From positions 62,001-126,000 of the forward strand of contig NZ_JAATOW010000012.1 in assembly GCF_011806405.1 (NCBI RefSeq): a stretch of 64,000 nucleotides of DNA, in the 5' to 3' direction. Positions 1 through 64,000 of this stretch are shown in pieces. Below the pieces are notes generated by a model that saw nothing but the letters and a program-made list of their open reading frames with translations, had not been told where the DNA came from and searched no databases. Each line of letters opens with the position of its first letter. Position 1 is the stretch's first letter. The stretch is from Pseudooceanicola sp. HF7 (GTDB lineage Bacteria > Pseudomonadota > Alphaproteobacteria > Rhodobacterales > Rhodobacteraceae). Position numbers and translations under genes: made by a program.

Positions 1-2326
1 CCCGCACGGCCTGTTCGGGCAGCGCGGTGGAATCCACGATCATGGCATTCAGCCCGCCGGTTTCCGCGATCAGCGGCGCGCCGGGATCCATGGCCGCGGC
101 CATGGACTTGCGGATCATCTTGGCCGTGTCGGTGGAGCCGGTGAAAGCCACGCCGGACAGCCGGGCATCCCCGGTCAGCGCCGCCCCGACCGCGCCATCG
201 CCCGGCAGCAGCTGCAGCACCTCGGCCGGCACGCCGGCCTCATGCAGAAGCCGCACGCCCATGGCCGCGACAAGGCAGGTCTGCTCTGCCGGTTTCGCCA
301 GCACGCCATTGCCCGCCGCCAGAGCGGCAGATACCTGGCCGGTGAAGATCGCCAGAGGGAAGTTCCAGGGGCTGATCGCCGCGAAGACACCGCGCGCCGC
401 ATCGGCCCGTGCCGCGCCCTGATCCGCGTAATAGCGCAGAAAATCAACCGCCTCGCGCAGCTCGCCTACCGCGTCAGGCAGGCTTTTCCCGGCTTCTTTC
501 GCCAGGACGGCGAAGAGCGGACCGTAGTTTTCCTCGTAAAGATCGGCGGCCCGGCGCAGCACCGTGGCGCGCTCTTCCGGGCTGGCCTGCCAGGGGGTAG
601 CGGCCGCGATGGCCCCCTCCACGCAGGCGGCATCGGCTTCCGTCACCTGGGCCACGGTAGAGCCATCGGCGGGGTTCACCACCGCGCGGGGGCTGCCGCT
701 GACCGGGCCTGCCACCAGGGGGGCAGCATCGGGGATCTCCGCCGCGCGCGCGGCGTCGATCCGGGCCAGCTCTGCCTCATCGGTCAGGTCGAAGCCCATG
801 GAGTTGCGCCGCGTGCCGAATATCTCCTGCGGCAAGTCCAGACCGGCGGGGCGCTTGGCCTCTGGCAGAAGTTCGAAGGGATCGCGGGCGATCACCTCTG
901 GGGTGACCTTCTCATCCACGATCTGGTTCACGAAGCTGGAGTTGGCCCCGTTCTCAAGCAGGCGCCGCACCAGGTAGGCCAGCAAATCCCGATGCGCCCC
1001 GACCGGCGCATAGATCCGGCAGCGGTTCTTGTGCTCTGCCATGACGATATCGTGCAGACGCTCGCCCATGCCGTGAAGGCGCTGGAATTCATAGGAAATG
1101 TCCCCCACCATCTCCAGGATGGCAGATACGGTATGCGCATTGTGCGTGGCGAACTGCGGATAGATCCGGTCCGCGTAGCCGATCAGCTTCCGGGCGTTGG
1201 CAATATAGCTGACATCGGTCGCCGGGCGGGTGGTGAACAACGGGAAATCCTCCAGCCCCTCGACCTGGGCCAGCTTCATCTCCGTATCCCAATAGGCGCC
1301 CTTGACCAGCCGGACCATGATCCGGCGATCCAGCCGCGTGGACAGGGCATAAAGCCAGTCGATCACCTGGGCGGCGCGCTTGCCATAGGCCTGCACCACC
1401 ACGCCGAAGCCGTCCCAGCCGGCCAGCTCCTTGTCTTCCATGACCTTCTCGATGACCTTCAGGGACAGCACCAGCCGGTCCTGTTCCTCTGCATCGATGT
1501 TCAGCCCCATGCCCGCCTTGGCCGCCTGCCGGGCCAGGTCGCGCACGACCGGCACCATCTCTTCCAGCACGCGGTCCTCGTGGGCCACTTCGTAGCGGGG
1601 ATGCAGCGCGGAAAGCTTGATGGAGATCCCGGGGTTCGCCTCCACGGAGCCCTTCGTGCAGGCGCTGGCGATCGTGGCGATCGCGTCGGCATAGGACTTT
1701 GCATAGCGGTTGGCATCCGCCCGGGTCATCGCCGCTTCGCCCAGCATGTCGTAGCTGTAGGTATAGCCCTGGGCTTCCAGCGACTTGGCGCGATCCAGAG
1801 CCTTATTGATGGTCTCACCCAAAACGAACTGACGGCCCATTTCCTTCATCGCCCGGGTGACGGCGGCACGGATGACCGGCTCACCCAGGCGTTTCACCGC
1901 GCCCCGCAAGGTCGAGGCCATGCCCGGCTTTTCGTCTTCCAGGACCCGCCCGGTCAGCATCAGCGCCCAGGTAGAGGCATTGACCAGCGGGGAAGAGGCG
2001 TGGCCCATGTGGCTGGACCAGTCGGAGGGGGCGATCTTGTCCTCGATCAGCGCGTCGATGGTCAGCTTGTCCGGCACCCGCAACATGGCCTCTGCCAGGC
2101 ACATCAGCGCCACGCCCTCGCGGGTGGACAGGCCGTATTCGCCCAGGAACAGCTCCATCAGCGTGGGCTTCTTGGAGCCTCGGATCTTGCGCACCAGCTC
2201 CGCCGCCTGGTGAGAGATCATCTCTCGCGCGCTCTTGCTCAGGGCCGCGTCGGCCACCAGCCGTTCAAGCACTACTGCCTCGGGGGCATGTTTCGCTGCG
2301 CCTTGCATGGAATCGAACTGGGTCAT
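1..2326 (-). CDS. putA: Bifunctional proline dehydrogenase / L-glutamate gamma-semialdehyde dehydrogenase PutA (3' end beyond window)
   Basis: PutA oxidises proline to glutamate in two steps, with FAD in the proline dehydrogenase part and NAD+ in the aldehyde dehydrogenase part. The frame is open from the ATG at 2326 to the left edge (about 775 codons), so the C-terminal part, including the ALDH catalytic cysteine, is outside. The proline dehydrogenase barrel shows the VKGAYWDTE motif near residue 340. The ALDH half starts around residue 560 and shows SPWNFPLAIF near residue 650 and FTGST near 730. The start is supported by a GGAGAT ribosome site just upstream. The protein begins MTQFDSMQG and shows no ribbon-helix-helix DNA-binding domain, so it is probably not an autorepressor like the enterobacterial PutA. 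Control is more likely by the divergent Lrp-type gene next door. Confidence 0.95.
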   Translation of the reverse strand, partial: MTQFDSMQGAAKHAPEAVVLERLVADAALSKSAREMISHQAAELVRKIRGSKKPTLMELFLGEYGLSTREGVALMCLAEAMLRVPDKLTIDALIEDKIAPSDWSSHMGHASSPLVNASTWALMLTGRVLEDEKPGMASTLRGAVKRLGEPVIRAAVTRAMKEMGRQFVLGETINKALDRAKSLEAQGYTYSYDMLGEAAMTRADANRYAKSYADAIATIASACTKGSVEANPGISIKLSALHPRYEVAHEDRVLEEMVPVVRDLARQAAKAGMGLNIDAEEQDRLVLSLKVIEKVMEDKELAGWDGFGVVVQAYGKRAAQVIDWLYALSTRLDRRIMVRLVKGAYWDTEMKLAQVEGLEDFPLFTTRPATDVSYIANARKLIGYADRIYPQFATHNAHTVSAILEMVGDISYEFQRLHGMGERLHDIVMAEHKNRCRIYAPVGAHRDLLAYLVRRLLENGANSSFVNQIVDEKVTPEVIARDPFELLPEAKRPAGLDLPQEIFGTRRNSMGFDLTDEAELARIDAARAAEIPDAAPLVAGPVSGSPRAVVNPADGSTVAQVTEADAACVEGAIAAATPWQASPEERATVLRRAADLYEENYGPLFAVLAKEAGKSLPDAVGELREAVDFLRYYADQGAARADAARGVFAAISPWNFPLAIFTGQVSAALAAGNGVLAKPAEQTCLVAAMGVRLLHEAGVPAEVLQLLPGDGAVGAALTGDARLSGVAFTGSTDTAKMIRKSMAAAMDPGAPLIAETGGLNAMIVDSTALPEQAVR

Positions 2327-2436
2327 CTGGATCTCCGCGTTTCTGAGGGCGTTTTACCCCACTCGCTCTGGCCCTTTCGCCCAAAGGTGGCCTATTCTGT
2401 ATGCGCTTCGACCAAAATAAACGGGACTTTCAGACG

Positions 2437-2907
2437 ATGAGCCTTGATACGCTTGATGCGATGGACCGCAAGATCCTGGCGGTCCTGCTGGACGATGCCC
2501 GTATTTCCATGGCGGAGCTTGCCCGCACGGTCGGTCTTTCCAAGACGCCCGTCGCCGCTCGGGTCCGGGCGCTTGAGGCGCAAGGGTTGATCACAGGCTA
2601 TCGCACGATGCTTTCGCCCGTAAAGCTGGGTCTGACCCATGTCGCCTTTGTTGAGGTCCGAATGTCGGATACGCGGCAGGCAGCGCTGGAACAGTTCAAC
2701 ACGGCGGCCCGCACCATTCCCGAGATCGAGGAATGCTACATGATCGCCGGGGGGTTCGATTACCTGCTGAAGGTCCGTACCCGGGATATCGCGGAATACC
2801 GGCAGGTCATGGGCGAACGGATTTCCACCCTGCCGCATGTCTCCGCCACGTCCACCTTCGTGGCGATGGAGGCGGTCTTTGAACAGAAGGCGCCTGATAT
2901 CGGGTGA
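2437..2907 (+). CDS. putR: Lrp/AsnC-family transcriptional regulator, probable PutR
   Basis: This 156-residue protein has the Lrp/AsnC layout. The N-terminal winged helix-turn-helix (residues 1-60) includes MDRKILAVLLDDARIS and LSKTPVAARVRALE. The C-terminal RAM ligand-binding domain contains the EECYMIAGGFDYLLKV stretch. The frame is open 12 codons further upstream, but MSLDTLDAMDRKIL at 2437 fits the family start. It is divergent from putA with about 110 bases between. In Agrobacterium and Rhodobacter a homologous PutR activates putA in response to proline, and position plus family suggest the same role here. That is inference from context; other Lrp paralogues look alike. Confidence 0.85.
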   Translation: MSLDTLDAMDRKILAVLLDDARISMAELARTVGLSKTPVAARVRALEAQGLITGYRTMLSPVKLGLTHVAFVEVRMSDTRQAALEQFNTAARTIPEIEECYMIAGGFDYLLKVRTRDIAEYRQVMGERISTLPHVSATSTFVAMEAVFEQKAPDIG

Positions 2908-2921
2908 CGGTCCCCGGGCGC

Positions 2922-3689
2922 TCAGGTCAGGACGCCGCGCAGCTCCTGTTGCAGGGCACGCAGGGGCGGCAGGTAGCGCGGTGGGATCTCTTCGGGGGCT
3001 TCGCCCCGGACCGGCAGGCCCAGGTTCAGCGCCGCCACCACCTGCCCGCGCGAGTCATAGACCGGTACCGCGATCGACCGAAGACCCATCTCTATCTCCT
3101 GGTCGTTCATCGAATAGCCGGTGCTGCGGACCTCGGCCAGGTGCTGCATCAGTGCGTCCACGTCCGTCAGGGTCAGCGGCGTGCGCGGGGTGCGTTCCAT
3201 TCGCTCCAGGCGGGCGCGGGCCTCGTCCTCGGGCAGGGCGGCCAGCAGGATGCGGCCCATGGAGGTGCAGAAGGCGGGCAGGCGCGATCCCGGCATCAGC
3301 GCGATGGACATGACTTTCCGCTGGGTGGCGCGGGCGATGTAGACGATCTCAAGATCATCAAGGATGGAGATGGAGGAGCTTTCGCCCAGGGCGTCGGACA
3401 TCCGGTCCAGCATCGGCTGGACGATCTGCGCCAGGGGCAGGGTGGCCAGGCAGGCCGTGCCCAGCCGCAGCACCCGGGGAGTCAGGGTGAAGTACTTGCC
3501 GTCGTAGCTGGCATAGCCCAGCTCCGTCAGGGTCAGCAGGCAGCGCCGTGACGTGGCCCTGTCCAGCCCGCTGGCGTTGGACACATCGGTGATCGACTGG
3601 CGCGGGCGTTCGGCAGAGAATGTCTCGATAACGGAGAGGCCCTTTGCGAGGCCGGAGATCATGTCACGCGGGTTCATTGGGTCGTCCAT
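2922..3689 (-). CDS. pcaR: IclR-family regulator, PcaR type (beta-ketoadipate pathway)
   Basis: The 255-residue protein has an N-terminal IclR winged helix (residues ~10-70, with SITDVSNASGLDRATSRRCL and LTELGYASYDGKYF). A C-terminal effector domain follows, with ESSSISILDDLEIVYIAR and STGYSMNDQEIEMGLRSIAVPV. The open frame extends far upstream, but MDDPMNPRD at 3689 is the sensible start; MNPRD at 3677 is the alternative. It is divergent from pcaI, with the operator-like inverted repeat at 3692-3726 starting two bases before this start codon. PcaR proteins activate pca genes with beta-ketoadipate as inducer, which fits the pcaIJF genes beside it. The sister family PobR cannot be fully excluded from sequence alone. 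Confidence 0.88.
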   Translation of the reverse strand: MDDPMNPRDMISGLAKGLSVIETFSAERPRQSITDVSNASGLDRATSRRCLLTLTELGYASYDGKYFTLTPRVLRLGTACLATLPLAQIVQPMLDRMSDALGESSSISILDDLEIVYIARATQRKVMSIALMPGSRLPAFCTSMGRILLAALPEDEARARLERMERTPRTPLTLTDVDALMQHLAEVRSTGYSMNDQEIEMGLRSIAVPVYDSRGQVVAALNLGLPVRGEAPEEIPPRYLPPLRALQQELRGVLT

Positions 3690-3691
3690 TC

Positions 3692-3726
3692 TGTGCGATA
3701 TCCGAACAAAGGTAGCATATCGCACA
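3692..3726. promoter_or_regulatory. Inverted-repeat operator between pcaR and pcaI
   Basis: A perfect 10-base inverted repeat, TGTGCGATAT at 3692-3701 and ATATCGCACA at 3717-3726, with a 15-base spacer. The 15-mer at 3693-3707, read on the minus strand, is GTTCGGATATCGCAC. It matches at 12 of 15 positions the PcaR site I recall from Pseudomonas putida (GTTCGATAATCGCAC). The site abuts the pcaR start and lies about 60 bases before pcaI, so it could serve both activation of pcaIJF and autoregulation of pcaR. Confidence 0.75.
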
Positions 3727-3785
3727 AACTCACTTGCCGTCGAGGGGAGCGGGGGCCTAAATCGCCCTGTACAAGGAGACTCGCC

Positions 3786-4493
3786 ATGGACAAGACATGC
3801 CCCGGCCTCAAAGAGGCTGTTGCGGAAATCCCGGACGGCGCGGTTGTGATGATCGGCGGGTTCGGTGGCTCCGGCGCCCCGATCGAGCTGATCCACACCC
3901 TGATCGACGCCGGCCCGAAGAACCTCACCGTGATCAACAACAACGCCGGCAACGGAAAGATCGGCATCGCCGCGATGATCGATGCCGGCATGGTCGCCAA
4001 GATGATCTGCTCTTTCCCGAAAAGCTCCGATCCGCGCGCCTTTACCGATCGCTACATGGCCGGAGAGATCGAGCTTGAGCTGGTTCCCCAGGGCACGCTT
4101 GCGGAACGCATCCGCGCGGGCGGTGCCGGGATCCCGGCCTTCTACACGCCCAGCTCCTACGGAACGGAACTGGCAGAGGGCAAGCCGGTCGCTGAATTCG
4201 ACGGCCGCCCCTACGTGCAGGAACGCTGGCTCAAGGCAGATTACGCGCTGATCAAGGCCGAACTGGCCGATCCCTATGGCAACCTGACCTACCGGATGGC
4301 CGCGCGGAACTTCAATCCGCTGATGGCCGCCGCCGCAGAGAAGACCATCGTTCAGGCGCACAAGATCGTGCCCGCCGGGGATATCGAACCGGAGCAGGTG
4401 ATCACGCCCGGCATCTTCGTCGACAAGATCGTCGAGGTCGCCGATGCGAAGCAGGAAGAAGAACTCATTCGCGCGGGGGTGACCTATGACTGA
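3786..4493 (+). CDS. pcaI: 3-oxoacid CoA-transferase subunit A (3-oxoadipate CoA-transferase, PcaI type)
   Basis: This is the alpha subunit (235 residues) of a class I CoA-transferase that moves CoA from succinyl-CoA to 3-oxoadipate. The family signature GGFGGSGAPIELI is near residues 22-34, and NNNAGNGKIGIAAM follows. The ATG at 3786 follows an AAGGAG ribosome site at the right spacing; the frame is open further upstream but without support. The gene overlaps pcaJ by 8 bases, which suggests translational coupling of the two subunits in equal amounts. SCOT/AtoD-like acetoacetate CoA-transferases look very similar. The PcaR-type regulator and the thiolase next door favour the 3-oxoadipate reading. 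Confidence 0.9.
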   Translation: MDKTCPGLKEAVAEIPDGAVVMIGGFGGSGAPIELIHTLIDAGPKNLTVINNNAGNGKIGIAAMIDAGMVAKMICSFPKSSDPRAFTDRYMAGEIELELVPQGTLAERIRAGGAGIPAFYTPSSYGTELAEGKPVAEFDGRPYVQERWLKADYALIKAELADPYGNLTYRMAARNFNPLMAAAAEKTIVQAHKIVPAGDIEPEQVITPGIFVDKIVEVADAKQEEELIRAGVTYD

Positions 4494-5160
4494 CGTGAAG
4501 CTTTCCAACGCACAGATTGCCTGGCGCGCAGCCCAGGACATCGAGGACGGCGCCTATGTGAACCTGGGCATCGGTTTCCCGGAAATGGTGGCGCAATACA
4601 CCGTGGAGGGCCGCGAGGCGATCTTCCACACGGAGAACGGCGTGCTGAACTTCGGACCGGCGCCCAAGCCCGGCGAAGAAGACTGGGACCTGATCAACGC
4701 TGGCAAGAAGGCCGTGACGTTGAAACCCGGCGCTGCCTTCTTCCATCATGCGGACAGCTTCGGCATGGTCCGCGGGGGTCACCTTGACGTGGCCATCCTG
4801 GGCGCGCTGCAGGTGGCCCAGAACGGGGACCTGGCCAACTGGCGCGTCGGCAACAAGGGCGTTCCGGCCGTGGGTGGCGCGATGGACCTGGTCCACGGGG
4901 CCAAGCGCGTGGCGGTGATCACCGATCACGTCACCAAGAAGGGCGACCCCAAGCTGGTTGACAGCTGCACCTTCCCGCTGACCGGGGTGGGCTGCGTGAC
5001 CCGCGTCTATACCTCTCTTGCCGTGGTGGATATCGAGGACGGCCATTTCGTCCTGCGCGAGAAGCTGCCTCAGCTCTCCATGGATGAGCTGCGCGCGGTG
5101 ACCGGTGCGGAACTGCACCTTGACGGCGACGTTGGTGAACTGATCGTTCCCGAGCTCTGA
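4486..5160 (+). CDS. pcaJ: 3-oxoacid CoA-transferase subunit B (3-oxoadipate CoA-transferase, PcaJ type)
   Basis: This 224-residue beta subunit carries the catalytic glutamate, seen as E50 in the HTENG motif (SENG in relatives), which forms the glutamyl-CoA thioester. Other family landmarks are GIGFPEMVAQY near residue 29 and the GGHLDVAILGALQV segment. It starts inside the last codons of pcaI and is followed by a strong hairpin before the thiolase gene. Together with PcaI it would activate 3-oxoadipate for cleavage to succinyl-CoA and acetyl-CoA. Confidence 0.92.
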   Translation: MTDVKLSNAQIAWRAAQDIEDGAYVNLGIGFPEMVAQYTVEGREAIFHTENGVLNFGPAPKPGEEDWDLINAGKKAVTLKPGAAFFHHADSFGMVRGGHLDVAILGALQVAQNGDLANWRVGNKGVPAVGGAMDLVHGAKRVAVITDHVTKKGDPKLVDSCTFPLTGVGCVTRVYTSLAVVDIEDGHFVLREKLPQLSMDELRAVTGAELHLDGDVGELIVPEL

Positions 5161-5173
5161 GCGAAGATCCTCC

Positions 5174-5201
5174 GCAACGCCCGCACTCAAGCGGGCGTTG
5201 C
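5174..5201 (+). terminator. Hairpin between pcaJ and pcaF
   Basis: Perfect 11-base stem GCAACGCCCGC (5174-5184) / GCGGGCGTTGC (5191-5201) with a 6-base loop. It begins 14 bases after the pcaJ stop. The downstream bases CATTCTGG are only weakly T-rich, so it may act as an attenuator or mRNA-stabilising hairpin rather than a full terminator. Confidence 0.6.
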
Positions 5202-5267
5202 CATTCTGGCCCCGGGGCCGCTGCGAATTACATGTCCGGCCATGGGCCGTGACAAGAGGAGTGAGAC

Positions 5268-6473
5268 ATGACCGAAGCATTCATCTGCGATTACATCCGG
5301 ACCCCGATCGGGCGTTTCGGCGGCACGCTTGCCAGTGTCCGGGCCGATGACCTGGGTGCCATCCCGCTGAAGGCGCTCATGACGCGCAATGCCGGCGTGG
5401 ACTGGGAGGCCGTGGATGACGTGATCTTCGGCTGTGCCAACCAGGCCGGTGAAGACAACCGCAACGTCGCCCGCATGTCCCTGCTGCTGGCCGGTCTTCC
5501 CGAAACGGTCCCCGGCACCACCATGAACCGTCTTTGCGGCTCCGGCATGGATGCCGTCATCACCGCCGCCCGCGCCATCAAGGCCGGCGAGGCAGAGCTG
5601 ATGATCGCCGGCGGCGTGGAATCCATGTCCCGCGCACCCTTCGTCATGCCGAAGGCGGAAACTGCCTATTCCCGCAACAGCGCGATCTACGACACCACCA
5701 TCGGCTGGCGCTTCGTGAACCCAGTGATAAAGAAGCAGTACGGCGTCGATTCCATGCCCGAAACGGCCGAGAACGTGGCCGAAGATTTCGATATCGCGCG
5801 TGACGCGCAGGATGCCTTCGCGCTGAATTCCCAGGAAAAGGCCGCCGCCGCGATTGCCTCTGGCCGCCTGGCGAAAGAGATCACGCCGGTCAACGTCAAG
5901 CGCCGCAAGCAGGACGATCTTGTCTTCGACACGGATGAGCATCCCCGCGCCTCCACGCTTGAGAAACTTGCCAAGCTGCCGACCCCCTTCCGCGAAGGCG
6001 GCACGGTCACGGCGGGCAATGCCTCTGGCGTCAACGATGGGGCCGCGGCGCTGATCGTCGCCTCTGGCGAAGCGGTCAGGAAATACGGCCTGACCCCGAT
6101 CGCCCGCGTCCTGGGTGGCGCGGCGGCCGGTGTCCCCCCGCGGATCATGGGCTTTGGCCCGGCGCCTGCCTCCAAGAAGCTGATGGCGCGGCTGGGGCTG
6201 CAGCAATCCGACTTCGACGTGATCGAGCTGAACGAGGCCTTCGCCTCTCAGGGGCTGGCCACGCTGCGTGACCTGGGCATCGCGGATGACGACCCCCGCG
6301 TGAACCCCAACGGCGGCGCGATCGCGCTTGGCCACCCGCTGGGCATGTCCGGCGCCCGGATCGCCGGCACGGCGGCCCTGGAGCTGGCCGAGAAATCCGG
6401 CGGCAAGGCCCTGGCCACCATGTGCATCGGCGTGGGGCAGGGCATCGCCATCGCGCTGGAACGCGCCAATTGA
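5268..6473 (+). CDS. pcaF: 3-oxoadipyl-CoA thiolase
   Basis: This 401-residue thiolase splits 3-oxoadipyl-CoA with CoA into succinyl-CoA and acetyl-CoA, the last step of protocatechuate degradation. The nucleophilic C90 lies in NRLCGSGMDAV. H356 is in GGAIALGHPLGMSG and the second catalytic C386 is in CIGVGQG. The N-terminus MTEAFICDYIRTPIGRFGG with the NQAGEDNRNVARM segment is typical of PcaF/PaaJ rather than acetoacetyl-CoA thiolases. A GAGGAG-like ribosome site precedes the ATG. Its place behind pcaIJ supports the call; PaaJ from the phenylacetate pathway is the nearest alternative. The upstream pathway genes (pcaDCHGB) are not in the window. Confidence 0.93.
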   Translation: MTEAFICDYIRTPIGRFGGTLASVRADDLGAIPLKALMTRNAGVDWEAVDDVIFGCANQAGEDNRNVARMSLLLAGLPETVPGTTMNRLCGSGMDAVITAARAIKAGEAELMIAGGVESMSRAPFVMPKAETAYSRNSAIYDTTIGWRFVNPVIKKQYGVDSMPETAENVAEDFDIARDAQDAFALNSQEKAAAAIASGRLAKEITPVNVKRRKQDDLVFDTDEHPRASTLEKLAKLPTPFREGGTVTAGNASGVNDGAAALIVASGEAVRKYGLTPIARVLGGAAAGVPPRIMGFGPAPASKKLMARLGLQQSDFDVIELNEAFASQGLATLRDLGIADDDPRVNPNGGAIALGHPLGMSGARIAGTAALELAEKSGGKALATMCIGVGQGIAIALERAN

Positions 6474-6536
6474 TCCAGCGCGGACAGGGCTGAAGATGGC
6501 GCTTGCGGCACAGGCCGCGGGCGCTACTCTCGCCGC

Positions 6537-7016
6537 ATGAGCAGAGAGACCTTACGCACAGAGATCACGCTACACTCGCCAGAGGCCACCACGGCCCTGG
6601 CGCAGCGTCTTGGCACCCAGCTGGCACCCGGCGACGTGCTGCTGTTGTCCGGCGGGATCGGGGCGGGAAAGACACATTTCGCACGATCCCTGATCCAGTC
6701 CCTGCTGGAGATACCGGAGGACGTGCCATCGCCCACCTTCACCCTTGTCCAGGAATACGAGACCACAGCAGGCCCGCTTTGGCACGCGGATCTTTACCGG
6801 CTGGGTGATCCGCTTGAAGCGGTTGAACTTGGCCTGGAAGAGGCCTTCACGTCCGCCATCTGCCTGATCGAATGGCCCGACCGGCTGGGCGATCTGACGC
6901 CGCAATCCGCGATCCAGATGGACTTTTCCACCGATCCCGATGATGAACAGGTCCGACTGGTGACCATCTGCGCCCCATCTGCAAAACGGGCGCTGTTCGA
7001 AAAGGTAAGCGCATGA
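6537..7016 (+). CDS. tsaE: tRNA threonylcarbamoyladenosine biosynthesis ATPase TsaE
   Basis: TsaE is the small ATPase of the TsaBCDE complex that installs t6A37 on ANN-decoding tRNAs. The 159-residue product shows the P-loop GGIGAGKT at residues 39-46. The family segments SPTFTLVQEY, HADLYRL and LIEWPDRLG follow. It starts 63 bases after pcaF and overlaps the next kinase gene by 4 bases, opening a tight run of genes that continues to addA. Confidence 0.95.
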   Translation: MSRETLRTEITLHSPEATTALAQRLGTQLAPGDVLLLSGGIGAGKTHFARSLIQSLLEIPEDVPSPTFTLVQEYETTAGPLWHADLYRLGDPLEAVELGLEEAFTSAICLIEWPDRLGDLTPQSAIQMDFSTDPDDEQVRLVTICAPSAKRALFEKVSA

Positions 7017-8032
7017 ACAGAATGGATGCCAAACGGCATTTCATCGAAGGCACCGACTGGGCTGAGGCGGCGATCGCGCCGCTGGCCGGGGATGCCTCCA
7101 TGCGGAAATACGACCGGCTGTGGCATCCCGACGGCCGCAGCGCGGTGCTGATGGACGCCCCGCCGGAAAAAGGCGAAGACGTGCGCCCCTTCGTCCGTAT
7201 CGCCCGGCATCTTCTGGGCCTGGGCCTGTCCGCCCCGCAAATCCATGCGGCGGATGAACGGCGGGGGTTCCTGCTGCTGGAAGACCTTGGCGATGCGCTT
7301 TATGCCCGCGTGCTGGAGGCGGAACCGGACCTGGAATGGCCGATCTACGAAGCCGCAGGGGATGCGCTGATCACCCTGCACGCCGCGCCGCCGCCCAGCG
7401 GTGTCGGCCCCTATGACGCCGCAGAGATGACCCGTCTCTCCGCCCTGGCCTACGAATGGTACGGCGCGGGCGTCACCGGCCAGACCCCCGCCGCGATCGA
7501 CCAGTTTTCAACGACCTTCGCCACGCTCCTTCAGGAGCGTACCGGTACGCCGGAGGTGCTGATCCTGCGCGATTACCACGCGGAAAACCTGCTCTGGTTG
7601 CCGGACCGGGACGGCCCGTCGCGCGTCGGCCAGCTTGATTTCCAGGATGCCATGCTGGGGCACCGCGCCTATGACCTGATGTCGCTGCTGCAGGACGCCC
7701 GCCGCGACGTGTCCCCGGCGCTGGAAGAGGCCATGATCGGGCAGTTCACCAGCAGCGCCCGCCTGGACGAGCCCAGCTTCCGCCTGGCCTATGACCTGCT
7801 CAGCGTGCAGCGGAACCTGCGAATTCTTGGCGTCTTCGCACGGCTGTCCATGGCCTATGGTCGGGTCCATTACGTCGATTATATCCCGCGTGTCTGGGCC
7901 TACCTGATCCGAAGCCTCGAACGTCCGGGCATGGCGGATCTGCGCGGTCGCGTCCTGCGCGACCTGCCGGACCCCACGCCAGAAGCCCTGCAGATCCTGA
8001 GAGACAAATGCGCCATTCACCCGCTGCCCTGA
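7013..8032 (+). CDS. Aminoglycoside-phosphotransferase-fold sugar kinase, AmgK-like
   Basis: The 339-residue APH-fold kinase shows the nucleotide-binding start [26 protein letters not shown]. The catalytic-loop variant [10 protein letters not shown] is near residue 185, and the metal-binding LDFQDAMLG is near residue 207. AmgK phosphorylates the anomeric carbon of N-acetylmuramate (and GlcNAc) in the peptidoglycan-recycling route that bypasses de novo UDP-MurNAc synthesis. The gene directly after this one is a MurU-type nucleotidyltransferase, which is the partner expected for that route. The substrate is inferred from this pairing. It overlaps tsaE by 4 bases and the next gene by up to 25. 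Confidence 0.8.
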
Positions 8033-8694
8033 TGCTTTTCGCCGCCGGGTTCGGCACCCGGATGCGCCCCCTGACGGAGACGCGCCCGAAACCGCTGGTG
8101 GAGGTCGCGGGCAAGCCGCTGATCACCCATGCGCTTGACCAGGCGCAGGGCATGTCGCTGATCAAGGTGGCGAACGCACATTACCTGGCCGACCAGGTCG
8201 AAGCCCATTTCGCCGGCACGGACGTGACCGTGAACCGCGAAGAACCGGAAATCCTGGATACCGGGGGCGGGCTGCAGAACGCGCTGCCCCTGCTGGGCGA
8301 TGGGCCTGTCTATTGCCTTAACACCGATGCTGCATGGTCCGGTCCGCCCGCCCTGCAGGTCCTGCGCGATGCATGGGACCCCGAGGTCATGGATGGGCTG
8401 CTGCTCTGCGTGCGCCCCGAACAAAGCTTCGCCCATCCCGGAGAGGGCGAATTCACCCTTGATCCGCAGGGCCGCGCGACGCCTGGGCCGGGCCTGAACT
8501 ACACCGGCGCACAGATCCTCAAGACCGACCTGCTGACAGAGGTCAGCGGCCCCGCCTTTTCCGTCTGGGAGCTGTGGAAGCGCATGATCGCCCGTGGCCG
8601 GCTGTACGGAACCGCCTATCCCGGTCTTTGGTGCGATGTCGGCCGGCCAGAACATATCGCCACTGCCGAGGCGATGCTGAGCCGCGATGTTTGA
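8008..8694 (+). CDS. Sugar-1-phosphate nucleotidyltransferase, MurU-like
   Basis: The 228-residue nucleotidyltransferase shows the signature [27 protein letters not shown] near the N-terminus. LNTDAAW follows as the metal-binding loop (usually LNxD). MurU turns MurNAc-1-phosphate plus UTP into UDP-MurNAc. Next to an AmgK-like kinase this makes a two-step cell-wall recycling module. Two starts are possible: ATG at 8008, inside the kinase gene, or ATG at 8032, which gives the TGATG stop-start coupling and begins [12 protein letters not shown] give the longer frame. It overlaps addB by 8 bases. Glucose- or mannose-1-phosphate transferases share the fold. Confidence 0.78.
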
Positions 8695-11608
8695 CCCCTC
8701 TGACAAGCCCCGGATCTTCGGCCTGCCCTCCGGTGCCGATTTCCCGCGTGCCTTGCTGCGTGGCCTGCAGGAACGGATGGCGGATCAGCCGCCCCACGCC
8801 ATGGCCCGTGTGCAACTGGTCGTGAACACCCGCCGCATGTCCCGCCGGATCCGCGCGATCTTCGATGCCGGTCCGCCGGGCCTTCTGCCGCGTCTGCAAC
8901 TGCTGACGGACCTGACCTGCGCCGCGCCCATTCCGCCCTCTGTCTCTCCCATACGCAGGCGTCTGGAACTGATCCGCCTGATCTCTGCCCTGCTGGATGC
9001 AGAGCCTGAGCTGGCGCCGCGCGCCTCTCTCTATGACTTGGCCGACAGCCTGGCCAAGCTGCTGGATGAGATGCAGGGGGAAAAGGTCACGCCAGAGGAT
9101 ATCGCCGCGCTGGATGTCTCTGACCTGTCCGGCCACTGGGCCCGCGCGCAGCGCTTCCTTGAGATCGTCAACAGCATTCCCCGCGATGATGACGTGCTGG
9201 ACCCCGAAGCGCGCCAACGCCGCATGATCGAGACGCTGATCGCCGAATGGGATGTGAACCCGCCCCAGCACCCCATCCTGCTGGCCGGCTCCACCGGGTC
9301 GCGTGGTGCGACGCACCTTCTGATGCAGGCCATTGCCCGCCTTCCGCAAGGCGCGGTCATCTTGCCCGGCTTCGATTTCGACCAGCCCGACCATGTCTGG
9401 GAGCGGCTGGATGATCCCCTGAAGGGTGAGGACCACCCCCAGTACCGCTTCCGCAAGCTGATGCTCAGCCTTGGCGTCGAAGCGGGGGACGTGTCCCGCT
9501 GGACCGACAATTCGGCGTCGAACCAGGCGCGGAACAAGCTGATCTCTCTTGCGCTGCGTCCTGCCCCGGTCACCCACCAATGGCTGACAGAGGGGCCGGG
9601 CCTTGGGGACCTGACGGAGCCCACGAAGGACATCACGCTGATCAAGGCGCCCTCGCCCAGGGCCGAGGCCATGGCGATTGCCCTGCGGCTGCGCCAGGCG
9701 GCAGAGGACGGGCAGATGGCCGCGCTTATCACGCCTGACCGGATGCTCACGCGCCAGGTCTCTTCCGCGTTGGCCCGCTGGGGGATCCTGCCGGACGATT
9801 CCGCGGGTATCCCACTTCAGCTTACCCCGGCTGGCCGTCTTTTGCGCCAGGTCGCCCGGCTCTTTTCCTCGGCCCCCACGGCGGTGGAACTGCTGACCCT
9901 GCTGAAACACCCTCTAGTACATACGGCATCGTATCGCCTACACCACCTTACCCTGACCCGGCGGCTGGAGCTTTACCTGCGTGCCAACGCCCGCCCGCAG
10001 CCATCTGCAGAGGACATTCGCGCCTTTGCCCTGAAGCAAAGCAACGAGATCGCCGGCCCCTGGGCCGAGTGGCTGTGTGCCTGCTTCCTCGACAGCGCCT
10101 CACCGGGGCCTCAGATGCTGTCCGACCGCACTGCCGCCCACCGCGCTTTGGCGGAACGGATCTCTCACGGCAGCATGGAGGATGGCACAGGCACGCTCTG
10201 GGCCCGGGAGTCCGGTGAGGCCGCCCAGGCCCTCATGGAGTCGCTCGCACAAGAAGCACCATACGGCGGCGAATTTTCTTCTTATGATTATGCCTCGCTG
10301 TTTGATGCGCTGATCTCGGGCGGTGAGTTGCGCAACGCAGATACGCCGCATCCCCATATCCTGATCTGGGGCACGCTGGAGGCACGGGTGCAGGGTGCTG
10401 ACCTGGTGATCCTGGGCGGGCTCAACGAAGGGACGTGGCCAGAGGCCTCGAACCCTGACCCATGGCTTAACCGTCAGATGCGGCAGGTTGCCGGGCTGCT
10501 TTTGCCGGAGCGCCAGATTGGCCTCTCCGCCCATGACTTCCAGCAAGCCGTCGGCGCAAGAGAGGTCTGGCTGTCCCGTGCCGTGCGCTCACAGGATGCC
10601 GAAACGGTGCCATCGCGCTGGCTGAACCGGCTGACCAATCTGCTGGGCGGCCTCGGCGAAGAAGGACAGGCCGCCCTGCACCAGATGGAAGCAAACGGTG
10701 ACGTATGGTTGGCGCATGCCCGTCTGGTTGAGGCGCCGGTCAAGACACCGCCCGCACCGCGCCCGGCCCCCGCTCCCCCCGTCGCGGCGCGCCCCAGAGA
10801 GCTTTGGGCCACCGATGTCCAAAGGTTGATCCGGGACCCCTACGCGATCTATGCACGCCGCATTCTGCGTCTGCGAAAGCTGAACCCTTTGATGCGCGAA
10901 CCCGATGCCATGCTGCGCGGCATCGTCAGCCACGAGGTGATCGAACGCTTCGTCAAGGATGTGACCGAGGGCCGCTGCCCGAATGACCCCGACGCCCTGA
11001 TCAAGGTTGCGGAAGAGGTCCTGTCCCGGGACGTGCCCTGGGGCGAAACCCGGGCGCTCTGGCGTGCTCGCCTGTCACGGATCGCGCCCTGGTTCACCGC
11101 CCATGAGACCGCGCGACAGGAAGAGGCGGCGCAGATCCTCGCCGAGAAGGCCGCCAAGACGGAGATCCGCGAACTTGGCTTTACCCTGGCCGCAAAGGCG
11201 GACCGGGTGGATCTGGACCATGCCGGGCGCTACCACTTGTTCGATTACAAGACCGGCGCGCCGCCCTCCAAGGAAAAGCAGACCTATTTCGACAAGCAGC
11301 TGCTGCTGGAAGCCGCCATCGCCGAACGCTCCGGCTTCGGAGAGATCGGCCCCCGCCCCGTGGCCCGCGCTGTCTATATCGGCCTTGGGACCAAGCCAGT
11401 AGAGATGCCGGCCCCACTAGACGATGAGCCGCCCGGAAAGATCTGGGAAGAATTCACCGAACTGGTCCGCGCCTGGCTTGAGCCGAATCGCGGCTACGTC
11501 GCCCGCCGCGCCATGTTCGAGATGACGGATGAAAGCGATTATGACCAGCTGGCCCGCCACGGCGAATGGGACGTGACGCAGCAACCGGACCGGAGGCCCG
11601 TGGAATGA
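8687..11608 (+). CDS. addB: Double-strand break repair protein AddB (alphaproteobacterial type)
   Basis: AddB is the second subunit of the AddAB helicase-nuclease that processes broken DNA ends for RecA loading. The product is 973 residues. The N-terminal part begins [20 protein letters not shown] and contains [16 protein letters not shown], typical of the alphaproteobacterial subfamily. The segment [15 protein letters not shown] near residue 205 is not a Walker A motif. A PD-(D/E)XK nuclease lies near the C-terminus, with DRVDLD and then FDYKTG near residue 851. The stop overlaps the addA start (ATGA), so the two subunits are coupled. Confidence 0.95.
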
Positions 11609-14600
11609 ACGCCCCCCGCGATCCCGCCTCTGCCCGGCAGATCCTGGCCGCACGGCCGGATGCCTCGACCTGGCTGTCGGCCAATGCCGGCTCCGGCAAG
11701 ACCCGCGTGTTGACGGACCGCGTGGCCCGCCTGCTGCTGGATGGGGTTTCGCCGCAGAACATCCTCTGCCTGACCTATACCAAGGCTGCAGCGTCGGAGA
11801 TGCAGAACCGGCTGTTCAAGCGGCTTGGGGAGTGGGCGATGCTGGCGGATGCGGACCTGCGCGCCGCCCTTGCCCGTCTTGGCGTCGAGGACGAGATCGA
11901 CAGCGCCCGGCTGGCCCGGGCCCGCACGCTTTTCGCCTCGGCCATTGAGACGCCGGGCGGGCTGAAGATCCAGACCATCCATTCCTTCTGCGCGGCCCTG
12001 CTGCGCCGCTTCCCGCTGGAAGCCGGCGTATCCCCCCAGTTCCAGGAGATCGACGACCGCAACGCCCTGATCCTGCGCGACACCGTGGTGGAAGAGATCG
12101 CCACCAGCGCGGACACCCATGTGCTGACACGTGCCGCGCTGGCGCTGCGCGACGAAAGCTTCCGCGACCTGACCGCAGAGATCGCCAAGCACCGTGACCT
12201 CTTCCAGGCCCCTTTAAGCGATGCCGAGCTTGACCAAGTGCTTGGCCTGCCCTCGGGCACGGATCCCGATGGCTTGCTGGACATGGCCTTTACCGCGCAG
12301 GACATGGACCTATTGCCGCGACTTTGTGAAGCGCTCCGCGCGGGAACGACGGGTGGGGATCAGAAGGCGCTTGAGGCGCTTTCCCAGATCAACGGGCGAT
12401 CCCTTGAGGCCCTGCCGATCCTTGAGGACAAGTTCCTAACGGGCGCGGGGGCCAAACAGCCCTTCTCTCCGGCCAGCCGCTTTCCCTCTGCCGCGGTGAA
12501 GAAGGCCTTCGCCCACCTCATGCCAGAGCTTGAGGACTGGCAGGCCCGCGTCGCGGAGACCCGCGATCTGCGCCTGGCGCTGGCGGCAAAGGAGCGCGCC
12601 CGTGTCCTTCAGGACTTTGCCCGCGCCTTCCTGCCGCGCTACGCCGCCGCGAAGGAAGCCCGCGGTTGGCTTGATTTCGATGACCTTATCCTGCGCACCC
12701 GCGACCTGCTGACCGACAGCGCCGTGTCCCAATGGGTTCTCTGGCGGCTGGACGGGGGGATTGACCACATCCTCGTCGACGAGGCGCAGGACACCAGCCC
12801 GGTGCAATGGCAGGTCGTCGCCGCCCTAGCGCGGGAGTTCACCTCTGGCGCCGGCGCGCGGGATGACGTGCTGCGCACGATCTTCGTTGTGGGCGACAAG
12901 AAGCAGTCGATCTATTCCTTCCAGGGCGCGGACCCGTCCGAATTCGACCGGATGCGCATGGATTTCGGGGCCCAGCTTCAGGAAACCGGCAAGCCGCTCC
13001 AGGTGCTGGAGCTTGAATATTCCTTCCGATCCGCCGATGCGATCCTGTCCCTGGTGGACCGGGTCTTTGACGGGCGTGAAGAGGCCGGCTTTACCACCGA
13101 TCAACGCCACCGCGCCTTCAAGAACGCCATGCCGGGCCGCGTCGACCTCTGGCCGCTGGTAGAAAAGACCGACGGCAAGGATGATCGTGCCTGGTTCGAT
13201 CCCGTCGACAAGTTGGCGCAGACCAACCACAACGTCCTTCTGGCTCAAAGCATCGCCGGACAGATCCGCGAGATGCTGGATCAGGGGCAGGTGATCCCGG
13301 AAGAGATCGGGCATACGGGAACGTATGCAGCCCGTCCGATCCGCGCCGGAGATATCCTGATCCTGGTGCGCCGCCGCTCCGCCCTGTTCAACGAACTGAT
13401 CCGAGCATGCAAGCAGGCACGCCTGCCGATCGCGGGTGCGGACCGCTTGAAGGTCGCGGCAGAACTTGCCGTGCGCGACATCACCGCGCTTCTCAGCTTC
13501 CTCGCCCTGCCGGAGGATGACCTCTCGCTGGCCGCTGCGCTGAAATCGCCGCTCTTCGGCTGGGACGAACAGGCGCTTTTCGATCTGGCCCACAAGCGCG
13601 CCGAACGGGTGACGCTCTGGCATGCCTTGGAAAAACGCGCTGCCGAATTTCCCGCGGTGATCGCGGTGCTTTCGGACCTTCTGGGCCAGTCGGACTTCCT
13701 GCGCCCCTATGACCTGATCGAACGGATCCTGACCCGCCATGACGGGCGGCGCAAACTGCTTGGGCGACTGGGCGAAGAGGCGGAAGATGGCGTCGATGCG
13801 CTGCTGGACCAGGCGCTGGTCTACGAACAGACAGAGGTGCCCAGCCTGACCGGTTTCCTGGTCTGGATGGAGGCAGGCGCGCTTGAGATCAAGCGCCAGC
13901 TCGACAGCGCCGGGGACCAGATCCGGGTGATGACGGTCCATGGCTCCAAGGGTCTGGAGGCCCCGGTGGTGATCCTGCCTGAAACCCTGATCTCTGCCCC
14001 CAAGTTTGATGACAAGGTCGTGCCCGCCGCCGATGTGCCGCTCTGGTCCGTGCCCCAGGCAGAGGCCCCGGCCGCCTACCGTGCGCTGCGCGAGGCCAAG
14101 GTGGAGAAGCTGCGCCAGGAACAGGACCGGCTGCTCTATGTCGCCATGACGCGGGCGGAAAAGTGGCTTGTGGTCGCCGGGGCGGGAACGCTCGGCAAGG
14201 ACGGCAAGGATTGGTACGCCCGCATCGCCGCCGCGATGGAGGAAATGGGCGCAGAGGCCCATCCGATGCCCGGCGGCGACGGCCTGCGCCTGGAAACCGG
14301 CGACTGGGCGGCGATGGAGTTCCGCGAAGAGATCCCGCAGGCGGAAGAACAGGTCACCCTGCCGGACTGGGCCATGACCCGCGCACCAGTAGCGGCCGGG
14401 CCGGACCCCACGCTCAGTCCCTCCGGGCTTGGCGGGGCAAAAGCCCTTCCCGGAGAGGCCGGGCTTGACGAAGACGCGGCCCTGCGTCGCGGCCGCCAGG
14501 TTCACCTGCTGCTCGAACACCTGCCCCTGCTACCCGAAGGCGAATGGGGCACCGCCGCTGGCCGGCTGCTGTCCGCCGGCACCGACATGACCGAGGGCGC

Positions 14601-14994
14601 GGAACTGGCACTGCTGACCGCAGAGGCGCGCGCAGTGCTGACAAGAGACAGCACCCGCCGCCTGTTCACCGAGGACGCCCTGCCGGAGGTCTCCGTGTCC
14701 GCCGCGCTGCCGGAACTGGGGAACCAGCGCATTCACGGCACCATCGACCGGCTGATCGTCAGCGACGATCACGTGCTGGCCGTGGACTTCAAGACCAATG
14801 CCGTGGTGCCCGAGCGGGCAGAGGACGTGCCCGACGGCCTGTTGCGCCAGATGGGCGCCTATGCAGCCGCGCTGGCCCAGATCTATCCGGACCTGACCAT
14901 TCGCACGGCGCTTCTGTGGACCCGCACGGCCACCCTGATGCCGCTGCCCCATGATTTGGTCATGGCGGCCTTGCAGCGCGCGGGCTCACCTTGA
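11605..14994 (+). CDS. addA: Double-strand break repair helicase AddA (alphaproteobacterial type)
   Basis: AddA is a UvrD-like superfamily 1 helicase with a C-terminal RecB-type nuclease. In 1129 residues I see the Walker A motif ANAGSGKT near residues 25-32, TYTKAAASEM after it, and the motif II box VDEAQDTSPVQW near 390. Helicase motifs continue with VVGDKKQSIYSFQGADP and MTVHGSKGLEAPVV, and motif VI is LLYVAMTRAEKW. The nuclease shows DRLIV and VDFKTN near residue 1060. The frame is open 13 codons further upstream inside addB, but [12 protein letters not shown] at 11605 gives the ATGA overlap and fits the family start. Confidence 0.96.
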   Translation: MNAPRDPASARQILAARPDASTWLSANAGSGKTRVLTDRVARLLLDGVSPQNILCLTYTKAAASEMQNRLFKRLGEWAMLADADLRAALARLGVEDEIDSARLARARTLFASAIETPGGLKIQTIHSFCAALLRRFPLEAGVSPQFQEIDDRNALILRDTVVEEIATSADTHVLTRAALALRDESFRDLTAEIAKHRDLFQAPLSDAELDQVLGLPSGTDPDGLLDMAFTAQDMDLLPRLCEALRAGTTGGDQKALEALSQINGRSLEALPILEDKFLTGAGAKQPFSPASRFPSAAVKKAFAHLMPELEDWQARVAETRDLRLALAAKERARVLQDFARAFLPRYAAAKEARGWLDFDDLILRTRDLLTDSAVSQWVLWRLDGGIDHILVDEAQDTSPVQWQVVAALAREFTSGAGARDDVLRTIFVVGDKKQSIYSFQGADPSEFDRMRMDFGAQLQETGKPLQVLELEYSFRSADAILSLVDRVFDGREEAGFTTDQRHRAFKNAMPGRVDLWPLVEKTDGKDDRAWFDPVDKLAQTNHNVLLAQSIAGQIREMLDQGQVIPEEIGHTGTYAARPIRAGDILILVRRRSALFNELIRACKQARLPIAGADRLKVAAELAVRDITALLSFLALPEDDLSLAAALKSPLFGWDEQALFDLAHKRAERVTLWHALEKRAAEFPAVIAVLSDLLGQSDFLRPYDLIERILTRHDGRRKLLGRLGEEAEDGVDALLDQALVYEQTEVPSLTGFLVWMEAGALEIKRQLDSAGDQIRVMTVHGSKGLEAPVVILPETLISAPKFDDKVVPAADVPLWSVPQAEAPAAYRALREAKVEKLRQEQDRLLYVAMTRAEKWLVVAGAGTLGKDGKDWYARIAAAMEEMGAEAHPMPGGDGLRLETGDWAAMEFREEIPQAEEQVTLPDWAMTRAPVAAGPDPTLSPSGLGGAKALPGEAGLDEDAALRRGRQVHLLLEHLPLLPEGEWGTAAGRLLSAGTDMTEGAELALLTAEARAVLTRDSTRRLFTEDALPEVSVSAALPELGNQRIHGTIDRLIVSDDHVLAVDFKTNAVVPERAEDVPDGLLRQMGAYAAALAQIYPDLTIRTALLWTRTATLMPLPHDLVMAALQRAGSP

Positions 14995-15019
14995 CCCGGT
15001 GCCGTACGGCTCTTAGGTT
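14991..15019 (+). promoter_or_regulatory. Probable sigma-70 promoter of trxA
   Basis: TTGACC (14991-14996) and TAGGTT (15014-15019) with a 17-base spacer. The -35 box overlaps the addA stop codon (TGA 14992-14994). The -10 ends about 30 bases before the trxA ATG, so trxA can be read independently of the long repair operon. Confidence 0.55.
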
Positions 15020-15048
15020 CAGACAAATTCCTTTCAAGGAGAGATGAA

Positions 15049-15369
15049 ATGACGACCCACGCCGTCACCGACGAAACCTTCGAATCCGAAGTCAAGAATT
15101 CCGATATCCCCGTACTGGTGGACATCTGGGCCGAATGGTGCGGCCCCTGTAAGCAGATTGCCCCGGCTTTGGAAGAAATCGCCGAAGAGATGGAAGGCAA
15201 ACTGAAAATCGTGAAGGTGGATGCGGATTCCAACCCCACGTCCGTTCAGGCAATGGGCGTTCGCGGCATCCCCGCGCTCTTCATCTTCAAGAACGGAGAG
15301 ATCATCTCCAACCGCACCGGTGCCGCGCCGAAAGCCGCGCTTCAGAACTGGATCAACGAATCCATCTAA
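15049..15369 (+). CDS. trxA: Thioredoxin 1
   Basis: A 106-residue cytoplasmic thioredoxin. The active-site WCGPC gives C31 and C34. The cis-proline loop is [14 protein letters not shown]. There is no signal sequence. Length and motif spacing are normal for TrxA, the general protein disulfide reductant. It has an AAGGAGAG ribosome site, its own promoter at the addA stop and a strong terminator just after the gene, so it looks like a separate transcription unit. Confidence 0.96.
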
Positions 15370-15397
15370 GCCGCCGGGGCTACAGATTTTCGGAACG

Positions 15398-15420
15398 GGG
15401 CGCCTTCGGGCGCCCTTTTT
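15398..15420 (+). terminator. Rho-independent terminator of trxA
   Basis: GGGCGCC-TTCG-GGCGCCC stem-loop with a stable tetraloop, followed by five Ts. It lies 29 bases after the trxA stop. Confidence 0.93.
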
Positions 15421-15429
15421 CATACCTGA

Positions 15430-16353
15430 TCACTCATTCGTGACATCATAGCGCGACAGGGGCACACCACAGCGCCGCAGCGCCAGCGAAACCTTGAGCG
15501 GCGCGTCTTCACGCCCAGCATTTATGCTCATCTCCTGCCAGAACCACCAGATGTAGCCCGCGTAATCGGGGTCATGGCTGGCGATCCTATCGAAATCCTC
15601 TGGCCCCAGGGCGATGTGGTGAAAGTCGATCCCGGCAAAAAGCAGGGCCGGCTTACCGAAGAAGAATCCAGAAAACGCGGCCGAGGAATTCTCGGTCACG
15701 ACGTAATCGCAATGGGTCAGGCAGGTCACCATGTCTCGATCGGATATGGTCAGCCGGGGGAAGCGGTCGCACAGACGTTCAACGGCGCGGATCTCATCGG
15801 GGGTGTAGACCTCCTTCGGGTGCAGGGTCGCCACGACATCACGCTGCGGATCGCGCTCAAGGATACGCTCAAGCATCTCCACCGGCGCGCAGTGCTGGAA
15901 GGAGCGGTGATTCAGCAGCCGGCCCTGCAGCGGCACATAGACGAAGCCATCCCGCGTGGTGCGCTGCGGCGCCTCTCCGAACAGCCGTTTCTGCCAGCGC
16001 GCATAGAACTGGTCAGCCTGTCGCCGGCTGATCCTCCCGGCGGGAAACTCCGTCTGGGCCACGCGCCACTGCCAGCGCTCCGCGAAGGGCTCGATGGTCC
16101 AGAACGGGTATTGGTAGACCCGCCGGAAGGTCATCGCCCGGTCATGGGTCGGCTGCTCCATGTGGAACAGGGCATAGCCGGGCCGGCCCGGAGCGGCAGC
16201 ACGTTCCTCCGCGCCGGTGCCAAGGATCTCTACCGCGAAGCCCGCTTCGCGCAGCAGGGACAGGGTGATGTTCAGAAAATTATGCTCACCCGCCAGCGCG
16301 CTGCGCCGCAGCTCCGGCTCAAGATACAGGCGCATTTCCCGGGTGACACTCAT
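15430..16353 (-). CDS. Uncharacterised protein resembling capsule/polysaccharide glycosyltransferases
   Basis: I do not recognise this 307-residue protein by name. It begins MSVTREMRLYLEP. The start at 16353 is the first ATG after the hslV promoter region; the open frame runs on antisense to hslV, which I ignore. There is no signal peptide or membrane segment. The C-terminal half has VVATLHPKEVYTPDEIRAVERL followed by DYVVTENSSAAFSGFFFGKPALLF. That pattern (His-Pro-Lys then a Glu-Asn-Ser-Ser loop before a GKP turn) resembles the nucleotide-sugar-binding part of capsule proteins such as KpsC/KpsS or CDP-glycerol transferases. I call it glycosyltransferase-like only. It is divergent from hslV and convergent with trxA. 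Confidence 0.6.
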   Translation of the reverse strand: MSVTREMRLYLEPELRRSALAGEHNFLNITLSLLREAGFAVEILGTGAEERAAAPGRPGYALFHMEQPTHDRAMTFRRVYQYPFWTIEPFAERWQWRVAQTEFPAGRISRRQADQFYARWQKRLFGEAPQRTTRDGFVYVPLQGRLLNHRSFQHCAPVEMLERILERDPQRDVVATLHPKEVYTPDEIRAVERLCDRFPRLTISDRDMVTCLTHCDYVVTENSSAAFSGFFFGKPALLFAGIDFHHIALGPEDFDRIASHDPDYAGYIWWFWQEMSINAGREDAPLKVSLALRRCGVPLSRYDVTNE

Positions 16354-16416
16354 GTGCCAGAGGCTAGACGCGGCCCCTTCGCCGGGCAAGCGGGATATGG
16401 CTTCAAAACCGCTCAA

Positions 16417-16448
16417 CCCTTGCCCCGCAAGCGTGGCACCCTCATATA
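16417..16448 (+). promoter_or_regulatory. Heat-shock (RpoH-type) promoter upstream of hslV
   Basis: CCCTTGCC (16417-16424), a 15-base spacer, then CCTCATATA (16440-16448). This resembles the sigma-32 pattern CCCTTGAA-N13-15-CCCCATNTA, with 6 of 8 and 8 of 9 matching bases. It lies 25 bases before the hslV ATG, in front of a known heat-shock protease gene. Confidence 0.65.
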
Positions 16449-16473
16449 GCCCTCCAGATCGAAGGAGCGAATT

Positions 16474-17031
16474 ATGGCAGAGAGCGAATTTCCCGGCTGG
16501 CACGGCACCACCATCATAGGCGTCCGCAAGGGCGGCAAGGTTGTCGTCGCGGGGGATGGCCAGGTGTCCCTGGGTCAAACCGTCATCAAGGGCACGGCCC
16601 GCAAGGTGCGCCGGATCTCTCCCGGTGGGCATGACGTGGTCTGCGGTTTCGCGGGCTCCACTGCCGATGCCTTCACCCTTCTGGAGCGCCTGGAAGGCAA
16701 GCTTGAGGCAATGCCGGGCCAGCTGGCGCGTGCCTCTGTCGACCTGGCCAAGGACTGGCGGACGGACAAGTACCTGCAGAAGCTCGAAGCGATGCTGATC
16801 GTGACGGATGGCACGGACCTGTTCGTCATCACCGGCGCGGGCGATGTGCTTGAACCGGAAAACGACATTGCCGCGATCGGCTCCGGCGGGAACTTCGCGC
16901 TGGCCGCTGCGCGCGGACTTTATGACCACGTCGATGACGCCGAACAGATCGCGCGCAACGCCATGGGCATCGCCGCCGATATCTGCGTCTACACCAATGG
17001 CAACCTGACCGTGGAAACGATCCTTGCCTGA
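16474..17031 (+). CDS. hslV: ATP-dependent protease peptidase subunit HslV (ClpQ)
   Basis: HslV is the proteasome-like peptidase of the HslUV complex. In this 185-residue precursor the N-terminal eleven residues should be removed, exposing T12 of [11 protein letters not shown] as the catalytic nucleophile. The family segments [18 protein letters not shown] and [12 protein letters not shown] are present. It is behind a heat-shock-type promoter. The next gene, a membrane protein, starts 8 bases inside its end and separates it from hslU. Confidence 0.96.
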
Positions 17032-18100
17032 AATCACATCCGATGACCTTCGGGCAGCCGTCGCAGCCGGTCACCTGACAGAGGCACAGGCGGCCTCTGT
17101 CAGCGTACTCGCACAGCAACGCGCCGGTGCGCGGCAGGTAGAAGACGAACCCTTCGAGCTGTTCAAGGGTTTCTCTGAAATCTTCGTGGCCGTGGGCCTG
17201 GGCATCCTGATCCTGGGCGGCTTCGGCCTGGCGCTGGCGATCAACATCCCCGTCATGATGACCATCGGCGCGGCCTGCATCTGGATGCTGGCGCGCTACT
17301 TCACCCTGAAACGGCGGATGATGCTGCCCTCGATCCTGCTGGTGACCGCCTTCGGGCTGGCCGTCCTTGCAGTAGCTGCATCGCTTCTGGACCTGCCGCT
17401 AAGCTGGGAAGACGTCGATCCGCTGATCTTCGCGGACCCCAACGTCCTGCCATGGCTGGCGCTTTCGGGCATTGTCGCCGCGGCGCTTCTGATCTGGTTC
17501 CGCTTCTTCCGCGTCCCCTTCACGATGTTCCTGCTGGGGCTGACCGGGCTGTTCGCCGTGCTCTCGCTGGCGGTGACGTCCAACCCGGTGGGAATGTCGG
17601 AAAACCCCTTCGACCTGGGCGCCGGCTCCGTGCTGGCCTGGGGCACGCTACTGGTCGGCCTGCTGGCCCTGGCGGGGGGCACATGGTTCGACATGCGCGA
17701 CCCGCATCGGCTGGGGCGCATGTCCGCCTCCGGCTTCTGGCTGCACATCGTGGCGGCCACGGCGCTGGTCCACACGATCGCGCAAAGCTGCCTCGCGCTT
17801 GGGCCGGGGCTGGGCTACTGGCTGATGGCGGCGGCACTCGTGGTGATTGCACTGCTGGCCCTGGTGCTGGACCGGCGGTCCTTCCTGACGGCAGGCATCG
17901 GATACTTCATCTTCCTGCTGAGCTACGCCACCAACCTCACCGGCGACGGAGGCAACTGGATCTTCGTCTTCCTCTTCATGGGCGTCTTCCTGACGCTGCT
18001 CGGCTCTTACTGGATCCAGGTGCGCTGTGCCCTGATGCGCGCGCTGCCGTCCTTCCCCGGCAAAGACCGTCTGCCGCCCTATGGCGCCGAAGCCGCATGA
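17024..18100 (+). CDS. DUF2157-like multi-pass membrane protein between hslV and hslU
   Basis: A 358-residue protein with a soluble N-terminus (residues 1-45, a helical [19 protein letters not shown] segment as in DUF2157 proteins). About ten hydrophobic membrane segments follow, from [19 protein letters not shown] to [21 protein letters not shown]. The start at 17024 is a TTG overlapping the end of hslV; the next ATG nearby is out of frame, so the TTG looks real. Its position inside the hslV-hslU unit implies co-expression with the protease. Its function is unknown, and the link could be only transcriptional. Confidence 0.75.
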
Positions 18101-18193
18101 GCCGATTTTCCCATATCCTCACACGACACCACGCCCTTGCGTGCCAGGGCCAAGCGCCCCGCGCCGCAGGCTGATCCCCGAAAGGACGGAAGA

Positions 18194-19501
18194 ATGACCG
18201 ACCTCACCCCCCGTGAAATCGTCTCGGAACTGGACCGTTTCATCATCGGACAAAAGGACGCCAAGCGCGCCGTGGCCGTGGCCCTTCGCAACCGCTGGCG
18301 CCGCAAGAAACTGTCCGACGACCTTCGTGACGAAGTTTATCCCAAGAACATCCTGATGATCGGCCCGACCGGCGTCGGCAAGACAGAGATCTCGCGCCGC
18401 CTGGCCAAGCTGGCACGCGCGCCCTTCATCAAGGTCGAGGCCACGAAGTTCACGGAGGTCGGCTATGTCGGCCGCGACGTGGAACAGATCGTGCGTGACC
18501 TGGTGGACAGCGCCATCGCCCAGACCCGCGAATACATGCGCGAAGACGTGAAGGCCAAGGCCCATGATTCCGCCGAAGAGCGCGTGATCGACGCCATCGC
18601 CGGCACGGACGCCCGCGAAGGCACGCGCGAGATGTTCCGCAAGAAGCTGCGCGACGGCCAGCTTGACGACACGATCATCTCTCTCGAGGTGGCGGATAAC
18701 TCCAACCCGCTCGGCGCGATGGACATTCCCGGCCAGCCCTCCGGCCAGATGGGCATGATGAACTTGGGCGATATCTTCGGGAAGGCCTTCGGCGGACGGA
18801 CGGTCACCAAGAAGCTGCGCGTGGCGGACAGCTATGAGCTGCTGATCAGCGAAGAGGCCGACAAGCTTCTGGACGATGAAACCGTGAACCGCGCCGCGCT
18901 GAAATCGGTCGAGGAAAACGGCATCGTCTTCCTGGATGAGATCGACAAGGTCTGCGCCCGCCAGGACGCCCGTGGCGGCGATGTCTCCCGCGAGGGGGTG
19001 CAGCGCGACCTGCTGCCGCTGATCGAAGGCACGACCGTTTCCACCAAGCATGGCCCGGTCAAGACGGACCACATCCTGTTCATTGCCTCCGGCGCCTTCC
19101 ACATCGCCAAGCCCTCTGACCTGCTGCCCGAGCTTCAGGGCCGCCTGCCGATCCGGGTCGAGCTGCGCGCGCTGACGGAAGAGGACTTCGTGCGCATCCT
19201 GACGGAAACGGACAACGCCCTGACCCGCCAATACGCAGAGATGCTGGGCACGGAAGAGGTGAAGGTCGAATTCACAGAAGACGGCATTCACGCCATCGCC
19301 CGCATCGCCGCAGAGGTGAACGCCAGCGTGGAGAACATCGGCGCCCGTCGCCTTTACACGGTGATCGAACGCGTTTTCGAAGAGCTCTCCTTCACCGCGC
19401 CCGACCGCACCGGAGAGGTCGTCTCGGTCGATGCGGCCTTCGTCGAGAAAAACGTGGGCCAGCTCGCGGCCTCCACCGACCTCAGCCGCTACGTGCTGTA
19501 A
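18194..19501 (+). CDS. hslU: ATP-dependent protease ATPase subunit HslU (ClpY)
   Basis: HslU is the AAA+ unfoldase that feeds HslV. The 435-residue product shows Walker [10 protein letters not shown] at residues 57-65 and Walker B VFLDEIDK near 245. An I-domain in the middle contains [12 protein letters not shown]. The C-terminus ends DLSRYVL, the kind of tail that docks into HslV. The ATG at 18194 follows AAAGGACGGAAGA; a longer open frame upstream has no support. It is about 90 bases after the membrane-protein gene and probably on the same heat-shock transcript. Confidence 0.96.
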
Positions 19502-19505
19502 CACG

Positions 19506-19538
19506 CATGGGCGGTGGCCCGCCTGGCCGCCGCCCATG
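19506..19538. terminator. Hairpin downstream of hslU
   Basis: CATGGGCGG (19506-19514) pairs with CCGCCCATG (19530-19538). The loop is GC-rich and can fold further, and there is no T run. It begins four bases after the hslU stop. Confidence 0.4.
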
Positions 19539-19573
19539 GCCCGGTCCCGTGGCGTCTACGCCGCAGACCGCGC

Positions 19574-19604
19574 AAGGGCAGGCGGCCTCGACCGCCTGCG
19601 CCTT
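19574..19604. terminator. Probable bidirectional terminator between hslU and the epimerase gene
   Basis: AAGG plus GCAGGCGG (19574-19585) pairs with CCGCCTGC and, after one bulged base, CCTT (19592-19604), around a 6-base loop. It lies between two convergent genes and is followed by CTTT on one side and AAGG/CCTT on the other. Confidence 0.5.
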
Positions 19605-19631
19605 TGATCACACCAGGATGGAAATGCGCCT

Positions 19632-20522
19632 CTAGCGCTCCACGTAGCGCCGCCAGCCGTGTTTCGGGGTGAAACCGACCATCTGCTTGGCCTTGCCATT
19701 GGCATAGAAGGTATCCTGCGGCCCCATCTCCGCACGCACCGGAACACCTTCGTAGAAGGTGCTGATGATCTCATCCGTCGGCATGTCGACAGAGCTGTCG
19801 TCATTGGAGACGTTGAAGACCTCGTAGCCCAGGCCATCCGTCTTCAGGCAGCAATCCACCATGTGACCCAGATCCCGCGCGTCGATGTAAGCAAAGATGT
19901 TGCGGCGGCGCAGGGATGGATCCGCAATATATTGTGGGAAGTCGCGGGCGTATTCATGCGGCTCGATCACGTTGTTGATCCGAAGCCCGTAGATGTCGAT
20001 GCCAGAGCGCTGCTGGAAGCTGCGCGCCGTGACCTCGTTCACCACCTTGGACATGGCATAGCTGTCCTCCGGCACGGTGGGGTGATCCTCGTCCACGGGC
20101 ACGTACTCCGGCTTGCGCTCCCCATCCGCGAAACAGACGCCATAGGTCGTTTCGGAAGAGGCAAAGATCACCTTTGGCACGCCGAATTTCACCGCGGCAT
20201 CCAGGATGTTGTAGGTGCCCAGCACGTTCACCCGGTAGCATTCGTTGTCCGAGGTGACGAGGATCCGGGGGATGGCCGCGAAATGCACCACCGCGTCGAA
20301 CTTCGGCACGCCGGTCCCCGCCTCAAGCTCGTCCAGGCCCGCATAGCTGGCCATGATGTCAAAGACCTGACCGGCATCTGTGATATCGGCGATCCGGGTT
20401 TCCACCCCCGGCATGTCCAGCGGGACCCGATCCACGTTCAGGACCCGGTGACCCTGTTCGATGAGATGAGCGATGGCGTGACGCCCGGCCTTGCCGGATC
20501 CGCCGGTGAACATGATGCGCAT
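19632..20522 (-). CDS. NAD-dependent epimerase/dehydratase (extended SDR)
   Basis: This 296-residue protein has the nucleotide-binding start MRIMFTGGSGKAGRHAI. The catalytic set is S122/S123 (FASSETTYG), Y155 and K159 (SYAMSK). It is of the UDP-glucose 4-epimerase-like family, but the substrate cannot be told from sequence. The segment PEDSYAMSKVVNE and the C-terminal GFTPKHGWRRYVE tail suggest a sugar-nucleotide or uronate substrate. The start at 20522 is chosen over a longer open frame because the Rossmann motif begins there. It stands alone, convergent with hslU. Confidence 0.82.
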   Translation of the reverse strand: MRIMFTGGSGKAGRHAIAHLIEQGHRVLNVDRVPLDMPGVETRIADITDAGQVFDIMASYAGLDELEAGTGVPKFDAVVHFAAIPRILVTSDNECYRVNVLGTYNILDAAVKFGVPKVIFASSETTYGVCFADGERKPEYVPVDEDHPTVPEDSYAMSKVVNEVTARSFQQRSGIDIYGLRINNVIEPHEYARDFPQYIADPSLRRRNIFAYIDARDLGHMVDCCLKTDGLGYEVFNVSNDDSSVDMPTDEIISTFYEGVPVRAEMGPQDTFYANGKAKQMVGFTPKHGWRRYVER

Positions 20523-20583
20523 GGATGACCTCCCTGTTTCCTTCGGGCCATCCTGACCCCGCCGGGCCAGAGCTGCAACCAGC

Positions 20584-21201
20584 TCAGCGGTTGCGGCGCA
20601 GATAGACGTAATAGGCGCCGGTGCCGCCATGGCGAAGATGGGCGGCCGTCACCTGCAGCACCAGGTGCGACAGGGGCGGCTGGGACAGCCAGTGGGGCAG
20701 CTGGTGGCGCAGGACGCCGTGGCGGACCGGAATCGGCCCGTCCTCGTCCCGGTCACGGCCCTTGCCGGTGATGACCAGCACGAGGCGGCAGTCATTGGAG
20801 ACCGCGCGCAGGATGAAGGCCGTCAAGGCCCGGTGCGCCCGGTCCACGGTCATCCCGTGCAGGTCGATCCGGGCATCCGGCGCGACCTTGCCCTTCTTCA
20901 TCCGGGAATGGGTCTTCTTGTCCATGCGCACCGGGGCGGCATGCAGGCGTTCGTGGATCGGCGCCAGCAGGTCATGGGATCCGGCGCTGCGGGTGGCCTT
21001 TTCGCCCAGCCGAAAGGGCTCCAGCCGATGCGGCGGGGCCGGGGGCTCCAGCGCGGCCTTGCGCTTTTCGCCCGCAGGCGCCTTGGGCGCGGGGGCGTGG
21101 GGGGCAAAGGGCTTCTTCTCCGGCGCCAGGCGCTCAGCAGTGCCGGCCACCTTGTTCCAGAGCTCAAGCTCCTCGGGGCGGACACGCCTGCGCCGGCTCA
21201 C
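20584..21201 (-). CDS. Smr-domain protein
   Basis: A 205-residue protein with a basic, proline/alanine-rich N-terminal half (MSRRRRVRPEELELW, then many KAPAGEK-type residues). A C-terminal Smr (small MutS-related) domain follows, with DARIDLHGMTVDRAHRAL and LVLVITGKGRDRDEDG. Smr domains are DNA or RNA endonucleases or nicking modules, and the DLHG and TGKG motifs are intact. The start overlaps the mltA stop by 4 bases, so the two are translated together. The specific role in this group is unknown. Confidence 0.88.
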   Translation of the reverse strand: MSRRRRVRPEELELWNKVAGTAERLAPEKKPFAPHAPAPKAPAGEKRKAALEPPAPPHRLEPFRLGEKATRSAGSHDLLAPIHERLHAAPVRMDKKTHSRMKKGKVAPDARIDLHGMTVDRAHRALTAFILRAVSNDCRLVLVITGKGRDRDEDGPIPVRHGVLRHQLPHWLSQPPLSHLVLQVTAAHLRHGGTGAYYVYLRRNR

Positions 21202-22292
21202 GGCGTGACCTCTTCCAGCATGGCATAGGCCCTCTGGATCGGCAGCAGCACGACCATCCTACCCGTATCGCGGACGCGCCCGGCCTCTCGCTGGGCAACG
21301 CTGCCCGTGCCCATGAAGACATCGGCCCGCTGCGGCCCCTTGATGGCCGAGCCCGTATCCTGAGCCACCATCAATCGCCGCATGGCGCGGAACCCCTCTT
21401 TCTCTATCCAGACCGGGGCCCCCAATGGCACATAGCGGGGATCCACCGCAAGGCTGCGGCGGCTGGTAAGGGGACGGTTCATCGCCCCCTTGGGCCCGTC
21501 CTCGGGGGTAACGCCCGAAATTTCACGGAAAAAGACGTAAGAGGGGTTGGTGCGCAGCAGCTCTGCGCCCTTCTGCGGGTTACGCCGTACCCAGTTGCTG
21601 ATCACGGGTATGGAGACCTGGCTCCACTCGTAGATGCCCTGGCGGACCATCTCCTCTCCGATGGAGCGGTATTCGTGACCGTTGTTGCCCGCGTAGCCCA
21701 GCCGGATCTGGCTGCCGTCCTCCAGGTCGATGCGCCCCGATCCCTGGATCTGCAGGAAGGTCAGCGCGACCGGGTCGGCGACCCAGGCGATCTCAAGCCC
21801 GCGGCCCGCCAGGGCGCCTGCGTCGATCTCTGCCCGCGTGTACCAGCTTTGGCCCGAGGGCGCGTCGGGCGGCAGGCTGTAGAGCGGATGGCGGTATTCC
21901 TCTGTCCGGACCCGGGAGCCGGGGATTTCCGGTTCGAAATAGCCGGTGAACAGGGTGGGGGCACCATCCTGGATCAGGACCGGCGTGAAGATCAGCTCGA
22001 AGAAAGCGCGCGCGCTCAGGGGCGTTTCGGCCTGCTCGCGCGCCAGGGCACAAATCGCGCCCCAGTCGGCATCCCTCAGGTCGCCACAGGTGCGCAGAAA
22101 AACCTCAAGCGCGGCGGCATGGTCATCCCCCGTCCAACCCGGCAGATCCGCGTAGGAGAGGACGGAATAGGTCACCTCCGGAAAAAGCGGAAGCGCCTCC
22201 GTTTCCAGAGGCGCTTCCTGCGCATTCGTCAATTGCGGCGCGGTCGAGAGCGCCAGGGTCAGGGCATATGCCGCCAGACCCCGCAGGGTCAT
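21198..22292 (-). CDS. mltA: Membrane-bound lytic murein transglycosylase A
   Basis: MltA cleaves the MurNAc-GlcNAc bond of peptidoglycan, leaving 1,6-anhydro ends. The 364-residue product begins with a signal peptide (MTLRGLAAYALTLALSTAPQLTNAQ). There is no lipobox cysteine, so it is probably periplasmic rather than a lipoprotein. It contains the MltA barrel (TGYFEPEIPGSR, LQIQGSGRIDLEDG, GYAGNNGHEYRSIG). A C-terminal 3D domain has the conserved aspartates in MVAQDTGSAIKGPQRADVF. It lies between the Tim44-domain gene and smr with 4-base overlaps on both sides. Confidence 0.94.
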   Translation of the reverse strand: MTLRGLAAYALTLALSTAPQLTNAQEAPLETEALPLFPEVTYSVLSYADLPGWTGDDHAAALEVFLRTCGDLRDADWGAICALAREQAETPLSARAFFELIFTPVLIQDGAPTLFTGYFEPEIPGSRVRTEEYRHPLYSLPPDAPSGQSWYTRAEIDAGALAGRGLEIAWVADPVALTFLQIQGSGRIDLEDGSQIRLGYAGNNGHEYRSIGEEMVRQGIYEWSQVSIPVISNWVRRNPQKGAELLRTNPSYVFFREISGVTPEDGPKGAMNRPLTSRRSLAVDPRYVPLGAPVWIEKEGFRAMRRLMVAQDTGSAIKGPQRADVFMGTGSVAQREAGRVRDTGRMVVLLPIQRAYAMLEEVTP

Positions 22293-22948
22293 TCACCCGT
22301 CGCGACCAGGTACCAGTTCAGGTCGTCGCTGCCCATCTTCCGCTCGAAGGTCCAGCTGTCCTTCAGGGTCTTCACCTTGCCCGGCTCGCCCTCGACGATG
22401 TCACCAGAGGCATCGCGCACCACCTGGATGATCTGGCCAAGGAACCGCACGGTCATTTCCGCGGTCTGGGTCTTGGGATCGAACTCGGCCGCGTTCAAGG
22501 TCATTTCCCGCACGCCGACGAACTCTGCCTCGACGGTCAGGCCCTGTTGTTCACGGGCCGCGATCACCTCTGCGAAGCTGTCATGGACATCCTCGGCCAG
22601 GAAATCTTTCACCTCGGACAGGTCGCCCTTTTCAAAGCCCATGAGGATCATCTCATAGGCCGCACGGGCACCGGTCAGGAATTCCGCGACGTTGAAATGG
22701 GGCTCCACGGCCTTCATCTGCGCCAGGGCACGGGCGGCCTGGCTGTCTTCCGCAACGTGATCCGTGATATCCGGATCGGGCCCGCCTTCAATCACCTCGA
22801 AGGTGCTGCTGCGGGTATCTGCATGGGGCTGCGTCGGGGCGGGCGGTTTTTCGTACCCTTCACGGGTGCCAAGAACACTCCGCAACCTCAGGATCAGGAA
22901 AATAGCGATCCCTGCTAGGACGAGGAGTTGTAGAATTGGCGACGACAT
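22289..22948 (-). CDS. Tim44/TimA-domain inner-membrane protein
   Basis: A 219-residue protein with one N-terminal membrane helix (SSPILQLLVLAGIAIFLILRL), a proline-rich linker, and a C-terminal Tim44-like domain. The domain contains FLTGARAAYEMILMGFEKGDLSEVKDFL and TAEMTVRFLGQIIQVVRD. Such bacterial relatives of the mitochondrial import motor protein occur in many alphaproteobacteria. The ones I know of are anchored and face the cytoplasm; their role is poorly defined. It heads the leftward tim44-mltA-smr unit, divergent from fxsA. Confidence 0.88.
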   Translation of the reverse strand: MSSPILQLLVLAGIAIFLILRLRSVLGTREGYEKPPAPTQPHADTRSSTFEVIEGGPDPDITDHVAEDSQAARALAQMKAVEPHFNVAEFLTGARAAYEMILMGFEKGDLSEVKDFLAEDVHDSFAEVIAAREQQGLTVEAEFVGVREMTLNAAEFDPKTQTAEMTVRFLGQIIQVVRDASGDIVEGEPGKVKTLKDSWTFERKMGSDDLNWYLVATGE

Positions 22949-23051
22949 CTGTACCTCTCGGGCCTCCGGCCATGGTAAATTCTGCTCTCCTCCCTATGTA
23001 GGTGACAGGGTGCACCGAGTCCACGTTTCCGGAGAATAAGGAGTAACATTC

Positions 23052-23546
23052 ATGTGGCTGCTTCTGGCCTTCATAGCGGTCCCGCTGATCGAGATCGCGC
23101 TCTTCATCCAGGTCGGCGGCCTGATCGGCCTGTGGCCGACGCTTGCAATCGTGCTGGGCACCGCGGTCCTGGGCACCTGGCTGGTCCGCCAGCAGGGGAT
23201 GCAGGCTATCGGGAATATCCAGCGCAGTTTCAATGAACTGTCCGATCCCTCCGCGCCGCTCGCGGATGCGGCGATGATCCTGCTGGCCGGCGCCCTGCTA
23301 CTGACGCCGGGCTTCTTCACCGATGCCCTTGGCTTTGCCCTGCTGACCCCCGCGTTCCGCCACGCCGCCTTCGGCTTCCTGAAAAAGCGCGTGAAAATGA
23401 AAAGCTTTTCCTATGGCTCGCAGACGGAATACCGGCGCGATCCCTATGGCGCCTCCGGCCAGTCCGACGTGATCGAAGGCGAGTATACCGAGGTAGAGCC
23501 CCCGAAACGCCCGACCCATCGCCCCTCTGGCTGGACCAAGCACTGA
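23052..23546 (+). CDS. fxsA: FxsA-family membrane protein
   Basis: FxsA is a small inner-membrane protein, named for suppressing F-exclusion of phage T7. The 164-residue product shows the family start MWLLLAFIAVPLIEIALFIQVGG, then GLWPTLAIVLGTAVLGTWLVRQQG, and a third membrane segment AAMILLAGALLLTPGFFTDALG. The last 60 residues are hydrophilic. The family is recognised with confidence; its normal cell function is not established. Confidence 0.9.
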   Translation: MWLLLAFIAVPLIEIALFIQVGGLIGLWPTLAIVLGTAVLGTWLVRQQGMQAIGNIQRSFNELSDPSAPLADAAMILLAGALLLTPGFFTDALGFALLTPAFRHAAFGFLKKRVKMKSFSYGSQTEYRRDPYGASGQSDVIEGEYTEVEPPKRPTHRPSGWTKH

Positions 23547-23638
23547 AGCGGCGCATCATCGGTAATGAAACGTTGAGACGCCCCGGCAATACTGCTACCA
23601 CCTCGCTGACCTGAATTTCACTCCGCAGGAGCCGATTG

Positions 23639-24124
23639 ATGACCGACGCGCAAAACGGTGCCGCCCAGCAGGCACCCCAGGTGAAGATGAACGTCCTGAC
23701 CCAGTACATCCGGGACATGTCGTTCGAAAACATCCTGTCCCGCAAACCCTCCACCGGCCAGGTGCAGCCGGACGTGAAGGTGCAGGTGGCCCTGGACGCC
23801 AAGAAGCGCGAGACCGAAAATCAGTACGAAGTGCTGATGAAGCTGACCGTGAATTCCAACGCCAAGGACAGCGGTGATCCGATGTTCCTGATGGAGCTGG
23901 AATATGTCGGCCTGTTCAACATCGAAGGCGTGCCGGAAGAGCAGATGCATCCCTTCCTGCTGATCGAATGCCCGCGCATGCTGTTCCCCTTCGTGCGCCG
24001 CATCGTGTCCGACGTGACGCGCGACGGTGGCTTCCCGCCGCTGAACCTGGACACGATCGACTTCGTTGCCCTGTACCGCGCGGAACTGCAACGCCGCGCC
24101 GCGGCTCAGCAGCCCGCGAACTGA
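23639..24124 (+). CDS. secB: Protein-export chaperone SecB
   Basis: SecB is the tetrameric chaperone that keeps preproteins unfolded and hands them to SecA. The 161-residue product shows VLTQYIRDMSFENI near residues 20-33 and the acidic C-terminal half with EQMHPFLLIECPRMLFPFVRRIVSDVTRDGGFPPL, which is diagnostic. The ATG at 23639 is preferred over an in-frame TTG immediately before it. It is followed by two closely related hairpins (24134-24195). The secB-dnaQ neighbourhood near the origin is common in this group. Confidence 0.95.
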   Translation: MTDAQNGAAQQAPQVKMNVLTQYIRDMSFENILSRKPSTGQVQPDVKVQVALDAKKRETENQYEVLMKLTVNSNAKDSGDPMFLMELEYVGLFNIEGVPEEQMHPFLLIECPRMLFPFVRRIVSDVTRDGGFPPLNLDTIDFVALYRAELQRRAAAQQPAN

Positions 24125-24133
24125 TCCCGATCC

Positions 24134-24155
24134 GGGTGCGTGGCCTCACGCACCC
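24134..24155. terminator. First of two related hairpins after secB
   Basis: GGGTGCGTG (24134-24142), loop GCCT, CACGCACCC (24147-24155): a perfect 9-base stem. It lies 10 bases after the secB stop, without a T run. Confidence 0.55.
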
Positions 24156-24169
24156 CCAAGATCCCGTAG

Positions 24170-24195
24170 GGTGCGTGCTATGCACGCACCTTTTT
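24170..24195 (+). terminator. Second hairpin after secB, with T run
   Basis: GGTGCGTGC (24170-24178), loop TAT, GCACGCACC (24182-24190), then TTTTT. It repeats nearly the same stem sequence as the hairpin 15 bases upstream. This one fits a rho-independent terminator for secB. Confidence 0.8.
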
Positions 24196-24238
24196 CATGT
24201 CTGACATCTGCTCTTTCGCGCAGGACCCCGGGCGCGGC

Positions 24239-24931
24239 TCAGCCCAGCGTCTTCCAAAGCGCCTCTTCCCCAAGCTTTTCGACAAAATCCGCATGAGCCG
24301 CGCGCTCTTCTTCCGTCAGCTTTGATCCAAGCGCGACGGGACGCGGGCGCGGGCGCCAGTCCGCTTCCTGATCCATCCCGGACCGGTTGCCCTGGTTGGC
24401 CTGCAAGACAAGCCCAGGCTGCCGCCCGCCGATCAGCTCAAGGTACACCTCAGCCAGGATCTCGGAGTCCAGCAGCGCCCCGTGCAGCGTCCGGGCAGAG
24501 TTGTCGATGCCGAAGCGGCGGCAAAGCGCATCCAGAGAGGCCGGAGAGCCGGGGAATTTCTTGCGCGCGATGGCCAGCGTGTCGATCGCCTGCTCCCAGG
24601 GCAGCTTCGGCATTCCCAGCCAGCCCAGCTCCGCGTTCAGGAACTTCATGTCGAAGGCTGCATTGTGGATGACCAGCTTGGCATCCCCGACGAAGTCCAG
24701 GAACCCCTGGGCCACGTCCCGGAACAGCGGCTTGTCACGCAGGAATTCCTCGGACAGGCCATGCACCTTGAAGGCCTCTTCGGGCACGTCCCGCTGCGGG
24801 TTGATATAGACGTGATAGGTCTCGCCCGTCGGCACGTGGTTCAGCAGCTCCACACCGCCGATCTCGACCAGCCGGTCGCCCTGTTCGGGCTCGAAACCGG
24901 TGGTTTCCGTATCCATCACGATTTCACGCAT
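24239..24931 (-). CDS. dnaQ: DNA polymerase III epsilon subunit (3'-5' proofreading exonuclease)
   Basis: This is the proofreading exonuclease of the replicase core. The 230-residue product shows Exo I with D7 and E9 (MDTETTGFEP), Exo II HNAAFDMKFLNAELG, and Exo III HGALLDSEILAEVY. The start is MREIVMD at 24931, which overlaps the end of coaE by 8 bases; the longer open frame upstream is antisense-like and lies inside coaE. It is the last gene of the leftward maf-aroE-coaE-dnaQ unit. Confidence 0.95.
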   Translation of the reverse strand: MREIVMDTETTGFEPEQGDRLVEIGGVELLNHVPTGETYHVYINPQRDVPEEAFKVHGLSEEFLRDKPLFRDVAQGFLDFVGDAKLVIHNAAFDMKFLNAELGWLGMPKLPWEQAIDTLAIARKKFPGSPASLDALCRRFGIDNSARTLHGALLDSEILAEVYLELIGGRQPGLVLQANQGNRSGMDQEADWRPRPRPVALGSKLTEEERAAHADFVEKLGEEALWKTLG

Positions 24932-25514
24932 GCGTCTTTCCCCTGATCTCAGCCACGATCGCCGCAACCTGGGCGCGGGCATGATCCATCGTATCGGTTT
25001 CGACAACCCATGTCGCCCGCTGCCGCTTCTCCGCATCGGGCATTTGCCGGGCGCGGATCATCTGGAACTGGGCCTCTGTCATGGTGCCCCGTGCCAGTAC
25101 GCGCTCCCGCTGGACGGCCTCGGGCGCGGAAACCACGACAGTGCCGTCAAAGCCCGTTTCCCCACCGCCCTCGAACAGCAGCGGGATATCCAGCACTATG
25201 ATATCGGTCTCTGCCGCCTTGATGAAGGCCCTGCGATCCGCAGAAACCAGCGGATGCACGATCCCTTCGATCTGTGCCAGGGCAGAGGGATCACCGGCTA
25301 TGATCTCCTTCAGCCGGGGACGAGAGACCGCGTTCCCCTCGATCGCATCTGGAAACAGCGCGCCAAGCGGTGCCACCGCCGCGCCGCCCGTGTCGTATAG
25401 CCGGTGCACGGCCGCGTCGGCATCCCACAGCGCGCAGCCCTGCTCCACGAACATCGCGGCCGTGGTCGACTTGCCCATGCCGATGGATCCGGTCAGCCCC
25501 AGAAGAAAGCTCAT
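24924..25514 (-). CDS. coaE: Dephospho-CoA kinase
   Basis: CoaE phosphorylates the 3' hydroxyl of dephospho-CoA in the last step of CoA synthesis. The 196-residue protein begins MSFLLGLTGSIGMGKSTTA, which contains the P-loop at residues 9-16. It continues with the family segments LWDADAAVHRLY and VLDIPLLFEGGGETGFD. It overlaps aroE by 4 bases and dnaQ by 8. Confidence 0.95.
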   Translation of the reverse strand: MSFLLGLTGSIGMGKSTTAAMFVEQGCALWDADAAVHRLYDTGGAAVAPLGALFPDAIEGNAVSRPRLKEIIAGDPSALAQIEGIVHPLVSADRRAFIKAAETDIIVLDIPLLFEGGGETGFDGTVVVSAPEAVQRERVLARGTMTEAQFQMIRARQMPDAEKRQRATWVVETDTMDHARAQVAAIVAEIRGKTHA

Positions 25515-26344
25515 GCCAGCGCCGCCGCCCGCAGGCCCGGCGTGACCTCAGGCTTGGCGCCGAACCAGCGCTCGAAGCCCGGCACGGCCTGGTGCAGCAA
25601 CATGCCCAGCCCGTCGACCACCGTGCAGCCGGCCTCACCGGCAGCGCGCAGCAGGGGGGTCGTCAGCGGGTTATAGACGATATCCGTCACCACCTGCTCC
25701 GGGCGCAGCCCGTCCAGGTTCACCTTCAGGTCCGGTTTGCCCAACATGCCAAGAGAGGTGGTATTCACCACCGTCGCGGCCTCTGTGACCATGCGCCCGG
25801 CATGGACCCATTCGACGACCTTCACGCGATTGCCGAAATCCTGTTGCAGACGCTCCGCCCGCAGCTTGGTGCGGTTGGCGATCTGCACCTCCGGCACGCC
25901 TGCATCCAGCAGCGCCACCACGACCGCACGGGCCGCACCACCGGCCCCCAGCACCGCCGCCGGCCCCGCCGCGGCCTCCCAGCCGGGGGCATTCTGGCGC
26001 AGGTTCTCGATGAAGCCGTAGCCATCGGTGTTATCTGCATGGAAAGAGCCATCTTCCCGGAAGATCAGCGTGTTCGCCGCCCCGATCAGACTGGCCCTGT
26101 CCGTCACGTGAGAGGCCAGTTCAAGCACGGCTTCCTTGTGCGGGAGGGTGACATTGATTCCGGCGAAACCCAACTTGGGCAGGGTGCGCAGCGCCTCTTC
26201 CAGATCCTCGGGACGGACCTCCATGGGGATGTAATGCCCCGGCAGCCCCAGTTCCTTCAGCCAGTAGCCATGCACCTGCGGAGACCGGCTATGACCGATG
26301 GGACAGCCGATCACGCCGGCCAGTGGGATCTTTTCGGAACTCAT
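25511..26344 (-). CDS. aroE: Shikimate dehydrogenase (NADP+)
   Basis: AroE reduces 3-dehydroshikimate in the aromatic amino acid pathway. The 277-residue product shows the shikimate-binding GCPIGHSRSPQVH near the N-terminus and the catalytic lysine in NVTLPHKEAV. The NADP-binding loop is GAGGAARAV, followed by the NRT segment. It sits between maf and coaE with 4-base overlaps on both sides. Confidence 0.95.
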   Translation of the reverse strand: MSSEKIPLAGVIGCPIGHSRSPQVHGYWLKELGLPGHYIPMEVRPEDLEEALRTLPKLGFAGINVTLPHKEAVLELASHVTDRASLIGAANTLIFREDGSFHADNTDGYGFIENLRQNAPGWEAAAGPAAVLGAGGAARAVVVALLDAGVPEVQIANRTKLRAERLQQDFGNRVKVVEWVHAGRMVTEAATVVNTTSLGMLGKPDLKVNLDGLRPEQVVTDIVYNPLTTPLLRAAGEAGCTVVDGLGMLLHQAVPGFERWFGAKPEVTPGLRAAALA

Positions 26345-26940
26345 GCCTCCAGGGCTCCTCTCAGGATCAGGTAATCAAGTAACTCCAGCAACGGCAAACC
26401 CAGGATGGCGAAGTAATCGCCCTCGATCCGCGAAAACAGCCGGCTGCCCTCTGCCTCGACCTGGTATGCACCGCAGGACCAGGAAATATCCGGCCAGTTC
26501 CGCGCCACGTAGCTTTCCAGGTAGGCCGGAGAGAGCTCTCTCATGGTCATCTTCACTTCGCTCAGCTTGCGCCAGACCGGGCGTCCACCCTCATGCACGA
26601 CCGCCGCGGTGTAAAGGGAATGCCGCTTGCCGGACAGCGCGCGGATCTGTTCCATGGCCTGATCGGGGGTTTCCGGCTTGGAATAGATGCGCCCTTCGCA
26701 TGCCAACACCTGGTCGCAACCGATGGTCAGCGCCTCAGGATGCTTCATGCCGACCCGTTCCGATTTCAGCTGGGCCAGGGCATCGGCGATGTTCCGTGCG
26801 CTTTCCCCCTCTGCCTGGAGCGCCTCTCGCACCATGTCTTCATCGACGCGGGGCTTGGCGATTTCAAAGCTCACGCCGGCGCGTTTGAGCAGTTCGGCAC
26901 GGATCGCAGAACCGGAGGCAAGAAGGATCGGAAGGCCCAT
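26341..26940 (-). CDS. maf: Maf-family nucleotide pyrophosphatase
   Basis: Maf proteins hydrolyse canonical and modified nucleoside triphosphates. The 199-residue product has the family start LLASGSAIRAELLKRAGVSF and the active-site region TIGCDQVLACEGRIYSKPE (in many relatives GADTVV). The start codon at 26940 directly borders the proposed replication origin. It heads the leftward unit maf-aroE-coaE-dnaQ. Whether it is the dTTP/UTP or the 7-methyl-GTP subtype is not clear from reading. Confidence 0.9.
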   Translation of the reverse strand: MGLPILLASGSAIRAELLKRAGVSFEIAKPRVDEDMVREALQAEGESARNIADALAQLKSERVGMKHPEALTIGCDQVLACEGRIYSKPETPDQAMEQIRALSGKRHSLYTAAVVHEGGRPVWRKLSEVKMTMRELSPAYLESYVARNWPDISWSCGAYQVEAEGSRLFSRIEGDYFAILGLPLLELLDYLILRGALEA

Positions 26941-27033
26941 TGGGGATAAACCTGTTCAGAAACACTGATGAACTCGCCGGTTCTTCTGGGAAAAAAAGGG
27001 GCTGGACGCAACCTTTGACCGGAGGCTGTGCGC

Positions 27034-27138
27034 GACTCACCCGATTCCTCCCCTGAGTCGCCGGATCTGTCCCCCGTGGATAAGGACAAGTGGAAAACTT
27101 GTTCCTACCCGATTCTCCCGGATTCGATCCTCAGAATC
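27034..27138. promoter_or_regulatory. Cluster of six GANTC (CcrM-type methylation) sites
   Basis: GACTC 27034-27038, GATTC 27043-27047, GAGTC 27055-27059, GATTC 27111-27115, GATTC 27121-27125, GAATC 27134-27138. GANTC is the target of the cell-cycle methyltransferase CcrM in alphaproteobacteria. Random sequence would give about one site in 256 bases, and fewer in GC-rich DNA. Confidence 0.75.
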
Positions 27139-27147
27139 AGTCCACAG

Positions 27148-27156
27148 TTATCCACA
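27148..27156 (+). promoter_or_regulatory. Perfect DnaA box
   Basis: TTATCCACA, identical to the consensus. It is flanked by weaker copies at 27138-27146 and 27160-27168 spaced 10-12 bases apart, about one helical turn, and sits at the edge of the AT-rich segment. Confidence 0.8.
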
Positions 27157-27377
27157 GAAATATCCATATGTAACTATTTGGTTTTATGCGCAAATATGAA
27201 CTGGGCTCAATTTCCTCCACCGTTTTGCCCTAGTTATCCCATAGCTTTCCCCCATGTGGAAAACCCGGTGGATATAACAAGGATCCACAGGAAGAGAGCC
27301 TCCTACAACCCACAACAATCTTTCTATAAAAAGGATTTGAAGTAAGAGGCTGAGAAAGACCTGAAAGGACCGCCCCC

Positions 27378-27824
27378 ATGCTGGATTTCCTGTCCCTGGC
27401 TTATCCCTGGGTGAAGACGCTCCATATCGTCTCCGTGGTCGCCTGGATGGCGGGGCTGTTCTACCTGCCCAGATTGTTCGTCTATCACGCTGAGAGGGGC
27501 TCCCAGGCGGAGGTAGACACCCTTTTCAAGGTGATGGAGTCCCGGCTTCTGCGTGCGATCATGAATCCGGCGATGATCGCCACCTGGATTTTCGGTCTTT
27601 GCCTGGTCTTCACCCCTGGAATCGTCGACTGGTCCATGGTCTGGCCCTGGACGAAAGCCGCCTCAGTGCTGGCCATGACCTGGTTCCATCACTGGCTGGG
27701 CTTGCGCCGCAAGGATTTCGAACGTGGTGAGAATACTCTGCCCGGTCGCCGTTACCGAATGATGAACGAACTGCCGACCTTGCTGCTTCTGGTCATCGTC
27801 GCCTCTGTCGTGGTCAAGTTCTAG
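27378..27824 (+). CDS. hemJ: Protoporphyrinogen IX oxidase HemJ
   Basis: HemJ is the membrane enzyme that oxidises protoporphyrinogen IX in many alphaproteobacteria and cyanobacteria. The 148-residue product has about four membrane helices, with the conserved H16 (WVKTLHIVSVVAWMAGLFYLPRLFVYH) and later FHHWLGLRRKDFERGEN. Length and motif are typical. An AAAGGACC ribosome site precedes the ATG. It is the first rightward gene after the proposed origin and lies just before rho. Confidence 0.92.
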   Translation: MLDFLSLAYPWVKTLHIVSVVAWMAGLFYLPRLFVYHAERGSQAEVDTLFKVMESRLLRAIMNPAMIATWIFGLCLVFTPGIVDWSMVWPWTKAASVLAMTWFHHWLGLRRKDFERGENTLPGRRYRMMNELPTLLLLVIVASVVVKF

Positions 27825-27873
27825 GAACCGGGCAGGGCGGACGGCGGCTTTCGCGCCCTTTCCCTTGGCGGGA

Positions 27874-27902
27874 TTGACTCGTTGGGGGGCAAGCCTTATC
27901 TA
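27874..27902 (+). promoter_or_regulatory. Probable sigma-70 promoter of rho
   Basis: TTGACT (27874-27879), 17 bases, TATCTA (27897-27902). Transcription would begin near 27909 and leave an untranslated leader of about 88 bases before the rho ATG. Confidence 0.55.
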
Positions 27903-27996
27903 CGCGATCAAGCCGCCCGTCCGGGCAAAGCTGTTTTCCCATGACAGATGACTGACTGCGTGCCCCGAAAGGGCCGGTCAAAGGATCATTTTCCCG

Positions 27997-29280
27997 ATGA
28001 ACGATATCGCCACCGACAACCGCCTGAACCTGTCTGATCTGAAGGCGAAGAGCCCCAAGGATCTGCTGGCCATGGCAGAGGAGCTCGAGATCGAGAACGC
28101 CTCGACCATGCGCAAGGGCGAGATGATGTTCCAGATCCTGCGCGAAATGGCAGATGATGACTGGCTCATCGGTGGGGACGGCGTTCTGGAAGTGCTTCAG
28201 GATGGCTTCGGCTTCCTGCGCTCGCCCGAGGCAAACTACCTGCCGGGTCCCGATGACATCTATGTCTCTCCCGACATGATCCGCCAATGGTCGCTGCGCA
28301 CCGGCGATACGGTCGAAGGCCTGATGAAGGCGCCGGATGAGAACGAGCGTTACTTCGCGCTGACCTCCGTGCAGATGATCAACTTCGAGGATCCCGAAAA
28401 GGCGCGTCACAAGATCGCCTTCGACAACCTCACGCCGCTCTATCCCGACGAGCGCCTGAAGATGGAGATCGAGGATCCGACGATCCGCGACCGTTCCGCG
28501 CGTATCATCGACCTGGTCGTGCCCATCGGGAAGGGGCAGCGGTCCCTGATCGTGGCGCCGCCGCGGACCGGTAAGACGGTTCTGCTGCAGAACATCGCCA
28601 ATTCGATCGAGACCAATCACCCCGAATGCTACCTGATCGTCCTGCTGATCGACGAACGCCCCGAAGAGGTGACCGACATGCAGCGTTCCGTGAAGGGCGA
28701 GGTGATCTCCTCCACCTTCGACGAACCTGCAACGCGCCACGTTGCCGTGTCTGAAATGGTGATCGAAAAGGCCAAGCGCCTGGTCGAACATAAACGAGAT
28801 GTTGTTATCCTTCTCGACTCTATCACAAGACTTGGTAGGGCCTTCAACACGGTCGTCCCGTCCTCCGGCAAGGTTCTGACCGGTGGTGTGGATGCAAATG
28901 CGCTGCAACGGCCCAAGCGGTTCTTCGGTGCGGCCCGGAATATCGAAGAGGGCGGCTCGCTCACGATCATTGCTACCGCGCTGATCGACACCGGCTCCCG
29001 GATGGACGAAGTGATCTTCGAAGAATTCAAGGGCACCGGTAACTCCGAAATCGTCCTGGATCGCAAGATCGCGGACAAGCGCGTCTACCCGGCGATGGAC
29101 ATCCTCAAATCCGGCACCCGGAAAGAGGATCTTCTGGTCGACAAGGTCGATCTGCAGAAGACCTTTGTCCTGCGCCGGATCCTGAACCCGATGGGCACCA
29201 CCGATGCGATCGAGTTCCTTATCTCCAAGTTGAAGCAGACGAAGACAAACGCCGACTTCTTCGATTCCATGAATACCTGA
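27997..29280 (+). CDS. rho: Transcription termination factor Rho
   Basis: The hexameric RNA helicase that terminates transcription. The 427-residue product has the N-terminal Rho domain ([20 protein letters not shown]), the cold-shock-like RNA-binding fold with [23 protein letters not shown], and the ATPase core. The core shows Walker [12 protein letters not shown] near residues 186-196 and [16 protein letters not shown] after it. Length matches the common form without insertions. It is separated from hemJ by a promoter-bearing gap, and mnmE starts 28 bases after it. Confidence 0.97.
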
Positions 29281-29308
29281 CGGGGGCTCCGGCTCCGGGA
29301 TTTACGCT

Positions 29309-30592
29309 ATGGACACGATCTTTGCCCTTGCCTCGGCCCCCGGCCGGGCAGGGGTTTCCGTTTTAAGGATCTCGGGCCCAGGTGCGCTGGCAGCGCTCGG
29401 GGCTTTCGGCGTTTCCAACCCTGTTCCACGTGAAACCATGCTGCGGATCCTGCGCGATGACGCAGGCGACGTGCTTGACCAGGCATTGGTGCTCTATTTC
29501 GACGGGCCGCGAAGCTTTACCGGCGAAGATGTCGTTGAACTCCACCTGCACGGTAGCCCGGCCATTGTCACCTCAACCCTGCGAATTCTCGGCACGCTTC
29601 CGGGCGTCCGTATGGCCGACGCCGGCGAATTTACTCGTCGCGCGCTTGAGAACGGCAAGATGGACCTGGCCCAGGTCGAAGGTCTGGCCGATCTGATCGA
29701 TTCAGAGACAGAAGCGCAACGTCGCCAGGCGCAGCGCGTCTTCTCCGGCAAGCTCGGTTCGCTCGTCCAGGAATGGCGCAAGGATCTGATCCGTGCGGCC
29801 GCGCTGCTGGAAGCGGTGATTGATTTCGTCGACGAAGACGTCCCGGTGGATGTCCGGCCAGAAGTCCGTAACCTCTTGGAAAAAATGGATAAAAGCCTGA
29901 CTTCTCAGGCGCGCGGGGCGGCCGTTGCCGAACGTGTCCGCCATGGTTTCGAAGTGGCGATCCTAGGCGCACCCAATGCCGGCAAGTCGACCCTGTTGAA
30001 TTACCTGGCGGGGCGTGACGCCGCGATCACCTCTGCCGTGGCGGGGACAACCCGCGACGTGATCGAGGTCCGGATGGATCTGAACGGCCTGCCTGTAACC
30101 CTGTTGGATACTGCCGGCCTGCGCGAAACCGAGGATGAGGTCGAAGCAATCGGTATTTCCCGCGCAAGGGAAAGAGCAACCCAAGCCGACCTGCGGCTTT
30201 ACCTTCTGGAGCCCGGGGAAACCCCGCAGTTCGAGCTGGACGGGGATGACATCATTCTTGCGGGCAAGGCAGATCTGACCGGCGATGCAAATGGCATCAG
30301 TGGTGAGACAGGGCAGGGTGTTCCGCAACTGATCGAACGGATCACCGAAGTCTTCGCAAAGCGCACGGCCATGGTCGCCACCGCGACACGGGAACGGCAC
30401 CAACATGCCATCCTGCGCGCGATCCAGGATCTGACACAGGCGCGGGCCATGTTGGACGATCCCAGATATAGCGAAGATCTGATCGCAGAAGAGCTTCGCT
30501 CGGCTATTCGGGCCCTTGATTCTCTGGTAGGCATCGTCGATGTCGAATCCCTGCTGGATGAGATCTTCTCCAGCTTCTGCATCGGCAAATAG
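29309..30592 (+). CDS. mnmE: tRNA uridine-5-carboxymethylaminomethyl modification GTPase MnmE
   Basis: MnmE with MnmG builds the cmnm5 modification at wobble uridine 34. The 427-residue product has the N-terminal formyl-THF-binding domain ([21 protein letters not shown]). The helical domain contains the G domain, with [12 protein letters not shown] near 220, the TTRD switch and [13 protein letters not shown]. The C-terminal CIGK ends the protein, with C424 the conserved cysteine. A near-perfect parS palindrome lies in its coding sequence at 29422-29437. Only two bases separate its stop from the mnmG start. Confidence 0.96.
29422..29437. other. parS-type site 1, inside mnmE
   Basis: TGTTCCACGTGAAACC, one base from the common parS consensus TGTTNCACGTGAAACA. 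It lies in codons 38-43 of mnmE, about 4.4 kb before parB. Confidence 0.8.
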
Positions 30593-30594
30593 GA

Positions 30595-32472
30595 GTGTTT
30601 CACGTGAAACATGCGCATTTCGATGTGGTCGTCGTCGGTGGTGGCCATGCGGGCTGCGATGCAGCCCATGCTTCAGCACGCGTCGGGGCCAAAACAGCCC
30701 TAGTGACGCTAAAAATGGACGGAATCGGCGTGATGTCCTGCAATCCGGCCATTGGTGGGCTCGGAAAAGGCCATCTTGTCCGCGAGATCGACGCCCTTGA
30801 CGGTGTCATGGGCCGCGTGGCTGACAAGGCCGGTATCCAGTTCCGCTTGCTGAACCGACGGAAGGGCCCTGCAGTGCAGGGACCCCGCGCACAGGCCGAT
30901 CGAGCGATCTACCGGCGCGAAATGCTCGCTGAAATGACATCTTTCCCCGGTTTGAGCGTCATTGAAGGCGAAGTTGTCGACTTTTTGATGGATGGCGCGG
31001 CCGTTTGCGGCCTGATTTTGGCGGACGGGTCCGAAATTCGCGCCAAATCCGTTGTTCTGACTACGGGAACCTTCCTGCGCGGTATCATTCACATTGGCGA
31101 TCAGCACTATTCCGGCGGCCGCATGGGCGATAATGCGGCCAACAAGCTCGGCGAGCGCATGGATGCCTTTAACCTGCCGCTTGGCCGGTTGAAAACGGGC
31201 ACGCCACCGCGCCTGGATGGGCGAACCATTGACTGGAGCAAGCTTGAAGAGCAGCCCGGCGATGAAGATCCCGTGCTTTTCTCTTTCCTTTCCAATGACT
31301 TGCATGCAAAGCAAGTCTCTTGCGGGATCACCCACACGAACGAGAAAACGCACCAGATCATTCGCGATAACCTCTCCCGATCAGCGATGTATGGCGGTCA
31401 TATCGACGGGGTAGGCCCCCGATATTGCCCCTCCATCGAGGATAAGGTGGTCCGTTTCGCGGATAAAAGCTCTCATCAGGTCTTCTTGGAGCCGGAGGGT
31501 CTTGAAGATCACACGATCTACCCGAACGGCATTTCCACGTCCCTACCTGCGGAGGTGCAGGAGGATTACGTGAGATCGATGGTCGGACTGGAAAATGTCA
31601 CCATTCTGCAGCCCGGATACGCCATTGAGTACGATTACGTCGACCCCAGAGCGCTTGATCTACGTCTTGGCCTTCGGGATGTGCCCGGTCTTTTCCTGGC
31701 CGGACAGATCAACGGCACAACGGGATATGAAGAGGCAGCGGCACAAGGTCTAGTAGCTGGCCTCAATGCGGCACACCAGTCCTTGGGGTTGGATCCGGTG
31801 ACCTTCAGCCGGTCTGACTCCTATATCGGCGTCATGATCGACGATCTGACCACCCGCGGTGTGTCGGAACCCTACCGGATGTTCACCTCTCGGGCAGAGT
31901 ACCGGCTGTCTCTTCGCGCGGATAACGCCGACCAGAGGCTGACACCGAAAGGTCTGGAGGTCGGCCTAGTTGGAGAGGCACGCAAGGCGGCCTTTGGTCA
32001 TAAGATGGAAGAGCTGGCCAAGGGACGGGACCTGCTGGAATCCCGGAGCGTTTCCCCGAAGGTTCTCAACGAGAACGGCATCAAGGTAGGGGAGGACGGC
32101 AAGAAGCGCTCTCTTTACCAAGTATTGGCCTTCCCGGACGTTTCTGTGGCAGATCTTGTGGCTATCGAGCCGGAGCTGGCCGACCTTTCGACCGCGACGC
32201 AGGAACAATTGCAGAAAGATGCGCTCTACGCGACCTATATCCTTCGACAGGAGCAGGACGCTGCGGCCCTTCGGAAGGATGAGGCGCGCGGCATTCCCTC
32301 GGATTTTGACTATCATGCGCTGGACGGGCTCTCAAATGAGCTGAAAATGAAGCTTTTGTCCGTCCGCCCATCCAATTTGGCCCAAGCTGGCCGGATCGAG
32401 GGGATGACTCCCGCTGCTTTGGCGTTGATCTTGGCGCGTTTGAACCGGGAAAGACGGGATAAATCGGCGTGA
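30595..32472 (+). CDS. mnmG: tRNA uridine-5-carboxymethylaminomethyl modification enzyme MnmG (GidA)
   Basis: The FAD-dependent partner of MnmE (625 residues). The dinucleotide-binding motif is [21 protein letters not shown] (residues 11-31). Further landmarks are [22 protein letters not shown] and [20 protein letters not shown]. The GTG start at 30595 follows AGGAG. The first five codons, MFHVK, are the parS palindrome itself (30596-30611); a start at the GTG at 30604 is the alternative. The stop overlaps rsmG by 3 bases. Confidence 0.96.
30596..30611. other. parS site 2, at the mnmG start
   Basis: TGTTTCACGTGAAACA, a perfect 16-base palindrome identical to the parS consensus. It overlaps the initiation codon of mnmG, so ParB bound here would cover the start of the gene. 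Confidence 0.93.
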
Positions 32473-33086
32473 GCAGGAATCTGATTGTCAAAGATGTTTC
32501 ACGTGAAACATTCGAGCGCCTCGAAATCTATGCCGGTCTACTCGAAAAGTGGAATCCGAAGATCAATCTGGTCTCCAAATCCACGATTCCAGCCCTTTGG
32601 GACCGCCATATCCTCGATTCTGCGCAGATCTACGCCTTGGCTGGGCAATTTGATCACTGGGTAGACCTTGGAAGCGGGGGAGGGTTCCCTGGGCTGGTTG
32701 CAGCCATCTATGGCGCGGAGCGCTCACCGGAGGCTTCTTTCACACTGATCGAGTCAGATCAGAGGAAATGCGCTTTCCTGCGGACTGTCGCGCGCGAAAC
32801 CGGGCTAAATGTGACGATTCTGGCCAAAAGAGTCGAGGAAGTCGCCCCTCAGCAGGCCAATATCCTGTCCGCACGGGCACTTGCCTCGCTTGATATGCTG
32901 CTTGGCTTCGCGGAACGGCATCTCTCCGCCGATGGAATGGCGCTTTTTCCCAAGGGTGCGCGCTGGAAGGCCGAAGTTGATGAGGCAGAGACCCATTGGC
33001 GCTTTCACTGGGAAGAAGTCAGGAGTAGAACGGAAGACGAAGCCGTGATCCTGAAAATCGGAGGAATCGCCCGTGTCGCAGCCTGA
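32469..33086 (+). CDS. rsmG: 16S rRNA (guanine-527-N7)-methyltransferase RsmG (GidB)
   Basis: RsmG methylates G527 of 16S rRNA. The 205-residue product shows the AdoMet-binding [16 protein letters not shown] near residue 66, plus [13 protein letters not shown] and WDRHILDS in the N-terminal part. The GTG at 32469 overlaps the mnmG stop (GTGA). Codons 10-15 (VSRET) are encoded by a perfect parS palindrome. It overlaps parA by 14 bases. The order mnmG-rsmG-parA-parB is the classic origin-proximal cluster. Confidence 0.95.
32495..32510. other. parS site 3, inside rsmG
   Basis: TGTTTCACGTGAAACA, identical to site 2 and a perfect palindrome. It lies in the early rsmG codons about 560 bases before parA. 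Confidence 0.93.
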
Positions 33087-33882
33087 AAATTTGCGTGATC
33101 CCCGGATTGTTGCAGTGGCCAACCAGAAGGGTGGCGTCGGCAAGACAACGACCGCGATCAACCTTGGCGCCGGGCTTGTTGAGCAGGGCAAGAAGGTCCT
33201 GGTTGTCGACCTGGACCCACAGGGGAATGCCTCTACCGGGCTGGGTGTGGCGCCGGAAGACCGTGAATACACGACTTATGACCTTCTGCTGGACGAAATC
33301 GACCCTTCGCTGGTCATTCAGGCCACGCAAATCAAGAATTTGTCGATTGTTCCGGCTAATGTGGACCTCTCGTCTGCTGATCTGGAGCTTGCATCGAACG
33401 ATAATCGCCTCCAGATCTTGCGTAGCAAGCTTCGTAGCCCACAAATGGTTGCGTTGGGCTTTGATTACATCCTGATTGACTGCCCGCCGTCGCTGAACCT
33501 GCTGACCGTGAACGCCATGGTCGCCGCGAACTCCGTTCTGGTGCCGCTGCAAAGCGAGTTTTTCGCGCTTGAGGGCCTTTCCCAGCTGATGCTGACCATC
33601 CGGGAAGTGCGCCAAAGCGCCAATCCGGACCTGCGGATCGAAGGCATTGTGCTGACCATGTATGATGCCCGCAACAACCTGAGCCAGCAGGTAGAGGCAG
33701 ATGCCCGCGAAAACCTGGGCGACCTGGTGTTCCGGACCATCGTGCCACGCAACGTCCGGGTCAGCGAAGCGCCGTCTTTCGCCATTCCCGTCCTTGATTA
33801 CGATCCCCAATCCAAGGGGGCGATGGCCTATCGCTCCCTTGCAGAGGAGTTCCTGAAGAAGCATGAGCCAGCAATTGCCTGA
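33073..33882 (+). CDS. parA: Chromosome-partitioning ATPase ParA
   Basis: ParA is the DNA-binding ATPase that moves the ParB-parS complex and so segregates newly replicated origins. The 269-residue product shows the deviant Walker A KGGVGKTTT at residues 19-27, VVDLDPQGNASTGLGV, and YILIDCPPSLNLLTVNAM. There is no N-terminal helix-turn-helix, so it is the short chromosomal type rather than a plasmid ParA. It starts with GTG inside the rsmG end and overlaps parB by 20 bases. Confidence 0.95.
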   Translation: MSQPENLRDPRIVAVANQKGGVGKTTTAINLGAGLVEQGKKVLVVDLDPQGNASTGLGVAPEDREYTTYDLLLDEIDPSLVIQATQIKNLSIVPANVDLSSADLELASNDNRLQILRSKLRSPQMVALGFDYILIDCPPSLNLLTVNAMVAANSVLVPLQSEFFALEGLSQLMLTIREVRQSANPDLRIEGIVLTMYDARNNLSQQVEADARENLGDLVFRTIVPRNVRVSEAPSFAIPVLDYDPQSKGAMAYRSLAEEFLKKHEPAIA

Positions 33883-34798
33883 GAGTGACGACACCCGCCT
33901 CGAGAAGAAGAAGAAACCGCGCGGTCTTGGGCGTGGCCTTTCGGCCTTGATGGCTGATGTGGCGCCTGAAGAGGAAGTGCAGGGAAATAATGCGCGTCGG
34001 CCCGACATGTTGGTGCCGATTGAGTCGATCATACCAAATCCTGATCAGCCACGGCGCAGTTTCACCCCGGAACAACTGACCGAACTGGCCGATTCCATTC
34101 GCGAAAAGGGCGTTATCCAGCCCCTGATCGTGCGTCCCAAGCCGGGGCAGGAGGGTCTGTACGAGATTGTCGCCGGTGAACGCCGCTGGCGGGCCTCTCA
34201 GATGGCGCAACTGCACGAATTGCCGGTCATCGTGCGTGATTTCGACGATCTGGAAGTGCTCGAAGTCGCGATTATCGAGAATATTCAGCGGGCTGATCTC
34301 AATCCGATCGAGGAAGCCGCCGGTTTCCGTCAATTGATGGACAAATTCGGCCATACGCAGGAAAAACTGGCCCAGGCGCTTGGCAAGAGCCGCAGCCATA
34401 TTGCGAACCTCATGCGTCTTCTGCAGCTGCCCGAAGAAATTCGTGAGATGCTGGCAGATGGCAACCTGACGGCCGGTCACGCACGCGCCCTGATCACCGC
34501 CGATGAGCCGGTGAAACTGGCGCGCCGCGTGGTGATGGATGGTCTGTCCGTGCGGGCCACCGAACAGCTGGTCAAGAAGCAGGGCGTGGAGCCTGCTGCG
34601 CCGCGTGCCCGCTCCGCGGGTCGCAGTGGGGACAAGGACGCCGATACCCGCGCGCTCGAAGCGGATCTTTCCGCGGCGCTCGGCATGGCGGTAGAGATCG
34701 ATCATGCGCCTGGTGGAGAGTCCGGCCGTATCTCGATTTCTTATAAGTCATTGGAATCATTGGACGAATTGTGCCAGATCCTTAGCGCGGCCCGCTAG
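33863..34798 (+). CDS. parB: Chromosome-partitioning protein ParB
   Basis: ParB is the parS-binding CTP-switch protein (311 residues). The N-terminal KKKPRGLGRGLSALM is the ParA-interacting segment. The CTP-binding region shows NPDQPRRSF and GERRWRA near residue 105. The helix-turn-helix includes LAQALGKSRSHIANLMRLLQLP. The C-terminal dimer domain ends SLDELCQILSAAR. Three parS sites lie 1.4 to 4.4 kb upstream in the same operon. Its 3' end overlaps the convergent ybaN-type gene by 17 bases. Confidence 0.96.
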   Translation: MSQQLPESDDTRLEKKKKPRGLGRGLSALMADVAPEEEVQGNNARRPDMLVPIESIIPNPDQPRRSFTPEQLTELADSIREKGVIQPLIVRPKPGQEGLYEIVAGERRWRASQMAQLHELPVIVRDFDDLEVLEVAIIENIQRADLNPIEEAAGFRQLMDKFGHTQEKLAQALGKSRSHIANLMRLLQLPEEIREMLADGNLTAGHARALITADEPVKLARRVVMDGLSVRATEQLVKKQGVEPAAPRARSAGRSGDKDADTRALEADLSAALGMAVEIDHAPGGESGRISISYKSLESLDELCQILSAAR

Positions 34799-35141
34799 GT
34801 CGCGTCCAAAGGAAAAGCAGCACGAGAGAGAGCGTTCCGCCCTGGATCACCAGGAGTTTCGCACTCAGCTCCATCAGAATGGACAGTGAATAGACCGCTA
34901 CGATCATGATCGTGGCGAGTCTTTTCGCTTTCAATGAGATTGCGCCATTTTCCTGCCAGTCCCGGATCGCGGGACCAAAGCGGCGATGCTCCACCAGCCA
35001 GACATGCAGCCTGTCGTTCGACCGGGCAAAGGAAAAAGCGGCCAGAAGCATGAAGGGGACGGTGGGCAGCAGGGGCAGGACGACGCCGATGATGCCCAAC
35101 CCAACGCAGATCAGCCCGAATATCAGCCAGAGGATGCGCAT
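34782..35141 (-). CDS. YbaN/DUF454-family inner-membrane protein
   Basis: The 119-residue protein has an N-terminal membrane segment (ILWLIFGLICVGLGIIGVVLPLLPTVPFMLLAAFSFARS), the RFGPAIRDWQENGAISLKAKRLA cytoplasmic loop typical of DUF454, and two C-terminal helices. Function is not known. It lies 3 bases after hemW on the same strand and runs 17 bases into the end of parB on the other strand, so the two transcripts would overlap. Confidence 0.88.
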   Translation of the reverse strand: MRILWLIFGLICVGLGIIGVVLPLLPTVPFMLLAAFSFARSNDRLHVWLVEHRRFGPAIRDWQENGAISLKAKRLATIMIVAVYSLSILMELSAKLLVIQGGTLSLVLLFLWTRPSGPR

Positions 35142-35144
35142 CGC

Positions 35145-36299
35145 TCACTCCAGAAGCTTGTCGAGCACCGCGTTCAACACCATGCGGCCCTGATCGGTCA
35201 CCGCCAGCAAGTCATTGTTCTGCTTCAGCAAATCCATCTCCACCAATTCGTCCATCCGGGCCTGGCAGAGGGCTGAGCCATTCAGGTCCGCGAAGCGAGA
35301 GAGGGCGATTCCCTCTTTCAGCCGCAAACCCATCAATAGATATTCCTGCGCTTGCTCGGGTCCAGTCAATGGATCCCGCAACTTGTCGGCATTTCCCGCT
35401 TCGGCTCGGTGCAGCCAGTCACCCGGCATCCGGTAGGCCTCTGTTGCGTGGCGCCGGCCGTCCAGCGTGACACGGCCATGGGCCCCCGGACCAACGCCGA
35501 TGTAGTCGCCATAGCGCCAGTAAAGCACGTTGTGGCGGGATCGGGCGCCATCGCGGGCATGGTTGGAGACCTCGTAGCAATCGAGCCCGGCGGCGGCGGT
35601 CACCTCCTGCGTCAGCTCGTACATATCAGCGGCAAGGTCTTGATCCGGAAGGCCTTTCAGCCCGCCACGCTTGTAGCGATCGCCAAAGGCGGTGCCGTCC
35701 TCAACGGTCAGCTGGTACAGCGACAGGTGATCGACGGCCAGGTCAAGCGCGCGGGTCAGCTCGGCTTCCCACTCGGGCAGGGTCTGGTCCTGACGGGCAT
35801 AGATCAGGTCGAAACTGACGCGCTCGAACTGGTTTCGCGCGATATCGAAGGCCGCCATGGCCTCTTTCACGCTGTGCAGTCGCCCCAGGCGCCGCAGATC
35901 GCGGTCATTCATCGCCTGGAAGCCCATGGAGACACGGTTCACACCGGCCATGGCATAGCCGCGAAAGCGATCCGCCTCGATAGAGCCGGGGTTGGCCTCC
36001 AGCGTGACTTCGGCCTCATTGGCCTGGGGCCATAAGCGCCTGATTGTATTGAGTATTCCGTCAACCGTCTCTGGCAGCATCAGGCTGGGCGTGCCGCCCC
36101 CAAAGAAGACGGAGCCAACAACCCGCCCGGGCGTCAGCGCTGCGTAGCGTTCCAGTTCAGAGACATAGGACTTCAGCCAGCGGGCCTGGTCCACGTTTGC
36201 CGTGACATGCGAATTGAAGTCGCAATAGGGGCATTTGGACTCGCAGAAGGGCCAGTGCACATAGATGCCGAACCCGGCGTTCTGCCAGTCTTCGCTCAA
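35145..36299 (-). CDS. hemW: Radical SAM heme chaperone HemW
   Basis: HemW, long annotated as an oxygen-independent coproporphyrinogen oxidase, binds heme and is thought to deliver it to apoproteins. The 384-residue product shows the radical-SAM CxxxCxxC as C19, C23 and C26 (FCESKCPYCDF). VFFGGGTPSLM and LEANPGSIEADRFRGYAMAGVNRVSMGFQ follow. The C-terminal HemN-like domain is present. It follows rdgB by 9 bases in the rph-rdgB-hemW row. Confidence 0.93.
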   Translation of the reverse strand: MSEDWQNAGFGIYVHWPFCESKCPYCDFNSHVTANVDQARWLKSYVSELERYAALTPGRVVGSVFFGGGTPSLMLPETVDGILNTIRRLWPQANEAEVTLEANPGSIEADRFRGYAMAGVNRVSMGFQAMNDRDLRRLGRLHSVKEAMAAFDIARNQFERVSFDLIYARQDQTLPEWEAELTRALDLAVDHLSLYQLTVEDGTAFGDRYKRGGLKGLPDQDLAADMYELTQEVTAAAGLDCYEVSNHARDGARSRHNVLYWRYGDYIGVGPGAHGRVTLDGRRHATEAYRMPGDWLHRAEAGNADKLRDPLTGPEQAQEYLLMGLRLKEGIALSRFADLNGSALCQARMDELVEMDLLKQNNDLLAVTDQGRMVLNAVLDKLLE

Positions 36300-36308
36300 G
36301 GGGTCACC

Positions 36309-36914
36309 TTATTCAAAACAGGCCTTCAGCTTGGCAAAGGCATCCGCACGGTGGGAAATATTGTTCTTCACCTTCGGATCCATTTCGCCAAAGGTGATGT
36401 CATGGCCATCGGGCATGAAGATCGGGTCGTATCCGTGACCTTCCGCGCCGCGCATTGGCCAGACCACCTGGCCTTCGACCTTGCCCACGAAGACCTCGTC
36501 ATGGCCATCGGGCCAGGCCAGGCAGAAGGTGCAGTTAAAGGCAGCGGTGCGCGGGGCAGGGGCGTTCTTTTCTTCCAGCAGATCCCAGGTCTTTTGCATC
36601 GCCATCGGGAAATCCCGGCCATTGGGCGTTTCGGCCCAGTCGGCGGTATAGACCCCGGGCGCGCCGTCCAGGGCATCCACGGAAATGCCGCTGTCATCGG
36701 ACAGGGCGGGCAGGCCGGTGGCCTTGGCGGCGTAATGCGCCTTGATGCGGGCGTTGCCGATGAAGGTATCCTGATCCTCCACCGGCTCTTCCAGCCCGTG
36801 TTCGGCGGCGGAACTGACCTTGATGCCATAGGGGGCCAGCATCTCGGAGATCTCCTTGAGCTTGCCCTTGTTGTGGCTCGCCAGAACCAGTTCCTGTCCG
36901 TCGAATTTACGCAT
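36309..36914 (-). CDS. rdgB: RdgB/HAM1-type XTP/dITP pyrophosphatase
   Basis: RdgB removes inosine and xanthosine triphosphates from the nucleotide pool. The 201-residue product begins [22 protein letters not shown] and shows [24 protein letters not shown] and [18 protein letters not shown], all signature segments. A longer open frame exists upstream, but the ATG at 36914 gives the normal N-terminus and an 8-base overlap with rph. Confidence 0.95.
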
Positions 36915-37623
36915 TTGCCGCCTCAAGCTGAATTGCCGCCAGTTCTGCCACACCTTTTTCGGCAAGGTCCATGAGCTGGTTCATCTGATCCCGCGAAAAG
37001 ACGGAGCCCTCGGCGGACATCTGCACTTCGATCAGCTTGCCGGAGCCGGTCATGACAAAGTTGCCGTCCACGCCGGCTTCGCTGTCCTCGGGGTAATCCA
37101 GGTCCAGCACGGGCTGGCCGGCATAAATTCCGCAGGACACGGCAGCGACGGGATCGACCAGCGGATCGCTTGTGATCACACCGGCTTTCATCAGCTTGTT
37201 GACCGCCAGGCGCAGGGCCACCCAGCCCCCGGTGATAGAGGCGCAGCGGGTCCCGCCATCGGCCTGGATCACGTCGCAATCGACGGTGATCTGGCGTTCG
37301 CCCATGGCCACCCGATCCACGCCAGCACGCAGAGAGCGACCGATAAGTCTTTGAATTTCAACGGTTCTTCCGCCCTGCTTGCCCATGGCAGCCTCACGAC
37401 GCATACGCGATGTGGTCGACCGCGGCAGCATGCCGTATTCTGCCGTCACCCAGCCCAGGCCGGACCCCTTGATGAAGGGCGGTACGCGGTCCTCGATGGT
37501 GGCGGTGCACAGCACATGGGTGTCGCCAACCTTGATCAGGCAGGACCCCTCTGCATGTTTCGTGACCCCGGTCTCGATTGAAACCGGGCGCATTTCGCTT
37601 AAATCTCTACCAGACGGACGCAT
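36907..37623 (-). CDS. rph: Ribonuclease PH
   Basis: A phosphorolytic 3'-5' exoribonuclease that trims tRNA 3' ends. The 238-residue product shows [18 protein letters not shown], the [21 protein letters not shown] segment, and [36 protein letters not shown]. It lacks signs of the truncation known from some E. coli strains. It is divergent from hrcA, as in many alphaproteobacteria. Confidence 0.96.
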
Positions 37624-37683
37624 GGTACCTCCCTAAAACTTGGGCCCCTGATAGGCGCGCGGCCCCCGTGAAGGCAAGCCCCG

Positions 37684-37711
37684 TTGACCTTTCCGCCGCG
37701 TGCTCTTTAAT
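37684..37711 (+). promoter_or_regulatory. Probable sigma-70 promoter of hrcA-grpE
   Basis: TTGACC (37684-37689), 16 bases, TTTAAT (37706-37711), ending 26 bases before the hrcA ATG. I find no CIRCE element (TTAGCACTC-N9-GAGTGCTAA) in the rph-hrcA gap. Confidence 0.5.
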
Positions 37712-37737
37712 GGCCCCCCGGTGATGAAGCTGAGGCG

Positions 37738-38793
37738 ATGGTAGAAAAAAACTCGGTCCTTGATGAACTGAACGATCGCTCGCGCGAAGTCTTTCGCCGC
37801 GTGGTCGAAGGCTACCTTGAAAGCGGTGAGCCCGTGGGCTCGCGGACCCTGACCCGGATGATGAACGAAAAGGTCTCGGCCGCGACGGTGCGCAACGTGA
37901 TGCAGGACCTCGAATACATGGGCTTGCTGGACAGCCCCCATGTCAGCGCGGGCCGGGTGCCCACGCAATCGGGGCTGCGCATGTTCGTCGACGGGCTGCT
38001 GGAAGTGGGCGACCTGGGCACAGAGGACCGCCAGAAGATCGACGCCACCGTGGGCAATGGCGGCGATGTGGGCGCCATGCTGGACCGGATCGGCTCAGCG
38101 CTCAGCTTTGCCACCCGCGGCGCCTCGCTTGTGCTGGCGCCCAAGCATGAAGCCGCGATCAAGCATATCGAATTCGTGGCCCTCGGCCAGGACCGCGCCC
38201 TCGTGGTGCTGGTCTTCGGCGATGGCCACGTGGAAAACCGCATCTTCACGCCGCCCCCGGGCCAGACGCCCAGCTCGATGCGGGAGGCCGCGAATTTCCT
38301 CAACGCGGCGCTGGAAGGGCGGACGCTGTCGGATCTCAAGGGCGTCGTGGCGCGCGATATCGATGCGCGCAAGCAGCAGATCGACGGGCTGGCCCAGGCG
38401 CTGGTGGAAAGCGGCCTGGCGGTTTGGCAGGACGAGGGCGCGCATGAGGAAAGGCTGATCGTGCGCGGCCGCGCGAATCTGCTGGAAGGGGAGCAGGAAG
38501 ACCTGGACCGGATCCGCGTGCTCTTCGACGACCTTGAGCGGAAGCGGGACATTGCCGAATTCCTCGAACTCACCGACGAAGGCGAGGGCGTGCGCATTTT
38601 TATCGGCTCGGAGAACAAACTTTTCTCACTTTCCGGTTCCTCTCTGGTGGTCTCTCCCTATATGAACGCGGATCGAAAGATCATCGGCGCGGTTGGCGTG
38701 ATCGGGCCCACGCGGCTCAATTACGGACGGATCGTTCCGATCGTGGATTACACGGCACAGCTGGTCGGACGGATGATTTCCGACCGGGGGTGA
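37738..38793 (+). CDS. hrcA: Heat-inducible transcription repressor HrcA
   Basis: HrcA represses chaperone operons at CIRCE elements, usually groESL. The 351-residue product has the N-terminal winged helix (VEGYLESGEPVGSRTL, VSAATVRNVMQDLEYMGLL, HVSAGRVPTQSGLRMFVD). The C-terminal domain ends RLNYGRIVPIVDYTAQLVG. It is 19 bases upstream of grpE on the same strand. No CIRCE is visible in front of it, so it probably acts elsewhere in the genome. Confidence 0.94.
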   Translation: MVEKNSVLDELNDRSREVFRRVVEGYLESGEPVGSRTLTRMMNEKVSAATVRNVMQDLEYMGLLDSPHVSAGRVPTQSGLRMFVDGLLEVGDLGTEDRQKIDATVGNGGDVGAMLDRIGSALSFATRGASLVLAPKHEAAIKHIEFVALGQDRALVVLVFGDGHVENRIFTPPPGQTPSSMREAANFLNAALEGRTLSDLKGVVARDIDARKQQIDGLAQALVESGLAVWQDEGAHEERLIVRGRANLLEGEQEDLDRIRVLFDDLERKRDIAEFLELTDEGEGVRIFIGSENKLFSLSGSSLVVSPYMNADRKIIGAVGVIGPTRLNYGRIVPIVDYTAQLVGRMISDRG

Positions 38794-38812
38794 CCGGCGA
38801 AAGAGGTGAAGA

Positions 38813-39370
38813 ATGGCAGAGCCGAAGGACGAAGACTTTCTGGATGATCTCGAAGCCGCAGAGGCCGAGGCCTATGCAGCGGAAGAAGAAGAGATCGACG
38901 GTGAGGCGGCCGAGCTGGACGCGGTGATCGCGGAACGTGACGCGTTCAAGGACAAGTTCATGCGCGCGCTGGCCGATGCGGAAAACGCCCGCAAACGTGC
39001 CGACAAGCAGCGCCGCGAAGCTGAGAACTACGGCGGCTCCAAGCTGGCCCGTGACATGCTCCCCGTCTATGACAACATGAAACGCGCCATCGAAGCGATG
39101 GGCGAGAAGACCGAGGAAAACGCCGCCCTGCATGAAGGGATCGAATTGACCATGCGTGAGCTGGTCAACGTCTTCCGCAAGCACGGCATCGAACCCATCG
39201 CGCCCGAAGTCGGCGATCGTTTCGACCCGAACCTGCACGAAGCCATGTTCGAAGCCCCGCTGCCCGGCACCAAGGCCGGAGAGATCATCCAGGTCTCCGC
39301 GGAAGGCTTCATGCTGCATGACCGCCTGCTGCGCCCGGCCCAGGTCGGCGTGAGTTCAAATCCCGGCTGA
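38813..39370 (+). CDS. grpE: DnaK nucleotide-exchange factor GrpE
   Basis: GrpE releases ADP from DnaK. The 185-residue product has an acidic N-terminus, the long helix AERDAFKDKFMRALADAENARKRADKQRREAENYGG, and the C-terminal beta domain. That domain shows GIEPIAPEVGDRFDPNLHEAMFE and RLLRPAQVGVSSNPG. It follows hrcA behind a GAGGTGAAG ribosome site. dnaK and dnaJ are not in the window. Confidence 0.95.
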   Translation: MAEPKDEDFLDDLEAAEAEAYAAEEEEIDGEAAELDAVIAERDAFKDKFMRALADAENARKRADKQRREAENYGGSKLARDMLPVYDNMKRAIEAMGEKTEENAALHEGIELTMRELVNVFRKHGIEPIAPEVGDRFDPNLHEAMFEAPLPGTKAGEIIQVSAEGFMLHDRLLRPAQVGVSSNPG

Positions 39371-39375
39371 CGCCG

Positions 39376-39406
39376 GGATGCCTCCGGCGGGAGTTTTTCG
39401 GCAAGA
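39376..39406 (+). repeat. Dispersed 31-base repeat, copy 1 (downstream of grpE)
   Basis: This 31-base stretch, which includes GCCTCCGGCGGGAGTTTTTC, is identical to the reverse complement of 46659-46689. A degenerate reverse-strand relative lies at 39428-39454 (CCGGAGTATGACCGGCAAGA). Such CTCCGGCGGGAGT elements are, as I recall, frequent at gene ends in Rhodobacteraceae. With 39399-39439 it also forms a hairpin. Confidence 0.8.
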
Positions 39407-39439
39407 AGAAAAGCGCAGGGCTGCACCTTCTTCTTGCCG
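39399..39439. terminator. Inverted repeat between convergent grpE and mutS
   Basis: CGGCAAGAAGAA (39399-39410) and TTCTTCTTGCCG (39428-39439), a perfect 12-base stem with a 17-base loop. Two more GC hairpins follow toward mutS (GGGCC-GCA-GGCCC at 39458-39470, AGGGGG-CTGG-CCCCCT at 39472-39487). These may end both converging transcripts. Confidence 0.55.
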
Positions 39440-39517
39440 GTCATACTCCGGGGGTGAGGGCCGCAGGCCCGAGGGGGCTGGCCCCCTTTGCGCAGAGAGA
39501 TCAGGAAGCCTTCCGGT

Positions 39518-42175
39518 TCAGCTCCGGGAGGCTTCTTTCAGTTTGTAGAGCATCTCCAGCGCGTCGCGTGGGCTCAGCTCATCGGGGTGCAGCCCCTCCA
39601 GCATCTCGGACACGGCCTTCAGCCCCTCGGGCATTTTGGCGGGGGTGGGCGTTGGCGGCGGGGCGGCGGCGAAGAGCGGCAGGTCGTCTATGACCGCCTT
39701 GGGGCCGCCACCGCCGCTGCGTGCGTTTTCTTCGAGGGAGGCCAGCACGTCCCGCGCGCGGTCCACCACGCTGTCCGGCAGGCCGGCCAGGCGGGCGACC
39801 TGTACGCCGTAGCTGCGGTCCGCGGCCCCCATGCGCACCTCGTGCAGGAAGATCACGTCGCCCTCGTGTTCGCGCACCGTCACCGTGGCGTTCTCCACGC
39901 CGGGCAGGCGTTTGGAGAGCTCCGTCATCTCGTGGTAGTGGGTGGCGAAGAGGGCGCGGGCACGGTTGATCTCATGCAGGTGTTCCAGCACGGCCCATGC
40001 GATGGAGAGCCCGTCGTAGGTTGCCGTGCCGCGCCCGATCTCGTCCAGGATCACCAGCGCGCGCTCATCGGCCTGGTTCAGGATGGCGGCGGTTTCCACC
40101 ATTTCCACCATGAAGGTCGACCGGCCACGGGCCAGGTCGTCAGAGGCGCCGACGCGGCTGAAGATCTGACTGACCAGCCCGACATGGGCGCTGGTGGCGG
40201 GCACGTGGCTGCCCATCTGGGCCAGCAGGGCGATCAGGGCATTCTGGCGCAGAAAGGTCGATTTACCGGCCATGTTGGGGCCCGTCAGCAACCAGACCGA
40301 TGCCGCGTCCCCCTGGGGGACCAGCGCGCAATCATTGGCGATGAAGGGCGCGCCCTGCTTGCGCAGCGCCTGTTCCACCACCGGGTGGCGGCCACCCTGG
40401 ATCTCAAGGGCGCGGCTGTCGTCCACCTTCGGGCGGGCCCAGTCCTCGGCGCGCGACAGGTCGGCCAGTGCCGTGGTCAGGTCGAATTCGGCCAGGGCGC
40501 GCGAGAGGTTCGTCAGGACAGGCGCGTTCTCCAGCACCGCCTCGCGCAGCGATGCGAAGAGCCGCTGTTCGATACCCTGGGCCTGGCCCGCGGCGTTCAG
40601 GATCCGCGTCTCCAGCTCCGAGAGCTCCGGCGTGGTGAAGCGCACCTGGTTCGCGGTGGTCTGGCGGTGCTTGAAGGCCTCCGACAGGGGCGGGGCCAGC
40701 ATCTTCTGCGCATGGGTCGAGGTCACTTCGACGAAATAGCCCAGCACGTTGTTATGCTTGATCTTCAAGGAATTGATGCCGGTCTCTTCGGCATATTGGC
40801 TTTGCATGCCGGCGATCACGCCACGGCCCTCGTCGCGCAGGCGGCGGACCTCGTCCAGCTCTGCGTCATAGCCGGTGGCGATGAAGCCGCCGTCACGGGC
40901 CAGCAGGGGCGGTTCGGCGACCAGCGCCGCGTCCAGCAGCGACAGCAGCGCGTCATGGCCGGTCAGGTCCCCGGCGGCCTCCATCAGCAGCGCGGGCAGG
41001 CTGGCGCCGTCCAGCTGCCCGGCCAGCCGCTCTGCCTGGGCCAGGGCCGTGCGGATCGCGGCCAGGTCGCGCGGCCCGCCGCGTTCCAGCGACAGGCGCG
41101 ACAGCCCGCGATCCAGGTCCGGCACCCGGCGCAGGGTGTCACGCAGCTCTGCGGACAGGCGGCTTTCCGCAACGGCGAAATCCACCGCGTCCAGCCGCGC
41201 CGCGATCCGCTGCAGTTCCCGCGAGGGCGAAGAGATCCGCCGTTCCAGCAGGCGCCCGCCCGCAGCCGTCACCGTGCGATCCACGGCCGACAGCAGCGAT
41301 CCCGCGCGCCCGCCGTTCATCGCATGGGTGATTTCCAGGTTGCGCCGTGTGGCCGCGTCGATCTGCACGGTGCCGTCCAGTGCTTCACGTGACGGCGGGC
41401 GCAGCAGGGGCAGTTTGCCCTTCTGGGTGATCTCCAGGTAGTCGACCAGCGCCCCCATGGCGCTCAGCTCGGGCCGGGTGAAGGCACCGAAGCTTTCCAG
41501 CGTGCCGACCTTGAACAGCCGTGTCAGCCGGTCCACCGCGCCGGTGCTGTCATAGCTGGCCCGCGACAGCGGCGTGAGGGAGATCCCGAATTCTTCCACC
41601 AGCAGGCGCAGCTCGGGTTCTTCGGCATCGCTCACCAGCAGCTCGGAGGGCATCAGCCGCGCCAGCTCCGGGCCCAGCTTGACCGCTGGCAGCGGCATCG
41701 CCTGGAAGGCGCCGGTCGAGATGTCGACCCAGGCCAGCGCCGCCGCGTCCCGTACGCTGGCGTATGCCGCCAGGAAGTTGTGCCTGCGGGCCTCAAGCAG
41801 CGAATCCTCGGTCAATGTGCCGGGCGTGACGAGCCTGACGACATCGCGTTTCACCACGGATTTCGACCCGCGCTTCTTGGCTTCGGCGGGGTCTTCCATC
41901 TGCTCGCAGACCGCCACGCGGAAGCCCTTGCGGATCAGCGTCAGCAGGTAGCTTTCCGCCGCATGGACCGGAACGCCGCACATCGGGATGTCCTCGCCCA
42001 GGTGCTTGCCGCGTTTTGTCAGTGAAATGTCCAGCGCGCTGGCTGCTGCCTCGGCATCGTCAAAGAACATCTCGTAGAAATCGCCCATCCTGTAGAACAG
42101 CAGGGCATGGGGATATTGTTCCTTGATTTCAAGGAATTGCGCCATCATCGGGGTGACGTTTGCAGCGGTGTTCAT
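39518..42175 (-). CDS. mutS: DNA mismatch repair protein MutS
   Basis: MutS recognises mismatches. The 885-residue product has the mismatch-contacting F-Y-E at residues 33-35 (GDFYEMFF) and the clamp and lever regions. The ATPase shows Walker [17 protein letters not shown] near residue 630, then a [19 protein letters not shown] box and an intact [10 protein letters not shown]. The frame is open 46 codons upstream, but [18 protein letters not shown] at 42175 is the family start. It is divergent from maeB with 136 bases between. Confidence 0.96.
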
Positions 42176-42311
42176 GGGGCCTCTTCGCGCTTTGGCACAG
42201 AGTATCGAAAGCCGCTTGGGGGCGAAAGCGGATACCTGGCCCTGACCCCCGTCTCTGTTGAGAAGTATCCGCGCCTCGGGTATGACGCCCGGACACCTGG
42301 AGGATGACCAC

Positions 42312-44567
42312 ATGACGAAAAGCCGGATCAGCCGCGAAGATGCGCTGGCGTTTCACCTCGAACCCACCCCCGGCAAGTTCGAGATCACGGCCACCGTGCC
42401 GATGACGACCCAGCGGGATCTGAGCCTGGCCTATTCCCCCGGCGTGGCCGTCCCCTGCGAGGCAATCCATGCGGCGCCCGAGACCGCCTATGATTACACC
42501 AACAAGGGCAACCTTGTGGCCGTGATCTCCAACGGCACCGCGGTCCTGGGCCTGGGCAACCTTGGCGCGCTGGCCTCCAAGCCGGTGATGGAGGGCAAAT
42601 CGGTGCTCTTCAAGCGCTTTGCCGATGTGAACTCCATCGACATCGAGCTGGACACCGAAGACCCCGAGAAGATCATCGAGGCCGTGCGCCTGATGGGGCC
42701 GACGTTCGGCGGCATCAACCTTGAAGACATCAAGGCGCCGGAATGCTTCATCATCGAACAGCGCCTCAAGGAAGAGATGGACATCCCCGTCTTCCATGAC
42801 GACCAGCACGGCACCGCCGTGATCTGTGCCGCCGGGCTGATCAACGCGCTGCATATCAGCGGCAAGAAGATCGAAGAGGTGAAGATCGTCCTGAACGGGG
42901 CAGGGGCCGCCGGCATCGCCTGCCTTGAGCTGCTCAAGGCCATGGGCGCGCGCCATGACAATTGCATCATGTGCGACACCAAGGGCGTGATCTACCAGGG
43001 CCGTACAGAGGGCATGAACCAGTGGAAATCGGCCCATGCCGCCACCACCGAGGCCCGCACCCTGGCCGAAGCCATGGATGGCGCAGATGTCTTCCTGGGC
43101 GTCTCCGTGAAGGGCGCGGTGACGCAGGAGATGGTGAAGTCGATGGCGCCGAACGCCGTGATCTTCGCCATGGCCAACCCGGATCCCGAAATCACCCCCG
43201 AAGAGGTCCACGAGGTCCGCGAGGATGTGATCGTCGCCACCGGGCGCTCGGACTATCCCAACCAGGTCAACAACGTCCTGGGCTTCCCCTACCTGTTCCG
43301 TGGCGCGCTGGACATCCATGCGCGCGCCATCAACGACGAGATGAAGATCGCCTGCGCCGAGGCCCTGGCAAAGCTGGCCCGCCTCGACGTGCCGGACGAG
43401 GTGGCCATGGCCTATGGCCGCGCGCTGACCTTCGGGCGCGATTACATCATCCCCACGCCCTTCGATCCCCGGCTGATCCACGTGATCCCGCCGGCGGTGG
43501 CCCGGGCGGGGATGGAAACCGGCGCGGCCCGGCGTCCGATCGTCGACATGGAAGCCTATGAACATCACCTGAAGTCGCGCATGGACCCCACGGCCTCCAT
43601 CCTGCGCGGGCTGAACGCACGGGCGCGCAAGGCGCAGGCGCGGATGATCTTCGCCGAAGGCGACGACCCGCGCGTGCTGCGCGCTGCGGTGATGTACCAG
43701 CGCTCCGGCATGGGGCAGGCCATCGTCGTCGGCCGTGAGCCAGAGGTGAACCAGCTTCTGACCTCCCTCGGCCTCTCGGACGCGGTGGGGGAGCTGACCG
43801 TGACCAACGCGGCCACCACTCAGCACCTGGAAAGCTACAAGTCCTTCCTGTACGGGCGCCTGCAACGGCGCGGCCACGACAGCCAGGATGTCCACCGCCT
43901 TGCGGCGCGGGACCGGCATGTCTTCTCCGCGCTGATGCTGGCCCATGGCCATGGCGATGCGATGATCACCGGGGCCACCCGCAAGTCCGCCCATGTGATG
44001 GAGCTCATCGGCCACGTCTTCGACGCGGATGCCGAACATGGCGCAGTGGGCACCACCGCCATCCTGCACAAGGGGCGCATCGTCCTGATCGGCGATACGC
44101 TGGTGCATGAATGGCCCGATGAAAATGACCTGGCCGATATCGCCGAACGCTCCGCAGAGGTCGCCCGCGACCTGGGGCTGGAGCCGCGCGTGGCCTTCGT
44201 CAGCTTCTCCACATTCGGCTACCCGGTCTCTGAACGGGCCGAAAAGATGCACCTGGCCCCCAAGGTCCTGGAATCCCGTGGCGTCGATTTCGAATTCGAA
44301 GGCGAGATGACCGTGGACGTGGCGCTCAATACCAAGTCGCGGGCGCATTACCCCTTCTCGCGGCTCACGGGCAACGCCAACATCCTTGTCGTGCCGGCAC
44401 GCCACTCCGCCTCCATCTCCGTCAAGCTCCTGCAGGAGATGGCCGGAGCCACGGTGATCGGCCCGATCCTCTCGGGCGTCGACAAGCCGGTGCAGATCTG
44501 CTCGACCGGCTCCACGGTGAACGACATCCTCAACATGGCCGTTCTGGCCGCCTGCAAGGTGAAGTGA
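42312..44567 (+). CDS. maeB: NADP-dependent malic enzyme with C-terminal phosphotransacetylase-like domain
   Basis: Malic enzyme decarboxylates malate to pyruvate, making NADPH. The 751-residue product has an N-terminal malic-enzyme part (residues ~1-430). It shows [50 protein letters not shown] and the NADP loop [15 protein letters not shown]. The C-terminal part (~430-750) resembles phosphate acetyltransferase ([42 protein letters not shown]-like region). In MaeB proteins this part is usually catalytically silent and regulatory, often responding to acetyl-CoA. The ATG at 42312 is chosen over a longer frame. Confidence 0.94.
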
Positions 44568-44568
44568 C

Positions 44569-45426
44569 GTGACCCTCTGGAACCTGGGCTCGGTCAATGC
44601 CGACGTGGTCTTTCGCGTGCCCCACATGCCCGCGCCGGGCGAAACCCTGGCAGCCACCGACTACCAGAAGGGCCTGGGCGGGAAGGGGGCGAACATGTCC
44701 GTCGCCGCCACCCGCGCGGGCTCTGTCGTGGAACATATCGGCGCGGTGGGCGAAGACGGCCTCTGGCTGAAAGACCGGCTGGCCGGCTACGGCGTCGGCA
44801 CCACCCACCTGGCAGAGATTCCCGGCCCCCAGGGCCAGGCGATCATCCTGCTGGATACGGAGGGTGAGAACCAGAGCGTCCTGCTGCCCGGCTCCAGCCG
44901 CGCGATTGACCAGGCGCTGATCGCCCCCGCGCTCTCTGCCGCCGCAGCCGGGGATATCGCCGTCTTCCAGAACGAAACCTCCGGCCAGGCGGTCTTTGCC
45001 AAGGCGGCGAAGGCGGCCGGGCTGCGCCTGGCCTATGCGGCGGCCCCCTTTGAACCCGAGGCGGTGCAGGCCGTGCTGGAACAGCTCGATATCCTGGTGA
45101 TGAACCAGGTCGAAGCCGCCCAGCTGGAACAGGCCCTTGGCCTCGCGCCGGAAGCCCTGCCGGTGGCCGACGTTGTGATCACCCTGGGCGCCAAGGGCTG
45201 CCGCTGGGTGGAAACCGCGACCGGCCAGTCCCGCGACTACCCCGCGCCAAAGGTCACCCCCGTGGATACCACCGGGGCGGGCGACACCTTCACCGGCTAC
45301 CTGCTGGCCGGGCTCGACCAAGGGCTGGACATGGCCGATGCCATCGACCAGGCGCAGCGCGCGGCGGCCCTCATGGTGACCCGCGTCGGCACCGCGGACG
45401 TGATCCCGGCGCGCGACGAACTCTGA
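44569..45426 (+). CDS. PfkB-family carbohydrate kinase, ribokinase-like
   Basis: The 285-residue kinase shows NLGSVNADVVFRVPHMPAPGETL and GLGGKGANMSVAATRAG near the N-terminus. The C-terminal catalytic DTTGAGDTFTGYLLAGL has the base aspartate near residue 238. That is the ribokinase pattern. It starts with GTG one base after the maeB stop. The sugar substrate is uncertain; no transporter or ribose genes are nearby, so I leave the symbol blank. Confidence 0.85.
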   Translation: MTLWNLGSVNADVVFRVPHMPAPGETLAATDYQKGLGGKGANMSVAATRAGSVVEHIGAVGEDGLWLKDRLAGYGVGTTHLAEIPGPQGQAIILLDTEGENQSVLLPGSSRAIDQALIAPALSAAAAGDIAVFQNETSGQAVFAKAAKAAGLRLAYAAAPFEPEAVQAVLEQLDILVMNQVEAAQLEQALGLAPEALPVADVVITLGAKGCRWVETATGQSRDYPAPKVTPVDTTGAGDTFTGYLLAGLDQGLDMADAIDQAQRAAALMVTRVGTADVIPARDEL

Positions 45427-45579
45427 TCGCGGCGGGGGCACGCCCCCCCGCTGCCCACCGCCTACGATCTCCTCACGGCCTCGTGATCGCGGCTACGGCA
45501 ACCCTGTCGTCCCCCTCTTCGTGTCTACTGGCAACCGGGTCGCAAGGACCTGGCCCAGAAACCGACATGGAGATCCCGA

Positions 45580-45996
45580 ATGACCCGTATTCTTGCCGCC
45601 GCCGCCCTTGGTCTTGCCGCCCTCACCGCTCCGGCCCTGGCCGATGACCATTCCATGGCCATGGTCGAGGCCATGGACCAGGATGTCTCCAACGGGATCG
45701 TCAGCGCGTCCAGGATCATGGCGCCAGAGAACGGCTGGATGGTCGTCCACCGCACCGATGCAGAGATGAAGCCGGGCCCCGTCGTCGGCTACGCCCCGCT
45801 GCGCGCCGGTGAAAACACCGACGTGGCCGCGATCCTGCAGGAAGAGGTCGCCCCGGGCGACATGCTGATGCTCATGGTCCATTCAGAGGCCGGCGGCATG
45901 AAGACCGGCATGTTCGAATACACCCTGGGCGCCACCGAAGACGGACCGATCAAGCCCGACGGCATGCTGGTGATGAAGACCATCTCTGCCAAGTGA
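45580..45996 (+). CDS. Small secreted protein, DUF7282-like
   Basis: A 138-residue protein with a clear signal peptide (MTRILAAAALGLAALTAPALA, cleavage near residue 21). One domain follows, about 110 residues, rich in methionine and acidic residues (DDHSMAMVEAMDQDVSNGIVSASRI, APENGWMVVHRTD, VAPGDMLMLMVH). The pattern of a hydrophobic VVHR core and a GLFE/GMFEYTLG strand recalls DUF7282 domains of secreted proteins. Function unknown. The methionine and histidine residues could suggest metal or copper contact, but nothing shows it. It is followed by a strong hairpin. Confidence 0.75.
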   Translation: MTRILAAAALGLAALTAPALADDHSMAMVEAMDQDVSNGIVSASRIMAPENGWMVVHRTDAEMKPGPVVGYAPLRAGENTDVAAILQEEVAPGDMLMLMVHSEAGGMKTGMFEYTLGATEDGPIKPDGMLVMKTISAK

Positions 45997-46069
45997 CCAC
46001 CGCCCCCTGATGGCTCCCCCGGATGTACCCCCCAAGGCATCCGGCCGCCGTCCTCCGGGCGGCACCTGC

Positions 46070-46102
46070 GAAAGGGCCGGGACGGCAGTCCCCGGCCCTT
46101 TC
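46070..46102 (+). terminator. Hairpin after the secreted-protein gene
   Basis: GAAAGGGCCGGG (46070-46081) and CCCGGCCCTTTC (46091-46102), a perfect 12-base stem with a 9-base loop. The T's are inside the stem rather than after it. It lies between two convergent genes and could serve both. Confidence 0.6.
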
Positions 46103-46155
46103 CTCTGCGCGGACGAGACGCGGCAACCGCACCGTCACGGCACCGCGACAGGGCG

Positions 46156-46440
46156 CTACCCCAGCACCTTGCCCAGCTTCATCGCCACGGACATGTCGCC
46201 CGAGATTTTGATTTTGCCGAAGGCAAAGGCAGTCATCGGGTTCAGATCGCCGGCCATCAGCTTCACCAGGTTCTTGCGGCTGATGTGCACGGTGCAATCG
46301 GCCGGGGCATCGGCCAGCTGAACGGCCCCGTCACTTACCGTGATCGCGCCATCCGCCCCGCAATCGAACTTCACGGAATTTTCCAGCGTCCGGCGCTCCA
46401 GCCCTCGGGCGATCTTCGCGGCTATCTCTTCCATGGTCAT
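46156..46440 (-). CDS. SCP2 sterol-binding-domain protein
   Basis: A 94-residue protein formed only of an SCP2 domain, with EEIAAKIARGLERRTLENSVKFDC, DGAVQLADAPADCTVHIS and NLVKLMAGDLNPMTAFAFGKIKISGDMSVAMKLGKVL. Such proteins bind hydrophobic ligands, possibly acyl-CoA. The start at 46440 has a good GGAGGAGA site upstream. A longer open frame upstream is proline-rich and not believable. It is alone, facing a 485-base gap. Confidence 0.88.
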   Translation of the reverse strand: MTMEEIAAKIARGLERRTLENSVKFDCGADGAITVSDGAVQLADAPADCTVHISRKNLVKLMAGDLNPMTAFAFGKIKISGDMSVAMKLGKVLG

Positions 46441-46658
46441 GGTCTCTCCTCCACCAGGGCTCGTCCGGCCCAAAGGGCCCGACCCCGAAGGCCCCGCCAA
46501 GCATGACCTGAGGGAGGTTGACGCAAACGTAACGTCAGACCCGCCGCCGCCGGGCAAACGCGCGCCGCCCCCATCGAGGGGGGGCCACCCGTCTCCCTGC
46601 CTGCGGCAGGTCGGCCCGGAACACCACCCCCGCCAACCCGATCCACCCCTCTCCTTCA

Positions 46659-46689
46659 TCTTGCCGAAAAACTCCCGCCGGAGGCATCC
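46659..46689 (-). repeat. Dispersed 31-base repeat, copy 2
   Basis: Reverse complement of 39376-39406, identical over 31 bases and 7.3 kb away. It lies upstream of the SCP2 gene and downstream of argG. Confidence 0.8.
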
Positions 46690-46782
46690 GCCGCCCGCCC
46701 TCCCGTGACCGGCCCGATCCTTCCGCCCGACCTCCGGCCTTCAGACTCCCTTAATATCCCCCTCATCCCCCGCGCGCTGCGC

Positions 46783-46826
46783 ACCGACGTGATACCGACG
46801 CTAGACCGACGTGAAACAGACGCGGT
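46783..46826. repeat. Four tandem units with an 11-base period
   Basis: ACCGACGTGAT, ACCGACGCTAG, ACCGACGTGAA, ACAGACGCGGT, end to end. The first five to seven bases of each unit are conserved. An 11-base period is close to one DNA helical turn, as in arrays of a protein's binding sites. It lies upstream of the SCP2 gene (leftward) and downstream of argG. Confidence 0.6.
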
Positions 46827-46858
46827 ACAGATGCCCCCGGACCCGGCCTCCAGACACG

Positions 46859-46881
46859 AAAAACGGCGCCCGAAGGCGCCG
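46859..46881 (-). terminator. Rho-independent terminator of argG
   Basis: Read leftward: CGGCGCC-TTCG-GGCGCCG followed by five Ts. It is 45 bases past the argG stop. The core resembles the trxA terminator with the same TTCG loop. Confidence 0.92.
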
Positions 46882-46925
46882 CCATTTTCGTCTCGCACGT
46901 TGGTCTCGCAGGGCCGGCTCGGGCC

Positions 46926-48149
46926 TTACTTCATCCGCTTGTTGCGGGCCGCCAGCAGCTTCAGCCGAAGGGCGTTCAGCTGGATGAACCCGGCGGCATC
47001 CTTCTGGTCGTAGGCACCGGCGTCCTCTTCGAAGGTCACATGCGCCTCGGAGTAGAGCGAGTGATCCGACCAGCGGGCAACGGTCCGTGCGGAGCCCTTG
47101 TAGAGCATCAGCTTCACGGTGCCGGACACAAATTCTTGCGATTTGTCGATCAGCGCCTGCAACATCTCGCGTTCCGGAGAGTACCAGAACCCGTTGTAGA
47201 TCAGCTCCGCGTAGCGCGGCATGATCGAATCCTTCAGGTGGCCGGCGCCGGAATCCAGGGTGATCTGCTCGATGCCGCGGTGGGCTTCCAGCAGGATCTC
47301 ACCGCCGGGCGTCTCGTAGACACCGCGGGACTTCATCCCGACAAAGCGGTTTTCCACGAAGTCGAGACGCCCGATGCCGTGGATCCGGCCCAGGTCGTTC
47401 AGCTTGGTCAGGATCGTCGCCGGGCTCATCGCCTCGCCGTCGATGGCAACCGCGTCGCCTTTTTCAAAAGTGATTTCAACGTATTGCGGGGCATCCGGCG
47501 CGGTGACGGGATCCTCGGTCCGCTGGTAGACGTAGTCGGGCGCCATGTCGGCAGGATCTTCCAGCACCTTGCCTTCAGAGGAGGTGTGCAGAAGGTTCGC
47601 ATCGACCGAGAAGGGCGCCTCGCCGCGCTTGTCCTTGGCGATCGGGATCTGGTTCGCCTCGGCAAACTCCAGCAGCTTGGTGCGGCTGGTCAGGTCCCAT
47701 TCCCGCCAGGGCGCGATCACCTTTATCGCCGGGTTCAGCGCATAGGCTGAAAGCTCGAACCGCACCTGGTCATTGCCCTTGCCGGTGGCCCCGTGTGCCA
47801 CGGCATCGGCGCCGGTTTCCTCAGCGATTTCAACAAGTCGCTTGGAAATCAGCGGCCGCGCGATGGAGGTGCCCAGCAGGTAGAGCCCCTCGTAAACCGC
47901 ATTGGCGCGGAACATCGGGAAGACGAAATCGCGCACGAATTCCTCGCGGACATCCTCGATGAAGATGTTCTCGGGCTTGATCCCCAGCAGCTCGGCTTTC
48001 TTGCGGGCTGGCTCAAGCTCTTCCCCCTGGCCGAGATCGGCGGTGAAAGTGACAACTTCGCAACCATATTCGGTTTGCAGCCACTTCAGGATGATCGAGG
48101 TATCGAGGCCGCCGGAATAGGCCAGGACGACTTTCTTGGGCGCGGACAT
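46926..48149 (-). CDS. argG: Argininosuccinate synthase
   Basis: ArgG joins citrulline and aspartate in arginine synthesis, using ATP. The 407-residue product begins [24 protein letters not shown] (PP-loop at about residues 10-18). It shows [22 protein letters not shown] and [14 protein letters not shown], as expected for the short form of the family. The ATG at 48149 is chosen over an open upstream extension. It ends with its own terminator. Confidence 0.96.
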
Positions 48150-48280
48150 GCTATTTTCCTCATTCGGAGTTTCCCGCGCGATAGCGGGTTTTTGCCAACA
48201 GGGCAAGCAACTGCCCAGGGAACGGGTTGACCTAAGGGCCTGCCGCGTGATGGTTGCGCCGAATTTTAGAGGGTACCGAT

Positions 48281-49072
48281 ATGATCGCTTGGCAGTTGTT
48301 CAGACATTCCGTTTCGCTTGTTTTCAGGAATTTTTCACAGGCGCTGCGGATCTACCTGCTGCCGCTGCTCATTCTTGGCGCGCTGACGGTTCTGTTTATG
48401 TGGTCGGACCTGTCGTTTCTGATGCAGTTGAACACAGACTTCGTCGATGGCGATCTTGTGCCCGGGTTTTCGGCGGGCTTCCTGGGCAAGCTGGGGCTGC
48501 TGGTCCTGATCGGTGTGGTGGTCATGATGTGGCTGGCGGTCGCCTGGCATCGCTTTGTGCTGCTTGAGGAAAAGCCGGACAAGCTTCTGCCCCGGTTCAA
48601 CGGGGCGCAGATCTGGGCATATTTCAAAGCGGCTGTGCTGCTCTGGCTGGTCGGGGTGGTGCTTTCGGTGGGCTTCATGTTGATCATTGCGCTGTTCGCG
48701 GCCCTGATTTCGGGGGGGACGGCGGCGATGGTCCTGATGATCGCCATTGTTGTCGTGGTATGCTTGGCCGCTGCCGTCTTGATGTTGCGGATCGCGATTA
48801 CCCTGCCCGCGGCGGCGATCGGGCAGCCGCTTTCCCTGCGCCAGGCAATGGCGGGGACGCGGAACGCAGGCGGCACGCTGTTGCTGCTTGTGATATTGAT
48901 CGGGGTGGTCTCGGCGGTCCTGCAGATCCCGGCAGAGTGGTTTCTGGCGACGGGGTCGATGACCGCCTACGTGGCCTATTCGGTGGTGCTGCAGTTTCTG
49001 TCCACCATCGTCGGCGTGTCGATCCTGACAACGCTTTACGGCTACTACATCGAGGAACGTCGCCTGGGCTGA
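48281..49072 (+). CDS. Unknown polytopic membrane protein
   Basis: A 263-residue protein with about six hydrophobic segments (for example [85 protein letters not shown]). There is a central [25 protein letters not shown] loop. It resembles the broad class of membrane proteins in which a helix pair surrounds an ITLPAAA-type amphipathic loop (DUF975-like or GlpQ-associated). I cannot place it. The start at 48281 follows AGAGGGTACCGAT. It is divergent from argG and 40 bases before ilvA. Confidence 0.65.
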
Positions 49073-49112
49073 GCCCCTTGCAAAGCCGAAGGCACAGGCG
49101 CAAGACAGGTGC

Positions 49113-50339
49113 ATGAGCGATTTTAGGACACATGCCACAGAGGCCATGCAGGCGATGCGCGCGGTCTTTCCGGCCACGCCGCTGCTGCGCAACGATCACC
49201 TTTCGGCCAAGTACGACGCCGATATCTGGCTGAAAAGAGAGGACCTGACCCCGGTCCGCAGCTACAAGCTGCGCGGCGCCTTCAACGCCATGCGCAAGGT
49301 CGACGGGGCCTCTGCCTTTGTCTGTGCCTCGGCGGGCAACCACGCCCAGGGGATGGCCTTCATGTGCCGTCATTTCAAGGTGCCCGGCGTTGTCTTCATG
49401 CCGGTGACGACCCCGCAGCAGAAGGTCGACAAGACCCGCATCTTCGGCGGCGAGTTCATAGAGATCCGCCTGACCGGCGACTACTTCGATGACACCCTGG
49501 CCGAAGCCCAGGCCTATTGCGCCCAGTCGGGCGGGCACTTCCTGGCCCCCTTCGATGATGAGGACGTGATCGAAGGCCAGGCCTCTGTCGCGGCCGAGAT
49601 CGAGGCAGAGCTGCCCGGCTTGGCCGACCTGATCGTGCTGCCCGTGGGCGGGGGTGGCCTCTCTGCCGGGGTGACGCGCTATTTCGCCGGGCGCATGGGC
49701 ATCCGCTACGTGGAACCGGAAGGCGGCGCCTCGCTCAAGGCCGCGCTGCAGGCCGGATCGCCCGTGACCCTGCCAAAGGTCGACAGCTTCGTGGATGGGG
49801 CCGCCGTGGCCCGCATCGGCGCCAGGCCCTTCAGTTATCTCGCCCAGGCCGCGCCCGCCCAGGTCATCACCGCGCCCGAAGACCGCATCTGCCTGACAAT
49901 GCTGGAAATGCTGAACGTCGAGGGCATCGTGCTGGAACCGGCCGGCGCGCTCTCCGTCAATGCGCTCGAGGACCTGCGCGGAGAGATCCGCGGCAAGCGG
50001 GTCATCTGCGTGACCTCCGGCGGCAACTTTGATTTTGAACGCCTGCCGGAAGTGAAGGAACGCGCACAGCGCTACGCCGGGCTGAAGAAATACTTCATCC
50101 TGCGGATGCCGCAGCGCCCGGGGGCCCTGCGCGATTTCCTGGACCTCCTCGGGCCGGAGGACGACATCAGCCGCTTTGAATACTTGAAGAAATCGGCGCG
50201 CAACTTCGGCTCTGTCCTGATCGGGATAGAGACCGCGCGGGCAGAGAACTTCGCCCGCATCCTGGCAGAGATGGAAGGGGCAGGGATCACCTACCGCGAC
50301 ATCACCCGCGATCCGGTTCTGGCGGAATTCCTGATCTAG
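49113..50339 (+). CDS. ilvA: Threonine ammonia-lyase
   Basis: IlvA deaminates threonine to 2-oxobutanoate, the first step toward isoleucine. The 408-residue product has the PLP lysine K52 in SYKLRGAFNAM and the serine-rich loop SAGNHAQGMAFM. GGGGLSAG binds the phosphate. A C-terminal ACT-like regulatory part contains KKYFILRMPQRPGALRDFLDLLG. That single ACT-type domain suggests feedback control of the shorter type. No other isoleucine genes are next to it. Confidence 0.94.
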   Translation: MSDFRTHATEAMQAMRAVFPATPLLRNDHLSAKYDADIWLKREDLTPVRSYKLRGAFNAMRKVDGASAFVCASAGNHAQGMAFMCRHFKVPGVVFMPVTTPQQKVDKTRIFGGEFIEIRLTGDYFDDTLAEAQAYCAQSGGHFLAPFDDEDVIEGQASVAAEIEAELPGLADLIVLPVGGGGLSAGVTRYFAGRMGIRYVEPEGGASLKAALQAGSPVTLPKVDSFVDGAAVARIGARPFSYLAQAAPAQVITAPEDRICLTMLEMLNVEGIVLEPAGALSVNALEDLRGEIRGKRVICVTSGGNFDFERLPEVKERAQRYAGLKKYFILRMPQRPGALRDFLDLLGPEDDISRFEYLKKSARNFGSVLIGIETARAENFARILAEMEGAGITYRDITRDPVLAEFLI

Positions 50340-50389
50340 CAGAGGGCCTTGCGCGGTCCGGGGACGCCGCGTGCGGCCCCCGCGACCTG

Positions 50390-50707
50390 TCAGGCGGCCA
50401 GCCGCGCCTCAAGCTCCGCAAGGAAAAGGGCGCGGCTTTCGGCATAGGTCCGGCGCAGCTGCTCAAGGTCCGTGGGCACGCCGGCGGCGGCGTTCCGTTC
50501 GCCTTGCGCGCAGAGCCCCGCGAAACTCTCGAACCCAAGGTTCAGCGCGCTGCCCTTGAGCGTGTGAAACAGCTCTTCCTGCCGCGCATCGGGGCCAAGG
50601 GCGGCCAGGTTTTCCTCCACCTCCTCAAGAAAGATCTCCACCACCTCGGGGAAATTTTCCGGCCCGACATCGTCGCGCAGCTCCAGAACCTGCTGCCAGC
50701 AGATCAT
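50390..50707 (-). CDS. Histidine phosphotransfer (Hpt) domain protein
   Basis: A 105-residue protein that is a single Hpt four-helix domain. The phosphorylatable H48 is in ELFHTLKGSALNLGF, followed by FAGLCAQGE. It begins MICWQQVLELRDDVGPENFPEVVEIFLEEVEEN. It is divergent from the receiver-phosphatase gene, with about 150 bases between the starts. That suggests it passes phosphate to or from that receiver. No histidine kinase is in the window. Confidence 0.88.
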   Translation of the reverse strand: MICWQQVLELRDDVGPENFPEVVEIFLEEVEENLAALGPDARQEELFHTLKGSALNLGFESFAGLCAQGERNAAAGVPTDLEQLRRTYAESRALFLAELEARLAA

Positions 50708-50861
50708 CGCATGTCCTTTCCAAGCCTGCCGGAAACCTAGGGCGTACGCCTTACCGAAAGCTGAAACGACGCGGACAATTTGACCTTTAAAAGGCCTTTA
50801 AATGCTCACCCTTATCGGTGACATGAGGCGCTTGCGAAAAGGGACGTATTGGTGGGATCAC

Positions 50862-52157
50862 ATGTCGGCTGAACCGCTTCAGAAGACCGGACCGGACCGG
50901 GGACGGGCGGACCATGCGGGCATGGATCCGGCCAGCGTGACGCGCCGGGTGCTGGTGGTGGATGACAGCCGCTTGCAGCGCCGCATCCTGACCAGCCTGC
51001 TGACCTCCTGGGGGTTCGAGGTGACGGAAGCCGCCAGCGGGGAAGAGGCGCTGGCGATCTGCCAGGCCGGCGCGCCGGAGCTGATCATCAGTGACTGGAT
51101 GATGCCGGGGATGAACGGGCTCGCCTTCTGCCGGGCCTTCCGCGACCTGGAATCGGATCACTACGGCTACTTTATCCTGCTGACCTCAAAGAATGAAAAG
51201 ATGCATGCGGCGCAGGGGCTTGATGCGGGGGCGGATGACTTCCTGACCAAGCCGGTGAACAAGGATGAGCTGCGCGCGCGGCTCAATGCCGGGGAACGCA
51301 TCCTTGCGATGCAGCGCCTGCTGACCTCCCAGAACCGGATCATCCGCCAGACGCTGGAAAAGCTGCAGGCAGCGCATGATTCCATCGACAGCGACCTGCT
51401 GGAAGCCAAGAAGCTGCAGCAAAGCCTGGTGCGCGAACGGCACCGCAATTTCGGCCCGGCGCAGATCTCTCTTCTGCTGCAACCGGCCGGGCGCGTGGGC
51501 GGGGACCTCGTGGGCTATTACCCGGTGGATGGCACCAGTTTCGGCTGCTACGCGATCGACGTCTCCGGCCATGGCATCAGCTCTGCCCTGCTGACGGCGC
51601 GGATCGCGGGCTATCTTTCTCCGGCGGTGCCGGAACAGAACGTCGCCCTGCGCGCGCTGCCCGATGGCGGATTTGCACACCGCGCGCTGGAAGAGGTGGC
51701 GCAGCACCTCAACGCGCTGGTCCTGGGCGAAGTCACGACAGAGCATTACTTCACCATGGTCCTGGCCCATTTCGACATGGAGACGGGGCAGATGCGCATG
51801 GTGCAGGCGGGGCACCCCCATCCGATCCTGCAACATGCCGATGGCCGGCTGGAAGAACTGGGGCAGGGCGGCCCGCCCATCGGCCTGCTGCCCGGCATGG
51901 CCTTCGAAGAGGTGCAGGTGCAGCTTTGCCCCGGTGACCGGGTGCTGATCCAGTCGGACGGGATCATCGAATGCCCCGATCCCCAGGACAGGCTGCTGAA
52001 TACCGAAGGGCTGTGCCGCATCCTTGACCGGCTGAGAGAGGTGCGCGGAACAGCCCTGCTGGAATCCGTGGTCTGGATGTTGGCGGATTACTACGGCGGC
52101 GGGGATTTCCCCGATGACATCTCTGCGGTGCTGCTGGAATACCCCGGCCCGGCGTGA
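50862..52157 (+). CDS. Response regulator with SpoIIE/PP2C-type phosphatase output (RbaY-like architecture)
   Basis: The 431-residue product has an N-terminal receiver (about residues 29-145) with acidic pair D34/D35, phospho-acceptor D78 (IISDWMMPGMNG), T108 and K130 (FLTKPVN). A coiled linker around residues 150-185 (LEKLQAAHDSIDSDLLEAKKLQQSL) follows. The PP2C SpoIIE domain (about 195-425) has DVSGHGISSALLTARIAGYLS and GGGDFPDDISAVLLEY. It should dephosphorylate an anti-sigma-antagonist when the receiver is activated. Rhodobacter RbaY, which acts with RbaV/RbaW in stress and gene-transfer-agent control, has this layout as I recall. Upstream ATGs at 50802 and 50823 are in frame; 50862 (MSAEPLQ) is my best start. 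Confidence 0.82.
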   Translation: MSAEPLQKTGPDRGRADHAGMDPASVTRRVLVVDDSRLQRRILTSLLTSWGFEVTEAASGEEALAICQAGAPELIISDWMMPGMNGLAFCRAFRDLESDHYGYFILLTSKNEKMHAAQGLDAGADDFLTKPVNKDELRARLNAGERILAMQRLLTSQNRIIRQTLEKLQAAHDSIDSDLLEAKKLQQSLVRERHRNFGPAQISLLLQPAGRVGGDLVGYYPVDGTSFGCYAIDVSGHGISSALLTARIAGYLSPAVPEQNVALRALPDGGFAHRALEEVAQHLNALVLGEVTTEHYFTMVLAHFDMETGQMRMVQAGHPHPILQHADGRLEELGQGGPPIGLLPGMAFEEVQVQLCPGDRVLIQSDGIIECPDPQDRLLNTEGLCRILDRLREVRGTALLESVVWMLADYYGGGDFPDDISAVLLEYPGPA

Positions 52158-52208
52158 CCTGTCGGCGCTGGGGAGATCGGGCCCTAGAGTCAGACCCGCA
52201 GGGGGCGA

Positions 52209-52640
52209 TCAGATCAGCGCGGCCAGTACATCCCGGTCGCCCTCGCTGGCGATCAGGTCCACCGCCAGCTCTGGGGCCAGCCAAAGCGCGGTGTGGTCGG
52301 GCTCCATCGGCTCTGACCGCTTCATCACAGGGCGCGCCAGGAAGACATGGCACAGCTTTTCCGCGAACATCTCGTAATCGGGCATCCAGACGAAACGGCG
52401 GTAAACGCCGATGCGGCGCGGGGCGGCGATGCTCCAGCCGGTCTCTTCCCAGACCTCGCGGTGCAGCGCCTGCAGGGGGCTTTCCCCGGCATCGATTCCC
52501 CCGCCGGGCAGCTGGAACTCGGGCTCGGGTGCGGCCTGGAAGGTCATCAGCAGCTTGCCGTCGCGCGGAAGGATGGCATATGCACCGGGGCGCAGCGTAT
52601 AATCCTGTCCGGAAATCGGGGGGTTACCATAACGACGCAT
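52209..52640 (-). CDS. Nudix hydrolase
   Basis: A 143-residue protein with a full Nudix box (GGGIDAGESPLQALHREVWEETGW). It begins MRRYGNPPISGQDYTLRPGAYAILPRDGKLLMTFQ. The start at 52640 has AAGGAGAG upstream; the frame stays open much further, antisense to hslO. The substrate is not predictable. Divergent from hslO. Confidence 0.88.
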   Translation of the reverse strand: MRRYGNPPISGQDYTLRPGAYAILPRDGKLLMTFQAAPEPEFQLPGGGIDAGESPLQALHREVWEETGWSIAAPRRIGVYRRFVWMPDYEMFAEKLCHVFLARPVMKRSEPMEPDHTALWLAPELAVDLIASEGDRDVLAALI

Positions 52641-52718
52641 GGTCTCTCCTTGAAGCTGGCTCGCTTGCCCCTTACCTCGCACCGCTGTATGCCAAGAGCA
52701 AGCGGATAGGAAATTCCC

Positions 52719-53708
52719 ATGACCCTCAGCACGAAAACTGCCTGGGACGACACCGTTTTGCCGTTCCAACTGGACGGCGCGGACACGCGTGGCCGGGTTG
52801 CCCGGCTGGACGGCGTGCTGGACGGGATCCTCAAACAGCACGATTATCCCCCGGTCGTCGAAGCCCTGGTGGCCGAAATGGCCCTGCTGACCGCCCTGAT
52901 CGGCCAGACCATCAAGCTGCGCTGGAAGCTGCAGCTTCAGGTCCAGTCCAAGGGCGCGGTGCGCATGATCGCCACCGATTACTACGGTCCCCAGGAAGAG
53001 GGGCAGCCAGCGCGCATCCGCGCCTATGCCAGCTTCGACCGGGATCGCCTGACCGAAGAGGCCCCCTTTGACCAGGTCGGCGAAGGCTACTTTGCCATCA
53101 TGATCGACCAGGGCCAGGGCATGCAGCCCTACCAGGGGATCACCCCGCTGGCCGGTGGCTCTCTCACCTCCTGCGCAGAGGCCTACTTTGCCCAGTCCGA
53201 ACAGATCCCGACGCGCTTCGCGCTCTCCTTCGGACGCTCCACCGAAATGGGCGGGGAAGAGCATTGGCGCGCTGGCGGCATGATGATCCAGACCATGCCC
53301 AAGGCGGGGATGCACGTGGCCGAAGGCTCCGGCGAAGGCGGGCTGCTGCTGGCCCAGGACCTGGTGGCCGGGGACGCGGAAGTCGAAGAGAACTGGAACC
53401 GGGTGAACCACCACCTGAACACCGTCGAACAGCTTGAGCTGATCGGCCCCACGGTGGCCCCCACGGACCTGCTGGTGCGGCTCTTCCACGAAGAGAAACC
53501 GCGTGTCTTCGACGCCCAGCCGGTGCGCTTCGGCTGCTCTTGCTCCGAAGACAAGGTGCGCCAGTCGCTCTCCATCTACTCGGCCCGCGACATCGAGAAG
53601 ATGACGACGGACGAAGGCACCGTTACCGCGGATTGCCAGTTCTGCGGCGCCCATTACGTGCTGGACCCGAAGACCGTCGGCTTTGAAGCCAAGGGCGATG
53701 AGGGCTGA
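52719..53708 (+). CDS. hslO: Redox-regulated chaperone Hsp33
   Basis: Hsp33 is a holdase activated by oxidation of four cysteines that otherwise bind zinc. The 329-residue product has the pair C273/C275 (FGCSCSEDKV) and C306/C309 (DCQFCGAHY), the expected CxC-X30-CxxC layout. The N-terminal domain shows FQLDGADTRGRVARL and LLTALIGQTIKLRWKLQLQVQSKGAVRM. The stop overlaps the following CoA-pyrophosphatase gene by 11 bases. Confidence 0.95.
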   Translation: MTLSTKTAWDDTVLPFQLDGADTRGRVARLDGVLDGILKQHDYPPVVEALVAEMALLTALIGQTIKLRWKLQLQVQSKGAVRMIATDYYGPQEEGQPARIRAYASFDRDRLTEEAPFDQVGEGYFAIMIDQGQGMQPYQGITPLAGGSLTSCAEAYFAQSEQIPTRFALSFGRSTEMGGEEHWRAGGMMIQTMPKAGMHVAEGSGEGGLLLAQDLVAGDAEVEENWNRVNHHLNTVEQLELIGPTVAPTDLLVRLFHEEKPRVFDAQPVRFGCSCSEDKVRQSLSIYSARDIEKMTTDEGTVTADCQFCGAHYVLDPKTVGFEAKGDEG

Positions 53709-54321
53709 GCCGGCCAGCTTTGAACGGATTGCCGCGGCGCTTCGGGCGCCGCGTGCACCGTCGTCGGATTTCGACCTGAACCCGGATTACCGCCTGCCGC
53801 CCGATCGCAAGCTGCGTCCGGCAGGGGTGCTCTGTGCGCTTCTGAACGTCGACGGCGAACTGCGGGTCATCCTGACCGTGCGCAATTCGCGGCTGAAACA
53901 CCATCCGGGCCAGATCGCCTTTCCCGGCGGCAAGCAGGATCCGGGCGATGCCGACCCCACCGCCGCCGCCCTGCGCGAGGCCCGGGAAGAGATCGGCCTT
54001 GATCCCGCCAACGTGGAGATCCTTGGCAGCCTGCCCAGCCATGAGACGGTGACCGCCTTCCAGGTGACCCCCGTCGTGGGGCGCATCCGTGATCCCTTCG
54101 CCTTTCGTCCCGAACCCGACGAGGTGGCAGAGGTCTTTACCGTGCCGCTGTCCCACCTGCTGACACCGGCCAATTACACCGTCCAGTCGCGCCGCTGGCA
54201 GGGGATGGACCGGCACTATTTCACCGTGCCCTGGGGCCCTTACTACATCTGGGGGGCCACGGCCCGGATGCTGCGGATCTTCGCAGAGGCCATGCGCGAC
54301 GCAGAGGTCGCCGCCGAATGA
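53698..54321 (+). CDS. CoA pyrophosphatase-type Nudix hydrolase
   Basis: A 207-residue protein with the CoA-specific signature ahead of the Nudix box, ILTVRNSRLKHHPGQIAFPGGK. The box itself follows (PTAAALREAREEIGL). This pattern marks NudL/YeaB-type enzymes that cut CoA to phosphopantetheine and 3',5'-ADP. The ATG at 53698 overlaps the end of hslO by 11 bases; an ATG five codons earlier is possible. It overlaps the CCA gene by 4 bases, so three proteins are coupled. Confidence 0.88.
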   Translation: MRAEPASFERIAAALRAPRAPSSDFDLNPDYRLPPDRKLRPAGVLCALLNVDGELRVILTVRNSRLKHHPGQIAFPGGKQDPGDADPTAAALREAREEIGLDPANVEILGSLPSHETVTAFQVTPVVGRIRDPFAFRPEPDEVAEVFTVPLSHLLTPANYTVQSRRWQGMDRHYFTVPWGPYYIWGATARMLRIFAEAMRDAEVAAE

Positions 54322-55490
54322 CCCGGATCACCGCCGCCTGGCTGCGCGCACCCGCGTCCCAGGCCGTCTGCCAGGCCCTGACGGCCGCCGGGCACCAAGC
54401 GTGGTTCGTTGGCGGCTGCGTGCGCGATGCGCTGATGGACCTGCCCGTGGGCGATATCGACATCGCCACCGATGCCCACCCCGAAGACACCCTGCGCCAC
54501 GCCCGGGCCGCGGGGCTGAAGGCGATCGCCACGGGGCTGGACCACGGCACGATCACCGTGATCTCTGCCGGGCAACCGCATGAGGTCACGACCTTCCGCC
54601 GCGACGTGGAGACCGATGGCCGCCACGCGGTGGTGGCCTTTTCCGACCGCATGGAAGAAGACGCCCGTCGCCGCGACTTCACCATGAACGCGCTCTACGC
54701 GGCGCCCGATGGCAGGGTGCGCGACCCGCTGGGGCTGGGGCTAGCCGACCTGGCCGCGCGCCGCCTGCGCTTCATCGAAGACCCCGCGCGCCGCATCCGC
54801 GAAGATTACCTGCGCATCCTGCGCTTCTTCCGCTTCCACGCCCGCTTTGCCGATCCCGCCGAAGGCTTCGATGTCGAAACCCTGGCGGCTATCGCGGAGA
54901 ATGCCGATGGGCTTGAAGGGCTGTCGCGCGAAAGGGTCGGGGCAGAGATCACCAAGCTGCTGGCCACCCGCGATCCGGTCCGGGAAGTGGCCACCATGGC
55001 GCAGATCCACATCCTGTCCGGCCTGGTGCCGGGGGCGGACCCAAGGGCGCTTGGACCGCTGGTGCATCTGCAGCAGGCGGCAGGCCTTGGCCCGGACTGG
55101 CGCGCACGCCTTGCCGCGCTGACCGGAGAGGACATGACCGCGCCGCTGCGCCTGTCCCAGAAGGACGCCAACATTACCCGCCTGATGCGGGAAGAGGCCG
55201 CAGAGACGCGCGGACCGGGGGAGCTGGGCTATCGCCACGGGGCAGAGGTGGCGCAGCAGATCCTGCTCCTGCGCGCCGCCCTTCTGGAAATGCCGCTCGA
55301 CCACTCCGGCCTTGCTGCCGCACGCGACGGGGCGGGGCAAAGCTTTCCCATCGGCGCGCGGGACCTGATGCCCCGCTACAAGGGGCCGGCGCTTGGCGCC
55401 CGGCTCAGGCAGCTGGAGGCCCGCTGGATCGCCTCTGGCTTCACGCTCGACCGGGAGGCACTGCTGGAAGAGTCGCCCCCCGGCGACTAG
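54318..55490 (+). CDS. cca: CCA tRNA nucleotidyltransferase / poly(A) polymerase family
   Basis: Adds or repairs the CCA end of tRNAs. The 390-residue product shows FVGGCVRDALMDLPVGDIDIATDA, with G32-G33, R36 and D46/D48. RRDFTMNALYAAPDGRVRDPLGLGLADL and the FRFHARFADPAEGFDVETL segment follow. The rest is a helical tail of normal length. It overlaps the Nudix gene by 4 bases. Whether it is CCA-adding or PcnB type cannot be settled by eye; the alphaproteobacterial CCA form is the usual one here. Confidence 0.92.
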   Translation: MTRITAAWLRAPASQAVCQALTAAGHQAWFVGGCVRDALMDLPVGDIDIATDAHPEDTLRHARAAGLKAIATGLDHGTITVISAGQPHEVTTFRRDVETDGRHAVVAFSDRMEEDARRRDFTMNALYAAPDGRVRDPLGLGLADLAARRLRFIEDPARRIREDYLRILRFFRFHARFADPAEGFDVETLAAIAENADGLEGLSRERVGAEITKLLATRDPVREVATMAQIHILSGLVPGADPRALGPLVHLQQAAGLGPDWRARLAALTGEDMTAPLRLSQKDANITRLMREEAAETRGPGELGYRHGAEVAQQILLLRAALLEMPLDHSGLAAARDGAGQSFPIGARDLMPRYKGPALGARLRQLEARWIASGFTLDREALLEESPPGD

Positions 55491-55585
55491 GCAGGCACCG
55501 CCCCGGGCCTCACAATCGCGCCATTGCGGCGCTTGGGCTTGAACGAACCCCTCACGCGGCGGATAAACGCAGCGAAAGGGACATC

Positions 55586-57424
55586 ATGTTTCATCCCGAA
55601 AAGCTTATCGACCCCTTCGCACCGGCCCGCGGTGCGCCCCCCGACACGCTCCTTCGCTTCATGGGCTGGCTCCTGCGGGGGGCCTTCCCGGCGCTGATCC
55701 TCGCGGCCTGCCTTGCGGCGCTGGCCGGCGGGATGGAGGCCGTGACGGCCTGGCTTCTGGGCCGCGTGGTCGATGGCGCCGATGCCTCCGGGCCAGAGGG
55801 GTTCTTCACCACCGCCAACATGGCGCTGCTGGCCGGAGCCGTCGGCTTCTTCCTGATCGCGCGCCCGCTCTTCTTCGGGCTCTCCACCGTGGCCAATGCC
55901 ATGGTGGTCATGCCCAATGTCTTCTCGCTGGTGCTCTCCAAGCTGCACCGCTGGACCCTGGGCCAGTCCGTCACCTTCTTTGACAACGATTTCGCCGGGC
56001 GTATCAGCCAGAAGCAGATGCAGACCGCGCGCGCCATGACGGACGTGGCCTTCGAGACGATCAATACCTGCGCCTTCGCCCTGGCCTCCGTCGGCGGGGC
56101 TGTGGCGCTGATGATCTCCATCAACCCCTGGCTGGGGCTGGGCTTTGCCGTCTGGCTGGCCGGCTACCTCTGGCTGGTGGCCTTCTTCCTGCCCCGCATC
56201 CGCAAGCGCGCCGGGCATCGCGCGGCGGCAAGGGCCATGGTCTCGGGGCAGATCGTGGACACGATCACCAACATCAAGACGGTCAAGCTGTTCGCCCATG
56301 CGGATCAGGAAGACCGCGCGGCCCTTGGCGCCCTGTCCAGCTACCGCGACTCCGCCCTGGCCTTCGGGCGCCTCTCCAGCACTTTCCGCATCCTGCTGAC
56401 GATGATGGGCGGCCTGCTGCCCGTGATGCTGGTGGGCGGCGCGCTGGCCTTCTGGTCCGCCGGTATCTCCACCGTGGGGGATATCGTCGCCGCCGGGGCC
56501 GTCTCTGTCCGCATGGCGCAGATGACCGGCTGGGTCAGCTTCTCTCTCATGGGGATTTACGGATCGGTCGGTGAGGTGGAGGACGGGATGAAGACCCTGG
56601 GCCGCGCCGTCCGCCTGCAGGACGCCGATGATGCCACGGAGCTTGCCGTGCCAGAGGCGCGGATCCTCTTCGATGACGTCAGCTTTGCCTACGGGCAGAA
56701 GAAGGGCGGCATCCAGGGCATCCGGCTTGAGGTGGCGCCGGGCGAAAAGATCGGCATCGTCGGGGCCTCCGGCGCGGGCAAGTCCACGCTGGTCTCGCTG
56801 CTGCTGCGGCTCTACGACCCGGAAGGGGGCAGGGTGCAGATCGACGGCCAGGACATCGCCCATGTCACCCAGGACAGCCTGCGCCGCAACATCGCGCTGG
56901 TCACCCAGGATACCGCCATGTTCAACCGCTCCGCGCGGGAAAACATCCTCTACGGCCGGCCCGGCGCGACCGAGGATGAGATGATCGCCGCCGCCCGCAA
57001 GGCAGAGGCCGATCACTTCATCCGCGATCTTGTCGACCACGAGGGCCGCGAAGGCTACGAGGCCCGGCTGGGCGAACGCGGAGTGAAACTCTCCGGCGGG
57101 CAGCGCCAGCGCATCGCCCTGGCACGCGCCATCCTCAAGGATGCGCCGATCCTTGTCCTGGACGAGGCGACCTCGGCCCTGGATTCGGAAGTGGAGGCAC
57201 AGATCCAGTCCGCCCTGGAACGGGTGATGCAGGGCAAGACGGTCCTGGCCATCGCCCACCGCCTGTCCACCATCGCCCACATGGACCGCATCGCGGTGCT
57301 GGACGCCGGCGAAGTGGTCGAAATCGGCACCCATGAACAGCTGCTTGCCAACAAGGGCGTCTACTGGCGCTACTGGTCACGCCAGTCCGGTGGGTTCCTC
57401 GATACGCAGGATGCAGCCGAATAA
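55586..57424 (+). CDS. ABC transporter, fused permease and ATP-binding protein
   Basis: A 612-residue half-transporter. The N-terminal part (about 1-340) has six membrane helices of the type I exporter fold (for example LLRGAFPALILAACLAALAG, ALLAGAVGFFLIARPLFFGL). The C-terminal ATPase shows Walker A GASGAGKST near 392, signature LSGGQRQR near 502, Walker B ILVLDEATSALD near 522 and the H-loop in AIAHRLSTIA. It is of the exporter family with lipid or drug substrates. The specific substrate is unknown; it may act as a homodimer. Confidence 0.93.
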   Translation: MFHPEKLIDPFAPARGAPPDTLLRFMGWLLRGAFPALILAACLAALAGGMEAVTAWLLGRVVDGADASGPEGFFTTANMALLAGAVGFFLIARPLFFGLSTVANAMVVMPNVFSLVLSKLHRWTLGQSVTFFDNDFAGRISQKQMQTARAMTDVAFETINTCAFALASVGGAVALMISINPWLGLGFAVWLAGYLWLVAFFLPRIRKRAGHRAAARAMVSGQIVDTITNIKTVKLFAHADQEDRAALGALSSYRDSALAFGRLSSTFRILLTMMGGLLPVMLVGGALAFWSAGISTVGDIVAAGAVSVRMAQMTGWVSFSLMGIYGSVGEVEDGMKTLGRAVRLQDADDATELAVPEARILFDDVSFAYGQKKGGIQGIRLEVAPGEKIGIVGASGAGKSTLVSLLLRLYDPEGGRVQIDGQDIAHVTQDSLRRNIALVTQDTAMFNRSARENILYGRPGATEDEMIAAARKAEADHFIRDLVDHEGREGYEARLGERGVKLSGGQRQRIALARAILKDAPILVLDEATSALDSEVEAQIQSALERVMQGKTVLAIAHRLSTIAHMDRIAVLDAGEVVEIGTHEQLLANKGVYWRYWSRQSGGFLDTQDAAE

Positions 57425-57473
57425 GGCGCGGAATAGGGCTTTGCCGAAGCGCTCACCCGCGATAACAGGCGGC

Positions 57474-58691
57474 ATGGAAACCTACCTGATAGAGAAACTT
57501 GGCCACCACGGCGACGGCATCGCCGCCGGACCGGTCTTTGCCCCCATGACGCTGCCCGGCGAACGTGTCACCGGCACGCTCAACGGCGACCGGCTGGAAA
57601 ACGTCAAGATCGTGGAGCCGGCGCCGGAACGCGTGGCCGCGCCCTGCCGCCACTTCCGCTCCTGCGGGGGCTGCTCCGTGCAGCACGCGGGGGATGACTA
57701 CGTGGCCGCCTGGAAACGGGGCATCGTGGAAACCGCGCTGCGCGCGCAGGGCATCGACGCGGTCTTCCCGCCGGTGCTGACCTCTTCGCCGGCCTCGCGC
57801 CGCCGCGCCTCTCTCTCTGCCCGGCGGACGAAATCCGGGGCAATCGCGGGCTTCCATGGACGGGCCTCCGGCGCGATCGTCGAGATCCCCGATTGCAAGC
57901 TGCTGCACCCCGACCTGATGCGCGCCCTGCCGGTGGCCCAGGCGCTGGCCGTGACCGGCGCAGGCCGCAAGGCAGAGCTTTCCGTTCAGGCGACGCTCTC
58001 CGAAGGGGGGCTTGATATCTCCGTCATCGGGGGCAAGCCGCTGGATGAACCCCTGCGGCTGGCGCTGACCCAGACGGCCCAGGAACAGGACATCGCCCGC
58101 CTGGCCTGGGAGGGAGAGCTGATCGTCACCCGCCAGTCCCCGGACCAGCGCTTTGGCCGCGCCCGCGTGACGCCGCCCCCCGGAGCTTTCCTGCAAGCCA
58201 CGAAAGAGGGGGAACAGGCGCTGCTCGATGCGGTGCTTGAGATCACCAAGGGCGCCAAGACCGTCGCGGACCTCTTTGCAGGCTGCGGCACCTTCGCCCT
58301 GCCGCTGTCCGAACGGGCAGAGGTGTTGGCGGTGGAGGGCGACCGCGCCATGACCGCCGCGCTGGAAACCGGCTGGCGCCGGGCCGGCGGCCTGCACAAG
58401 CTTCAGGCCCGGATGCGCGACCTTTTCCGCGACCCGCTGCGTGACGATGACCTCAAGGGGCTCGACGCCGTGGTCATCGACCCGCCCCGCGCCGGGGCAG
58501 AGGCCCAGACCCGCGCACTGGCCGACGCCGGCGTGCCGCTGATCGCCGCGGTGTCCTGCAACCCGGTGACCTTCGCCCGCGATGCGCGGGTGTTGCTGGC
58601 GGCAGGCTACGTCATGGGACCGGTGCAGGTGGTGGACCAGTTCCGCTGGTCGTCCCACGTTGAACTGGTGGCCGGCTTCACGAGACCGTGA
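57474..58691 (+). CDS. Class I SAM-dependent RNA (uracil-5) methyltransferase, RumA/RlmD-like
   Basis: The 405-residue product has an N-terminal TRAM-like segment and an Fe-S site (C58, C64, C67 in CRHFRSCGGC and a fourth cysteine near residue 141 in DCKLLHP). It shows the AdoMet motif VADLFAGCGTFALPLSERA and VVIDPPRAGAEAQ. The catalytic cysteine is near 362 in SCNPVTFARD. RlmD methylates U1939 of 23S rRNA; relatives act on other RNA uracils, so the exact site is uncertain. The ATG at 57474 gives METYLIEKLGHHGDG; the longer frame overlaps the ABC gene. Confidence 0.85.
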   Translation: METYLIEKLGHHGDGIAAGPVFAPMTLPGERVTGTLNGDRLENVKIVEPAPERVAAPCRHFRSCGGCSVQHAGDDYVAAWKRGIVETALRAQGIDAVFPPVLTSSPASRRRASLSARRTKSGAIAGFHGRASGAIVEIPDCKLLHPDLMRALPVAQALAVTGAGRKAELSVQATLSEGGLDISVIGGKPLDEPLRLALTQTAQEQDIARLAWEGELIVTRQSPDQRFGRARVTPPPGAFLQATKEGEQALLDAVLEITKGAKTVADLFAGCGTFALPLSERAEVLAVEGDRAMTAALETGWRRAGGLHKLQARMRDLFRDPLRDDDLKGLDAVVIDPPRAGAEAQTRALADAGVPLIAAVSCNPVTFARDARVLLAAGYVMGPVQVVDQFRWSSHVELVAGFTRP

Positions 58692-58777
58692 GGGCGCGCG
58701 TGATTTACCCGCTTCTGGAAAGCCCCCGATTCTGCTACCTTCCCGTGCAAACATCGAAGCAAAAAAAGCGATAAACG

Positions 58778-59269
58778 ATGATACGGGCAGTGTTGATCCT
58801 TGTCCTCGCCCTCACGGTGGCGGGGTGTTCAAGTAAATTCAAAACCTACAACGGGCCGGAAGTGACCCGCGTCTACGTCTTCAAGCAGGACCGGCGGATG
58901 TACCTGATGCATCACGACCAGGTGCTGAAGGCCTATGACATCGACCTGGGCAACGCCCCGGTCGGGGCCAAGCAGTTCCGCGGTGACGGCAAGACGCCGG
59001 AGGGGGTCTATCACATCGACCGCCGCAACCCGAACTCCAGGTACCACCTTTCGGTCGGGATCTCTTATCCCAACCTCAACGACCTGGCCTTTGCCGAGTC
59101 GCAGGGCAAGAACGCGGGCGGGGATATCTTCATCCACGGGGAAAGCCAGGAACGCGGCATCGGCGGCGGGCCGGACTGGACGGCGGGCTGCATCGCCGTC
59201 TCCGATGACGAGATAGAAGAGATCTACTCGATGCTGCGCGAAGGCACGGTCATCGCCATCTTCCCCTAG
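58778..59269 (+). CDS. L,D-transpeptidase-family lipoprotein
   Basis: A 163-residue protein with a lipoprotein signal ending VAGC (lipidated C17). A YkuD domain follows, with H120 in FIHGESQ and catalytic C138 in DWTAGCIAVSDDE. The spacing and order H-x-S/T-x-x-G-C are those of L,D-transpeptidases, which cross-link peptidoglycan or attach proteins to it. The length is short, with only the catalytic domain. It has its own terminator 21 bases later. Confidence 0.92.
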   Translation: MIRAVLILVLALTVAGCSSKFKTYNGPEVTRVYVFKQDRRMYLMHHDQVLKAYDIDLGNAPVGAKQFRGDGKTPEGVYHIDRRNPNSRYHLSVGISYPNLNDLAFAESQGKNAGGDIFIHGESQERGIGGGPDWTAGCIAVSDDEIEEIYSMLREGTVIAIFP

Positions 59270-59290
59270 GCCCCTCACCGGGCAAGGACA

Positions 59291-59319
59291 GGGCCCCGCC
59301 AACCGGCGGGGCCCTTTTT
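59291..59319 (+). terminator. Rho-independent terminator
   Basis: GGGCCCCGCC-AACC-GGCGGGGCCC followed by five Ts, 21 bases after the transpeptidase stop. It also borders the convergent SDR gene. Confidence 0.94.
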
Positions 59320-59354
59320 AGTTGTGACAACAGGGACATGCGCCTGGGCCTGAC

Positions 59355-60104
59355 TCAGCCCGCCAGGGCCTCTGCATCGCGCCCGGCAGGCTGGCAGAAG
59401 GGGCTGTCCTCATCCGTCACCGCGCGCCAGACCGCCTGCACCACGTCCTCGGGGCGTGTGGGCTCTTCGTCGCTGCCGGCGTTGAACCCCTCAAGGGCGC
59501 TGGCGATGAAGGGGGCATAGTCCGCCGGGGCCTGCGGGGCATCGGACATGATCGCCCGCGCATTGCTGCCAAAACGGGTGCCTGGCGCGCGGCCCGGCAG
59601 CACCAGCTGGGTGCGGATGCCGAGCGGCGCCAGCTCAAGCGCCAGGCATTCGCTGAAGGCATTCACCGCCGCCTTGCTGGCGGTATAGACCGGCACCAGC
59701 GGCAGCGGCAGCAGCGTGACCGAGGACGAGACATTCACGATCACCCCCGCGCCACGCGCCCGGAACCCGGGCAGGAATGCGCGGATGACCTCGAAGGTGC
59801 CGAATGTGTTGGTCTCGAAGATCTGGCGCAGGCTCTCCGGCGTCGTGGCCTCGAAAGGGGCCATCCAGCCGATCCCGGCATTGTTGACCAGCGCATCCAG
59901 CGGCCCGGCCTCTGCCACGGCGGCGGCGATGCTGGCGGGGTCCGTCACGTCCAGCGGCAGGATCCGCAGCCGCTCGGACTCCGGCAGCAGGGTCGGGTCG
60001 GGGGTGCGCATCGTGGCCACCACCTGCCAGCCCCGGGCCAGGAAATGCCGCGCGATCTCCAGTCCGAAGCCAGAGGAACAGCCGGTGATAAGGATCGTCT
60101 TCAT
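59355..60104 (-). CDS. Short-chain dehydrogenase/reductase
   Basis: A 249-residue classical SDR: TGCSSGFGLEI (residues 7-17), NNAG near 74-77, and the catalytic Y140 and K144 in YTASKAAVN, with a serine in VSSSVT just before. Substrate unknown. It is divergent from an AraC-family regulator, a common local-regulator arrangement, and the shared control region holds repeated ACCCATA elements. Confidence 0.88.
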   Translation of the reverse strand: MKTILITGCSSGFGLEIARHFLARGWQVVATMRTPDPTLLPESERLRILPLDVTDPASIAAAVAEAGPLDALVNNAGIGWMAPFEATTPESLRQIFETNTFGTFEVIRAFLPGFRARGAGVIVNVSSSVTLLPLPLVPVYTASKAAVNAFSECLALELAPLGIRTQLVLPGRAPGTRFGSNARAIMSDAPQAPADYAPFIASALEGFNAGSDEEPTRPEDVVQAVWRAVTDEDSPFCQPAGRDAEALAG

Positions 60105-60128
60105 GGGAAGTCTCCTGTGGTTGGGTCC

Positions 60129-60190
60129 TACCCATATCGACAGGAAGCCTCGTACCTTCTACCATGGATAATCCAGCTTTCTTTACCCAT
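60129..60190. promoter_or_regulatory. Repeated TACCCATA elements in the SDR/AraC divergent region
   Basis: TACCCATA occurs at 60129-60136 and again at 60183-60190, 54 bases apart (five helical turns). The first copy is also part of TGGGT-CCT-ACCCA (60122-60134). Possible half-sites for the adjacent AraC-type protein. The second copy falls just inside the regulator gene if it starts at 60164, or upstream of it if it starts at 60200. Confidence 0.4.
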
Positions 60191-61135
60191 AGTCCGAAAA
60201 TGCCCGAAACTGACCTAAGCACCGCCACGCCTGTCGATCCGCTGTCAGAGGTGATCTCGCTTCTGCAACCGCGCGCGCCCTTCTCAAAGCTGGTGATGGC
60301 GCGCGGCGCCTTCCGGGTGCGCCGGGACGACGTGCGGGGGGTGTTCTACTGCATGGTCCTTGCGGGACGCATCCAGATAGAGGTGGACCAGCGCGCCCCG
60401 GCGCAGCTGGCCGCGGGTGATTTCATCCTGGTGCCGGATGTGCTGCCCTTCACCCTTTCCAGCCGTGATCCCGCCCCGGCGGCGGGCCAGCAAACCCGCA
60501 TCGAGCGGGCGGCGGACGGGGTCCTGAACATCGGCGGCCGGCAGGATGGGGCAGGCGCGGCCCCGGTGCAGCTGCTGATCGGCCATTGCAGCTTTGGCTC
60601 GCCAGACCGGGAGCTCTTGCTGTCCCTCCTGCCCGAAAGCGCTCTGGTGCGGGGCGAAGACCGGCTTGCCGCGCTGGCCACCCTGGTCCGGGATGAGGTC
60701 CACGCGGCCCGGCCCGCCCGCGATAGGGTGCTGGAGCATCTTTTGCAGGTCCTGATGATCGAAGCCTTCCGCTCTGCGCCCACGCAGGCCACGCCGGGCC
60801 TGCTGCGCGGCCTCTCTGATCCGCGCCTGGCTCCGGCCCTGCGCGCGCTCCACGGCGCTCCAGGGGCCGCCTGGAGCGTCCCCCTGCTGGCGGCAGAGGC
60901 GGGGCTGTCGCGCTCTGCCTTCTTCACGCGGTTCAACCGGATCGTCGGGCAGCCGCCCATGGGCTACCTGCTGGGCTGGCGCATGACACTGGCCCGGCAC
61001 ATGCTGGGCGGCGGACAGATGGGGATCTCGGAAGTCGCGCGGCGCACTGGCTACGGCTCGGCCAGCGCCTTCACCACGGCCTTCACCCGGCACAATGGCA
61101 CGACGCCGGCGCGCTACGCGCGGGAAATGGCCTGA
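60164..61135 (+). CDS. AraC-family transcriptional regulator with cupin-like N-terminal domain
   Basis: A 323-residue regulator. The N-terminal part contains the cupin-like sensor seen in AraC_binding_6-type proteins (FRVRRDDVRGVFYCMVLAGRIQIEVDQR, GDFILVPDVLPFT). The C-terminal part has two helix-turn-helix units (AAEAGLSRSAFFTRFNRIVGQPPMGYL and ISEVARRTGYGSASAFTTAFTRHNGTTPARY). The start could be 60164 (MDNPAFF) or 60200 (MPETDL). It is divergent from the SDR gene, its likely target. The ligand is unknown. Confidence 0.88.
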   Translation: MDNPAFFTHSPKMPETDLSTATPVDPLSEVISLLQPRAPFSKLVMARGAFRVRRDDVRGVFYCMVLAGRIQIEVDQRAPAQLAAGDFILVPDVLPFTLSSRDPAPAAGQQTRIERAADGVLNIGGRQDGAGAAPVQLLIGHCSFGSPDRELLLSLLPESALVRGEDRLAALATLVRDEVHAARPARDRVLEHLLQVLMIEAFRSAPTQATPGLLRGLSDPRLAPALRALHGAPGAAWSVPLLAAEAGLSRSAFFTRFNRIVGQPPMGYLLGWRMTLARHMLGGGQMGISEVARRTGYGSASAFTTAFTRHNGTTPARYAREMA

Positions 61136-61241
61136 CGGCAGGGCAGAACGGGCGGAAATTCGCGCAAAGCGGGATCGACAGGGATGCGCGCGCAGGCCCG
61201 GTCAGGCCTGTCGCGGGGAAATCCTGCTGGAAACCGGGGTC

Positions 61242-61802
61242 TCAGCCCTGGTTGGCGGCGAAGCTCATGAAGGTACCGCCGGTGCGCTGACCCAGGACCA
61301 TGGTCCACCAGATCTTGCCGTTGCGATCCTGGTGCCAGGCAAAGCCCAGGTCCGTGGCCGAAGGGTCCAGGATGATGCGCCGGGTGTCTTCCTCGTCCAT
61401 CCAGGCCGCCAGCGTCTCGATCTCCGTCTCGAAGGTTTCAGAGATCGTCTCGCCCACGAGCACGCCCGGATAGCCCACGCGCTGCACCCGGTCGATGGGC
61501 GAAGAGCCGTCCGATCCGAAGTGCCAGGGCCTGCCCTGGTTGGACATGTCGTTGGAATGGGTCTGAGCGGCAGCCGTCAGTTCAGAGTTCAGCTGCAGGC
61601 TGCCGGCGCCTGCGGCGGCCCGCAGCGTGTTGACGGAATCAAGCACTTCATAGGGGATCGTGTTCTCTGCCCGCGACGGGATTCGATAGAGCTTGGGCAG
61701 GGGCCTTCCATCCGATCCCAGCTGCCCCGTCGACGACGGCGGCGTCGGGGCGCATGCGGAAAGAGCAACAAGGATCGTGGTGGCCAGTATGGTGAAACGC
61801 AT
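61242..61802 (-). CDS. CAP-domain lipoprotein
   Basis: A 186-residue lipoprotein: the signal ends LSAC, with lipidated C17. A CAP/SCP-type domain follows, with LRAAAGAGSLQLNSELTAAAQTHSNDM. The remaining signature is VGETISETFETEIETLAAWM and DLGFAWHQDRNGKIWWTMVLG. CAP proteins are small extracytoplasmic modules whose function in bacteria is mostly unknown. It stands alone on the minus strand between an AraC regulator and an L,D-transpeptidase. Confidence 0.85.
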   Translation of the reverse strand: MRFTILATTILVALSACAPTPPSSTGQLGSDGRPLPKLYRIPSRAENTIPYEVLDSVNTLRAAAGAGSLQLNSELTAAAQTHSNDMSNQGRPWHFGSDGSSPIDRVQRVGYPGVLVGETISETFETEIETLAAWMDEEDTRRIILDPSATDLGFAWHQDRNGKIWWTMVLGQRTGGTFMSFAANQG

Positions 61803-61969
61803 GAAATTCCTGCCTGGGAAAGGTCTTGGGTCTAGGCTTATCGCGCCCGGTGAACGGATTCAAACGCACAAGCCTGTGATTAGGTTCAATTACACTTCTT
61901 TGATTTGCGACTGCGCCCCAACAGCCATACCATAGCACACCACTTCCGATAAGCCGGACGGAGACAGTG

Positions 61970-62602
61970 ATGCCCAGCCCCATCGACAAGCCCAAGACCC
62001 GCCGCAGCTTCCTTGCGGGCGGCGCAGCCTTCCTGGCCACGCCCGCGCTCGCGCAGCAGGTCCCCGATACATCCGAGGGGTATTCCACGCCCTTCCAGAA
62101 TTCCACCGAGGTCGAGCGCGACCCCAGCGAGGTGGTGCGCCACAACATCTCGTCCTTCCGCGCGCTGGACTGGCGGCCCTATTTCGACAACACCAAGAAC
62201 GGTGCGGTCCTGGTCGACATTTCCTCGCGTGCGCTGCACTTCTGGTCCGAGGACCAGTCGATCTACAAGCTTTACCCGACCTCCGTTCCCCTGACCGAGG
62301 ATCTGACCCGTCGCGGCCGCACCTCCGTCATCCAGAAGGTCGTGGCGCCCACCTGGCGGCCCACCCCGTCGATGCGTGAACGCAACCCTGAGTGGCCCAG
62401 CGTGGTCGAGGGCGGCGCACCGGACAACCCACTGGGACCGCTCGCACTTTACCTCAGCTGGACCTACTACCGGATCCACGGCACCCACGACACGCGGAAA
62501 ATTGGCCGCCGGTCTTCCAACGGGTGCATCGGGCTCTACAATGAGCATATCACGGAGCTCTTCGACCTCACCGAGGTTGGGACCCAAGTGTTGCTAATTT
62601 GA
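61970..62602 (+). CDS. L,D-transpeptidase-family protein with Tat-like signal
   Basis: A 210-residue protein. The N-terminus MPSPIDKPKTRRSFLAGG has the twin arginine and hydrophobic stretch of a Tat signal, with cleavage after ALA near residue 28. The YkuD catalytic region is HGTHDTRKIGRRSSNGCIGLYNEH, with H170 and C186. The ErfK/YbiS-like segment TPSMRERNPEWPSV is also present. The start at 61970 is preferred over an in-frame GTG three bases earlier. It is the second transpeptidase of this type within 3.2 kb. The family is well supported; its acceptor is not known. Confidence 0.9.
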   Translation: MPSPIDKPKTRRSFLAGGAAFLATPALAQQVPDTSEGYSTPFQNSTEVERDPSEVVRHNISSFRALDWRPYFDNTKNGAVLVDISSRALHFWSEDQSIYKLYPTSVPLTEDLTRRGRTSVIQKVVAPTWRPTPSMRERNPEWPSVVEGGAPDNPLGPLALYLSWTYYRIHGTHDTRKIGRRSSNGCIGLYNEHITELFDLTEVGTQVLLI

Positions 62603-62643
62603 CGACATTTCCCTGTGGTACGTAGGCCTTAACGATCTTCCAA

Positions 62644-62672
62644 TTGCTTTTTGGGACGTGCGCCGATTAACT
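62644..62672 (+). promoter_or_regulatory. Possible promoter of the 60-residue protein gene
   Basis: TTGCTT (62644-62649), 17 bases, TTAACT (62667-62672). The gap is plain otherwise. Modest match to consensus. Confidence 0.35.
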
Positions 62673-62745
62673 CGGAATCACGAGGTACGTCTTAGGTGCC
62701 CGTTTCCGTATGTTTCGCGGGCGGGCCTTTATCTGGAGGATAAAA

Positions 62746-62928
62746 ATGAAGAAACTCGTTCTCGCCGCTGTCCTGGCCGGTGCCGCAACCGCAGCTTCCG
62801 CAGGCGCATACTCTGAGCCGGTGATCGAAGCTCCGGTCATCGTCGAAGAAACCACCAGCTCTTCCTCCGGCATCATCCTGCCGCTGGTTCTGCTGGCCGT
62901 GATCGCAGCTGTTGCTGCATCCGAATAA
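62746..62928 (+). CDS. 60-residue secreted or membrane protein next to hemH
   Basis: The short product MKKLVLAAVLAGAATAASA begins with a classic signal or membrane helix. A spacer of mixed prolines and acidic residues (EPVIEAPVIVEE), a serine run (TTSSSSG) and a second hydrophobic segment (IILPLVLLAVIAAVAASE) follow. If the first helix is not removed it would be a hairpin of two membrane helices. GGAGG sits 6 bases before the ATG and a strong terminator 25 bases after the stop, so it is a real, self-contained gene. Function unknown; it is convergent with hemH. Confidence 0.78.
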   Translation: MKKLVLAAVLAGAATAASAGAYSEPVIEAPVIVEETTSSSSGIILPLVLLAVIAAVAASE

Positions 62929-62953
62929 TTTCCGTTAAATCGGGAATGCGAAA

Positions 62954-62980
62954 GGCGGTGGAGCTTTCCACCGCCTTTTT
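62954..62980 (+). terminator. Rho-independent terminator of the small-protein gene
   Basis: GGCGGTGGA-GCTT-TCCACCGCC followed by five Ts. Confidence 0.93.
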
Positions 62981-63077
62981 GTTTGCGCAAAGATTTGTTT
63001 TGACGGTCCCTGACAGGGCTGCGCTTGCAGCGGCCAGGGGCTGAACGGGCCTTGAAAACAAGGCCCGCACTGATGTT

Positions 63078-64000
63078 TCAGTCCAGCCAGCCAGCCAGGT
63101 TCGCCTCGATCCGTCCGGCAAGCGCCGCGATATGGGCGTCATCGTCGTTCAGGCAGGGGATGTAAGTGAAGCTCTCGCCGCCCGCCTCCATGAAGCTGTC
63201 GCGGATCTCCTCGTTGATCTCTTCCAGCGTCTCGATGCAATCGGCCGAAAAGGCCGGGGCGCAGATGGCGATCTTCTTGCGGCCCGATTCCGCAAGCCGC
63301 GCGACTTCTTCCACCGTGTAGGGCTGCAGCCATTCCTCCGGGCCGAACCGCGACTGGAAGGTCGTGATGATTCGGTCCTTGTCCCAGCCGAGCCGCTCGC
63401 GCAGCAGGCGAGTCGTCTTCTGACATTGGCAATGGTAGGGATCGCCCTCGTGCAGGTAGCGTTCCGGCAGGCCGTGGTAGGAACAGACCAGCACATCGGG
63501 CTGTTCGGGCAGGGCGCGTTCCACCGATTGTGCCAGCGCATCGATATAGGTGGCATCGTCGAAATAGGGCGGCAGGGTCCGGCTGGCGGGCTGCCATTTC
63601 TCTGCCATCAGGCTGCGGAAGAACTGGTCGTTCGCGGTGGCGGTCGTCGCCCCGGCATATTGCGGGTAGAGCGGGCAGAACAGGATCTTGCTGCACCCCG
63701 CCTTGACCATCGCCTGCACCTTGGACTGGGTGGAGGGGTTGCCGTAGCGCATGCAGTAATCGACCATCACGTCTTCGCCGTAGCGATCGGCCAGCACCTG
63801 GGACAGCTTGGCATGCTGCTGCTTGGTGATGGTCAGCAGCGGGCTTTCATCCGCCTCCGTGTTCCAGATCGTCTTGTAGGCCGCGCCGCTTTTCTGGGGC
63901 CGGGTGCTCAGGATGATCCCCTGCAGGATCGGCTGCCATTTCCACTTGGGGTAATCGATCACCCGCGAATCCGACAGGAATTCTGACAGGTAGCGGCGCA
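63078..64000 (-). CDS. hemH: Ferrochelatase (N-terminal part beyond window)
   Basis: HemH inserts ferrous iron into protoporphyrin IX, the last step of heme synthesis; HemJ earlier in the window makes its substrate. The frame is open to the right edge, so the start is outside; 306 codons plus the stop are visible. The reading just before the visible MIDYPKWK is RRYLSEFLSDSR, typical of ferrochelatases. Signature segments are DVLVCSYHGLPERYLHEGDPYHCQC and FQSRFGPEEWLQPYT. CAPAFSADCIETLEEI near the C-terminus is also a family landmark. Confidence 0.94.
   Translation of the reverse strand, partial: RRYLSEFLSDSRVIDYPKWKWQPILQGIILSTRPQKSGAAYKTIWNTEADESPLLTITKQQHAKLSQVLADRYGEDVMVDYCMRYGNPSTQSKVQAMVKAGCSKILFCPLYPQYAGATTATANDQFFRSLMAEKWQPASRTLPPYFDDATYIDALAQSVERALPEQPDVLVCSYHGLPERYLHEGDPYHCQCQKTTRLLRERLGWDKDRIITTFQSRFGPEEWLQPYTVEEVARLAESGRKKIAICAPAFSADCIETLEEINEEIRDSFMEAGGESFTYIPCLNDDDAHIAALAGRIEANLAGWLD

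Follow-up and report, generated by a model that had tools for sequence, protein, structure and literature searches.

The window analysed here is a 64,000-nucleotide stretch of contig C2 (130.6 kb) in a draft genome of 74 contigs from a Pseudooceanicola-like Rhodobacteraceae bacterium, and it carries a 437-base intergenic gap from which maf and hemJ diverge. The gap and its immediate flanks are laid out as follows.

26941..27377, no strand: predicted chromosomal oriC (maf/hemJ intergenic region), called from GC, DnaA boxes and divergent flanks
26341..26940, minus strand: maf, left flank (Pfam PF02545)
27378..27824, plus strand: hemJ (UPF0093), right flank (Pfam PF03653)

An earlier note on this DNA had described an A/T-rich gap of 437 bases at 26941-27377, genes pointing away from it on both sides and parAB to its right, and these observations are borne out: Maf starts at 26940 on the minus strand and HemJ at 27378 on the plus strand, the gene strands diverge, GC is 0.487 in the gap vs 0.644 across the window, and the parA-like and parB proteins are backed by Pfam. 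The surroundings of the gap have a GC of about 0.58 vs 0.62–0.67 leftward, forming a local GC minimum. The lower GC extends over the whole oriC-hemJ-rho-mnmEG-rsmG-parAB block (window 26000-36000), which ranges from 0.57 to 0.61 beside 0.62–0.67 in the left part of the window, and the sample at the corresponding block of a related genome, G015, has a GC of 0.547.

Motif scanning reveals nine DnaA boxes with at most two mismatches inside the gap, comprising one perfect box, three with one mismatch and five with two.

26941..26949, minus strand: DnaA box, one mismatch (TTATCCCCA), abutting the maf start; left end kept in relatives
27075..27083, minus strand: DnaA box, one mismatch (TTATCCACG)
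27089..27097, minus strand: DnaA-like box, two mismatches
27148..27156, plus strand: perfect DnaA box TTATCCACA
27160..27168, plus strand: DnaA-like box, two mismatches
27184..27192, plus strand: DnaA-like box, two mismatches
27255..27263, minus strand: DnaA box, one mismatch (TTTTCCACA), within the conserved right-hand block
27267..27275, minus strand: DnaA-like box, two mismatches
27281..27289, plus strand: DnaA-like box, two mismatches (GGATCCACA), position conserved in relatives

The perfect box at 27148-27156 and the three 8-of-9 boxes reported earlier are thus recovered, but the 7-of-9 boxes number five, so that the earlier count of three was an undercount. The signal lies in the clustering of these boxes rather than in their number, because genome-wide counts are not enriched: perfect boxes number 13 vs 13 for the reversed pattern, and boxes with at most one mismatch 203 vs 262. 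Likewise, the window total of seven boxes with at most one mismatch is unexceptional (shuffle mean 3.7, with 7 of 100 shuffles reaching 7); four of these seven sit within the 437-base gap. Across the 130.6-kb contig, scanned as 2604 overlapping 437-bp windows in steps of 50, the maximum falls on the windows over the gap, with nine boxes at no more than two mismatches, and the best count elsewhere is four. Beyond the contig, 14 other genome stretches were compared, namely the 12 other perfect-box sites and two other box groups, and these hold at most three boxes with up to one mismatch per 450 bp, vs four in the gap. A denser cluster at another locus, named in the earlier note as grounds for abandoning the origin reading, is therefore absent from the contig and from these 14 stretches, the comparison covering, for groups of one-mismatch boxes without a perfect box, the matches listed on contigs up to C24.

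The best of the 14 is a group near 34.85 kb of contig C11 (L186 1453-1585; G000 C11 34852-34984), with three boxes at up to one mismatch and seven at up to two per 450 bp. It precedes a gene that appears, from its translation, to be nrdJ-like and to encode a B12-dependent ribonucleotide reductase. On contig C73, a perfect DnaA box and a one-mismatch box (L184 1445-1557; G000 C73 from 94944) lie between two genes that are presumably, again from their translations, dnaB-like (helicase) and pyrE-like. Since the group before the nrdJ-like gene indicates that such groups can mark non-origin genes, the maf/hemJ gap could be read as a mere DnaA-regulated divergent promoter region for its two flanking genes; this reading leaves the polarity reversal at chromosome scale, the near-fixed parS pair and the conserved gene cluster, all described below, unaccounted for, and is extremely improbable.

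Comparison loci were drawn from a HemJ scan of named genomes, the best 80 of 568 being retained; their titles are nearly all Rhodobacteraceae or Rhodobacterales, and L117 (titled Rhizobium) and L121 (titled Flavobacteriia) are probably mislabelled MAG contigs. As the loci were picked by HemJ similarity, their common hemJ is a selection effect, but the adjoining maf is not. In all 80, maf lies divergently beside hemJ, although the loci are not independent and some gaps are near-identical (for example, those of L114 and L117). Leftward, aroE follows in 79, coaE in 77 and dnaQ in 77 of these 80 loci; rightward, rho is present in 79, mnmE in 79, mnmG in 75 and rsmG in 74, with some loci cut short.

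Together with the window, these best 80 of 568 loci provide 81 gaps; in the relatives, the start of a gap was set by prolonging the BLAST match with Maf as far as the protein's first residue. The 81 gaps measure 389–458 bases, have a median GC of 0.481 vs 0.598 for the loci, and contain 208 boxes at no more than one mismatch, whereas 10 rounds of shuffling average 9.9 and the reversed pattern matches once. At least one such box occurs in 77 of the 81; L097, L130, L133 and L134 have none. The DNA sequence of the region diverges quickly: a 561-bp query matched 23 of 59 other genomes, in many cases only at the hemJ end. Alignment resolves two conserved ends: on the left, box-like sequence adjoins the start of maf; on the right, about 35–125 bases before hemJ, a box block leads into a stretch resembling ctACaac-AtCAtcatctTTt and then a run rich in T.

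The AT-rich stretch noted earlier beside the perfect box is present, the weakest 40-mer of the gap beginning at 27148. Over the 81 gaps, the weakest 40-mer is centred 25–75 bases upstream of hemJ in 55 and 150–250 bases upstream in 26, the window's gap, with its 40-mer at 27148, belonging to the second class. Because the positions fall into two classes, two candidate unwinding elements are named.

27148..27187, no strand: candidate unwinding element A, the weakest 40-mer of the window's gap; poorly conserved in relatives
27291..27345, no strand: candidate unwinding element B, a conserved block then an A/T-rich run, beside conserved boxes

The block of element B next to hemJ may also be the hemJ promoter. 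The gap hence combines two features of DnaA-dependent origins, an above-chance intergenic box cluster and an AT-rich element beside the boxes.

The partition elements of the window lie on the hemJ side. The parS 16-mer TGTTTCACGTGAAACA occurs perfectly at two places in the window, both within coding sequence, and the parAB genes follow, giving the locus the nearby parAB expected of a Rhodobacteraceae-type oriC.

30596..30611, no strand: perfect parS 16-mer in the mnmG reading frame at its 5' end, 3.2 kb right of the gap
32495..32510, no strand: perfect parS 16-mer in the rsmG reading frame close to its 5' end, 5.1 kb right of the gap
33073..33882, plus strand: parA (Pfam), starting 5.7 kb from hemJ
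33863..34798, plus strand: parB (Pfam)

No further perfect parS exists in the genome beyond those at 30596 and 32495. The arrangement recurs in all seven genomes searched, each having exactly two perfect parS sites, which lie toward rho at about 3.1–3.2 and 5.0–5.1 kb from hemJ; G010 and G015 each carry one additional site with a mismatch. Among the best 80 of 568 loci, 70 show at least one perfect parS within the fetched flanks. A parS-like site with two mismatches also lies inside mnmE (window 29422-29437).

Strand asymmetry at chromosome scale was assessed in relatives from 20 stretches of 20 kb per chromosome contig, using the single-contig genomes G015 and G024 and the 3.73-Mb contig C1 of G011. 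The polarity of KOPS (GGGNAGGG) and the mean GC skew flip across the locus in all three sampled chromosomes. Specifically, forward/reverse KOPS counts on the maf and hemJ sides are 5/40 and 46/3 in G015, 9/42 and 44/7 in G024, and 6/66 and 40/10 in G011, and the mean skew on the same two sides is −0.032 and 0.047, −0.024 and 0.046, and −0.031 and 0.038, respectively. Individual samples are less uniform: the maf side is negative in skew in 7 of 10 (G015), 6 of 10 (G024) and 11 of 11 (G011) of them, and the hemJ side is positive in 8 of 9, 9 of 9 and 9 of 9. Irregularities are found in G024, where the three maf-side samples closest to the locus are slightly positive in skew, the sample at +227 kb has KOPS of 3/4, and the far switch is early by one sample, the −1.71 Mb sample showing right-arm polarity. 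In G015 the far switch lies between the 0.87-Mb and 1.09-Mb samples; the antipode of the locus is at about 1.03 Mb. Of the 20 samples, the one with the locus has the biggest box group in both G015 (five boxes per 450 bp) and G024 (six boxes per 450 bp), and the G011 locus has five boxes in about 350 bp.

At finer scale the two signals behave differently from genome to genome. The GC-skew change point coincides with the locus in two of four genomes (G015, offset 0; G011, −0.3 kb) and lies off it in the other two (own contig, −26.65 kb; G001, −54.75 kb); the cumulative GC skew of the window's own contig has no minimum at the locus. Placing the change at the locus attains 100% of the best skew fit in G015, 97% in G011, 85% in the own contig and 39% in G001, and the best fit is reached by 1, 4, 46 and 0 of 2000 shuffles of 10-kb blocks, respectively. 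Near the locus, KOPS forward/reverse counts are clean on the hemJ side (own 17/1, G015 22/1, G011 7/2, G001 6/0) and mixed on the maf side (own 15/17, G015 22/14, G011 21/27, G001 10/20), and the best KOPS split is displaced leftward, to −54.5 kb in the own contig, −76.5 kb in G015, −31.0 kb in G011 and −6.1 kb in G001. The best split places 45 of 50 KOPS correctly in the own contig and 56 of 59 in G015, whereas a split at the locus places 34 of 50 and 36 of 59, respectively.

These displacements, above all the KOPS splits of the own contig and G015 and the skew change points of the own contig and G001, are what would favour an origin some 27–76 kb to the left, at the local KOPS/GC-skew switch, with the maf/hemJ cluster as a relic or accessory DnaA site. 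Such a placement is very unlikely: 437-bp windows of the own contig away from the gap contain at most four boxes with up to two mismatches, G015 has no box with up to one mismatch between −95.5 and −53.4 kb, the offsets differ among genomes, the GC skew changes at the locus itself in G015 and G011, and the parS sites remain with maf/hemJ. Moreover, the −79 to −49 kb stretch of G015 is right-arm skew embedded in left-arm skew, and synteny between G015 and the own contig breaks in that region, so that part of the leftward KOPS offset looks like the result of rearrangement.

A separate observation concerns the direction of these motifs. On the maf side, KOPS point mostly toward the predicted origin for tens of kilobases, against the GC skew, in the own contig C2 (over roughly the 53 kb left of the locus, mostly outside the window and reaching to about window 27000; 15 forward vs 4 reverse motifs there), in G015 and partly in G011, though not in G001. 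It is a speculative and improbable generalization that, in this genus, the site of initiation and the polarity that orients FtsK are decoupled close to the origin, with KOPS mostly origin-ward over roughly 30–75 kb left of oriC; if true, it would imply either that the origin has shifted recently or that KOPS near oriC are under a selection independent of replication direction. This left-arm offset is the single point that a specialist might re-examine. An additional marker uses 53 polar octamers derived from the G015 samples other than the one with the origin, and it places the own-contig minimum at window 27371; as its trough is shallow (−187 to −213 from about −2 to 38 kb), little weight is given to it.

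Several other origin-linked signals were sought. The CtrA site TTAA-N7-TTAA has no match with up to one mismatch in the window's gap, and exact sites occur in 9 of the 81 gaps (window plus best 80 of 568 loci); an exact IHF site is likewise absent from the window's gap, where one IHF-like sequence with a mismatch is found. GANTC is not enriched in the same 81 gaps (264 occurrences, where shuffles average 298.8), a dif site sought with an E. coli-type core at up to three mismatches was not found in any of three genomes, and Rfam at gathering threshold gives no match within the window. A conserved trinucleotide-like repeat of the relatives does not appear to fit the DnaA-trio, and no trio is claimed. 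The dnaA gene lies on contig C3, the window being on C2, and the 4 kb around dnaA contain no box with up to one mismatch. The hemE gene is on contig C47 and does not flank the gap, and COG1806, taken to correspond to Pfam DUF299/Kinase-PPPase, has no match by that family.

Collectively, the DnaA-box cluster, the AT-richness, the conserved divergent flanks, the parS pair and the polarity in three relatives support the earlier note's proposal, and the maf/hemJ gap is predicted from sequence, with a probability of roughly 0.9, to be the DnaA-dependent chromosomal oriC of this bacterium. The leftward offsets of GC skew and KOPS on the own contig, by 27 and 54 kb, keep it a prediction. Following established knowledge of origins, DnaA-ATP would bind the strong boxes at 27148, 27255, 27075 and 26941 and then spread across the weak ones, melting an AT-rich stretch at 27148-27187 or at 27291-27345, the latter being more conserved in relatives; DnaB would be loaded, and a pair of forks would set off bidirectionally. 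The newly copied origin would then be moved by ParB attached to the parS pair, which lies 3.2 and 5.1 kb rightward. The analysis thereby fixes a likely replication start for a draft genome and supplies a testable core of nine boxes, two candidate unwinding elements and two parS sites. A reading from sequence alone hit a sound locus, and the general view of origins is unchanged.

Caulobacter crescentus Cori (PMC1914354) resembles the gap in being an AT-rich intergenic region of more than 400 bp with DnaA boxes, but it is described there as flanked by hemE and COG1806 and as carrying DnaA sites, five CtrA sites and an IHF site, whereas the gap has neither those flanks nor a CtrA site at up to one mismatch. 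The Hyphomonas neptunium origin (PMC6650430) was mapped near hemE by marker frequency, with parAB about 7 kb away; as at the gap, parAB and two perfect parS lie within a few kilobases of the origin, but the hemE flank and the experimental mapping set it apart from the predicted oriC described here. In Hyphomonas, according to the same paper, no clear origin emerged from GC skew, DnaA sites or the position of dnaA, which shows that such in-silico signs can mislead. In Azorhizobium caulinodans (PMC2443382), a conserved gene cluster, a GC-skew shift and GGGNAGGG polarity were likewise combined; KOPS confirmed the position of the predicted origin there, whereas at maf/hemJ KOPS fits at chromosome scale in relatives and is offset locally. 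PMC13342612 reports that KOPS switches at dif and warns that some DoriC origins are wrong.

Closer relatives provide the nearest parallels. PMC8116508 names parAB as a good anchor for ori and places dnaA near ori in Rhodobacterales among others, and PMC6315104 places the two Rhodobacter sphaeroides origins through cumulative GC skew and partition loci. PMC6699656 applied Ori-Finder to 101 Rhodobacteraceae and curated the predictions by proximity to parAB, by a local minimum in GC and by the minimum of GC disparity; for a further eight strains it could place no oriC. Adjacency to maf is the pattern that PMC4793288 reports from DoriC as conserved in Rhodobacteraceae, and the gap shows it. The Ketogulonicigenium vulgare Hbe602 origin and the DoriC entries given there are, like the gap, intergenic, located beside maf and predicted with DnaA boxes; no difference from the Hbe602 origin, itself predicted rather than mapped, is seen in that account. 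An oriC beside maf in Rhodobacteraceae is thus already published (PMC4793288), and the maf/hemJ gap, as a predicted oriC, is a good example of it, real but ordinary.
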